This document shows positions 1-43,921 of a DNA stretch of 43,921 bases, piece after piece. Origin of the DNA: Actinomycetota bacterium (GTDB lineage: Bacteria; Actinomycetota; CADDZG01; WHSQ01); assembly GCA_009379915.1 (NCBI GenBank), contig WHSV01000023.1, positions 1-43,921 on the forward strand, written 5' to 3'. The notes beneath the pieces were generated by a model. It did not search any database. It saw nothing but the letters and a program-made list of their open reading frames with translations, and was not told the DNA's origin. The translations under genes and the position numbers were made by a program. Positions within the stretch are counted from its first letter, which is position 1. Each line of letters opens with the position of its first letter.

Positions 1-2
1 TC

Positions 3-140
3 ACCGGCAACCTCCTCGCCGTCGTGAACCAACCCATGAAAACCCGCGACCTCATCTCTCTGGTTGCGTCCATCGACCACAAGGAAAACAGGTGCCAAAG
101 CGGCCGCGCCCGCAGGCCCTGCGACCAACCACCCCATTGA
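3..140 (+). CDS. possible C-terminal fragment of an unknown protein, cut by the window edge
   Basis: Frame 3 is open from the left edge to a TGA at 138-140 and encodes about 45 residues, beginning TGNLLAVVNQ and ending CDQPPH. Third codon positions are mostly G or C, as in the real genes here. The frame ends 9 bp before the end of truA on the other strand, a spacing that fits two convergent genes. I do not recognise the family, and too little is present to assign one. It could also be a chance open frame in GC-rich DNA. The base sequence to the left of the window would decide. Confidence 0.35.
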   Translation, partial: TGNLLAVVNQPMKTRDLISLVASIDHKENRCQSGRARRPCDQPPH

Positions 141-149
141 TAAGCGGGC

Positions 150-911
150 CTAACGCGGGCCCGGGCCGCTCCAGCCGTCGTCGTACTCCACCGCCACCAG
201 GCACAGGCCGTGTGGCGGGGCGACGGGGCCCGCGAGTGACCGGTCCCGGCCCCCGAGAATCGCCGGCATCTCGTCGGGGGTCATACGGCCCTCGCCGACG
301 TAGACGAGCGTCCCGACGAGCGAGCGGACCATCTGCTGGATGAAGGCGTTGGCCCTCGCACGGATCTTGATCACCTTGCCGTCGCGCGAGCAGCGAAGCT
401 CGAAGAGGTTGCGATCCGCCGGCGCTCCGTCCGCAACCCGACCGAACGAAGAGAAGTCGTGATGACCGACGAGGTGTCCGGCGGCCTCGTTCATCGCCTC
501 GAGATCGAGAGGTTTGCGGTGCCACAGGCTCGAGGGTGCGAGCCAGGGATCCGGGACGGGGGTATCGAGAATTGCATAGACGTAGAATCGGGATCGGGCG
601 GAAAAGCGGGCCGAGAAGTCATCCGGCGCGAACTCACACCGAGAGATCGAGATCGCGGGGCCGAGCATCCCGTTCAGCGCGTCCATGACCCGGACGAGGT
701 CCGTGCTGCCGGGTACGTCCGGCACGTTCATGACCTGGCCGAGCGCATGAACTCCGGTGTCCGTGCGTCCGGCGCACACAGAGCTCAGCTCGCGCCCGAA
801 CAACCGGCCGAGCGCCTGCTCTACCTCGCCTTGCACCGTACGAACGTCGCTCTGTCGTGCGAAACCGTGGAACGGCGCGCCGTTGTAGGCGAGGTCGAGC
901 CTGAGGTTCAG
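150..911 (-). CDS. truA: tRNA pseudouridine(38-40) synthase TruA
   Basis: TruA converts uridines 38-40 of the tRNA anticodon stem to pseudouridine. The conserved catalytic motif GRTDTGVHA is present, with its aspartate near residue 51. The frame has conserved TruA sequence (LDLAYNGAPFHGFARQ) upstream of the first GTG at 836. Between the preceding in-frame stop and that conserved block there is no ATG, GTG or TTG; the only near-start is a CTG at 909-911 that overlaps the rplQ stop as CTGA. I therefore place the start there (253 aa, normal family length), inferring translational coupling to rplQ. A start at 836 would give a 228-residue protein lacking its first strand. It is the last gene of the rpsM-rpoA-rplQ cluster, the usual place in actinobacteria. 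Confidence 0.9.
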   Translation of the reverse strand: MNLRLDLAYNGAPFHGFARQSDVRTVQGEVEQALGRLFGRELSSVCAGRTDTGVHALGQVMNVPDVPGSTDLVRVMDALNGMLGPAISISRCEFAPDDFSARFSARSRFYVYAILDTPVPDPWLAPSSLWHRKPLDLEAMNEAAGHLVGHHDFSSFGRVADGAPADRNLFELRCSRDGKVIKIRARANAFIQQMVRSLVGTLVYVGEGRMTPDEMPAILGGRDRSLAGPVAPPHGLCLVAVEYDDGWSGPGPR

Positions 912-1507
912 TTCTTCTCGGCGTCCTCGTCGGCGGAGTCAGCGGGATCCTCGGTGGACTCCTCGGTCTCCGTGGTGTTCTCCGCGGACGCGGCCGGCTC
1001 GTCGGTGCTCTCGACCTCGGCGCTCTCGTCCTCGTCCAGAGTGGTGTCCTCTGTGGGTGCGGCCGCGGCCGACTCTTCGGAGGTACGACGAGGACGACGA
1101 AGGCCGCGGCGCCTTCGGGACGACTCAGCTGAGTCCACCGTCGTCACCGACGGACCTTCGACCAGCTCGATGAGAGCCATGGGTGCACCGTCGCCGCTCC
1201 GCTGGCCGAGCTTCAAGATCCGGGTGTAGCCGCCGTTGCGTTCCGAGAAACGGGGGCCGATGTCATCGAAGAGCTTGTGCACGACCTCGCGGTTCTCGAT
1301 GTCGCTGAGCACCTGACGGCGGTGATGAACCGTTCCCTTCTTGGCCTTGGAGATCAACCGCTCGGCGTAGGGTCGCAGTGCCTTGGCCTTGGCCTCGGTC
1401 GTACGAATGCGTTCGTGCACGAAGAGCGACTCCGCGAGATTGCGCAACATCAACCGATGGTGCGACGGATTCGACCCGAGTGCGTATCCCCTCTTCGGCT
1501 GCGGCAC
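908..1507 (-). CDS. rplQ: 50S ribosomal protein L17 (bL17) with acidic C-terminal tail
   Basis: bL17 is a large-subunit protein near the exit tunnel. Residues 1-117 are a full L17 domain, starting MPQPKRGYALGSNPSHH and containing the RTTEAKAKALRPYAERLI and NGGYTRILKLGQRSGD segments. Residues 118-199 form a tail that begins basic (SSRRRRGLRRPRR) and becomes rich in Glu, Asp, Ser, Thr and Ala. Most bacterial L17 proteins are near 120 residues; long tails are known in actinobacteria. It follows rpoA with 4 bp between them, and its stop overlaps the inferred truA start. The tail is probably disordered and may have no sequence-specific role. Confidence 0.97.
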   Translation of the reverse strand: MPQPKRGYALGSNPSHHRLMLRNLAESLFVHERIRTTEAKAKALRPYAERLISKAKKGTVHHRRQVLSDIENREVVHKLFDDIGPRFSERNGGYTRILKLGQRSGDGAPMALIELVEGPSVTTVDSAESSRRRRGLRRPRRTSEESAAAAPTEDTTLDEDESAEVESTDEPAASAENTTETEESTEDPADSADEDAEKN

Positions 1508-1511
1508 TTTT

Positions 1512-2453
1512 TTAGAATTCCTTCTTCTTCAGCGAAAGGCCGAGCTCCTCGAGCTTGGCCTTCACCTCGTCGATGGACTTCTGGCCGAAGTTGCGAATCT
1601 CGAGCAGGTCCTCCTCGGTCTTCTCGATGAGCTCGCTGACCGTCGTCACGCCCTCGCGCTTCAGACAGTTGTAGGAGCGCACGGTGAGGTCGAGGTCTTC
1701 GATCGGCTGCGCGAGCACACCGGAGACCTCGTCCTCGCCGGGCTCGGGCCCGAGCACGAGACCCCCGGCACCCTCACCCATGCTTGCGAACAGCTGGAAG
1801 AGCTCGACCAAAGTCGAACCCGCGGCAGACAGAGCCTCCGGCGGCTGGATCGAGCCGTCGGTCTCTACGTCAAGGATCAAACGGTCGTAGTTGGTCATCT
1901 GCTCGACGCGAGTCGGCTCGACCTCGTAGGTCACGCGGCGCACGGGCGAGAAGATGGCGTCGATCGGGATATTGCCGATGGCCTGTTCCTTGGATGTAGA
2001 GGCGGCGACGTAACCGCGCCCCTGCTCGATGATCAGCTCCATCGACAGCTTGGCGTTCTTGTTCAAGGTGGCGATGTGGTGGTCGGGGTTCAGCACCTCG
2101 ATGCCCGCCGGGAGCTCCATGGTGCTGGCGGTAACGTCGGACGGACCCGTCGCCTTGAGGTAGACGCGCGTCGGCTCCTCGATCTCGCTGCGAATCACGA
2201 GTTCCTTGAGGTTCAGCACGACATCGGTCACATCTTCGGTCACACCCTCGATCGAGGTGAACTCGTGCAGCACCCCGTCGATCTTGATCTGCGTGATGGC
2301 GGCGCCCGGAATCGACGAGAGGAGCGTGCGGCGCAGCGAGTTCCCGAGCGTGTAGCCAAAGCCGGGCTCGAGTGGCTCGATGGTGAATTTGCTCCGTAGG
2401 TCGGAGATCTCCTCTTCCGAGATCTGGGGACGCTGGACAATTAAGAGATTCAT
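1512..2453 (-). CDS. rpoA: DNA-directed RNA polymerase subunit alpha
   Basis: The alpha subunit forms the dimer on which beta and beta' assemble, and its C-terminal domain contacts UP elements and activators. The N-terminal domain (about residues 1-230) carries the [18 protein letters not shown] dimer and assembly motif. A short acidic linker is followed by the alpha-CTD (about 250-305) with the helix-hairpin-helix segment [20 protein letters not shown]. The length of 313 aa is typical. The ATG at 2451-2453 follows a GAGAGGAG ribosome binding site. The gene lies between rpsD and rplQ; the 86-bp gap to rpsD contains no promoter I can support, so it is probably co-transcribed. Confidence 0.98.
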
Positions 2454-2539
2454 GGGCTCCTCTCGCTTCTTCTTCTAAGGACTTCTGGCGAACAGACGGC
2501 CGTTTGGATATGGCTTCGGGACCGTCGTTCTTATGGTTG

Positions 2540-3166
2540 CTATTTCGAGTAGTACTCGACGATCAACTGCTCCTGGACCGGGGCATCGATCTGCGCTCGT
2601 TCCGGCAGGTCTCGCACCTCGACTCTCAGTTGCTTGAGGTCCGAGGTGAGCCAGTCGGGAATCGTGCGTCCGGCCGCGTACGACGCGTTCTCGATGATGC
2701 GGCCAACGCTCTTCGACCGGCCGCGCACCTCGACGATGTCTCCCGGCTTCACCCGGTACGAGGGGATATTGACCTTGCGGCCGTTGACCTGGAAGTGGCC
2801 GTGCGTGACGAGCTGCCGGCCCATCGACCGGTTCATCGCCAGACCCGACCTGTAAACGATGTTGTCCAGGCGCGATTCGCAGATGCGCATGAGCTCCTCG
2901 CCGGTGACGCCCTTGCTGCGGGCGGCCTCGGTGTAGTAGCCGCGGAACTGCTTCTCGAGCAATCCATAGAAGCGCTTGGCCTTCTGCTTCTCGCGCAACT
3001 GGAGGAGATACTCGCTTTCGCGTACTCGACCGCGACCGTGCTCCCCGGGAGGAGGACGGCCCTTCTCGATCGGGCATTTGGGACTCTCGCAGCGCGTTCC
3101 CTTGAGGAACAACTTGGTCTTCTCGCGCCGGCAGAGCTTGCAGACCGGCCCCGTGTAGCGAGCCAC
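2540..3166 (-). CDS. rpsD: 30S ribosomal protein S4 (uS4), zinc-binding form
   Basis: uS4 is a primary 16S rRNA binder that nucleates assembly of the 30S body. Cysteines 9, 12, 26 and 31 (VCKLC and TRCESPKC) form the zinc site of the C+ type of S4. The S4 RNA-binding domain follows (RLDNIVYRSGLAMNRSMGRQLVTHGH), and the protein ends in EYYSK. The length of 208 aa is normal. The start is GTG at 3164-3166, whose first base is shared with the rpsK stop (TAGTG), which implies translational coupling. In many bacteria S4 represses its own operon; no S4 leader could be recognised here. Confidence 0.97.
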   Translation of the reverse strand: MARYTGPVCKLCRREKTKLFLKGTRCESPKCPIEKGRPPPGEHGRGRVRESEYLLQLREKQKAKRFYGLLEKQFRGYYTEAARSKGVTGEELMRICESRLDNIVYRSGLAMNRSMGRQLVTHGHFQVNGRKVNIPSYRVKPGDIVEVRGRSKSVGRIIENASYAAGRTIPDWLTSDLKQLRVEVRDLPERAQIDAPVQEQLIVEYYSK

Positions 3167-3561
3167 TAGACGCGCCTTCTCTTACGGGGGCGGCAGCCGT
3201 TATGGGGCACCGGCGTCGCGTCCTTGATCGCGATCACTTCCAGGCCGGATGCCTGCAGTGAACGGATGGCCGTCTCACGACCTGATCCTGGGCCCTTGAC
3301 GAGGACGTCAACCCGGCGAACACCGTGCTCCTGGGCGCGACGGGAGCAGGCCTCCGCGGCCATCTGGGCGGCATACGGAGTCGACTTGCGCGAGCCTTTG
3401 AATCCAACGTTTCCTGCGGAGGCCCACGACAACACGTTTCCCTCGGGATCTGTGATCGAGATGATCGTGTTGTTGAACGTCGCCTTTATGTGGGCGACGC
3501 CGTGGACGACGTTCTTCTTTTCCTTGCGACGAGTCCTCGTCTTCTTCTTCGGAGCGGCCAA
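3166..3561 (-). CDS. rpsK: 30S ribosomal protein S11 (uS11)
   Basis: uS11 sits on the 30S platform beside S7 and S18 near the mRNA exit. The protein has the lysine- and arginine-rich N-terminus [17 protein letters not shown], then the conserved [15 protein letters not shown] and [18 protein letters not shown] segments, and the C-terminal [15 protein letters not shown]. At 131 aa it has the usual length. The start codon is TTG (3559-3561), supported by an AGAGGGAG ribosome binding site 7-8 bases upstream; no ATG gives a full protein. Its stop overlaps the rpsD start. The gap to rpsM contains a decayed copy of the hairpin repeat described separately. Confidence 0.97.
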
Positions 3562-3598
3562 GCTCTATCTCCCTCTGTTCCCTGGAAAACCGTCGTGA

Positions 3599-3611
3599 GT
3601 CGAGACGATCA
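3599..3611 (-). repeat. decayed half-copy of the GCGATCGTC hairpin repeat
   Basis: On the minus strand the rpsM stop codon runs into TGATCGTCTCGACTC, which matches the left arm, loop and start of the right arm of the hairpin repeat found after rpmJ, rpsH, rpsQ and rpmC. The right arm is not conserved, so no stable hairpin forms. Its position just after a stop codon matches that of the intact copies. Confidence 0.4.
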
Positions 3612-3989
3612 CTTCTTCACGGCCTTCTTCTTGCCGGCTACGGCAGACTTACGACCCTTGCGCGTACGGGCGTTGGTGTGAGTCCGCTGTCCGTTCACCG
3701 GCAGACCACGGCGGTGCCGGAGTCCCTGGTAGGAACCGATCTCGACCTTCCGCTTGACGTTCTGGTTGATCTGGCGGCGAAGGTCACCCTCGACCGTGTA
3801 TTGCTCACCGATCCACTCACGGAGACGGACGACTTCCTCGTCCGTCAGGTCACGCACGCGCGTGCCGGGGTCGACTTTCGCACCCATGCACGACTGGAGA
3901 GCCTTCGCGGGACCAATCCCGAAGATATAGGTGAGCGAAGTCTCGAGACGCTTGTCTCTTGGAATGTCGACTCCGGCGATACGTGCCAC
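3609..3989 (-). CDS. rpsM: 30S ribosomal protein S13 (uS13)
   Basis: uS13 lies in the 30S head and contacts the P-site tRNA and the L5/L31 bridge to the large subunit. The sequence shows [14 protein letters not shown], the helix-hairpin-helix region [14 protein letters not shown], and the conserved [24 protein letters not shown]. The lysine-rich end is [13 protein letters not shown]. At 126 aa the length is normal. The GTG start at 3987-3989 has a GAGGAGAG ribosome binding site about 6 bases upstream. It lies between rpmJ and rpsK in the standard alpha-operon order. Confidence 0.97.
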
Positions 3990-4016
3990 TCAGTACTCTC
4001 CTCTTTTCTCATGCTC

Positions 4017-4037
4017 GCGATCGTCGAAGACGATCGC
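4017..4037 (-). repeat. dispersed hairpin repeat, copy in the rpmJ-rpsM gap
   Basis: This is a perfect 9-bp inverted repeat, GCGATCGTC and GACGATCGC, with a 3-base loop (TTC on the minus strand). It directly abuts the rpmJ stop codon at 4038-4040 and is followed by GAGCAT and then the rpsM ribosome binding site. There is no U-tract, so it is not a standard intrinsic terminator. The same hairpin recurs at 9649-9668, 11538-11557, 11922-11941, 24248-24267 and 36183-36202. Confidence 0.85.
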
Positions 4038-4151
4038 TTAGCCCTGGCGCTGCTTGTGTCGTGGGTTGTCGCAAATGACCATGACGCGACCACGGCGACG
4101 AATCACCTTGCACTTGTCGCAGATCCTCTTGACGCTCGGACGAACCTTCAT
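4038..4151 (-). CDS. rpmJ: 50S ribosomal protein L36 (bL36), zinc form
   Basis: This 37-residue protein begins [15 protein letters not shown] and ends NPRHKQRQG. Cys11, Cys14, Cys27 and His32 form the zinc ribbon of the C+ form of L36. It binds 23S rRNA domain V late in assembly. The ATG is at 4149-4151 and the TAA at 4038-4040. It lies between infA and rpsM, its standard place. Organisms with the zinc form often keep a zinc-free paralogue under Zur control elsewhere; none is seen in this window. Confidence 0.97.
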
Positions 4152-4166
4152 GTCGCTCCTGTCGGC

Positions 4167-4418
4167 TTACTTGTAGCGGTAGACCACTCGGCCCCGGCTG
4201 AGGTCGTAGGGGCTCAGTTCGACCAGTACCTTGTCGCCGGGGAGGATTCGGATGTAATGCATCCGCATCTTTCCCGAGATGTGAGCGAGTACCTCGTGGC
4301 CGTTGTCGAGCTTGACGCGAAACATCGCGTTGGGCAGCGTCTCGGTGACGGTGCCCTCGACCTGAATGCCCTCTTCCTTGGCCGAGCTCGAACTCTTCTC
4401 TTTGTTCTTCTTAGCCAC
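4167..4418 (-). CDS. infA: translation initiation factor IF-1 with N-terminal extension
   Basis: IF-1 occupies the 30S A site during initiation and helps IF-2 and IF-3 select the initiator tRNA. The OB-fold is complete from about residue 16 ([19 protein letters not shown]) to the end ([15 protein letters not shown]). The protein has 83 residues against the usual 72-73; the extra part is a serine- and lysine-rich N-terminus, [16 protein letters not shown]. The start is GTG at 4416-4418. No later start would keep the first strand without cutting the domain, so the extension is probably real. A candidate promoter lies at 4548-4577. Confidence 0.96.
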
Positions 4419-4547
4419 GCGCGTTACGACCCCTCAGACGATGCTCGATTGCGGACCTCCGGACCCTGTGGAACACTCGCTTCGTTCGCGTTCCCAGGGC
4501 GTTGCCAGCGCCTCTGCAGACGCGTGTCGACCCCGGACCGACCGCCA

Positions 4548-4577
4548 AGGATAGCAGAGGCATCTTTCCTGGTCGAA
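4548..4577 (-). promoter_or_regulatory. candidate sigma-70-type promoter for infA
   Basis: On the minus strand, TTCGAC (4572-4577) and TATCCT (4548-4553) are separated by 18 bp, and the -10 is preceded by TGC, as in an extended -10 element. It lies in the 177-bp gap between map and infA, the longest gap in the promoter-distal half of the cluster. It would allow infA-rpmJ-rpsM-rpsK-rpsD-rpoA-rplQ-truA to be transcribed separately. Based on sequence match only. Confidence 0.45.
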
Positions 4578-4595
4578 CGCCCTTTTTTTGGTGAT

Positions 4596-5351
4596 TCATC
4601 GGGCCTCCCGGCGGGTCAGTACCTCGCACCCATCAGGGGTGATGGCGATCGTGTGCTCGAAGTGGGCCGACGGCGACCCGTCGGCGGTCACCACCGTCCA
4701 CCCGTCCGCCAGGGTCTTCGTCTCCGGCCCTCCGAGGTTGACCATGGGCTCAACCGCCAGCGTGACACCCGCGACCAGCAGTTCCCGCCGACCTGGGGGG
4801 CCGAAATTCGGGACCCAGAGGTTCTCGTGGAGCTGTCGTCCAATCCCGTGACCCGCGTACTCGCGGACCACCGAGAATCCGGCCGACGTCGCCGTCTGAT
4901 CCACCGCATGCCCCACGTCACCCAGGTGCTTTCCGGGCCCACACTGCTCGATGGCTGCGTCGAGGCTGGCCTCGGTGACCTTGAGCAGGTCGTGAGCGGC
5001 CGCGTCTACCTCTCCCACCGGGAAGGTCCAGGCCGAATCGCTGTGCCACCCCTCGTAGAACACCCCGACGTCGAGCGACACGATGTCGCCCTCCTCGAGG
5101 CGACGCTCGGTGGGAATCCCGTGAACGACGACGTCGTTAGGCGACACGCAGATGGACGCGGGGAATCCGCGGTATCCGTGAAAGCTCGCCTCGGCCCCCG
5201 CGTCGGAGATCGACCGGGCTGCAACAGCGTCCAACTCCGCCGAGCTCACGCCCGGTCGAACCGCCTCTTCGAGACGGTTGATGGTCTCGGCGAGGATGAT
5301 CCCGGACCGCCGCATGGCGGCGATTTCTTCGGGTGATTTCTTGGAAGCCAT
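4596..5351 (-). CDS. map: type I methionine aminopeptidase
   Basis: It removes the initiator methionine from nascent proteins. All five dimetal ligands of the M24A family are present: Asp94 (SLDVGV), Asp105 (HSDSAW), His168 (AGHGIG), Glu201 (VEPMV) and Glu232 (FEHTIAI). His78 in VVHGIP is the conserved active-site histidine. At 251 aa the protein lacks an N-terminal SH3-binding extension and so belongs to the short form. The ATG is at 5349-5351. The order secY-adk-map-infA is the standard actinobacterial and Gram-positive arrangement. Confidence 0.97.
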   Translation of the reverse strand: MASKKSPEEIAAMRRSGIILAETINRLEEAVRPGVSSAELDAVAARSISDAGAEASFHGYRGFPASICVSPNDVVVHGIPTERRLEEGDIVSLDVGVFYEGWHSDSAWTFPVGEVDAAAHDLLKVTEASLDAAIEQCGPGKHLGDVGHAVDQTATSAGFSVVREYAGHGIGRQLHENLWVPNFGPPGRRELLVAGVTLAVEPMVNLGGPETKTLADGWTVVTADGSPSAHFEHTIAITPDGCEVLTRREAR

Positions 5352-5368
5352 AAACTCCTTTGGGATCG

Positions 5369-6010
5369 TTAGAGCGCGGTCACGATTTCGCTGAAGACCT
5401 CGTCCGGGGTCTTGGTGCCGTCGATCTGGACCAGGACCTGACGCTCTTCGTAGTACTTCTTGAGCGGCAACGTCTGCTCGGTGTAGTTCTTCAAACGCTC
5501 ACGGACGGTTGCCTCTTCCAGGTCGTCAAACCGGCCGACGACTTCGCCACCACACCGGTCGCAAGTCCAGTTCGACTTCGGCGGAATAGCCACCGAATAG
5601 GTCCAGCCACACTGGGCACAAACGCGCCGGCCCAGGATTCGTCGCATCGAGACCTCCTCGGGGACCTCGATCACGATGGCCCCGTCGAGAGGAGTCCCGC
5701 GCTCCGAGAGAAACTTGTCGAGCGCCTCTGCCTGGCCCCTGCTGCGCGGGTAGCCGTCAAGCAAGAAGCCGTCCTGCGTGTCGTCTTGGCGCAGGCGAGC
5801 GAGGACGATCTCGATCACGAGCTCGTCGGGGACGAGGCGCCCGGAGTCGACGTACTCGCGGACCTTCGCACCGAGGTCGTTCTCGGAATCCTTCATTGCA
5901 GCCCGAAATATGTCGCCGGTGGCGATGTCGGGGATTGCATACTTCTCGATCAACCGGACGCTCTGAGTTCCCTTGCCGGCGCCCTGGGGGCCGAGAATCA
6001 CCAGTTCCAT
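5369..6010 (-). CDS. adk: adenylate kinase with zinc-binding lid
   Basis: It catalyses ATP + AMP = 2 ADP. The P-loop is GPQGAGKGTQ at residues 7-16, the AMP-site motif is DGYPRSRGQ, and the lid carries four cysteines (131, 134, 150, 153; CAQC and CDRC) that form a structural zinc site. Gram-positive enzymes often have these, while many high-GC actinobacteria have short lids without cysteines. The length of 213 aa matches the long-lid form. The ATG is at 6008-6010. It lies between secY and map. Confidence 0.97.
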   Translation of the reverse strand: MELVILGPQGAGKGTQSVRLIEKYAIPDIATGDIFRAAMKDSENDLGAKVREYVDSGRLVPDELVIEIVLARLRQDDTQDGFLLDGYPRSRGQAEALDKFLSERGTPLDGAIVIEVPEEVSMRRILGRRVCAQCGWTYSVAIPPKSNWTCDRCGGEVVGRFDDLEEATVRERLKNYTEQTLPLKKYYEERQVLVQIDGTKTPDEVFSEIVTAL

Positions 6011-6068
6011 AACGTCTACCTATGGCCCGGCTGACGCACGGCGCGCGTCGGCGTCTCCGTGAGGAGTA

Positions 6069-7367
6069 TCACTTGAGGAACCCCTCGTAGTGACGCATCA
6101 TCAACTGCGACTCGATTTGCTTCATCGTCTCGAGCGTGACGCCAACCGTGATCAGGATCGAAGCCCCGCCGAACGGCAAACGCTGGATTCCTTGCGTCGC
6201 CAAGAAAATGTTCGGCATCAAGGCAATCGCAGCGATGAACAGCGCTCCCGGGAGGGTGATTCGGGTGAGGATTCGGTCGAGGTACTCGGCCGTTTGCCGC
6301 CCTGGTCGAATGCCCGGAATGAAGCCCCCGTACTTCTTCATGTTGTCCGAAACATCAACGGGGTTGAACGTGATCGCCGTGTAGAAGTACGTGAAGAACA
6401 CGATCAGCAATCCGTACAGCACCATGTGCGTGACGGAACCCGAATTCAAGAGATTGTTGTCTATCCAGTTCTGGAGACCCGGGCTCTGAATCGTGTTCTG
6501 CAAGAGCGTCGGGATGTACAGGACGCTCGAGGCGAAGATGATCGGCACGACTCCAGCCTGGTTAACCTTCAGCGGAATGTACGTTGAGGTACCGCCGTAC
6601 ATTCGCCGCCCGACGACGCGCTTGGCGTACTGAACCGGAATTCGACGCTGGCCCTGCTCGACGGTGACAACGGCTACGATCACGAGGATGGCGATGAAGA
6701 CCAAGCCGATGAAGACGGCGGTCGACTCCTGCTGGTAAATGGCGAGGTATTCGCTGGGCAGCGTCGAGATGATCGAGGTGAAGATCAATATCGACATTCC
6801 GTTGCCGATGCCACGCTGAGTGATCAGCTCGCCCAACCACATAACGAGTGCGGTTCCCGCGGTCAAGGACAGCACGATGAGCGAGACGTTCCCGAACGTG
6901 AAGTCGGGGATGAGCTGAACGCCCGCCGGGAACCCGAGTTGCTCGCCTCCCCGGTTGAAGAGAAACGCGATACCTGTTGACTGAAGCACCGCGAGGACGA
7001 CGGTCAGATAACGAGTCCACTGGGTGATCTTCTTGGTTCCGGACTCGCCCTCCTTGCTCCAGGCCTCGAGCCTCGGTATCACGACGGTGAGAAGCTGCAT
7101 GATGATCGACGCGGTGATGTAGGGCATGATCCCCAGCGCGAACACGGCCATCTGCGTCAGGGCCCCACCCGAGAACAGGTTGATGAAACCGAGGGCGCCA
7201 CCGCTGGACGCCTGAGCCGCGATGTCCTGCGCGGCATCGACGTCGATACCGGGCGTGGGGATGTGGGCTCCGAGCCTGTAGACGCCGATGATGAGCAGCG
7301 TGAACAGGATCTTGTTGCGCAGATCAGGTACGCGAAAAGCGTTCGCGAAAGCCTTCAGAAGGCCCAC
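6069..7367 (-). CDS. secY: preprotein translocase subunit SecY
   Basis: SecY is the channel of the Sec translocon in the cytoplasmic membrane. The 432-residue protein has the typical hydrophobic pattern expected to give ten membrane helices. It starts with AFRVPDLRNKILFTLLIIGVYRLG and contains the plug-region segment SGGALTQMAVFALGIMPYITASII, the cytoplasmic loop QRRIPVQYAKR, and NPVDVSDNMKKYGGFIPGIRPG. The start is GTG at 7365-7367, immediately after the rplO stop, so translation is probably coupled. SecE is encoded 33 kb away in the secE-nusG unit of this window. Confidence 0.97.
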   Translation of the reverse strand: MGLLKAFANAFRVPDLRNKILFTLLIIGVYRLGAHIPTPGIDVDAAQDIAAQASSGGALGFINLFSGGALTQMAVFALGIMPYITASIIMQLLTVVIPRLEAWSKEGESGTKKITQWTRYLTVVLAVLQSTGIAFLFNRGGEQLGFPAGVQLIPDFTFGNVSLIVLSLTAGTALVMWLGELITQRGIGNGMSILIFTSIISTLPSEYLAIYQQESTAVFIGLVFIAILVIVAVVTVEQGQRRIPVQYAKRVVGRRMYGGTSTYIPLKVNQAGVVPIIFASSVLYIPTLLQNTIQSPGLQNWIDNNLLNSGSVTHMVLYGLLIVFFTYFYTAITFNPVDVSDNMKKYGGFIPGIRPGRQTAEYLDRILTRITLPGALFIAAIALMPNIFLATQGIQRLPFGGASILITVGVTLETMKQIESQLMMRHYEGFLK

Positions 7368-7847
7368 TTAGCTCCCTTTCTTGGCGTTCGTACGGACCTG
7401 GCCCGTTCGCTCGTCGATCAGCTCGATCGTTCCACCGGCTGCTTCGATTTTGGTCCTTGCCGACCCGCTGACGGCGTGAACGCGTACGGAGATGGCGCGG
7501 TCGATGTCGCCTTTGCCAAGAACCTTGATGAGCTTGTCGCGCTTCCGCACCACGCCCGCATCGTGAAGGTCCTCGGCGCTGAACTCGTTACCTTCGAGCT
7601 CATTCAGCCTGCCCACATTGATCGCCCCGTAGGTCCTTCTGGACGGAGGAGTAAATCCTTTGAGCTTGGGGACTCGCCGGATGAGGGGCATCTGCCCGCC
7701 CTCGAAGAACGCGTGCACCTCACCACGGGCCTTCGTACCCTTTGTACCCCGACCGGCGGTCTTACCCTTGCCCGCCGCCTCGCCGCGCCCCTTTCGTGTA
7801 GGCGACTTGCGAGCACCGCGTGGTGCCTTCAACTCATGCGGCTTCAC
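7368..7847 (-). CDS. rplO: 50S ribosomal protein L15 (uL15)
   Basis: uL15 binds 23S rRNA and acts late in 50S assembly. The N-terminal part has the glycine- and basic-rich KSPTRKGRGEAAGKGKTAGRGTKG stretch that threads into rRNA, then FFEGGQMPLIRRVPKLKGF, which is diagnostic. The globular C-terminus ends in RTNAKKGS. The length is 159 aa. The start is GTG at 7845-7847, whose G is shared with the rpmD stop (TAGTG). It directly abuts secY. Confidence 0.97.
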   Translation of the reverse strand: MKPHELKAPRGARKSPTRKGRGEAAGKGKTAGRGTKGTKARGEVHAFFEGGQMPLIRRVPKLKGFTPPSRRTYGAINVGRLNELEGNEFSAEDLHDAGVVRKRDKLIKVLGKGDIDRAISVRVHAVSGSARTKIEAAGGTIELIDERTGQVRTNAKKGS

Positions 7848-8032
7848 TATGACTTCAACTCCTCGACCTCAACGAGATGGCTCACGCTATTGATCATGCC
7901 TCGAATCTGGGGCTTGTCCTCATGAACCACCGTGTGACCGATGCGTTTGAATCCCAGCGCCCTGATGGTGCCGCGCTGCTTTGCGCCCTTGTCGCGCGCT
8001 GAGCGGGTCTGCGTAACCCTTAGCTTTGCCAT
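7847..8032 (-). CDS. rpmD: 50S ribosomal protein L30 (uL30)
   Basis: This 61-residue protein has the L30 core LRVTQTRSARDKGAKQRGTIRALGFKRIGHTVVHEDKPQIRGMI and ends in VSHLVEVEELKS. It packs on 23S rRNA domain II. The length matches bacterial L30. The ATG is at 8030-8032, 3 bp after the rpsE stop, and its stop overlaps the rplO start. The order rpsE-rpmD-rplO-secY is canonical for the spc operon. Confidence 0.97.
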   Translation of the reverse strand: MAKLRVTQTRSARDKGAKQRGTIRALGFKRIGHTVVHEDKPQIRGMINSVSHLVEVEELKS

Positions 8033-8035
8033 GGT

Positions 8036-8608
8036 CTACCTGGCACCCGGCGTCGCGCTCCGCAACAAGTAAGGGGGAGCAACTTCCTCGGGGGTCTTGC
8101 CGCGCCGCTTGGCAACCGCCTCGGGAGTCTGGATGTTCTGGAGCGCGGTGACCGTGGCGTGGACGATGTTGATTGCGTTGTCGGAGCCCAGTGACTTCGA
8201 CAGGATGTCGCGGATCCCTGCGCATTCGACCACCGCCCTCACCGGGCCTCCGGCGATGACACCCGTTCCCGGCGAGGCGGGCTTCAACAGAACCACTCCA
8301 CCGGAGTCCTCTCCGATGATCTCGTGAATGATGGTCGACCCGACCATGGGCACCCTGAAGAAGCTGCGCTTGGCCTCCTCGATTCCCTTCTGGATGGCGG
8401 CCGGAACCTCACGGGCCTTGCCGTAACCGATACCTACCTGGCCCGCGCCGTCGCCCACGACGACGAGCGCGGTGAAGGAGAAGCGACGGCCACCCTTGAC
8501 CACCTTTGCGACGCGGTTGATCGAGACCACGCGCTCCTCGTACTGCGTGCGGTCGTCATCGCGGCCCCGGCCCCCTCTGCCTCCGCCACCACCTGGTCGT
8601 CGTGCCAT
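8036..8608 (-). CDS. rpsE: 30S ribosomal protein S5 (uS5)
   Basis: uS5 lies at the mRNA entry channel and affects decoding accuracy. The double-stranded RNA-binding-like N-domain starts at about residue 23 ([23 protein letters not shown]). It is followed by [24 protein letters not shown] and the C-terminal domain with the [29 protein letters not shown] motif. The length of 190 aa includes a glycine/arginine-rich N-terminus ([18 protein letters not shown]) that is longer than in E. coli and may be disordered. The ATG is at 8606-8608. Confidence 0.97.
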
Positions 8609-8629
8609 ATAGGTCTCTTCTCCTCGTCT

Positions 8630-8983
8630 CTAGACTTCCAGGCCGCCCTCGCGGGCGCCCTCCGCTATGGCCTTGACCCGGCCGTGGTAGCGGAATCCTC
8701 CGCGATCGAACGTCACCGACGTGACGCCGGCATTCTTCGCCCTGTCCGCGATCGCCCCGCCGACCGCCTTCGCCGCGCTCAACCGGTCGTCGCTCGACTC
8801 CGAATCCTTGAGCGTGGAAGCGGAGGCCAAAGTGCGTCCGGCGAGATCGTCGATCACCTGCGCGTACATGTGCCTGTTGGACCTGTACACCGCCAGCCGA
8901 GGCCGTTCGGCTGTACCGACGACCTTCTTACGGACACGGTTGTGACGCCGCTTTCGTCCTTGAGCTTTCCTCTTTGCGTCCAT
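8630..8983 (-). CDS. rplR: 50S ribosomal protein L18 (uL18)
   Basis: uL18 binds 5S rRNA with L5 and L25. The basic N-terminus [21 protein letters not shown] is followed by the conserved [19 protein letters not shown], and the protein ends with [26 protein letters not shown]. The length of 117 aa is typical. The ATG is at 8981-8983 with an AAAAGGAAA ribosome binding site. It lies between rplF and rpsE. Confidence 0.97.
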
Positions 8984-9000
8984 TGATTTCCTTTTGAGTC

Positions 9001-9546
9001 CTAGCCCGCGGCCTTGGCGGCCTTGCCGGCCTTACGGCGAATGTGCTCGCCCTCGTATCGGATGCCCTTCCCCTTGTAGGGCTCGGGCTTCCGAATCGCA
9101 CGAATCTCGGCCGCTATCTGACCGACGAGCTCCTTGTCGATGCCTCTGACCGTGATCCGGGTGGGAGCAGGCACCTCGAACTCGATGCCCGCAGGAGCCT
9201 TCTTGCGGACCGGGTGCGAGTAGCCAACGAGCACCTCCAGGTCGGTTCCCTGCTTGCTGGCCCGGTACCCAACCCCCGCGATCTCGAGCCTCTTCTCGAA
9301 TCCCTGAGTTACGCCGACCACCATGTTGTTGAGAAGGCTGCGAACGAGCCCGTGAAGAGCTCGCACCTCGCGCTGCTCGGTTGCGCGCGTCACCCGCAGC
9401 TCGCCGTCGACCTGGCTGACCTCGATTTTCTCGGGCAGGGCCCGCTGGAGCTCGCCCCGCGGTCCGTTGATCGTCACGTTGTCTCCGACGATCGACACGT
9501 TCACCCCGTCCGGGACGGGGATCGGCGCCTGTCCAATTCTCGACAC
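9001..9546 (-). CDS. rplF: 50S ribosomal protein L6 (uL6)
   Basis: uL6 lies near the sarcin-ricin loop, where elongation factors bind. The two L6 repeats are present. The protein starts [18 protein letters not shown] and has the diagnostic C-terminal [24 protein letters not shown]. The length of 181 aa is normal. The start is GTG at 9544-9546 with a GAGGAGAA ribosome binding site. A 126-bp structured gap separates it from rpsH, unusually long for this cluster. Confidence 0.97.
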
Positions 9547-9648
9547 TATTTTCTCCTCTTTCTCATTCTCTTTCCCTCTCGCTTCGCCACCCCTATCGTG
9601 GTGGCTACGCTCACGCCGTGGCTTACGCCACGCCGTCGGGTAATGCTC
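9547..9648 (-). other. structured rpsH-rplF spacer with two small hairpins
   Basis: Besides the dispersed hairpin repeat at 9649-9668, the minus strand of this spacer contains GTGGC-GTAA-GCCAC, a 5-bp stem with a GNRA-type loop, and then GCCACC...GGTGGC, a 6-bp stem. Just after the dispersed repeat the spacer shares GCATTnCCCGACG with the rpmC-rpsQ spacer, which suggests that the repeat unit extends beyond its hairpin. No promoter is evident. Confidence 0.5.
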
Positions 9649-9668
9649 GCGATCGTCGAGACGATCGC
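9649..9668 (-). repeat. dispersed hairpin repeat, copy in the rpsH-rplF gap
   Basis: The perfect inverted repeat GCGATCGTC-TC-GACGATCGC (minus strand) lies 4 bp after the rpsH stop codon. It is followed by GAGCATTACCCGACG, which is nearly shared with the copy after rpmC. There is no U-tract. Confidence 0.85.
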
Positions 9669-9672
9669 TTTC

Positions 9673-10071
9673 TCACCAGACGTAGGCCAGCACTTCGCCG
9701 CCAACCCGGCTGCGACGTGCCTGCTTGTCGGTCATTACTCCCTGCGAAGTCGAGATGATCGCCACGCCCAGGCCCCCGAGGACGCGCGGCAGCTCACCGG
9801 CGCCTCGGTACACGCGCCGGCCCGGCTTGCTGATGCGGCGGATGCCCGAGATCGCCGGCTGTCGCTCCTCCGAGTACCTCAGCACCATCTTGATCGCGGG
9901 GTGGCTTCCATCGGTGACGCGCTCGTAGGCGTCAACGTATCCCTCCTCGACCAGGATCCTGGCGATGTTCTCCTTGATCTTCGATGCTGGAATGAGGACG
10001 TCGGTGTGAGCCGCCCGAGTCGCGTTTCGGATACGAGCGAGCATGTCTGAGATTGGGTCGGTCATGCTCAT
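9673..10071 (-). CDS. rpsH: 30S ribosomal protein S8 (uS8)
   Basis: uS8 is a primary 16S rRNA binder in the 30S platform; in enterobacteria it also represses the spc operon. The protein has TDPISDMLARIRNATRAAHTDVLIPASKIKENIARIL at its start and the diagnostic ISTSQGVMTDKQARRSRVGGEVLAYVW at its end. I chose the ATG at 10069-10071, 2 bp after the rpsN stop, which gives 132 aa beginning MSMTDPIS. The next ATG, two codons in, is also possible. Longer in-frame starts would overlap rpsN. Confidence 0.96.
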   Translation of the reverse strand: MSMTDPISDMLARIRNATRAAHTDVLIPASKIKENIARILVEEGYVDAYERVTDGSHPAIKMVLRYSEERQPAISGIRRISKPGRRVYRGAGELPRVLGGLGVAIISTSQGVMTDKQARRSRVGGEVLAYVW

Positions 10072-10073
10072 GG

Positions 10074-10259
10074 CTACCAACTCGCCTTCGTGATGCCGGG
10101 GATCTCACCCTTGTGGGCCATCTCCCTGAAGCACAAGCGGCATAGATTGAAGCGCTTGAATACGGCGCGCGGTCGCCCACAGCGAGCGCACCGCGTGTAA
10201 CCGCGCACTTTGAACTTGGGCTTTGCCGCCGCCTTGTTTCTTAGGGCCTTCTTCGCCAT
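10074..10259 (-). CDS. rpsN: 30S ribosomal protein S14 type Z (uS14)
   Basis: This short 61-residue S14 contains the zinc ribbon Cys24, Cys27, Cys40 and Cys43 (RCARC and LCRLC) and ends [11 protein letters not shown]. It sits in the 30S head and is needed for late assembly. The zinc form is the one found in the spc operon of most Gram-positive bacteria; a longer zinc-free paralogue, if any, would lie elsewhere. The ATG at 10257-10259 directly follows the rplE stop. Confidence 0.97.
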
Positions 10260-10829
10260 CTATGCCTCCACCCTCTGCTGCCTGAAAGGAAATCCAAGAG
10301 CTGTCAACAGCGCTCGTCCCTCATCGTCGTTGCGCGCCGTCGTAACGATCGTGATGTCCATCCCTCGAGTCATATCGATGTCGTCGTAGTCCACCTCGGG
10401 GAAGACGAGCTGCTCGGTGACACCAAAGCTGTAGTTGCCGCTACCGTCGAAGGATCGAGGGTTGAGGCCCCGGAAGTCCCGGATGCGTGGCAGAACGATC
10501 GATGTCAGCCTGTCGATGAACTCCCACATACGGTCTCCCCGCATCGTGGTCGCGGCTCCAATGGGCATTCCCTCGCGAATCTTGAACGTCGCGAGCGATT
10601 TACGAGCGCGACGAACCGCAGGTTTCTGTCCGGTGATCGTCGTGAGGTCCTTGACCGCTCCGTCCATGAGCTTCGCGTCGCGCGAGGCCTCACCGACGCC
10701 CATATTGACGACCGCCTTCTCCGGCCTGGGCACTTGCATAATGTTCGACAACCCCAGGTCCTTCAGGAGCTGGGCTCGAATCTCTTCGTTGTAGCGCTCC
10801 TTCAAGCGCGGTGTGTAGCCGTCTGCCAT
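10260..10829 (-). CDS. rplE: 50S ribosomal protein L5 (uL5)
   Basis: uL5 binds 5S rRNA and contacts the P-site tRNA. The sequence shows [29 protein letters not shown], then [41 protein letters not shown], and [31 protein letters not shown]. The length of 189 aa is normal. The ATG at 10827-10829 abuts the rplX stop. Confidence 0.97.
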
Positions 10830-11156
10830 CTACAGATCACTTCCCGATCGCTTCGTAACTCTGCTCTTCGTGCCGTCCTCGTTGGTACGGAAGCCGACTC
10901 GCACGCGCTTCTTGTCGTCGGGGTCGATCAGCGACACGTTCGACAGATCGATGGCAGCCTCCTTGTGCTGGATGCCACCCTCCTGGCCTCCGCGCCTGCT
11001 CATGCGGAGCTTCTCGTGGCGCGTCACCCGGTTGACGGCCTCGACGATGACCTTGTTCTGACGAGGAAGCACCTCGAGAACTCTGCCCTTGGCGCCCTTG
11101 TCTTTGCCGGCGATGACGATCACCTCGTCACCCCTACGGATCTTGGTCTTCGGCAA
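10830..11156 (-). CDS. rplX: 50S ribosomal protein L24 (uL24)
   Basis: uL24 starts 50S assembly and lies at the exit of the peptide tunnel. The KOW motif lies at the N-terminus ([26 protein letters not shown]), followed by [10 protein letters not shown] and the conserved [15 protein letters not shown]. The length is 108 aa. The start is TTG at 11154-11156, one base after the rplN stop; no ATG or GTG is available before the KOW motif. Confidence 0.97.
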
Positions 11157-11157
11157 C

Positions 11158-11526
11158 TCAGATCACCTCCGGAGCGAGCGAGATGATTTTCATGAAGCGC
11201 CTGTCGCGCAGCTCACGGGCAACAGGTCCGAAGATTCGGGTCCCACGAGGCTGCATCTGAGCGTCTACGATCACCACGGCGTTTTCGTCGAACTTGATGT
11301 AACTCCCGTCGACGCGACGACGCTCCTTGGCGGTGCGAACGACGACGGCCTTGACCACGTCGGACTTCTTGACGTTGCCGCCCGGTATGGCGTCCTTCAC
11401 CGTGCACACGACGACGTCACCCACACCTGCGTAGCGGCGGCGAGATCCACCGAGGACCTTGATGACCAGGACCTCGCGCGCCCCCGTATTGTCTGCAACA
11501 CGACACCTGGTTTCCTGTTGGATCAT
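11158..11526 (-). CDS. rplN: 50S ribosomal protein L14 (uL14)
   Basis: uL14 forms intersubunit bridges and is the docking site for the silencing factor RsfS. The 122-residue sequence [34 protein letters not shown] is diagnostic, as is [29 protein letters not shown]. The ATG at 11524-11526 follows a GAAAGGAAAAA ribosome binding site. A copy of the dispersed hairpin repeat separates it from rpsQ. Confidence 0.98.
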
Positions 11527-11537
11527 TTTTTCCTTTC

Positions 11538-11557
11538 GCGATCGTCGAGACGATCGC
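11538..11557 (-). repeat. dispersed hairpin repeat, copy in the rpsQ-rplN gap
   Basis: The perfect inverted repeat GCGATCGTC-TC-GACGATCGC lies 3 bp after the rpsQ stop (11561-11563). It is followed immediately by the GAAAGGAA ribosome binding site of rplN, so the stem could also affect access to that site. Confidence 0.85.
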
Positions 11558-11560
11558 TAG

Positions 11561-11839
11561 CTATTTCGCTTTCTCTAGGATCTCGACGATGCGCCAGCGC
11601 TTGGTCTTGGAGTGCGGACGCGTCTCGGCTATCCGGACCGTGTCCCCGACGCCAGTCGAGTTGTCCTCGTCGTGGGCCTTGAGACGCGTGGTGCGGCGGA
11701 CGATCTTTCCATAGGTCCGGTGCTGAGCAGCGTCGAGGACCTCGACCACGACGGTCTTGTCCATGACGTCGCTCACCACGCGACCCGTCCGCCACTTTCG
11801 CAATCCGCGCTGCTTGGTGTTCTCCTCGATGCTGTTCAT
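11561..11839 (-). CDS. rpsQ: 30S ribosomal protein S17 (uS17)
   Basis: uS17 binds 16S rRNA early in assembly. The OB-fold shows [71 protein letters not shown] chose the ATG at 11837-11839 ([13 protein letters not shown], 92 aa) because AGGGGAACAGC lies just upstream; a longer frame starting at 11866 adds nine residues without family support. It follows rpmC after a 103-bp gap that holds a hairpin-repeat copy. Confidence 0.96.
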
Positions 11840-11921
11840 TGCTGTTCCCCTCCCGCTGCGCCGCACTGCCGCCCGGCTCCGTTCTCGCCGTCGATACCGC
11901 GACGAGCGTCGGGCAATGCGC

Positions 11922-11941
11922 GCGATCGTCCAGGCGATCGC
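11922..11941 (-). repeat. dispersed hairpin repeat, copy in the rpmC-rpsQ gap
   Basis: On the minus strand this reads GCGATCGCC-TG-GACGATCGC, one mismatch from a perfect hairpin, and starts 1 bp after the rpmC stop (11943-11945). It is followed by GCGCATTGCCCGACG, matching the flank of the copy after rpsH at most positions, so the shared unit is longer than the hairpin alone. Confidence 0.75.
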
Positions 11942-11942
11942 T

Positions 11943-12164
11943 TCATTCGATGGTCCCTTCGCTCTCGCTGGCCTGCTCGCGCTCGCGCAATACGGTCTTG
12001 ATTCGCGCGATGTCGCGGCGCAGCAAGCGAACTCTTCTGTAGTTGTCGAGCTGGCCCGTCGCTAGTTGGAAGCGCATGTTGAACAGTTCCTCGCGCGTGT
12101 TCCCCAGACGCTCGGTGAGCTCGCTCACGGGCATCTCCTTGAGGTCGTCGGTCAGCTTCGCCAT
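11943..12164 (-). CDS. rpmC: 50S ribosomal protein L29 (uL29)
   Basis: This small helical protein at the peptide exit site belongs to the docking site for trigger factor and SRP. The 73-residue product [41 protein letters not shown]...[16 protein letters not shown] has all L29 features. The ATG (12162-12164) overlaps the rplP stop as ATGA, which decides the start over a longer in-frame alternative at 12206. It ends in a short acidic tail, [10 protein letters not shown]. Confidence 0.97.
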
Positions 12165-12589
12165 CAGTGGACCTCCAACGTCTGTTCGCGGCTCACGAAC
12201 CTGCACTTGACCGGCAGCTTGTGTGCCGCGAGGCGGATGGCCTCGCGAGCGAGGTCCTCGGGCACACCGGCGATCTCGAACATGACCCGTCCGGGCTTCA
12301 CGACGGCGACCCAGCCCTCGGGGTTTCCTTTACCGGAACCCTGACGGGTCTCGGCGGGCTTCTTCGTGACCGGCTTGTCGGGGAAGATGTTGATCCATAC
12401 CTTGCCGCCTCGGCGGATGTGGCGCGTCATCGCGATACGGGCGGCTTCGATCTGGCGGTTCGAGATCCAACCCGGCTCGATCGCCATCAGTCCGAAGTCG
12501 CCGTAGTTGACGGCCGTTCCGCCTTTCGCCTGACCTCTCATCCGACCGCGCTGTTGCTTACGGTGCTTGACCTTTTTCGGCTGCAGCAT
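12164..12589 (-). CDS. rplP: 50S ribosomal protein L16 (uL16)
   Basis: uL16 helps to shape the A site and is added late in assembly. The protein begins [19 protein letters not shown], followed by [53 protein letters not shown], which is diagnostic. The length of 141 aa is normal. The ATG at 12587-12589 lies 2 bp after the rpsC stop. It overlaps rpmC by 1 bp. Confidence 0.98.
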
Positions 12590-12591
12590 GA

Positions 12592-13623
12592 CTACTTGCT
12601 CCCCGAGTTGTCGGAGCCATTCGTCTTGTTGTCCTTCGACTCTTCCTGGGTGGTGTCGGGCGCGGGCTCCTGCGTCGAGGCCGCGGGGGTCGCCTTCGCC
12701 CTCACTTCATCGGGCACCGACTTTGCCGGAGGGGCCTCGGTTGACTCCCCGGACTGTGGAGCGGTCTCCTGTTGCTCGCCTGACTCGGGGGCCGGGCCCT
12801 GTCCGGGTCGCGGCTTGGTTGTTGCACCGCGCCTGGAGCGCCGGGGGCCAACTGTCGTGCCCTCTCGGCCTCCGGCGCCGCGGCGAGAGCCTCGGTCCTG
12901 CTGGCCCCGGCCGACGGTCTCGCCTGCGGCAAGCGCGGCCTCGCGCCGCAGCCTCGCCTGGTCCCTGGCCGATGCGTAGATGTCCTGGAACGGTCCGCGA
13001 TAGATCCACACCTTCACCCCGATGCGACCGAACGTCGTCTTCGCCTCGGAGAATCCGTAGTCGATATCCGCGCGCAGTGTGTGCAGCGGCATCTGGCCGT
13101 CGATGTACCACTCCTGGCGACTCATCTCCGCGCCACCGAGACGACCGCCGCATTGAACCCGCACGCCCTTGGCGCCGTGACGCATCGACGTGCCGACTGC
13201 TTTCTTCATCGCGCGACGGAAGGACACACGGCTCGCCAGCTGCTCGGCCACTCCCTGTGCGATGAGCTGAGCATCGAGCTCCGGCTGCTTCACTTCGATG
13301 ATGTTGAGCCTGACATCCACGGGCTTTCCGTAGATCTTCTGTTCCATGCTCTCGAGGCGGCTGCGGAGACGCTCTGCTTCGCTGCCCCGGCGCCCGATGA
13401 CGATGCCGGGACGAGCCGTGTGGGCGTCGACCCGTACCCGCTCGCGCGTGCGCTCGATGTCGATCCGGCTGATGCCCGCATGCGGCAGCTCGCCGAGCAG
13501 GTACTCTCGGATACGGAGGTCCGCCTCGAGATACTCCTTGTACTGCTTTTCGGTGAACCAGCGTGACTTCCAGTCGGTGTGAATGCCGAGGCGGAAGCCG
13601 TACGGGTGAACCTTCTGACCCAT
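12592..13623 (-). CDS. rpsC: 30S ribosomal protein S3 (uS3) with long disordered C-terminal tail
   Basis: uS3 lines the mRNA entry tunnel and takes part in mRNA unwinding. Residues 1 to about 215 form the complete protein: [23 protein letters not shown], the KH domain with [17 protein letters not shown], and the C-domain ending [14 protein letters not shown]. The protein continues to 343 residues, whereas S3 is usually 210-280. The extra ~120 residues first contain Arg/Gly-rich sequence, then a Pro/Glu/Gln/Ser/Thr-rich segment ending [10 protein letters not shown]. The tail DNA has the same high GC as its surroundings, so nothing suggests a frameshift or transfer. Confidence 0.97.
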
Positions 13624-14223
13624 TTAGTTGGACTCCCCCTCTGATTTCCTGTTTGTGGTCGTCTTCTTGGCGGTCGTCTTCTTGGCGGTCGTCTTCTTGG
13701 CCGTGGTCTTCTTGGCAGTCTTCTTCGCGGTCGTCTTCTTCGCGGTCGTCTTCTTCGCAGTCGTTTTCTTGGCCGTCTTCTTTGCAGTGGTCTTCTTGGC
13801 CGGCGAGGTGGAGGCCTGACGGCGCGTCGTCTTCCTTCTCGGACGTTCCACCGGCGCCTCTTCCTCGGGGCGACCCACGACCACAGAGATGTGGCACGTG
13901 CGCTTGTTGATTCGCGTCGCGCGACCCATCGCTCGAGGCCGGAAGCGTCGGAGCGTGGGGCCTTCGTCGACCCAGGCACGAGCAATGAACAACTCATCTG
14001 CGGCGAGGCTGCGGTTGTGCTCGGCGTTCGCGATCGCAGACTCGAGCACCTTGCGAACCGGCAGGGTGGCGCCGCGCTGAGTGAACGCGAGTACCTGTCG
14101 CGCCTCGTCGACGTGACGGCCGCGAATCAAGTCGACTACCTGACGTGCCTTGGACGGTGACATCCGAATGAAGCGCGCGGTAGCCATGGCCTCCGAGGCG
14201 TCCGGTGCGACGGTCCTAGCCAT
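13624..14223 (-). CDS. rplV: 50S ribosomal protein L22 (uL22) with repetitive lysine-rich tail
   Basis: uL22 lines the peptide exit tunnel. Residues 1 to about 118 are a normal L22: RFIRMSPSKARQVVDLIRGRHVDEARQVLAF and the hairpin region FRPRAMGRATRINKRTCHISVVVG. The protein continues to 199 residues. After PRRKTTRRQASTSP come ten or so repeats of TAKKT or TAKK, ending in TTTNRKSEGESN. This resembles the histone H1-like tails of actinobacterial nucleoid proteins and is much longer than usual L22 proteins. The start codon shares bases with the rpsS stop (TAATG). Confidence 0.97.
   Translation of the reverse strand: MARTVAPDASEAMATARFIRMSPSKARQVVDLIRGRHVDEARQVLAFTQRGATLPVRKVLESAIANAEHNRSLAADELFIARAWVDEGPTLRRFRPRAMGRATRINKRTCHISVVVGRPEEEAPVERPRRKTTRRQASTSPAKKTTAKKTAKKTTAKKTTAKKTTAKKTAKKTTAKKTTAKKTTAKKTTTNRKSEGESN
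13656..13803 (-). repeat. tandem codon repeat encoding the L22 lysine-rich tail
   Basis: The 3' end of rplV is built from 12- and 15-bp tandem units such as ACGACCGCCAAGAAG on the minus strand, each encoding TAKK or TTAKK. The units differ mainly at synonymous positions, so the array has persisted long enough to diverge. Such arrays can change length by slipped replication, so tail length may vary between strains. Confidence 0.85.
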
Positions 14224-14504
14224 TACCTGACCCTCGTTGCTCGATCGCCGCCGCCGTGCGTCCTGAAGGCGCGCGTGGGAGCGAACTCCCCGAGTTTGTG
14301 TCCGACCATCGACTCGGTTACGTAGATAGGCACGTGCTTGCGTCCGTCATGCACCGCGATCGTGTGACCCACCATCTCGGGGATCACGGTCGAGCGCCGC
14401 GACCACGTCTTTACGACGCGCTTCTCGTTGCGCTTGTTCATCTCGACGATCTTGACCAACAGGTGGTCGTCGACGAACGGTCCCTTCTTCAAACTTCTAG
14501 GCAT
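14223..14504 (-). CDS. rpsS: 30S ribosomal protein S19 (uS19)
   Basis: uS19 lies in the 30S head next to S13 and contacts tRNA and the B1a bridge. The 93-residue protein [19 protein letters not shown]...[56 protein letters not shown] is diagnostic throughout. The ATG is at 14502-14504. Its stop overlaps the rplV start. Confidence 0.98.
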
Positions 14505-14510
14505 AGCTGA

Positions 14511-15341
14511 CTACCGGCCCCTCTTCTTGCGGCGGCGCCTGACGATCAGGGCATCCGACTGCTTCTTCTTGCGCGTGCGGCCCTCTTTCTTGCCCCAGGG
14601 GCTGGTGGGGTGACGTCCACCGGACGATTTGCCCTCGCCGCCACCGAGGGGGTGGTCGACCGGGTTCATGACGACGCCTCGCACGGAGGGGCGCTTGCCC
14701 TTCCAGCGGTTGCGCCCTGCCTTGCCGACGGAGATCAACTCGGCCTCTGCGTTGCCGACCTCACCGACGGTCGCCCGGCAGTCCATGGGGACCATCCTCA
14801 TCTCGCCGGAGGGGAGACGGAGGGTCGCCTTCGTGCCTTCCTTGGCCACTAACTGGACGGAAGCTCCGGCCGAGCGGGCGATCTTGCCGCCCCCGCCAGG
14901 ACGCATCTCGATGTTGTGCACTACCGTTCCGACCGGGATGTTCCTCATCGGAAGAGCGTTGCCGGGACGGATGTCGGCGCCCGGCCCCGACTCGAGCATA
15001 TCGCCCACCTTGACCCTGTTCGGCATCAGGATGTATCGCTTCTCGCCATCGACATAGTGAAGGAGCGCGATGCGCGCGTTTCGGTTCGGGTCGTACTCGA
15101 TATGAGCAACCTTCGCCGGAACTCCGTCCTTGTTGCGATGGAAATCGACGACACGGTAGCGGACTTTGTTCCCTCCGCCTTGATGGCGCGTCGTGATCCG
15201 GCCGTAGTTGTTACGGCCGGCACGCTGAGGCCTGGGCTCCAAAAGCGACTTCTCCGACTCGCTCCGGGTTACCTCGGAGTAGTCGGAGAAGCTCTGAAAC
15301 CGTCTGCCCGGTGATGTCGGCTTAGCCTTTCGGATCGGCAT
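14511..15341 (-). CDS. rplB: 50S ribosomal protein L2 (uL2)
   Basis: uL2 is needed for subunit association and peptidyl-transferase function. The 276-residue protein has the N-terminal [15 protein letters not shown] and [15 protein letters not shown], and the C-terminal catalytic-centre segment [29 protein letters not shown], which includes the conserved histidine (E. coli His229) in GGRHP. It ends in a basic tail KKRGR. The ATG is at 15339-15341, and an AGGGAGTA ribosome binding site precedes it. Confidence 0.98.
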
Positions 15342-15351
15342 TCGTTACTCC

Positions 15352-15654
15352 CTACGCCTGCTGCTCGAAGATCTCGATCTTGTCGCCCTCGACGAGCTTG
15401 ACGATCGCTCGCTTCGTATCTGGACGGCGTCCCTTGGTGAAGCGGAAGCGTTTGGTCTTGCCTTTGCGGTTGATCGTGTTGACCGAGACGACTTGCACAT
15501 CCCATATCGTCTCGACCGCTTGGCGGATCTCGGTCTTGTTCGCGCTCGGATGAACGATGAATGTGTATGCGTTCTCGTCCAGCAGCGAGTACGACTTCTC
15601 GCTTACGACGGGCGCGAGGATCACATCGCGCGCATCGCTCTTGGTCGAACCCAT
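15352..15654 (-). CDS. rplW: 50S ribosomal protein L23 (uL23)
   Basis: uL23 is the main docking site for trigger factor and SRP at the tunnel exit. The protein shows [80 protein letters not shown]. The length of 100 aa is standard. The ATG at 15652-15654 directly precedes the end of the upstream gene rplD (stop at 15655-15657). Confidence 0.98.
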
Positions 15655-16299
15655 CTACGCGCCCACCTCCTGCTTGCTTCCTCTCTTGAGGAACTCGTCG
15701 AAAGCGGCGCTGGTGAAGACGATCGCGTCGGCCACGAGCACGTCGTAGGTGGCGAGCGCGCCGTGCAATGAGAACGCAGCGCCCTCGAGGTTACGGAAAG
15801 CGCGGTCCACGTTGGCGGACGAATCGTCATTCGGGTCGAGCACGACGAGCACTCGGCCCCTGATCCCCGCCGTGTCGAGGCACTTGGCGGCCGCCTTGGT
15901 CTTGGGTTCGTCGAACCCATCCAGGACAAAGATCTTCGAGTCGCCGGCCTTGTCGGCCAGAGCGCTGCGAAGAGCCGCCTTGCGCATCTTCTTGTTCACA
16001 CGCATCGAGTAGTCCCGCGGCTTGGGTCCGAAGACCGCGCCTCCGCCGACCCAGATGGGGCTGCGCTCCGAGCCGTGACGAGCACGACCCGTGCCCTTCT
16101 GCCTCCAGGGCTTCGCGCCGCCACCCCGGACCTCGGACCGGGTCTTGGTCGACGCAGTTCCACTTCGCGCCGCCGCAAGTTGCGCGACGACGACCTGGTG
16201 CATGACCGCCTCGTTGACCTCGCCACCGAACAACGTGTCGGGGAGATCCCTGGTGCCCGTGTTCTTTCCGGTGACGTCGATCACGGTTGCCTTTGCCAT
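15655..16299 (-). CDS. rplD: 50S ribosomal protein L4 (uL4)
   Basis: uL4 binds 23S rRNA domain I and extends a loop into the exit tunnel. The protein has the tunnel-loop region RSEVRGGGAKPWRQKGTGRARHGSERSPIWVGGGAVFGPKPRDYS, which is diagnostic. I chose the ATG at 16297-16299 ([13 protein letters not shown], 214 aa) because it overlaps the rplC stop as ATGA. The frame stays open 216 bp further upstream inside rplC, but that extension is only the shadow of rplC. In enterobacteria L4 represses the S10 operon; no L4 leader was recognised. Confidence 0.97.
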   Translation of the reverse strand: MAKATVIDVTGKNTGTRDLPDTLFGGEVNEAVMHQVVVAQLAAARSGTASTKTRSEVRGGGAKPWRQKGTGRARHGSERSPIWVGGGAVFGPKPRDYSMRVNKKMRKAALRSALADKAGDSKIFVLDGFDEPKTKAAAKCLDTAGIRGRVLVVLDPNDDSSANVDRAFRNLEGAAFSLHGALATYDVLVADAIVFTSAAFDEFLKRGSKQEVGA

Positions 16300-16961
16300 C
16301 AGCCGGCCGCCTTTCCAGCCGTACGACGTGTGACTCGGATCGCCGTGCGCACAATCACGAGTCCTCCACGAGGACCGGGAACGGCACCGCGCACCAGCAT
16401 GAGGTTGCGCCCGGCGTCGACCTTGATGACCTTGAGGTTGAGCGTAGTCACCCGGACATTGCCCATTTGTCCCGCCATGCGCGTTCCCCTGAACACGCGC
16501 GCGGGAGTGGCGCACCCGCCGATGGAACCGGGGCTCCGGTGCTTCTTCTGAGTTCCGTGCGACGCGCCTAGGCCCTTGAAACCATGGCGCTTCATGGGGC
16601 CTGAGAATCCCTTGCCCTTGGTGACGCCGATGACGTCGACCACGTCCCCGGCCTCGAAGACATCCGCCTTGATCTCGGAACCCAGTGCGTAGTCCTCGAG
16701 AGTGTCGAGGCGCAGTTCGACGAGATGGCGCGCGGGGGTGATGCCGGCCTTCGCGTAGTGGCCGGCAGTGGGCTTGTTTGGCCGCTTCGCCTCGCCGAAC
16801 GCCAGTTGGGCGGCCGTGTAGCCGTCCTTCTCGGGCGTCTTCGTTTGAGCGACGCGACAGGGCCCGGCCTCGAGAACGGTCACCGGCACGGCGTGACCGT
16901 CTTCATCGAAGACCTGGGTCATCCCGACCTTGCGACCGAGAATCCCTTTCGCCTCTGCCAT
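16299..16961 (-). CDS. rplC: 50S ribosomal protein L3 (uL3)
   Basis: uL3 is one of the two initiators of 50S assembly and reaches to the peptidyl-transferase centre. The protein begins [31 protein letters not shown] and contains the loop segment [43 protein letters not shown], with the conserved glutamine that is methylated in many bacteria. The length of 220 aa is normal. The ATG is at 16959-16961. It overlaps rplD by 1 bp. Confidence 0.98.
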
Positions 16962-16982
16962 CTCTAGATGCCTCTCTCTTTC

Positions 16983-17294
16983 TTAGAGCTTCAGTTCGAT
17001 GTCGACGCCGGCCGGAAGATCGAGTCGCTGGAGCGAGTCCACCGTCTTCGGCGTCGGGTTGACGATGTCGAGCAACCTCTTGTGCGTGCGCATCTCGAAG
17101 TGCTCGCGCGAGTCCTTGTCCTTATGCGGCGACCGGATGACCGTGTAGATCGAACGCTCCGTGGGGAGCGGGATCGGACCGTTGACGCTCGCGCCCGTAC
17201 GAGTCACCGTCTCGACGATCTTCTTTGCGCTCTGGTCGATGACCTCGTGATCGTAGGCCTTCAGCCTGATCCGAATCTTCATTCCGGCTGCCAA
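16983..17294 (-). CDS. rpsJ: 30S ribosomal protein S10 (uS10, NusE)
   Basis: uS10 is part of the 30S head and, as NusE, joins NusB and NusG in antitermination. The protein shows [72 protein letters not shown], the full family signature. I chose TTG at 17292-17294 ([11 protein letters not shown], 103 aa), because the GAGAGGAAA ribosome binding site lies 7 bases before it but 19 bases before the ATG at 17282; actinobacterial S10 also starts a few residues before KIRIRL. It opens the S10 cluster after the tuf hairpin. Confidence 0.96.
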
Positions 17295-17329
17295 TTGGTT
17301 TCCTCTCTCAAAGTGCTCTGTTCAAAGCC

Positions 17330-17352
17330 CCGGCCCGGGGTCTCCGGGCCGG
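17330..17352 (-). terminator. strong hairpin after tuf, possible weak terminator or processing site
   Basis: On the minus strand, CCGGCCCGG-AGACC-CCGGGCCGG forms a perfect 9-bp GC stem with a 5-base loop 12 bp after the tuf stop. It is followed by GGCTTTGAAC, which lacks a real U-tract. It could attenuate read-through from fusA-tuf into the S10 cluster, or act as an mRNA processing site. No convincing promoter lies between it and rpsJ, so some read-through is likely. Confidence 0.55.
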
Positions 17353-17362
17353 TTGATGACTC

Positions 17363-18553
17363 TTATTCCGTGATCTTCACGACTCGGCCTGCGCCGACCG
17401 TGCGGCCTCCCTCTCGTATGGCGAAACGAAGTCCCTCGTCCATGGCGATCGGCTGGCCCAGCTCGACCGACATCTCCGTGTTGTCGCCCGGCATGACCAT
17501 CTCGGTTCCGTCGGGAAGCTTGACGGCGCCGGTCACGTCGGTGGTCCGGAAGTAGAACTGCGGCCGGTAGTTGTCGAAGAAGGGAGTGTGACGGCCACCT
17601 TCGTCCTTGTTCAGGACGTAGACCTGGGCCTCGAACTTGGTGTGGGGGGTCACGCTGCCCGGCTTGGCAAGTACCTGACCGCGCTGGACGTCGTCCTTCT
17701 TCGTCCCGCGCAGGAGGATTCCCGCGTTGTCGCCGGCCTGCGCCTCGTCGAGCATCTTGCGGAACATCTCGATACCCGTGACAACCGTCTTATCGGTCTT
17801 CTCCTTGATTCCGACGATCTCGATCTCCTCGCCGAGCTTCAGCATGCCCTGCTCGACGCGGCCGGTCACGACCGTGCCGCGGCCGGTGATCGTGAAGACG
17901 TCCTCGATCGGCATGAGGAACGGCTTCTCGGTGTCCCGCTCGGGCTCAGGAATGTATTCGTCCACCGAGTTCATGAGCTCGACGATCTGCTGAGCCGCCT
18001 CTTCGTCGCCGTCGAGCGCTTTCAGCGCGCTCACACGCACGACCGGGATGTCGTCTCCGGGAAACTCGTACTCGGTGAGCAGCTCGCGCACCTCGAGCTC
18101 GACGAGGTCGAGGAGCTCGGGGTCGTCCACCATGTCTACCTTGTTGAGAGCAACAACGATATAGGGCACGTTTACCTGCCTAGCGAGCAACACATGCTCA
18201 CGCGTCTGCGGCATGGGACCGTCCGCCGCGGACACCACGAGGATCGCGCCGTCGACCTGCGCGGCGCCGGTGATCATGTTCTTGATGTAGTCGGCGTGCC
18301 CGGGCATGTCCACGTGGGCGTAGTGCCGGTTCTCGGTTTCGTACTCAACGTGACTGATCGAGATCGTGATGCCGCGCTCCTTCTCCTCCGGCGCCTTGTC
18401 GATCTCGTCGAAGGATGAGAACTGCACGTTTGGGTTCTGCTCCGAAAGCACCTTGGTAATCGCCGCGGTAAGGGTGGTCTTGCCGTGGTCGATGTGACCC
18501 ATCGTTCCGATGTTGACATGCGGCTTGCTGCGTTCGAACTTAGGCTTAGCCAT
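17363..18553 (-). CDS. tuf: translation elongation factor Tu
   Basis: EF-Tu delivers aminoacyl-tRNA to the ribosome using GTP. G-motifs are complete: GHIDHGKTT (residues 19-26 region), the switch I segment [36 protein letters not shown] and SALKAL. Domains 2 and 3 follow, with [13 protein letters not shown] and [24 protein letters not shown]. At 396 aa it is normal. Variations from the commonest sequence are conservative (GHIDHG instead of GHVDHG). The ATG is at 18551-18553 with an AGAGGAGA ribosome binding site. It is the only tuf gene in the window. Confidence 0.98.
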
Positions 18554-18586
18554 ATCTCCTCTTCCTCTCTCCCCTACCTCGTGATC

Positions 18587-18615
18587 CGGCAGGTAATGAG
18601 GGATCGTGCCTGCCG
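18587..18615 (-). other. hairpin in the fusA-tuf spacer
   Basis: CGGCAGG and CCTGCCG form a 7-bp stem around a 15-base loop in the 67-bp spacer between the fusA stop and the tuf start. There is no U-tract. It may be an mRNA processing or stability element; tuf usually needs more protein than fusA. Confidence 0.4.
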
Positions 18616-18620
18616 AGCCA

Positions 18621-20786
18621 CTATGCGGGTTCTCCGCGAACCGTTGCGACTACGTCGTCTGCAATTGACTTGGGTACTTCCTGGTAGCTGTTGAACTGCA
18701 TGGTGTAGGTGGCGCGCCCCTGTGTGCGGCTGCGCAACTCGGTCGCGTAGCCGAACATCTCGGCCAGGGGCACCTGAGCTTTGATGATTCGGTCCTGTCC
18801 GCGCTGGTCCATCGACTCGATGCGACCGCGACGTCCGGAAAGGTCCCCGATGACATCGCCCATGTGCTCTTCCGGCGTCACGACCTCGACGTCGAAGATG
18901 GGCTCGAGAAGTATGGGTCGTGCCTTCTTGACTCCGTCCTTGAAGCACATAGAGCCGGCGATCTTGAAAGCCATCTCGGACGAGTCGACGTCGTGGTAGC
19001 TGCCGTCGAGCAGGGTCACTCTCAGGTCGACGACCGGGTAACCGGCAAGGACACCGGAGGCCATGGCCTCCTGGACGCCCTGGTCGACACTCGGTATGTA
19101 CTCCTGCGGCACGCGTCCACCGCTTATCTTGTTGATGAACTCGTATCCACCGCCGGGACCGGTCGGCTCGATCGCGAGAACGACGTGGCCGTACTGACCC
19201 TTGCCGCCGGTCTGCTTGATGTAACGGGTCTCGACCTTGTCGATGGGGTTCTTGATGGTCTCGCGGTACGCGACCTGCGGCTTTCCGACGTTGGCCCCGA
19301 CCTTGAACTCACGGATGAGCCGGTCGACGATGACCTCGAGATGAACCTCACCCATTCCCGAGATGATGGTCTGACCGGTGTCCTCATCGGTGTGAACCCT
19401 GAACGTCGGGTCCTCCTCCGACAGCTTCTGCAGCGCAGTGCTCAGCTTCTCGGAGTCGACCTTGGACTTCGGCTCGATCGCGACGTCGATCACGGGGGCC
19501 GGGAAGGTCATCTCCTCGAGCAGCACCGGTGAGCTCGGATCGGTGAGCGTGTCTCCGGTCAACGTGTTCTTGAGACCGACGACCGCGACGATGTCTCCGG
19601 CGAAAACCGCGTCCTTGTCCTCGCGGTGGTTCGCGTGCATCTGGAGTAGGCGGCCGATGCGCTCCCTGCGTTCGCGCGTCGAGTTGAACACTTGGTCACC
19701 GCTCTTGAGGGTGCCCGAGTAAACGCGCATATAGGTCAGGCGTCCCACGTACGGGTCGGTCATGATCTTGAAGGCGAGCGAGGAAAAGGGCTCGGAGTCG
19801 TCCGGCTTACGCACCTCGACTTCCCCCGTAACAGGGTGTGTTCCCTGGTACGGCGGCACGTCGAGGGGGCTCGGCAGGTACCAGGTGACCGCGTCGAGCA
19901 GTGGCTGGACAGCCTTGTTCTTGAATGCCGAGCCGCACATGATCGGATTGATCGTCCCCGCGATCGTGCCCTTGCGAAGAGCCTTGCGAAGAGCATCGAT
20001 CGAGATTGCCTCGTCGCCGAGGTACGCCTCCATGACGTCCTCGTCGACGTCCGCGAGAATCTCGATCAGGTCGTGCCGCCACTGCTCGGCATCCGCCTTC
20101 ATGTCGTCGGGGATATCGCGGTCCTCCCACTCCTCGCCCATACCGTCGGACGGCCAGTAGTGGGCGATCATCGTGATGAGATCGACCACTCCGTGGAAGT
20201 TCTCCTCGCTTCCGATCGGAAGTTGGATGACTGCGGGAGTGCCGTTGAGTCGCTCGCGGATCATCTCGACGCAGCGGAAGAAGTCCGCGCCCGTACGATC
20301 CATCTTGTTCACGAAGCACATGCGCGGGACGTTGTACCGGTCGGCCTGCCGCCAGACTGTTTCGGACTGAGGCTCGACACCCGCGACGGCATCGAACACG
20401 GCAACTGCACCATCGAGAACCCGCAACGAGCGCTCGACCTCGACGGTGAAGTCGATGTGACCGGGCGTGTCGATCAGGTTGATCCAGTAGCCCTTCCAGT
20501 TCGCGGTAGTGGCCGCTGAAGTAATGGTGATGCCCCGTTCCTGCTCCTGGGCCATCCAGTCCATTACCGCGCCGCCCTCGTGAACCTCACCGATCTTGTA
20601 GGTCTTGCCTGTGTAGTACAGGATGCGCTCGGTCGTGGTTGTCTTGCCCGCGTCGATGTGAGCCATGATCCCGATGTTGCGGGTATGACTCAACGGATAC
20701 TCCCGGATGGTGGGAGCGCCGCCGCCCTTCACCGCCTTGAGCTGGGGCCCCTTTTGTTGTTTTTCGTTTTGAGCTGCTTCTGCCAT
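18621..20786 (-). CDS. fusA: translation elongation factor G
   Basis: EF-G drives translocation with GTP hydrolysis. The P-loop [11 protein letters not shown] lies at residues 42-52, followed by [46 protein letters not shown] and [10 protein letters not shown]. Domains II-V follow, ending with [31 protein letters not shown] chose the ATG at 20784-20786 (721 aa) because AGAGGAGAGAC lies directly upstream; a longer GTG frame begins inside the upstream hairpin. The start [20 protein letters not shown] adds a polar N-terminus about 25-30 residues longer than most EF-G proteins. Confidence 0.97.
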
Positions 20787-20797
20787 GTCTCTCCTCT

Positions 20798-20818
20798 GGG
20801 TGACCTCCTCGGTCACCC
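20798..20818 (-). promoter_or_regulatory. hairpin in the rpsG-fusA spacer
   Basis: GGGTGACC-GAGGA-GGTCACCC is a perfect 8-bp stem with a 5-base loop, 12 bp upstream of the fusA ATG and 8 bp after the rpsG stop. The loop carries GAGGA, which looks like a Shine-Dalgarno core, while the functional AGAGGAGA lies just downstream of the stem. The hairpin could influence ribosome loading on fusA; it has no U-tract. Confidence 0.5.
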
Positions 20819-20826
20819 CCTTTAAA

Positions 20827-21297
20827 TCACCAGCGATAGTGAGCGAAAGCCTTGTTCGCCTCGGCCATCTTGTGCATGTCCTCGCGCCGCTTGACCGCCC
20901 CCCCAGTGCCCCCGGAAGCGTCGAGTATCTCTGCGGCCAGACGCTCGGCCATCGAACGCTCGCGCCGGTTGCGAGAGAAAGTTACGAGCCAGCGAATGGC
21001 CAGAGTGGTGCCGCGTCGAGAAATGACCTCGACCGGAACCTGGTATGTCGCACCACCGACGCGACGGCTGCGGACCTCGAGCAGAGGCTTGATGTTGTCG
21101 ATCGCCTTCTTGAGCACGGGCAAGGGATCCCTGCCGGTGCGGTCGCCGACTGCGGTCAAAGCGCTGTAGACGATGCCCTCGGCCAGGCTGCGCTTGCCAC
21201 GCGTCATGATGCGGTTGGTGACTTGAGTGACGAGAACCGAGCCGTAGATCGGGTCGGGGTTGATGTCCCTGCGCGAAGCAGGACCGCGGCGAGGCAT
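20827..21297 (-). CDS. rpsG: 30S ribosomal protein S7 (uS7)
   Basis: uS7 organises the 30S head and contacts tRNA in the E site. The protein shows [47 protein letters not shown] and then [32 protein letters not shown]. The length of 156 aa is standard. The ATG overlaps the rpsL stop as TAATG. In E. coli S7 represses the str operon through the rpsL-rpsG spacer; here there is no spacer, so that mechanism is unlikely. Confidence 0.98.
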
Positions 21298-21671
21298 TAC
21301 ATCCCGCCCTTCTTGGCGCCGTACTTCGAGCGCGACTTGCTCCGGTCACGCACGCCGGCGGTGTCGAGAGCGGCGCGCACGATCTTGTAGCGCACGCCTG
21401 GGAGGTCTTTGACTCGGCCTCCACGGACGAGCACGATCGAGTGCTCCTGAAGATTGTGGCCGATTCCCGGAATGTACGCGGTGACTTCGATTTGAGAGGT
21501 GAGGCGGACACGAGCGACCTTGCGCAGCGCGGAGTTCGGCTTCTTGGGAGTGGTCGTATACACCCGGGTGCATACGCCCCTGCGCTGCGGCGACCCCTTC
21601 AGGGCCGGCGACTTCGACTTCTCTTTCTTGAACTGTCGCCCCTGGCGTACCAGTTGCTGAATCGTAGGCAA
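21297..21671 (-). CDS. rpsL: 30S ribosomal protein S12 (uS12)
   Basis: uS12 lies in the decoding centre. The sequence [37 protein letters not shown] and [23 protein letters not shown] is complete. The lysines at the streptomycin-related sites (TPKKPNS and GRVKDLPG) are of the sensitive type. I chose TTG at 21669-21671 (124 aa, the family length); GAGGAAGAGACG lies directly upstream. A longer frame back to 21734 adds residues without family support. It is the first gene of the str operon and has a long leader. Confidence 0.97.
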
Positions 21672-22113
21672 CGTCTCTTCCTCTCCGCTTCTTCGATGTT
21701 GCTCGTCTGCGGACGGACTCCCGCCCGCGTGCACGGGTGGAAGCCTTCTCCATGTGACCCGGTCGCTGCGCGCTCACTTGTGATCAACGCGGGCGCCGGG
21801 CGCCTCACCTCTATGGACCCGCCCACCGGCGTTCCGCACACGCGCAGGCGAACCGTTTGTTGCCGTCTTACCGGGAGATAGGGACCGGCGCCTCGAGGCC
21901 ACACGCCCTGGCATCCGGGATGTCCTCCCGCAGACACAATCGTTCGGCGATGTACCCCTGACTCCATCGGTTCCCGGGGCAACCGGGCCTTGCGAAGCTC
22001 ACCGAACTCGGGTTCTCTTACGTCCTCCGGCACCTCGTCTTCTCCCCTCGTGGTTCCAACCCGAGATAGGAAGACAAGCGCGCGGCGCATCTGAGCGTCA
22101 GACGCGACGGGTA
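21672..22113 (-). promoter_or_regulatory. long 5' leader of the rpsL operon
   Basis: From the promoter at 22114-22142 the expected transcript has about 435 untranslated bases before rpsL. On the minus strand the segment contains CGGTT...AACCG around 21970-21990 and the GC-rich GGCGCC-type stem near 21790. One open frame (21599-22090, starting ATG) runs through it into rpsL in another phase, but it resembles no family I know and its codon pattern is not convincing. I cannot assign the leader to a known ribosomal leader family. Confidence 0.4.
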
Positions 22114-22142
22114 AGGATAGGCGAGCGCCCTCAGGCGGTCAA
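22114..22142 (-). promoter_or_regulatory. promoter of the rpsL-rpsG-fusA-tuf operon
   Basis: On the minus strand TTGACC (22137-22142) and TATCCT (22114-22119) are separated by exactly 17 bp. This is the best sigma-70-type match in the 990-bp gap and points toward rpsL. The -10 TATCCT is the same hexamer as in the candidate infA promoter. Confidence 0.65.
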
Positions 22143-22662
22143 ACGGGTGTTCGAGTCCCCGCTCGGGTCGGTCGCAGCGGATCCAAACCCGCTGCGGGCG
22201 CGCCGCCGGGGAATCGGCGCCGTGCGCCCGTTTCAGGCCCGCTCGGGGGCTTAGCCAAAAGCAAAACCGGCGTCGGCGGGGGTGAGTTGGGTGCCGTGAT
22301 CCGGTTTCGAGGCCCGCTCCGGCTTGGGTCCCGGACATTCGACCAAACACGACGATCTGCGTCGGTAAATGGTCGAAAGTATGGCTTCGCGCGGCCTCAA
22401 TCGGCGTTCGGCTCGTTCTGTCGCCCACCGTGGTCGGATAACGAATATATCGGGCAAGAGTTGGGGTGGGCGGCCAACCGCAGCGGCAGGAACACGCCGG
22501 GGATACCCCAATCGGCCCTCGTTGGCGCCGATTTCGGTTCTCGCCGACGAACCCAACGGGGCGGCAAAATCAGGCCCCACTACGACGAATCGGCCCCGAA
22601 GTTGCGCCTTGCTTCTCGACGACGCGACCGGTCCGGGGATCGAGACCGAACAACCCTGAGGC
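22143..22662. other. non-coding gap between the ArsR-type regulator and the rpsL promoter
   Basis: No gene is supported here. The frames that are open lack ribosome binding sites and known domains. The segment holds at least two copies of a GC-rich repeat unit (about 22183-22244 and 22261-22330) related to the units upstream of rpoB. No clear terminator follows the regulator gene; the nearest inverted sequences are short. Confidence 0.6.
22183..22330 (+). repeat. two diverged tandem copies of the GC-rich intergenic repeat
   Basis: The better copy (22261-22330) reads GCAAAACCGGCGTCGGCGGG, then GGTGAGTTGGG, GTGATCCGGTTT and GCCCGCTCCGGCTT. An older copy just to its left shares GGCGCCGTG, CCCGTTTC and GCCCGCTC in the same order. 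The GCCCGCTC blocks are 75 bp apart (22237 and 22312). The same blocks in the same order form the repeat at 35324-35480. Confidence 0.7.
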
Positions 22663-23817
22663 TCAGCTCGGTGCGATCGACCTGACGTTGCCCGATGTCG
22701 TGGTGAATCCTGGATGCAGAAAAGACTGGAGGAGCTCGGAGGCCTGAGGAATGAGGTCATCGCGCAGGGTGTAGGTCTTGTCCTCACCCTCGCGCACCCA
22801 CACGAGGCCGGCCTGACGGAGGATCGCGAGGTGGTGGTAGGCCGTGGACTTGGCGCTGCCGAGCAAGTCGGTCGCCTCCCTGAGTGTCATCGAGCCCGCT
22901 GCCAGTCGCTTCAGGAGTCTCAGTCGGTTCGCATCGCCGAGCGCCTTGTAGAGCTTCACGAGCTGAGGCGGCGGCACGGACTCGTCCACACCCAGGCTGT
23001 CGTCCGACACCGGGAAGATGTAGATCATGACGTCACGATGCTCGGTCAAGAGAACCCAGGGACGAAGGATGTAGGTCGGTGCCATAAAGATGCGCCGGAC
23101 CCACGGCTCGGCGGCGAACTGAATGCCGTTGGTCGCGAGCTCGATGGTTCGCTCGAGCGAGAGCTCCCGTGACATCTTCAGCTTGGCCCTGTAGTCGCGC
23201 TCCATGATGGGAAGCGCTTCCCCCTCGTACAGCCCGAAGACCTCTTCGTCCCAGCGGCGGAGCGCCGTAACGAGGCCCCGCTGGACCGGTTCCGGGCCCA
23301 GCTTTAAGACGTGCTCGAGTGCCAGGACCAAGCCGTCGTTCTCTCCCCACTTGACGCGGGCTCCCTCGACGAGGGTGGTCTGAGCATCCGGATCACCCTC
23401 GACGGCGTCACGTATGACCTCGGCGGGGGCCGCCCGATGCTGGCCGTGATAGCCCACGAGAGCCAGCAGCACCTCGGTCGGCTCGCTGGTCTCGAGTTTC
23501 CCGAGAAAGGTATCCACGTCGTATTCGGGGCCGGAATCGAGAATGTAGCCGAACAGGTTCGCCAGCAATTTGCCGCAGGTCTCACCCAGTGTTCCGGGGC
23601 CTCCGAAGAGCGCCTCGATTTCTTCCAGGAGGTCGTCCGAGGCCTTGTTGCGCAACTCCTCGAGCCGCTCCTTACCCATGTCGTAGGTGTTGACGTCCTT
23701 GGTGAGACCAAGCAGGTCCCCGAGGGCCAGAATGCTCATCAGGAGCTCTGCCGCGCTGGACTGCACGACCTCGAGACCAATCGGAGTCGCGCGCTGGGAA
23801 AGATTTACGACCCGCAT
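22663..23817 (-). CDS. ArsR-type winged-helix transcriptional regulator with long N-terminal domain
   Basis: The C-terminal part (about residues 284-353) is an ArsR/SmtB-type winged helix: LVKLYKALGDANRLRLLKRLAAGSMTLREATDLLGSAKSTAYHHLAILRQAGLVWVREGEDKTYTL. No cysteine metal site (CxC) is present, so metal sensing is unlikely. Residues 1-280 are an uncharacterised helical region; the architecture resembles DUF5937-type ArsR proteins of actinobacteria, but I cannot confirm that from sequence alone. The ATG at 23815-23817 (384 aa) has AAGG 8 bases upstream. Its upstream region is full of GAAC/GTTC half-sites, which suggests that it regulates itself and the divergent small gene. Confidence 0.85.
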   Translation of the reverse strand: MRVVNLSQRATPIGLEVVQSSAAELLMSILALGDLLGLTKDVNTYDMGKERLEELRNKASDDLLEEIEALFGGPGTLGETCGKLLANLFGYILDSGPEYDVDTFLGKLETSEPTEVLLALVGYHGQHRAAPAEVIRDAVEGDPDAQTTLVEGARVKWGENDGLVLALEHVLKLGPEPVQRGLVTALRRWDEEVFGLYEGEALPIMERDYRAKLKMSRELSLERTIELATNGIQFAAEPWVRRIFMAPTYILRPWVLLTEHRDVMIYIFPVSDDSLGVDESVPPPQLVKLYKALGDANRLRLLKRLAAGSMTLREATDLLGSAKSTAYHHLAILRQAGLVWVREGEDKTYTLRDDLIPQASELLQSFLHPGFTTTSGNVRSIAPS

Positions 23818-23852
23818 GGGAAGAACCTTACCCAATTTAGCGTTCGAAACAT

Positions 23853-23870
23853 ATAGAACGAGTGTTCTAT
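23853..23870. promoter_or_regulatory. perfect palindrome upstream of the ArsR-type gene, possible operator
   Basis: ATAGAAC-GAGT-GTTCTAT is a perfect 7-bp inverted repeat 36 bp upstream of the regulator ATG. Its core GAAC-N4-GTTC also fits the Gram-positive and mycobacterial LexA (SOS) box pattern, so SOS control is an alternative to autoregulation. The related palindromes on the other side of this gap have different spacers (1 and 5 bp), which favours a dedicated regulator. Confidence 0.6.
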
Positions 23871-23931
23871 GCCATTGAGACGGTCCCTATCCGCAGATTC
23901 GGCTCTCACGCCCAGGTCCGGCCCTCCAGGT

Positions 23932-23960
23932 TTGACATCCATCGAACGGTTCGATAGCTT
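23932..23960 (+). promoter_or_regulatory. promoter of the 61-residue gene
   Basis: TTGACA (23932-23937) and TAGCTT (23955-23960) are separated by 17 bp on the plus strand. The spacer contains the right-hand palindrome ATCGAACGGTTCGAT (23941-23955), and a second palindrome covers the likely start site. This arrangement is typical of a promoter blocked by a bound repressor. Confidence 0.65.
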
Positions 23961-23977
23961 TCGAACAGGAGGTTCGA
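23941..23977. promoter_or_regulatory. two adjacent palindromic operators
   Basis: ATCGAAC-G-GTTCGAT (23941-23955) is a perfect 15-bp palindrome inside the promoter spacer. TCGAAC-AGGAG-GTTCGA (23961-23977) is a second palindrome with a 5-bp centre directly after the -10. Further single half-sites (AGAAC, TCGAAC) follow to about 24011. The half-site GAAC/GTTC is shared with the palindrome at 23853-23870 beside the regulator gene. Confidence 0.65.
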
Positions 23978-24049
23978 CGGTAGTAGAACGGCTCGAACCC
24001 ACGGCTCGAACGCAGGAGCCGGCCAGGACCCGAGAGGAGGGGTTGACCG

Positions 24050-24235
24050 ATGATTCCCATCGTTTCACTCGAGATCATCGAGGAGCGCCAGCGTGATCGG
24101 CGGGAGCAGGCGCGTAGGGAACGCGCCTCGAAGGCTCACGTCGATGGTGGGGCCGAAGCCCCCCGCTTCGGAGTGCGCCACGCGGTGGCCGGCACCCTCA
24201 GGCGAGTGGCCGACACCCTCGAGCCCATCACCTGA
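24050..24235 (+). CDS. small basic/acidic protein of unknown function (61 aa)
   Basis: MIPIVSLEIIEERQRDRREQ begins the protein; the middle is rich in Arg, Ala and Glu, and the end is RHAVAGTLRRVADTLEPIT, a likely amphipathic helix. It has no signal peptide, no membrane segment and no cysteine. I do not recognise a named family, although short proteins with this general composition are common in actinobacteria. The ATG has a strong AGGAGG ribosome binding site 9 bases upstream, and the gene is framed by a promoter with operators on one side and a terminator on the other, which together argue that it is real and separately regulated. Confidence 0.7.
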   Translation: MIPIVSLEIIEERQRDRREQARRERASKAHVDGGAEAPRFGVRHAVAGTLRRVADTLEPIT

Positions 24236-24247
24236 GTGCCGGCACCA

Positions 24248-24267
24248 GCGATCGTCTCGACGATCAC
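24248..24267 (+). repeat. dispersed hairpin repeat, copy after the 61-residue gene
   Basis: GCGATCGTC-TC-GACGATCAC matches the repeat found between ribosomal genes with one change in the last arm. It lies 13 bp after the stop of the 61-residue gene and is read in the same sense relative to that gene as the ribosomal copies are to theirs. It is followed by GCGAGAAAAGAAGG. Confidence 0.75.
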
Positions 24268-24368
24268 GCGAGAAAAGAAGGCGCAACATCCTGGGTTCGG
24301 GCGACCGACCGTATCGAAAGATCGTGTCCCCGCTCGGCAGGCGGTACCCAAAGCCCGGATCCAACATG

Positions 24369-24395
24369 AAGGCCCCCCTTCCCCCGGGGGGCCTT
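24369..24395 (+). terminator. intrinsic terminator after the 61-residue gene
   Basis: AAGGCCCCCC and GGGGGGCCTT form a perfect 10-bp stem with a 7-base loop, followed by CCTTTATT on the plus strand. It would separate the 61-residue transcript from the aminopeptidase gene that starts 74 bp later. Confidence 0.75.
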
Positions 24396-24468
24396 CCTTT
24401 ATTGTCCCGGGCTCGCTCGTGCCATCCGGTAACGTCGCTGTCTCCGTTCCGTACAGACGAGGAGGCGC

Positions 24469-25683
24469 GTGAACGAACACGAGTTGCAGTCCTACGCCCG
24501 CTTGGTCCTGAGCGTCGGCGCCAACATGCAGGCCGGCCAGGACGTGACGGTCAACGCCATGCTCGAGCACGCGCCGCTCGCGCGCGCTCTTGCTGAGGAG
24601 GCGTACGCGATGGGTGCCCGCTACGTCGACATCTGGTACTGGGACCCTCACGCCAAACGATCGCGGATTCGTCACGCGCCCAACGACACCCTCGGATGGA
24701 CTCCGCCGTGGCTGGACGCTCGTCACGAGTACACGGCCGAACACAGGTCGGCGAACATCGGGATCGTCGGCGACCCCGAACCCGACCTGCTCGTCGAGGT
24801 CGATCCGACGCGGGCGGCGATCGACCGTATGCCCTTCCTCGCGTCTCGACTGACCGCGAACATGAGTGGAGCGGTGAACTGGACGATCGTCCCCTGGCCC
24901 ACAGCCGGCTGGGCATCAACCGCGTTCGGCGAGCCCGACGTCGACAGGTTGTGGGGTTATCTGCGCGCGTTCTTACGACTCGACCAGCCGGACCCCGTCG
25001 CGGCGTGGAACGAGCACGTCGAGCGCCTCACCACCCGGGCCGCCCAGATGAACGAACGGGGATTCGACGCGCTGCACTATCGGCGGCCCGGCACCGATCT
25101 GACCGTGGGACTCATGCCCGACGCCAGGTGGTCGGCGGCGGAGATGAAGACGCACTGGGGAGTGACGTTCAGACCCAACCTTCCGACGGAGGAGATCTTT
25201 ACGGCTCCCGACCGCAGACGCGCCGACGGAGTGATCCGATCGACCCGGCCACTTGCTACCGGGGGCACGGTTGTGCGCGATCTGGAGGTGTCGTTCTCCG
25301 GCGGCGTCGTCACCGACGTGAAGGCGAGCACCGGCGCCGACATCGTGCGCGGTCAGCTCGAAGCCGACGAGGGGGCCAGACACCTGGGCGAGCTTGCGCT
25401 GGTGGACGGGTCGTCACCTATCGGAAAGTCGGGCGTCGTCTTCTTCGACACGTTGCTGGACGAAAACGCGACCTGTCACATCGCCTACGGGGCAGGAATC
25501 CCGACGGCCCTGGAGGATGCGGCCGCTCTTTCGACCGAGGAGCGTCTGGCACGCGGGCTAAATCACAGCAAGGTCCACACCGACTTCATGGTCGGGTCGC
25601 CGGAGCTCGAGGTGGACGGGGTCACTCGCGATGGCGACCGCATCCCGATCCTGCGCGACGAGGTGTGGCAGCTCGGGGGCTGA
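24469..25683 (+). CDS. M29-family metallo-aminopeptidase (thermophilic aminopeptidase family)
   Basis: M29 enzymes remove N-terminal residues from peptides in the cytoplasm with two metal ions. The ligand motifs are all present: PTEEIFTAPD (Glu241/242), LGELALVD (Glu308), CHIAYG (His337), and NHSKVHTDFMVGSPELEVDG (His366 or His370, and Asp372). The length of 404 aa matches the family. The GTG start at 24469-24471 follows an AGGAGGCGC ribosome binding site. The gene lies on the opposite strand to the core operons and is not obviously linked to its neighbours. The natural substrate cannot be inferred. Confidence 0.92.
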   Translation: MNEHELQSYARLVLSVGANMQAGQDVTVNAMLEHAPLARALAEEAYAMGARYVDIWYWDPHAKRSRIRHAPNDTLGWTPPWLDARHEYTAEHRSANIGIVGDPEPDLLVEVDPTRAAIDRMPFLASRLTANMSGAVNWTIVPWPTAGWASTAFGEPDVDRLWGYLRAFLRLDQPDPVAAWNEHVERLTTRAAQMNERGFDALHYRRPGTDLTVGLMPDARWSAAEMKTHWGVTFRPNLPTEEIFTAPDRRRADGVIRSTRPLATGGTVVRDLEVSFSGGVVTDVKASTGADIVRGQLEADEGARHLGELALVDGSSPIGKSGVVFFDTLLDENATCHIAYGAGIPTALEDAAALSTEERLARGLNHSKVHTDFMVGSPELEVDGVTRDGDRIPILRDEVWQLGG

Positions 25684-25770
25684 GACCTCGGGCCAAAGTC
25701 TCCGCGTCATAATTCAGTCACCAAAGCAGACCGTCTCTCTGCAGGCGGTAACCAAAACGGAGGCAGGATC

Positions 25771-26532
25771 ATGGGTCTGAGAGATTGGGTGAGCGGCGTT
25801 CTGACACGCCCGCAGGGCGAGGTGACGCTCGCCCTTCCACAGGAGAAGCCGGCGACGATCGAGGATGTGGTCACCCGGATGCAGCTCGTCCAGGCTCAAC
25901 TTCCACCCCGAGACGGAATCGCCCAGTTCAACAAGATGTATCTGACGGTGACCGAAGAGGTTCTTCGGAAAGGCGTCGGTCACGAGTTCGAGGACAAGGA
26001 GTTCGTCGAGCGGCTTGACGTCATCTTCGCGAACCTCTACTTCAAAGCCCTGGACGACTACCCTCGCGATCCTCAGGCGTGCGCGCGGTGCTGGAGCCCT
26101 CTCTTCCAATCTCGTGGCAGTTCGCGAATTGCACCCATTCAGTTCGCGCTCGCCGGGATGAACGCCCACATCAATCACGACCTCGTCCTCGCACTCAACG
26201 CAACCTGTCGTGAAATGCAGCTCGACCCCGAGCGCGACTCGGCACAGTACCGGGACTTCAGTCGCATCAACAAACTGTTGGCCGAGGCTCAGGAAAAGGT
26301 CGAGCCTTGGTTCAAGGAAGGCTTCCTTGGGATCCTCGACCGGGTTCTAGGCCAGGCCGATGAGGCGGTTGAGATGTGGAGTATGGAGCGAGCCCGCGAG
26401 AACGCATGGGTGCAAAGCGAGGCATTGTGGTTGCTTCGAGCGCACGAGCAGCTCACGGCTAGATTCCTGTTGGCACTCGACCGGACGGTCGGCTTCGCCG
26501 GACGGGGCTTGCTCTTCGAGCGTCCTTTGTGA
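25771..26532 (+). CDS. DUF5995-family protein
   Basis: This 253-residue protein has the pattern of the DUF5995 family of actinobacteria, including the segment IAPIQFALAGMNAHINHDLVLAL, in which the Asn and His residues are characteristic. It is largely helical and has no signal peptide or membrane segment. A region near VQSEALWLLRAHEQLTARFL completes the C-terminus. The ATG at 25771 follows GGAGGCAGGATC. The function of the family is unknown to me. It is convergent with the LacI-type gene, whose stop lies 10 bp beyond its own. Confidence 0.8.
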   Translation: MGLRDWVSGVLTRPQGEVTLALPQEKPATIEDVVTRMQLVQAQLPPRDGIAQFNKMYLTVTEEVLRKGVGHEFEDKEFVERLDVIFANLYFKALDDYPRDPQACARCWSPLFQSRGSSRIAPIQFALAGMNAHINHDLVLALNATCREMQLDPERDSAQYRDFSRINKLLAEAQEKVEPWFKEGFLGILDRVLGQADEAVEMWSMERARENAWVQSEALWLLRAHEQLTARFLLALDRTVGFAGRGLLFERPL

Positions 26533-26542
26533 GGAGATCACC

Positions 26543-27610
26543 CTAGCCGGGAGGCGCGGTCGATCTCCGCACCACCAGCTCCATGGGGCCCGTTACCACC
26601 TCTTCGATGTCCGCGTCGGGTGTCGATTGTTCCAACAGCTGCACTGCCCTGTGGCCCAGTTGCCCCAACGGCATCCTCACGGTAGTCAGCGGAGGATCAA
26701 CGAAAGCCGCCGGCCTCAGATCGTGGATGGCAACGATCGAGAGCTCTTCGGGTACTCGGACGCCCGCCCGACAAGCGGCATGCAGTGCACCGATTGCCTG
26801 CAAGACGTTTGCCGCGAAGACTGCCGTTGGAGGTTCGTCGACCGCGAGCAAGCGTTTCATCGCGCCGGCCCCCGCTTCTTCGGTGTGATCCGCAGCGATG
26901 ATCAGATCGTCGCTCGCGGCCACTCCGGCGGCTCGGAGAGCGTGCTCGTACCCCGCGCGCCGCTGCCCGGCACACGATCCCCACGGCGGCCCTGCCAGGT
27001 GGGCGATTCTGGTGTGCCCCAACGCGAGGAGATGATTCATGCCCATCATGGATGCACCCGCGTCATCGAAGACGACGCACCGACGGGCGGACTCCGGGCG
27101 CCGATTCAACATGAGCCAAGGAACTCCTGCAGTCGTGAGAGACGACGCGATCTCGTCGGTTTCGTTCATACCCGCGAGGACCAGCCCGTCGACTCGCCCT
27201 TGTGTGATGATCTCCGCAAATCGATGCACTCCGAACCCCTCGTCGCAGGCACTCGCCGTCAACAGCGCGACACCGAGTTCGCCGGCAGCAGACTCGGCGC
27301 CCCTGATGATGGCCGGATACACGGGGTTCCCGAAATCCGGAATGAGCATTCCCAGGATGCCCGTGCGCCCCTGCCTAAGGCTTCTCGCGATCGCGTTTGG
27401 CCGGTACTTGAGGTCGGCAACGGCCTGCAGGACTCTTGCTCGAGTTGAATCACGAATGCTGAGCCGGGAGTCGCCCGTGAGAACCCGCGAGACGACCGAG
27501 CGGTCGACGGAGGCGCGCGCCGCCACATCCGCAAGCGTGGGCTTGCGCGGCCTTTCCGTTTTCCTCACGCTCCGACGCCCCTTCGGGGCCTCCCCACTCG
27601 CGTTGTCCAT
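26543..27610 (-). CDS. LacI/GalR-family transcriptional regulator
   Basis: The N-terminal HTH is complete (residues 25-45: TLADVAARASVDRSVVSRVL), followed by the hinge YRPNAIARSLRQGRTGILG. The effector domain is periplasmic-binding-like, with IPDFGNPVYPAIIRGAESAA, VDGLVLAG, NHLLALGHTRIAHLAGP and the dimer region TTVRMPLGQLGHRAVQLL. I chose the ATG at 27608-27610 (355 aa), because GAAGGG lies upstream; the frame extends to 27688 without support. The first 20 residues form a basic extension before the HTH. No sugar-uptake or sugar-catabolism genes lie nearby, so its regulon is unknown. Confidence 0.92.
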   Translation of the reverse strand: MDNASGEAPKGRRSVRKTERPRKPTLADVAARASVDRSVVSRVLTGDSRLSIRDSTRARVLQAVADLKYRPNAIARSLRQGRTGILGMLIPDFGNPVYPAIIRGAESAAGELGVALLTASACDEGFGVHRFAEIITQGRVDGLVLAGMNETDEIASSLTTAGVPWLMLNRRPESARRCVVFDDAGASMMGMNHLLALGHTRIAHLAGPPWGSCAGQRRAGYEHALRAAGVAASDDLIIAADHTEEAGAGAMKRLLAVDEPPTAVFAANVLQAIGALHAACRAGVRVPEELSIVAIHDLRPAAFVDPPLTTVRMPLGQLGHRAVQLLEQSTPDADIEEVVTGPMELVVRRSTAPPG

Positions 27611-27642
27611 CCGTGGCCCTTCGCTACGCGCGATCTGCGGGG

Positions 27643-27672
27643 AACCTAGTCCTACGACAACAGCAGTAGCAA
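27643..27672 (-). promoter_or_regulatory. weak candidate promoter for the LacI-type gene
   Basis: TTGCTA (27667-27672) and TAGGTT (27643-27648) are separated by 18 bp on the minus strand, between the rpoC terminator and the regulator ATG. The match is modest and no palindromic LacI-type operator was seen in it. Confidence 0.25.
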
Positions 27673-27684
27673 GGCCCTTTGCAC

Positions 27685-27719
27685 ACAAGAGGCCCCCGGG
27701 CGAACCGGGGGCCCCTTGT
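27685..27719 (-). terminator. intrinsic terminator of the rpoB-rpoC operon
   Basis: GGCCCCCGG and CCGGGGGCC form a 9-bp stem around a 5-base loop; outer ACAAG and CTTGT arms extend it beyond a mismatch. On the minus strand it is followed by TCTTGTGTG. It lies 25 bp after the rpoC stop and before the LacI-type gene. Confidence 0.7.
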
Positions 27720-27744
27720 TGACGCCGTGATTGTTACAAGGTCG

Positions 27745-31671
<3,927 letters not shown>

Positions 31672-31674
31672 TAC

Positions 31675-34600
31675 CTAAACCTCCTCGACCGAAGACGGCT
31701 CTCTGCGGGACAGATCGATGCCGAGTTCCTCCGCGGTGCGGAAGATGTCCTCGTCGATCTCCTTCATTTCGATCTCCTCACCCGTCGCCGAAAGCACCTC
31801 GACGTTCAGGCAGAGGGATTGCATTTCCTTGATCAACACCTTGAAGGACTCCGGAATGCCGGGCTCGGGGATGTTCTCGCCCTTGACCACGGCCTCGTAG
31901 ACCTTCACTCGGCCGAGCACATCGTCCGACTTGATCGTCAACAGCTCCTGCAGGCAGTAGGAGGCACCGTAGGCCTCGAGGGCCCACACCTCCATCTCAC
32001 CGAAGCGCTGGCCACCGAACTGGGCCTTACCTCCGAGCGGCTGCTGCGTGATCATGGAGTACGGACCGGTCGACCGAGCGTGAATCTTGTCGTCGACCAT
32101 GTGGCTGAGCTTCAGCACGTACATGTATCCGACCGTGATCTCGTTGTCGTATGGCTCACCCGAACGCCCGTCGTACAACTGGGCCTTTCCGACCTTGTTG
32201 ACGAGCGGGTACTCCGTCTTGCGAGCGGCAACCTTGTCGAGCGCGTCGAGGATCTCGTCCTCGCGCGCCCCGTCGAACACCGGAGTTGAGACCCACATCG
32301 GGTCGGCGTCGTGCCACTTGCCCGGCGCGGGCGTGCGGTCACCGTCGTCAAAGTGGTGCTTGGCGACCCAACCGAGGTGACTCTCGAGCACCTGGCCGAG
32401 GTTCATTCTCGACGGAACACCGAGCGGGTTCAGGATGATGTCGATCGGAGTTCCGTCCGGCAAGAACGGCATGTCCTGCTCCGGAAGGATCTTGCTGATG
32501 ACACCCTTGTTTCCGTGGCGTCCGGCCAGCTTGTCGCCCTCCGAGATCTTGCGCTTCTGAGCAACGAACACTCGAACGAGCTCGTTGACTCCGGGGGACA
32601 GCTCGTCGCCCTGCTCACGAGTGAACAGACGAACTCCGATGACCTTGCCCTCTTCGCCGTGGGGCATCTTGAGCGAGGTGTCGCGCACCTCACGCGCCTT
32701 CTCACCGAAGATCGCCCTCAACAGGCGCTCCTCGGGAGTCAGCTCGGTCTCGCCCTTGGGAGTGACCTTGCCGACGAGCACGTCACCGGGGCCGACATCG
32801 GCACCGATGCGAATGATGCCTCGCTCGTCGAGGTCGGCGAGGACCTCCTCCGAGACGTTGGGGATGTCACGAGTGATCTCCTCGGGACCGAGCTTCGTGT
32901 CGCGTGCATCGATCTCGTACTCCTCGATGTGGATCGAGGACAGGATGTCCCTTTTGACGAGACGCTCGGACAGGATGATCGCGTCCTCGAAGTTGTAGCC
33001 CTCCCAGGACATGAACGCGACCATCAGGTTCGCGCCCAGCGCCATCTCGCCGTTGTCGGTCGAGGCACCGTCGGCGAGCACGTCGCCAACCTTGACCTTC
33101 TGCCCCTCGCTCACCAGCGGACGCTGGTTCATGCAGGTGGACTGATTCGAGCGGCGGAACTTCTCGAGCTTGTAGATGTAGCGCTCGTGCCCGGTCTTCG
33201 CCGCGATCACGATGCGGTCCGCGGTTACTTCCTCGATGGTGCCTTCGTGCTCGGCCATGACGACGTCGCCGGCATCGGTGGCCGCGCGAAACTCGAGCCC
33301 GGTCCCGACGATGGGGGCCTGGGGCTTGAGCAGAGGCACGGCCTGGCGCTGCATGTTGGCACCCATGAGGGCCCGGTTTGCGTCGTCGTGCTCGAGGAAC
33401 GGGATGCAGGAAGCGCTGACCGACACGATCTGCTTCGGGCTGACGTCCATGTAGTCGAGGTCGGTTGCGTCGACGTAGTCGGGGTCGTTGTGACGCGCTC
33501 GCGCGAGCACCTTGTCCTCTTGGAAGTGACCCTTCTCGTCGATCACCGCGTTCGCCTGGGCGATGATCGAACGGTCCTCCTGGTCGGCGGTGAGGTACTC
33601 GATCTGGTCCGTGACCTTGCCCTTGACGACCTTGCGGTAGGGGGTCTCGACGAAGCCGTAGCGATTCAAACGGGCGTATGTCGAAAGCGAGGCGATGAGA
33701 CCAATGTTCGGGCCCTCGGGTGTCTCGATCGGACACATGCGGCCGTAGTGGCTCGGGTGAACATCGCGGACCTCGAATCCGGCTCGCTCGCGGCTCAGTC
33801 CCCCAGGCCCGAGGGCGTTGAGGCGGCGGCGGTGCGTGAGTCCCGCCAACGGGTTGGTCTGGTCCATGAACTGGCTGAGCTGACTCGACCCGAAGAACTC
33901 CTTGATCGAGGCGACGACCGGGCGGATGTTGATCAGCGTCTGCGGCGTGATGGCCTCGACGTCCTGCGTGGTCATGCGCTCCTTGACGACGCGCTCCATG
34001 CGGGAGAGGCCCACCCGGATCTGGTTCTGAATGAGCTCTCCGACGGGCCGAACGCGACGGTTGCCGAAGTGGTCGATGTCGTCGGTCTCGTAGTCGGGGT
34101 CGCCCGCGTGCAGCTTCACCAGATAACGGATGGTGTCCAGGATGTCTTCTTTGCGAAGCACCGAACCCATCTCGGTGATGGCGTCTTCGGTCGACTCGAA
34201 ATCGAGCTTGCGGTTGACCTTGTAGCGACCGACCCGCGCGAGGTCGTAACGCTTGGAGTTGAAGAACAGGTTCTCGATCAGGCTGCGGGCGCTCTCGACC
34301 GTGGGCGGCTCGCCCGGTCGAAGCTTGCGGTAGACGTCGATGAGGGCCTCTTCCTGGGTCTCGATCGTGTCCTTCTCGAGCGTTGCCGCGATCGACTCTG
34401 CGCCCTCGAACAGCTCGAGGATCTCGTTGTCGTCGCCGTAACCGAGCGCCTTCAAGAGGACGGTTACGTACTGACGCCGCTTCCGATCCACTCGGACGCC
34501 GACGGTGTCGCGCTTGTCGGTCTCGAACTCGAGCCAGGCACCGCGCGCGGGAATCACCTTGCAGGCGTAGACGTCTTTGTCCGAAGTCTTGTCGACGCTG

Positions 34601-35028
34601 CGGTCGAAGTAGACGCCGGGAGACCGGACGAGCTGGCTGACCACCACTCGCTCGGTTCCGTTGATGATGAAGGTCCCCTTTTCGGTCATCATCGGGAAGT
34701 CGCCCATGAAGACCGTCTGCTCCTTGATCTCGCCGGTCTCCTTGTTGATGAAGGCGGCGGTCACGAACAGCGGGCGAGAGAAATCGAGGTCCTTCTCCTT
34801 GCACTCGTCCTCATCGAACTTCGGTGGCTCGAAGCGATGAGCCAAGAACTGCAGTGCGAGGTTCCCCGTGAAGTCCTCGATCGGGGACATGTCATTGAGC
34901 GTGTCCTTCAGGCCCTCCTCGAGGAACCAGGTAAAGGACTCCTTCTGCACCGAAATGAGGTCCGGGGGAGAGAGGACTTCGGTGAGTTTTGCGAAAGTAC
35001 GGCGTTCGCGCAGGGCATTGAACGACAA
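31675..35028 (-). CDS. rpoB: DNA-directed RNA polymerase subunit beta
   Basis: The beta subunit (1117 aa) forms one side of the active cleft and the rifampicin pocket. Rif cluster I is present as [20 protein letters not shown] followed by [11 protein letters not shown]. The residue equivalent to E. coli Ser531 is Asn404 (codon AAC at 33817-33819); the equivalents of Asp516 and His526 are unchanged. The active-site regions [22 protein letters not shown] and the C-terminal [24 protein letters not shown] are intact. The start is TTG at 35026-35028 with GAGGAGG just upstream; no closer ATG gives a full N-terminus. It is separated from rplL by 740 bp with its own promoter. Confidence 0.98.
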
Positions 35029-35156
35029 GCGAGCCTCCTCTTGGCGGTACTAGACGGCGGTTCTGAAGCTTGCTCCCCGAACGGATCGAACTGGGCGGTT
35101 CTTAGCCGCGCGACAGAACGTCTGAGACGTATGGGGGGTGGGCACAACAGCACACG

Positions 35157-35186
35157 AGTATAGGCGCACGCCTACACCCGCGTCAA
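35157..35186 (-). promoter_or_regulatory. main promoter candidate of rpoB-rpoC with palindromic spacer
   Basis: TTGACG (35181-35186) and TATACT (35157-35162) are separated by 18 bp on the minus strand. The spacer and the edge of the -10 contain TAGGCG-CA-CGCCTA (35161-35174), a perfect 6+6 palindrome that could be an operator. This is the best -10 in the window. Confidence 0.65.
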
Positions 35187-35257
35187 ATATACGGCTATTC
35201 AGTTGGCCTGATCGTGGTAGCGCCTGTATAGGTACCCCTCAGATTGGGCCAGAAATC

Positions 35258-35287
35258 ACCATAATCCTGGTCCTGCCCCTGGGTCAA
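35258..35287 (-). promoter_or_regulatory. upstream promoter candidate of rpoB-rpoC
   Basis: TTGACC (35282-35287) and TATGGT (35258-35263) are separated by 18 bp on the minus strand, about 100 bp upstream of the main candidate. Two tandem promoters upstream of rpoB are known in some actinobacteria, but this one rests on the sequence match alone. Confidence 0.35.
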
Positions 35288-35323
35288 CACCCTCCGTCGC
35301 CTACGTATTCCCAGGTGAGGGGG

Positions 35324-35480
35324 CCGCTCCGGCTTCCCCGCCGCTCGAAAACCCGAAAACCAGCATCGAAGGGGGGAATTCGGGGGATGATCCGGTCGGT
35401 GAGCCCGCTCCGGCTTCCCCGCCGCTCGAAAACCCGAAAAGCGGCATCGACGGGGTGAGTTGGTGATGCACGGGTGGATC
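35324..35480 (+). repeat. tandem copies of the GC-rich intergenic repeat
   Basis: A 36-bp block is repeated exactly at 35324-35359 and 35405-35440, a period of 81 bp. It starts CCGCTCCGGCTTCCCC and ends AAAACCCGAAAA. Similarity continues into the following bases (GCATCGA, GGGG, GA-TT, then CCCGCTC), so the whole 81-bp unit is repeated and the part after the 36-bp block has diverged more. Confidence 0.8.
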
Positions 35481-35638
35481 TGCCCGCTCTGGGTGAGTCG
35501 GGGGCCGAAACTCCTCCGAATGCGTGCCACGGCGCACGTTTTTGGCCTCAGTCCCGCGTACCGGTTGCCATGCCAAAAAGGCGTCGTACGTCCCGCCCCC
35601 GACGAGCGCGATAGCGGTCCGGGTTTTGGCCCCGGCGA

Positions 35639-35706
35639 GACTCACCCGAAGCGGGCCCGAGGACCAGAACGACTACCCAATCGCCCCCTTCGCTGCCGGT
35701 TTTCGC
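35639..35706 (-). repeat. inverted copy of the GC-rich intergenic repeat
   Basis: On the minus strand this reads CGAAAACCGGCAGCGAAGGG, then GCGATTGGGTAG, CTGGTCC and GCCCGCTTCGGGTGAGTC. The blocks occur in the same order and spacing as in the plus-strand copies at 35324-35480 and 22261-22330. The end GCCCGCTyyGGGTGAGTC matches the second direct copy best. Confidence 0.65.
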
Positions 35707-35728
35707 CCGGCGCGACCTAGAAATGGGC

Positions 35729-35754
35729 GGGCGGGCCCCCGGAGGGACCCGCCC
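35729..35754 (-). terminator. intrinsic terminator after rplL
   Basis: GGGCGGG and CCCGCCC form a 7-bp GC stem, continued by 3 more pairs after one mismatch, with a 4-base loop. On the minus strand it is followed by GCCCATTTCT. It lies 15 bp after the rplL stop and probably ends most rplJ-rplL transcripts. Confidence 0.65.
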
Positions 35755-35768
35755 ACGCTCAGACAGCG

Positions 35769-36161
35769 CTACTTGACCTCGACCGTGGCGCCGGCGGCCT
35801 CCAGCTTGTCCTTCGCCTCGTTCGCCTGCTCCTTGTTGACCTTCTCGAGCACCGGCTTCGGAGCGTTGTCGACGAGATCCTTGGCCTCCTTCAGGCCGAG
35901 GCTCGTCAGGCTGCGAACCTCCTTGATGACCTGGATCTTCTTGTCGCCGGCGGCGTTCAAGACGACGTCGAACTCGTCCTTCTCTTCCTCCGCGGCTGCT
36001 TCGCCTCCGGCGCCTCCAGGAGCTGCGGCCACCGCAACCGGAGCTGCGGCGCTGACGCCGAACTTCTCCTCGAACGCCTTTACGAACTCGCTTAGCTCGA
36101 GCACCGTCCAGTTGGCGATGGCGTCGAGTACTTCATCGTGGCTGAGTGTCTTGGTGGCCAT
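35769..36161 (-). CDS. rplL: 50S ribosomal protein L7/L12 (bL12)
   Basis: bL12 forms the flexible stalk that recruits translational GTPases. The N-terminal dimer domain ([31 protein letters not shown]), an alanine- and glycine-rich hinge and the C-terminal domain ([68 protein letters not shown]) are complete. The length of 130 aa is normal. The ATG at 36159-36161 lies 3 bp after the rplJ stop, and AGGAGGAGTAGGC gives a strong ribosome binding site inside the end of rplJ. Confidence 0.98.
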
Positions 36162-36164
36162 TGC

Positions 36165-36869
36165 CTACTCCTCCTCCTTTTCGCGATCGTCGAGCCGATC
36201 GCTGGTCTCTTTCGTTGTGTCCTCGCCGCCGGTCGCGGCGTCTTCGTCGGTGGACCCGGTTGAATCACTGCTCTCTTGGCCCTCGCTGGACGCGGCGCCC
36301 TCTTCACTCGGAGCTCCCTCCGCCGCGGGGGCTTCCGGTAACTCGCCGGACTCCTTTTGGGTAACGATCTGCGCGAGCATCGAGCCGAGGTCCCGGAGCA
36401 ACGCGGCCAGCGCGTTGACCGTGAGCTGAGCGGGCTGGTTCATCATCATGGCGATCTTCGCGAGCTGAGTCTCACGCGGCTCGAGCTTCGCAAGGTCCCT
36501 TGCCTGCTCGGCCGAGATGAACTTTCCGGCGAGAATGCCCCCCTTGACCTGGAGGACGGGGTATCTCTTGGCCACATCGTCGATCGCCTTCGCCGCCGCC
36601 GCGGCATCGCCCTTGACGTACGCAATCGCGGTCGGCCCGACGAGCAAATCGATGAGATCGTCGAGTCCAAGGTCCTTGACCGCTATGCGAGCGAGCGTGT
36701 TCTTCGACACCTTGTACTCGGTGTCGGCGTCTGCCTCGCGCAGGGCCTGCCGGACCTCGGCGATCTGGCCGACGCTGAGTCCTCGGTACTCGGTCAGCAA
36801 CGCGGCGTCGCTGTTGTTGAACCTCTCCGAGATCTCTTTAACGGCAGCGACTTTTTCCGGTCTGGCCAT
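36165..36869 (-). CDS. rplJ: 50S ribosomal protein L10 (uL10) with acidic C-terminal tail
   Basis: uL10 anchors the L7/L12 stalk. Residues 1-165 are a normal L10: RPEKVAAVKEISERFNNSDAALLTEYRGLSVGQIAEVR, YKVSKNTLARIAV and GPTAIAYV, then the helical L12-binding tail NALAALLRDLGSMLAQIV. Residues 166-234 are acidic and low-complexity (Glu, Ser, Ala, Gly, Asp). The last residues [12 protein letters not shown] are encoded by a copy of the dispersed hairpin repeat. I chose the ATG at 36867-36869, 234 aa; an upstream in-frame start at 36902 is not conserved. An L10 leader precedes it. Confidence 0.97.
   Translation of the reverse strand: MARPEKVAAVKEISERFNNSDAALLTEYRGLSVGQIAEVRQALREADADTEYKVSKNTLARIAVKDLGLDDLIDLLVGPTAIAYVKGDAAAAAKAIDDVAKRYPVLQVKGGILAGKFISAEQARDLAKLEPRETQLAKIAMMMNQPAQLTVNALAALLRDLGSMLAQIVTQKESGELPEAPAAEGAPSEEGAASSEGQESSDSTGSTDEDAATGGEDTTKETSDRLDDREKEEE
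36183..36202 (-). repeat. dispersed hairpin repeat, copy inside the 3' end of rplJ
   Basis: On the minus strand GCGATCGGC-TC-GACGATCGC is the hairpin repeat with one arm mismatch. It is read in frame as SDRLDDR near the end of L10 and lies 15 bp before the rplJ stop rather than after it, which suggests that the stop codon was displaced downstream after the repeat arrived. Confidence 0.7.
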
Positions 36870-36909
36870 AGGCGCTTTCTCCCTCTTCAGCAATTCCCTC
36901 ATAACAAAA

Positions 36910-37017
36910 CGCGGTCGCCAGACGGCGACCGCGCACGAGAGAGTGCGTTACGGCTCCCTGAGGATCCGCTTTCGCTCGCCTGCGCAGGCTGTGGGTTTTA
37001 AGGGCGGACCCACCTGC
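36910..37017 (-). promoter_or_regulatory. ribosomal protein L10 leader with attenuator-like hairpin
   Basis: On the minus strand the leader has CCAGACCGCAGG, then a stem GCAGG-TGGGT paired with ACCCA-CAG-CCTGC (36984-37017), where the 3-base CAG bulge resembles the kink-turn of the known L10 leader. Downstream CGCGGTCGCC-GTCT-GGCGACCGCG (36910-36933) is a 10-bp stem followed by TTTTGTT, a terminator-like element 40 bases before rplJ. A competing 5-bp stem (CGCAC/GTGCG) overlaps its left arm. L10 or L10-(L12)n binding would be expected to repress the operon. Confidence 0.65.
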
Positions 37018-37072
37018 GGTCTGGGGCTGCTTAGGCATAGGAGGATATCGCATCACCCAACCAGGAGGACCC

Positions 37073-37672
37073 ATGGAATTCGCTGAGGCCGTTCGCAGGC
37101 GCAAGATGATCCGCAACTACCTCGACAAACCGGTGGATGCCGACGTGCTCGAGCGTATCCTCGATGCCGCCGGACGGGCCCCCAGCGCCGGCCACAGCCA
37201 GGGCCAGTACCTCGTGGTCGTAACCGATCCGCGCACCCGAACGGCGATAGCCGAGCTGGGAAACGAGGCCCACTACGTGGCGTCGGGTATGCCTCCCTGG
37301 ATGTCGACGGCCCCCGTTCATGTCGTGGTGTGCTCCCGAGAGAACGACTACCACGTCCGTTATCAGGAGGCGGACAAGCTCACCGACGAGGGAACCGAGA
37401 TCGACTGGCCCGTCCCCTACTGGTGGGTCGATGCCGGAGCGACGCTGATGCTCGTGCTGCTCGCGGCCGTCAACGAAGGACTCAGCGCGGGCCTATTCGG
37501 GTCGCACAGGCTCGAGGGCCTCAAGGAACTACTGGGAATCCCAGACGACGTCGCGCCTGTGGGCATCGTCACGATCGGACACGCGGCATCGACCGCGACC
37601 ACCGGCTCCGCAAAACGGGGTCGCAAGGCCCCCGAACAAATCGTGCATCGAGAACGCTGGGTAGGGGCCTAA
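37073..37672 (+). CDS. nitroreductase-family FMN-dependent oxidoreductase
   Basis: These cytoplasmic flavoenzymes use FMN and NAD(P)H to reduce nitro, quinone or other substrates. The N-terminus EFAEAVRRRKMIRNYLDKPVD has the phosphate-binding RRRxxRNY-type motif, followed by LERILDAAGRAPSAGHSQGQYLVVV. The C-terminal half has VDAGATLMLVLLAAVNEGLSAGLFG and LLGIPDDVAPVGIVTIGHA. The length of 199 aa is typical. The ATG follows CCAGGAGGACCC. It is divergent from the L10 leader and convergent with the PAC2 gene, whose stop codon overlaps its own. Substrate cannot be told. Confidence 0.9.
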   Translation: MEFAEAVRRRKMIRNYLDKPVDADVLERILDAAGRAPSAGHSQGQYLVVVTDPRTRTAIAELGNEAHYVASGMPPWMSTAPVHVVVCSRENDYHVRYQEADKLTDEGTEIDWPVPYWWVDAGATLMLVLLAAVNEGLSAGLFGSHRLEGLKELLGIPDDVAPVGIVTIGHAASTATTGSAKRGRKAPEQIVHRERWVGA

Positions 37673-38541
37673 TGGTCGAAGGGGTCGGAGCCGCTGCCGG
37701 GGAAGGGGCCGCCGCCCGGATCCTGCTGGCTGAAGTAGCGCTGGAACTCGTCGGCTAGCTCGTCGCCCGAGGGAATGTTCTCTTCCTCCGAAGCTGCTTC
37801 GAGTCGAGCCACGTACTCCTTCGCGTCCGGCCGGCCGCTGACGATCTCGTCCAGCTGTGCGCGCTCGGTCGATGCCTGCTGGCGAAGTTCGTCGAGCGAG
37901 ACCTCAGCTCCGACTTGAGAAGCGGCGCGACCCACGAGAGTCAGAACGCCGTCGTGATACGGGCCGGCCACGTAGTGCGGTACCTGCGCAAAGAAGCCGA
38001 CGGTGTCGATACCCGCCGCCCCAAGCTCTCGGTCGACGATGCTGATCGCTGCGCTCGGCACGCGCATGGTGGGAGGCAGTTGGCTGATGTCGGCGATCAA
38101 GCCCTCGCGCGACGCGGTCGTCAACATCGGGGTGGCGCGCGTATGCGGCACCGCCGCCGGGACCGCCCCGAGCGTCACATGCAGGCCAACGTTGAACTGT
38201 TTCGCGAGTTCGACAACCGACGACGAGAACGCTCGCCAGCGCATGTCGGGCTCGGTTCCCGTCATAACGAGAACATCGCGACCTCCGAGCGTCGATTCCC
38301 GCACGGTTATCTCGGGCCAAGTCACACCCGCCATGGCACCATCCACGATGTCGAGGATGGGCCGGTTCGATCGGTAGTCGAACAGCTCGTCGCCGTCGAA
38401 GGTGGCGACGACCGCACCCGTACCGGCGATGTGCTTGGCGGCGTCGGTGGCAACGGAGGCCGCGTCCACCCATCCCATGAGCGCGGAGATCATCACCGGC
38501 CGCTCCGCCTCGACTGCTCGGGTCACGTTGAAAAGATCCAT
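37669..38541 (-). CDS. PAC2-family protein
   Basis: The PAC2 fold occurs in eukaryotic proteasome assembly chaperones and in widespread actinobacterial proteins of unclear role. The sequence begins MDLFNVTRAVEAERPVMISALMGWVDAASVATDAAKHIAG and continues with DGDELFDYRSNRPILDIVDG, typical of the family. A segment VLVMTGTEPDMRWRAFSSSVVELAKQF and VPHTRATPM are also seen. The length of 290 aa includes a glycine/proline-rich tail after about residue 265. The ATG is at 38539-38541. It lies between rplA and rplJ on the same strand. Whether it serves the proteasome is not shown. Confidence 0.85.
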   Translation of the reverse strand: MDLFNVTRAVEAERPVMISALMGWVDAASVATDAAKHIAGTGAVVATFDGDELFDYRSNRPILDIVDGAMAGVTWPEITVRESTLGGRDVLVMTGTEPDMRWRAFSSSVVELAKQFNVGLHVTLGAVPAAVPHTRATPMLTTASREGLIADISQLPPTMRVPSAAISIVDRELGAAGIDTVGFFAQVPHYVAGPYHDGVLTLVGRAASQVGAEVSLDELRQQASTERAQLDEIVSGRPDAKEYVARLEAASEEENIPSGDELADEFQRYFSQQDPGGGPFPGSGSDPFDH

Positions 38542-38652
38542 ATCTCTCGACCCTACAGGTCAGATCTCGAAACTACCTCCCGAGCGCCTGTAGATCCCGG
38601 CCTCACGTTCCAACGAGCCCACCCCTGAGCGACTCGTCCTCGAGTGGACCGC

Positions 38653-39381
38653 TTAGCCCTCGACTTCCTCCAGGTGTTCCTGCTCGAGGTCCTTGAAGCG
38701 CGTGGGGTCAATGCGCACTCCCGGCGACATCGTGGTCGAGAGCGTGATGCTCTTCAGGTACCGGCCCTTGGCGGCAGCCGGCTTGGCTCGAACGATCTCG
38801 TCCATCACGGTCGCATAGTTCACCGCGAGGTCGCCCTCCTCGAAGCTCTTCTTGCCGATGATCAGGTGCAGGTTGCCGTGCCGGTCGGTGCGGTATTCGA
38901 CGAGGCCGCCCTTGAGATCGTTGACCGCCTTGGCGACGTCGGGCGTGACCGTTCCGGACTTGGGATTCGGCATGAGTCCGCGGGGGCCCAGTACACGACC
39001 GAGTTTTCCGACGACGGGCATCATGTCGGGCGTTGCCACGGCAGCGTCGAACTCCAGCCAGCCTCCCTCGATGCGCTCGGCGAGATCGTCATCACCCACT
39101 ACGTCGGCGCCGGCCGCTTCGGCGGCTTGAGCCTGCGCGCCTTTCGCAAACACGGCCACGCGCACGGTCTTGCCGGTTCCATTGGGAAGGGACACGGCAC
39201 CGCGGACCATCTGATCGGCCTTGCGAGGGTCGACTCCGAGACGGAGATTTAGCTCGACCGTCTCGTCGAACTTCGCGGCGGGAAGCGACTTCAACACCTT
39301 GAGCGCATCCCCCGCGGAGTGCAGACGGTCGCGATCGACCTTACTGAGCGATTCCTTCAGACGTTTGCCGGCCTTCGGCAT
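38653..39381 (-). CDS. rplA: 50S ribosomal protein L1 (uL1)
   Basis: uL1 forms the mobile stalk at the E site and in many bacteria represses the L11 operon. The protein shows [45 protein letters not shown] and [27 protein letters not shown], both diagnostic. I chose the ATG at 39379-39381 ([11 protein letters not shown], 242 aa), which is 9 bases after GGGAGG; the ATG two codons earlier is only 3 bases from it. It follows rplK and ends the secE-nusG-rplK-rplA unit. Confidence 0.97.
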
Positions 39382-39447
39382 GTTCATCGACCTCCCGTGG
39401 TCAGCGACGGACACCAGTCCGTCTCCCACTTGCTAGAAGCTGCTTTT

Positions 39448-39879
39448 CTATTGAACGGTGATGCCCATCGAGCGAGCGGTGCCCTCGACGATCTTCATGG
39501 CGCCCTCGATGTCTCTGGCGTTGAGGTCGGGAAGTTTGGTCTCGGCGATCTCTCGAACCTGATCCCTCGTGACGGCGCCGACCTTCTGCCGGTTGGGCTC
39601 GCTCGAGCCCTTCTCGACACCGGCCCTCTGCCGGAGGAGGACGGCTGCGGGCGGAGTCTTGGTGATGAACGAGAACGAGCGATCCTCGTAGACCGAGATC
39701 TCGACCGGGACGATCGTTCCCGTCTGCTGCTGAGTCGCGGCGTTGTACTGCTTGCAGAAGTCCATGATGTTGATCCCGGCCTGACCGAGGGCGGGGCCCA
39801 CGGGAGGCGCCGGAGTCGCTTGCCCGGCGGGGATCTGCAGCTTGAGTACCTGCGTGACCTTCTTCCTACGTTCAGCCAA
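39448..39879 (-). CDS. rplK: 50S ribosomal protein L11 (uL11)
   Basis: uL11 binds the GTPase-associated centre of 23S rRNA and is the thiopeptide and stringent-response site. The protein shows [44 protein letters not shown], with the proline residues of the thiopeptide region, then [26 protein letters not shown], and [21 protein letters not shown]. The length of 143 aa is standard. The start is TTG at 39877-39879 with GGGAGAGACC upstream; no ATG or GTG is available before the domain. Confidence 0.97.
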
Positions 39880-39908
39880 TGGTCTCTCCCTAATTCCTTC
39901 TGCTCGCC

Positions 39909-40781
39909 CTAGAGCTTCGCTACCTGATCGAAGCCAAGCTCGACCGGAGTCTCCCGGCCGAAGATGTTGACCAGAACCTTTAACTTCGACTGGTCGAGGT
40001 TGATCTCGCTGATGGTCCCCGTGAAGTTCGCGAACGGCCCGGAGATGACCCTCACGCTCTCCTGCTCTTCGAACTCGAGCCTTGGCTTGAGCTTCTTCTT
40101 GTCCTCGGGCTTGACCTGAAGAATCTTGTCGATCTCGCGATCCGACAGCGGGGTGGGCTTGGCCCCCGATCCCACGAACCCGGTCACGCCCGGAGTGTTC
40201 CGGACGACGTACCAGGAGTCGTCATCGAGGTACATACGGACGAGCAGGTAGCCCGGAAACACCTTCTTCTGGACGACCTGCTTGCGGCCCTGCTTGATCT
40301 CCATGACGTCTTCCATCGGAATGACGACCTCGAAGATCTTGTCATCCACGTTCATCGACTGAATACGAGACATGAGGTTCGTCTTCACTCGGTTCTCGTA
40401 TCCGGCGTAGGTGTGGATGACGAGCCAGTCCCCAGGACGCTCGGTCGGGGGTACGAAGGTGGTCTCGTAGTCGTCGAGCTCGTCTTCCGGCTCAGCCGAC
40501 TCCTGGGATTCCGCGGTCTCGGGAGACTCCTGGGACTCCGCGGTCTCCGCTTGTTCCGCGGACTCCTCTTCGGCGGCAGCTTGAGGCTCTGCGTCCTCGC
40601 TCTCCGCCGTCTCGGTCTCGGACTCCTCGGCCTCGGGGGCTGCGTCCCGGACCTCGGCTTCCGCGAGGTCGGCGTCGGAAGTCTCCCCGGCAGTCTGCTG
40701 CGCGAGCTGCTCGTCGGCCTCGTCCGAAGCGGTGGACGATGCGGCCTCGAGCTTCTGGTCTTCGGTGTGGGTTTCCTGCAT
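39909..40781 (-). CDS. nusG: transcription termination/antitermination factor NusG with acidic N-terminal extension
   Basis: NusG binds RNA polymerase through its NGN domain and links it to Rho, S10 or the ribosome through its KOW domain. The NGN domain starts at about residue 117 ([20 protein letters not shown]) with [30 protein letters not shown] follows with [42 protein letters not shown]. Residues 1-115 are an acidic, low-complexity stretch with short AESQES repeats, as in other actinobacteria. The length is 290 aa. The ATG overlaps the secE stop as ATGA. Confidence 0.97.
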
Positions 40782-41062
40782 CAGTCAACTCCAAACAGCA
40801 CGAGAACGCCCTTGGTGAAGACGTAGTCCATGCCGGCGATGACAACGGCGAGTGCGACTGCCGCGACGAGCACCACGGTCGAGTACGAGACGACCTCGCT
40901 CCGAGAAGGCCAGTTGACCTTCTGAAGCTCGGCGATGACCTCCTTGGCGAACTGACGAGGCCTGGTGCGCTGCCGTTTCTGCTGCGCGGCGGCGGGTCGC
41001 GGGCTGGGTGCCCGCTTCTTCCCCTCCTGCTTCTTCATCTCACGCTTGTACTGCCTGTTCAC
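40781..41062 (-). CDS. secE: preprotein translocase subunit SecE
   Basis: SecE clamps SecY in the membrane. The 93-residue protein has a basic linker ([22 protein letters not shown]), the conserved amphipathic segment [24 protein letters not shown], and a single membrane helix [21 protein letters not shown] chose GTG at 41060-41062 ([10 protein letters not shown]), because AGGAAAGG lies 6-7 bases upstream; a longer GTG frame at 41098 covers that ribosome binding site. The order secE-nusG is universal. Confidence 0.95.
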
Positions 41063-41161
41063 GACGGCCCTTTCCTCGAATCCAGCCGGTCGCTCCACTT
41101 CCTCGCTGTCGCCGAAGCGCGCTGTAGAAGGGTCCGGGACGGGGGATTGGAGCGAGGATTA

Positions 41162-41191
41162 AGAGTAGCACGGGGCGAAGTCGCCCGAAAA
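41162..41191 (-). promoter_or_regulatory. weak candidate promoter for secE-nusG-rplK-rplA
   Basis: TTTTCG (41186-41191) and TACTCT (41162-41167) are separated by 18 bp on the minus strand, and TGC precedes the -10. The spacer contains a short GGGCG/CGCCC hairpin. The -35 match is poor. Confidence 0.3.
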
Positions 41192-41282
41192 GAGCGCTCG
41201 ACGGTCCATAGTGTCTCGTTTCGCAGGTGGGCTCAACCGATCCCGCTCGTTTGCCCTGCTTGACTGAGGGAAGGCGGAGTAG

Positions 41283-41972
41283 GTGACGAAGAAGCTGGCG
41301 ATCGTGCTCGCAATCACGCTTGCGGCCTGTGGGATCCCGCGGGACCCTGAGGGGACGCTCGCGCGCGTGAGCGGCGGGGTCATGCGGGTGGGTGTCACCG
41401 AGGCTCCGCCCTGGATCGAGCTCGGCGATGCCTCACCCGACGGCATCGAGGTTCGGCTGGTCGAGCGGTTCGCCGAGCAGATCGACGCGGAGATCGAGTG
41501 GGCCGAGGGGTCGGAGGAGGAGATCTTCAGCGCGCTCAAGGTGCGGGAGCTCGACCTCGTCATCGCAGGCCTCACCGCCGAGACGCCGTGGTCGTCGGAG
41601 GCGAGCATCACCCACCCTTATCTCACGACCGCCGCCCTCGTCGCGGTCCCAGACGACACGGATGAGCCCGAAGACATCGCCGAGCTCGAGGTGGGAGTGG
41701 AGGCGAATACCGAGATCGCAGGGCTCCTTCGGAAGACTGATGCGCATGTCGTCGAAGTTGATGACATCGAGGACTACGAAGGTCCGGTTGCAATCGACAA
41801 CTTCCTCACGGACGACCTCGATGTAGTGGATACGGGAGTGCGGCTCGGCGAATCAGACCACGTGTTCGCTGTGCCCATAGGTGAGAACGATTGGATGACG
41901 GCAGTCGAACGCTTCCTGCTTGAACGACCCGGCGAGATCGAGGATCTCCTGGACGAGTTGGGTGGGCCGTGA
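41283..41972 (+). CDS. solute-binding lipoprotein (SBP_bac_3-like)
   Basis: The N-terminus MTKKLAIVLAITLAACGIPR is a lipoprotein signal with lipobox LAAC, so Cys16 should be acylated and the protein anchored outside the membrane. The rest resembles family 3 solute-binding proteins (GVMRVGVTEAPPWIEL, DGIEVRLVERFAEQIDAEIEW, LKVRELDLVIAGLT, DAHVVEVDDIEDY), the amino-acid type. The length of 229 aa is typical. The protein is rich in Asp and Glu. The GTG start at 41283-41285 follows GGAAGGCGGAG. There are no ABC transporter genes beside it; instead its stop overlaps the next gene, a CDF-like transporter, as GTGA. Confidence 0.85.
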   Translation: MTKKLAIVLAITLAACGIPRDPEGTLARVSGGVMRVGVTEAPPWIELGDASPDGIEVRLVERFAEQIDAEIEWAEGSEEEIFSALKVRELDLVIAGLTAETPWSSEASITHPYLTTAALVAVPDDTDEPEDIAELEVGVEANTEIAGLLRKTDAHVVEVDDIEDYEGPVAIDNFLTDDLDVVDTGVRLGESDHVFAVPIGENDWMTAVERFLLERPGEIEDLLDELGGP

Positions 41973-42961
41973 GAACAACCAGAGCGTTCGAGCTGCCGCC
42001 GGACAAGGCCAAAGCGAACCAGAGGGCGATTCGCCTCGAGTGGATCACCATCGGCTATCTCGTGTCGGCGATCTTTTTCATCTACATCACGCTCGGCGCC
42101 TCCCAAGCGATGAAGGCCGCGTGGATCGAAGACATCCTCAGTCTCGTACCCCCGATTTCGTTCCTGGTCGCATCTCGGGTGAGGCACCGGCCCCCGAGTG
42201 AGCGCTACCCCTTCGGTCTCCACCGCGCCGTGAGCGTCGGATACCTGTGCGCCTCGCTTGCGCTGGCTGCGATGGGGCTTTTCATCCTGTACGACTCGGT
42301 GTCCAAGCTGGCAGCCTTCGAGCACGCTCCCATCGGGCTGGTGCAACCGTGGGGTGAGCCGATATGGCTGGGGTGGTTCATGATTCCCGCTCTCGTTTAC
42401 AGTGCCGTCCCCGCCGTGGTCCTCGGACGAGTAAAGCTTCCACTGGCGCGCGAGTTGCACGACAAGGTGCTGTACGCCGATGCCAAGATGAACAAAGCCG
42501 ACTGGCTGACCGCCGTCGCGGCGATGGTCGGCGTGATCGGGATCGGTTTGGGCCTCTGGTGGCTGGACTCGCTCGCCGCCATTCTGATCTCGCTCGACAT
42601 CACTCACGACGGCATCAAGAACCTCCGAACCGCGACGGCCGACCTCATGGACGAGCGACCGACGCTTATCGATTCCTCCGCCTTGGACCCCCTTCCTCAG
42701 CGGCTCCGCACCGAGCTTCGCTCGCTCGATTGGGTGCGGGACGCTGCGGTGAGGGTGCGAGAGGAGGGCCACGTCTTCTTCGCCGACATTCAGGTCGTAC
42801 CCACGTCGACGGAGGACCTGACCTCGAGGTTGGCCACGGTTGCAAGGAGGCTCATGGATCTCGACTGGCGATTGCACGACGTCGTGATCATGCCCGCTGA
42901 AAAAGTCGAAGAGGAGCGCCGAGCCGATCCGGCTCGACCCGACGCTCGCACTTCGTCATGA
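41969..42961 (+). CDS. CDF-like membrane protein (atypical cation diffusion facilitator)
   Basis: Residues 22-220 form a membrane domain of about six helices, including the family motif RYPFGLHR between helices 2 and 3 and WWLDSLAAILISLDI in helix 6. Residues 220-310 resemble the cytoplasmic C-terminal domain (LRTELRSLDWVRDAAVRVREEGHVFFADIQVV). The usual metal-site residues are not all there: helix 2 has D55 but L59 where Asp or His is expected, and helix 5 has M174 and D178 in place of HxxxD. It may move something other than Zn or Mn, or may be a derived branch. The GTG start overlaps the upstream stop, so it is translationally coupled to the lipoprotein. Confidence 0.8.
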   Translation: MRTTRAFELPPDKAKANQRAIRLEWITIGYLVSAIFFIYITLGASQAMKAAWIEDILSLVPPISFLVASRVRHRPPSERYPFGLHRAVSVGYLCASLALAAMGLFILYDSVSKLAAFEHAPIGLVQPWGEPIWLGWFMIPALVYSAVPAVVLGRVKLPLARELHDKVLYADAKMNKADWLTAVAAMVGVIGIGLGLWWLDSLAAILISLDITHDGIKNLRTATADLMDERPTLIDSSALDPLPQRLRTELRSLDWVRDAAVRVREEGHVFFADIQVVPTSTEDLTSRLATVARRLMDLDWRLHDVVIMPAEKVEEERRADPARPDARTSS

Positions 42962-42964
42962 TCG

Positions 42965-43360
42965 TTAGAAGGAGACTCGACCTCGGCACACCTCGCCGGT
43001 CCTGAGGTTCCGAGCTCGAGCACGAAATCGGTCGACGCCCCGGTGATTCGCCACCTTGCGCTCGATGTCGAAAGAGCCACTGCGGCCCCTGGTCACCCTC
43101 GTGCCTCTGAAGTAGCGGTTGCCGTCGTGCCTAAGAGTGACTCTCCACCGGTCCCCGCTGCGGTTCTGGTCGACCTCGTACTCGGCCTCGAGCCGGCCGT
43201 CGTCCCTCTTGACCTTGTACTTCCAGTCGGTTCGACCGCTGCAATTGCCCCGCCTGATGACCTCGCGGTCCCCGCCTCCTCCGGCCGAGGCCGGCGCAGC
43301 GGCCAGGATTGAGATCGCCATGAGCACGGCCAACACCAAGCTGAACGACTTCCTCGTCAT
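42965..43360 (-). CDS. small secreted protein of unknown function
   Basis: MTRKSFSLVLAVLMAISILAAAPASA is a signal peptide with a probable cleavage after residue 26. The mature part has Cys40 and Cys126, which may form a disulphide, and the pattern GNCSGRTDWKYKVKRDDGRLEAEYEVDQNRSGDRWRVTLRHDG, a beta-strand-rich small domain found in many secreted actinobacterial proteins of unknown role. The length is 131 aa. The ATG is at 43358-43360 with a GAAGGAGTGAACT ribosome binding site. It is convergent with the CDF-like gene (4 bp apart). Confidence 0.75.
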   Translation of the reverse strand: MTRKSFSLVLAVLMAISILAAAPASAGGGGDREVIRRGNCSGRTDWKYKVKRDDGRLEAEYEVDQNRSGDRWRVTLRHDGNRYFRGTRVTRGRSGSFDIERKVANHRGVDRFRARARNLRTGEVCRGRVSF

Positions 43361-43504
43361 AGTTCACTCCTTCGCCTTGCCTGCGGTTTACGAGGGGTTA
43401 AACGGAGAGCCGACGGGTCGCGTTACGCGTTTGGCCGGATCTTCCCGGCCGAGAAGGGGCACCCCCGCCAGTGGAGATGGGTAGGGGGGCAGTAACATCG
43501 AGTC

Positions 43505-43669
43505 ATGAACGTGCTTCAGTGTCCTGAGTGCAAACTGCGGTTCCGTTCCGAGTCGGAGTTGGACCAGCATCTGCGCGACGAGCACCCCGAGTTCCACTCC
43601 GAGCGCATGGACCGGAACCAGCCCCATCATCCCCGCCACCGCCGGCAGCATCTCGAGTCGAGTAACTAG
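43505..43669 (+). CDS. small C2H2 zinc-finger protein (54 aa)
   Basis: MNVLQCPECKLRFRSESELD begins a single C2H2 finger: Cys6, Cys9, His22 and His27 (C-x2-C-x12-H-x4-H), with the hydrophobic residues Phe13 and Leu19 in the expected places. The remainder is rich in His and Arg (QPHHPRHRRQHLE). Classical C2H2 fingers are rare in bacteria except in Ros/MucR proteins, but short single-finger proteins occur in actinobacteria. The ATG lies after GTAGGGGGG at a longer-than-usual distance (about 15 bases), and TAACAT 6 bases upstream might be a -10 of a leaderless transcript. DNA binding is not shown. Confidence 0.65.
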   Translation: MNVLQCPECKLRFRSESELDQHLRDEHPEFHSERMDRNQPHHPRHRRQHLESSN

Positions 43670-43779
43670 GCGACCCGCAAACCCTCGCAGGGGATGGCGC
43701 TCATCGGCGCGGCCCAGCATCAACGAGGCAGCGACGCCACCAGGGGAGCGCGCCGTTCAGCGAGATCAAGACGTGTCCA

Positions 43780-43795
43780 CGATGTCTCGCGACAT
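43780..43795 (-). other. short hairpin downstream of tRNA-Trp
   Basis: GATGTC-GCGA-GACATC on the minus strand is a 6-bp stem with a GNRA-type loop about 20 bases past the tRNA. It has no U-tract and might serve as a 3' processing or termination aid. Confidence 0.35.
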
Positions 43796-43801
43796 CACAT
43801 A

Positions 43802-43823
43802 GCAGGGCGGGAGCAGGGCGGGA
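43802..43823. repeat. 11-bp tandem duplication at the tRNA-Trp 3' end
   Basis: GCAGGGCGGGA occurs twice in direct tandem (43802-43812 and 43813-43823). The second copy is the acceptor 3' strand of tRNA-Trp, so the tRNA end is duplicated just outside the gene. No integrase or other mobile gene lies nearby. Confidence 0.7.
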
Positions 43824-43888
43824 GGGATTCGAACCCCCGGCCACTGGTTTTGGAGACCAGCGCTCTGACCAGACTGAGCTACCGCCCT
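43814..43888 (-). tRNA. tRNA-Trp (anticodon CCA)
   Basis: The minus strand folds as a tRNA: acceptor AGGGCGG with CCGCCCT, D-arm GCTC with GAGC, anticodon stem CTGGT with ACCAG and loop CTCCAAA, giving anticodon CCA, and T-arm with TTCGAAT. The discriminator base is G, as expected for tRNA-Trp. CCA is not encoded. tRNA-Trp upstream of secE is a common arrangement; here the two are separated by about 2.8 kb. Confidence 0.95.
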
Positions 43889-43921
43889 AACGGTCTAGCA
43901 GTTTAGTCGCGCCGGCTCGGC

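Follow-up and report, generated by a model that had tools for sequence, protein, structure and literature searches.

A divergent regulator and small gene between rpsL and rpoC

The window, a stretch of 43,921 nucleotides, is a contig from an actinobacterial draft genome of 3.39 Mb. It carries a regulator gene on the minus strand (22663–23817) that diverges from a 61-codon gene on the plus strand (24050–24235), and this locus lies between rpsL and rpoC. The literal elements named in a preliminary description of this DNA, namely a promoter, the sequences ATCGAACGGTTCGAT and ATAGAACGAGTGTTCTAT, an AGGAGG motif and a terminator, are all found when the sequence is read. The features are listed below, with the basis for each in brackets.

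22663–23817, minus strand: ArsR-type regulator, 384 aa from the ATG (Pfam HTH_20/HTH_5, 20-homologue alignment, AlphaFold model)
23842–23859, minus strand: putative operator box D, GTTCTATATGTTTCGAAC, at the regulator's own promoter (exact match to RTTCKAN6TMGAAY)
23856–23867, no strand assigned: LexA-box-like match GAACGAGTGTTC, overlapping box D and probably incidental (comparison with the lexA promoter; N5 in locus L003)
23930–23947, plus strand: putative operator box A, GTTTGACATCCATCGAAC, overlapping the small gene's −35 TTGACA (one mismatch to the pattern)
23932–23960, plus strand: predicted small-gene promoter, TTGACA-N17-TAGCTT (sequence; −35 6/6, −10 3/6)
23949–23966, plus strand: putative operator box B, GTTCGATAGCTTTCGAAC, covering the −10 (perfect GTTCGAN6TCGAAC)
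23972–23989, plus strand: putative operator box C, GTTCGACGGTAGTAGAAC, covering the start site, 5 nt from box B (pattern match)
24035–24040, plus strand: ribosome binding site AGGAGG (sequence; 9 nt 5′ of the ATG at 24050)
24050–24235, plus strand: 61-residue small protein with predicted helices at residues 4–32 and 42–60 (codon composition, L003 match, low-confidence model)
24368–24396, plus strand: predicted intrinsic terminator of the small gene (11-bp stem with 9 GC pairs; strong hairpin)

An M29 aminopeptidase gene (24469–25683; Pfam E=2.4e-124) starts just past the terminator and is apparently unrelated. A LacI-type regulator on the minus strand (26543–27688) sits between the aminopeptidase region and rpoC.

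The regulator is a large ArsR-type protein

The divergent gene had been described as an ArsR-type regulator, and profile searches confirm this assignment: the final ~95 residues form an ArsR-type winged helix (HTH_20, E=2.7e-10; HTH_5, E=4.9e-9; both above the cut-off), whereas the first ~290 residues have no Pfam match. The ATG aligns with the starts of relatives, and an alternative upstream TTG start at 23835 is possible. An AlphaFold model built from 20 homologues (pLDDT 89.3, pTM 0.85) runs from a mostly helical N-terminal domain through a short β element to the winged helix. In a fold search against solved structures, the winged helix alone was matched, with resemblance to SrnR and CzrA, and no ligand was suggested. 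Because the large N-terminal part is confidently predicted, as helices with a small β element, and is conserved among the homologues, it may plausibly serve as the sensor of a signal.

By both profile and fold, the winged helix is that of the ArsR/SmtB repressors (CzrA, SmtB and SrnR), which the locus also resembles in its predicted small, autoregulated local regulon. Unlike these repressors, the window regulator carries its DNA-binding domain at the C terminus, after the long N-terminal domain, and the putative operator is an 18-bp RTTCKA-N6-TMGAAY site; neither this operator nor the regulator–small gene pairing was described in the literature searched. The protein also differs from the metalloregulators of the family, as its single cysteine lies outside the winged helix and its score against the metalloregulator model NF033788 (49.2 bits) is below the cut-off of 55. 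Resemblance to DUF5937-type ArsR regulators (PF19361) consists of weak matches in 4 of the 20 homologues (best E=1.4e-4), with no match for the window protein at E<=1; the sole paper naming DUF5937 in a literature search concerns the prediction of salmonellosis severity. CdsR, a published ArsR-family autorepressor, was rejected as a protein of the same type, as it has 95 residues and is smaller than the window regulator (PMC11009283).

The distribution of the regulator is patchy, with a full-length homologue in 2 of 24 genomes of the class. The nearest ortholog, at locus L003 of genome G010 (53% identity), is likewise flanked by rpoC and rpsL. We place the protein in a widespread branch of large ArsR-type regulators that seems not to have been described before.

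Half-sites at the locus form four copies of one 18-bp site

When paired across six bases, the half-sites at the locus resolve into a single repeated 18-bp operator, RTTCKA-N6-TMGAAY, with one copy at the regulator promoter (box D) and three at the small gene, where box A overlaps the −35, box B covers the −10 and box C the start site. The preliminary description had seen palindromes here that share GAAC/GTTC half-sites around different centres. The common half-sites stand, but the palindromes are pairings of half-sites from neighbouring boxes: ATCGAACGGTTCGAT (23941–23955) is the junction of the adjacent boxes A and B, boxes B and C supply the half-sites found around the start region, and ATAGAACGAGTGTTCTAT (23853–23870) overlaps box D.

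The −35 (TTGACA, 23932–23937) and −10 (TAGCTT, 23955–23960) of the small gene are separated by 17 nt, and a simple promoter scan does not call this promoter because its −10 is weak (3/6). The lone departure of box A from the consensus is the base that creates TTGACA, and a box with the same departure, GTTTGACA, recurs in Nitriliruptoraceae. Boxes A and B are 1 nt apart in the window, compared with 5–6 nt in relatives, and the 5-nt gap between boxes B and C recurs in L003 and in Bacillota relatives. The counterpart of box D in L003 is GTTCTATATATATCGAAC. With a box on each promoter element of the small gene and one on its start region, the layout seems suited to repression. Two more TCGAAC half-sites in direct orientation, with no N6 partner, lie 3′ of box C (23990–24013).

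The six-base register is conserved in two phyla

We surveyed gaps of 0 to 12 between half-sites upstream of the regulator in 31 non-redundant actinobacterial homologue loci. The exact pattern occurred 21 times at gap 6, once at gap 1 and at none of the other gaps. With up to one mismatch, gap 6 gave 53 sites in 28 loci and each other gap 0–2 sites, and 125,635 bp of flanking control sequence gave two. The core TTCGA-N6-TCGAA was observed 18 times in homologue upstream regions, against 0.03 in dinucleotide shuffles; diverging TTCGA/TCGAA pairs are found mainly at gap 6, whereas converging TCGAA/TTCGA pairs are scattered across many spacings. In nine Bacillota loci an A+T-rich form, RTTCNAN6TNGAAY, has 12 exact occurrences (0.045 in shuffles), with half-sites at gap 6 only and boxes, often in tandem with 5-nt gaps, placed before the regulator. 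Each of two plasmid loci that lay outside the motif definition has a single match in 5.7 kb, and that match falls in the promoter of the regulator gene. The same half-sites, proposed as something to look for in other genomes, are thus conserved in Actinomycetota and Bacillota, where they precede the regulator gene. Judging from this conservation, the 18-bp site is very old and is shared by relatives in the two phyla.

These data bear on two other readings of the half-sites. One holds that the short GAAC/GTTC dyads with variable centres are themselves the sites of the regulator, as the preliminary description proposed, and by eye they are perfect palindromes; yet the N6 register alone is conserved across the two phyla, which led us to reject the N1, N4 and N5 registers in favour of half-sites separated by N6 and leaves this reading scarcely credible. 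The other holds that LexA, as part of the SOS response, governs the regulator gene through ATAGAACGAGTGTTCTAT. The match GAACGAGTGTTC at 23856–23867 does fit the GAACRNRYGTTC box, the lexA promoter of the genome has four GAACN4GTTC boxes and the GAAC half-site is common to both motifs, but the conserved dyad at our locus has the opposite arrangement, GTTC…GAAC across the central six bases. Moreover, the GTTC half of the LexA-like match is part of box D, and it is the N6 register of that box that is conserved, and the N4 spacing is N5 in L003. Because of this change in the ortholog, we treat the match as incidental and rejected SOS control as the main reading; we regard it as improbable. A further GAACN4GTTC at 22004 in the window is presumably due to chance.

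Exact sites are nearly confined to the locus

Pattern searches of the 3.39-Mb genome returned five matches to RTTCKAN6TMGAAY, versus none for a reversed control pattern, and three of the five lie within 148 bp at the locus. The perfect form GTTCGAN6TCGAAC has a single genomic occurrence, box B. Both outside exact sites fall inside coding frames, which we take, from our reading of their translations, to be aldo-keto-reductase-like and adenylosuccinate-lyase-like, and other chromosomal targets of the regulator were rejected on this ground. In 20 other regulator-bearing genomes, exact sites are also few and lie mainly at the regulator. The regulator appears to bind the four boxes and to control only its own gene and the small neighbour; the earlier idea that the small gene is a dedicated output fits a genome in which the sites occur essentially at this locus only.

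The small gene and its counterparts

The codon-position G+C of the small gene (0.74/0.52/0.77) is similar to that of real genes, and its product is modelled as two helices with low confidence (pLDDT 73). Although the gene had been called an orphan, it has counterparts in L003, in Nitriliruptoraceae and among look-alikes divergent from MarR and WYL regulators; in the first two, the pairing with the regulator that the preliminary description suggested seeking in relatives was recovered. The L003 ortholog diverges from a 28-codon gene, MHPGTTWAVAVERQRDLLREARKNRARK, which has a ribosome binding site and is followed by an equivalent terminator. The window and L003 small proteins match without gaps from start codon to start codon (SW score 51, shuffle mean 21, a score reached by none of 2000 shuffles), and when the 28-aa protein was searched against ~1,100 reading frames, the small gene was the best window match (E=0.015).

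In Nitriliruptoraceae, divergent small ORFs with ribosome binding sites occur in the same layout and encode small two-part proteins with a charged N-terminal helix and, in many cases, a C-terminal RxARxLxxxAxRLDP helix. The window protein scores 638 against this set, compared with 504 in shuffles (0 of 1000 as good). A profile of the Nitriliruptoraceae proteins ranks the L003 ORF first but leaves the window ORF off the leading matches. We therefore regard descent from a common ancestor as probable but not proven; the homology rests on the pairwise shuffles and the common architecture, and Arg/Ala/Glu-rich helices invite convergence. Pairs of Nitriliruptoraceae small ORFs are most divergent at codon position 3 (for example, 15/13/25), and close WYL-linked pairs show no clear third-position excess. 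Searches of Pfam and NCBIfam with the small proteins gave no convincing family. We read the small gene as the source of a dedicated output, a putative helical-hairpin protein made from a monocistronic, terminated transcript.

The 170 nt 3′ of the small gene (24236–24405), which include the terminator, have a better predicted fold than shuffled sequences (z −2.8), with no Rfam family in this region. A second long hairpin sits 5′ of the terminator.

A proposed autoregulated switch

We consider it probable, from the anatomy of the sequence, that the locus is a self-contained unit in which an ArsR-type repressor controls its own gene and has a small helical-hairpin protein as its dedicated output. 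In the scheme we propose, a dimeric winged-helix regulator with a ~290-residue N-terminal signal domain would bind the 18-bp dyad, and boxes A–C on the small gene together with box D on the regulator promoter would keep both genes repressed when the signal is absent. A ligand of the N-terminal domain would free the DNA and allow the 61-residue helix-loop-helix protein to be made; this protein could be an effector in general stress, or one linked to the envelope or efflux, and its amphipathic C-terminal helix would serve for docking. We infer autoregulation and repression from anatomy and conservation, and autoregulation is the best-supported step because nearly all relatives have a box before the regulator gene, even those without the small gene. 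Several observations count against the scheme: the −10 of the small gene is weak, boxes A and B are closer together than in relatives, the regulator is patchy in its distribution, no transporter adjoins its gene in this genome, the profile of the Nitriliruptoraceae proteins leaves the window ORF off its leading matches, and close WYL-linked pairs lack a clear third-position excess.

The neighbourhoods of homologues suggest how this arrangement may have arisen. In the Bacillota homologues the regulator gene is followed by that of an MFS transporter; two family-f47 homologue loci also adjoin MFS genes, and a plasmid copy is annotated likewise. These Bacillota regulator–MFS efflux pairs have a homologous regulator and the same operator as the window, but the window genome has no transporter adjacent to the regulator gene, and the putative output is the divergent small gene. 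The ancestral role of the regulator was likely ligand-relieved control of an exporter; the window lineage lacks the transporter, and its output is likely the divergent small gene instead.

Look-alike small genes beside other regulators

When a profile was built without the MarR- and WYL-linked members, its two best new matches adjoined, divergently, a MarR and a WYL regulator. The MarR-paired look-alike comes from a further genome within the same family. After the new members were added, WYL-paired look-alikes were found at nine loci of one actinobacterial family, with a divergent small gene (the WYL assignment was tested with Pfam at three of the nine, and at the rest it is a reading of the sequence).

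These look-alikes help to weigh what the small gene does. Its product could instead be an antirepressor or feedback ligand that completes a loop by binding the N-terminal domain of the regulator, a proposal that agrees with the strict divergent pairing, the shared operators and two predicted helices suited to docking. The look-alikes, however, adjoin a MarR and several WYL regulators that have no signal domain in common with the window regulator, and the Bacillota regulators have MFS genes next to them instead. Since the partner regulators change, we favour an output effector over a ligand of a single regulator and think the antirepressor role unlikely. It is more doubtful still, and in our view very improbable, that the small ORF is untranslated and that its transcript is an RNA effector or a by-product. 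The poor conservation of the small protein and the folding of the 3′ part, with its terminator included, would agree with such a transcript, but the strong ribosome binding site, the gene-like codon-position composition, the ungapped start-to-start match to the L003 protein and the excess of third-position change among Nitriliruptoraceae pairs all argue for translation, and the 3′ region matches no Rfam family.

Returning to the effector reading, we tentatively raise the possibility that the two-helix small proteins make up a family of actinobacterial outputs, portable and so far undescribed, that were separately acquired by local one-component ArsR, MarR and WYL sensors as divergent, autoregulated partners and that perhaps modulate drug efflux or envelope stress. 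The precise operator makes the regulons of this branch of large ArsR-type regulators predictable by pattern search, and the link to regulators offers a handle on the function of small unannotated actinobacterial proteins.

Some look-alike loci have further features. At L132 and L138–L148 (G123 and relatives), small two-part proteins ending in …VWERLEAP are encoded at nine loci with a divergent HTH_11-WYL regulator ~100 nt away, and the intergenic region has a conserved ATCAGGAA-GATTATGACC-TTT-like stretch. At L133 (G002:C19, about 1500–1700), which encodes a MarR-divergent small protein, a promoter repeat, AAGTATCTT-AC-T-AAGCT, overlaps TTGACA. At L167 (636–1784), as read from sequence, the gene for at least one further small protein of this kind, RARVARRLFDLAIAAESEETWRVVWER, directly precedes that of an ABC-transporter ATPase, with both on one strand.
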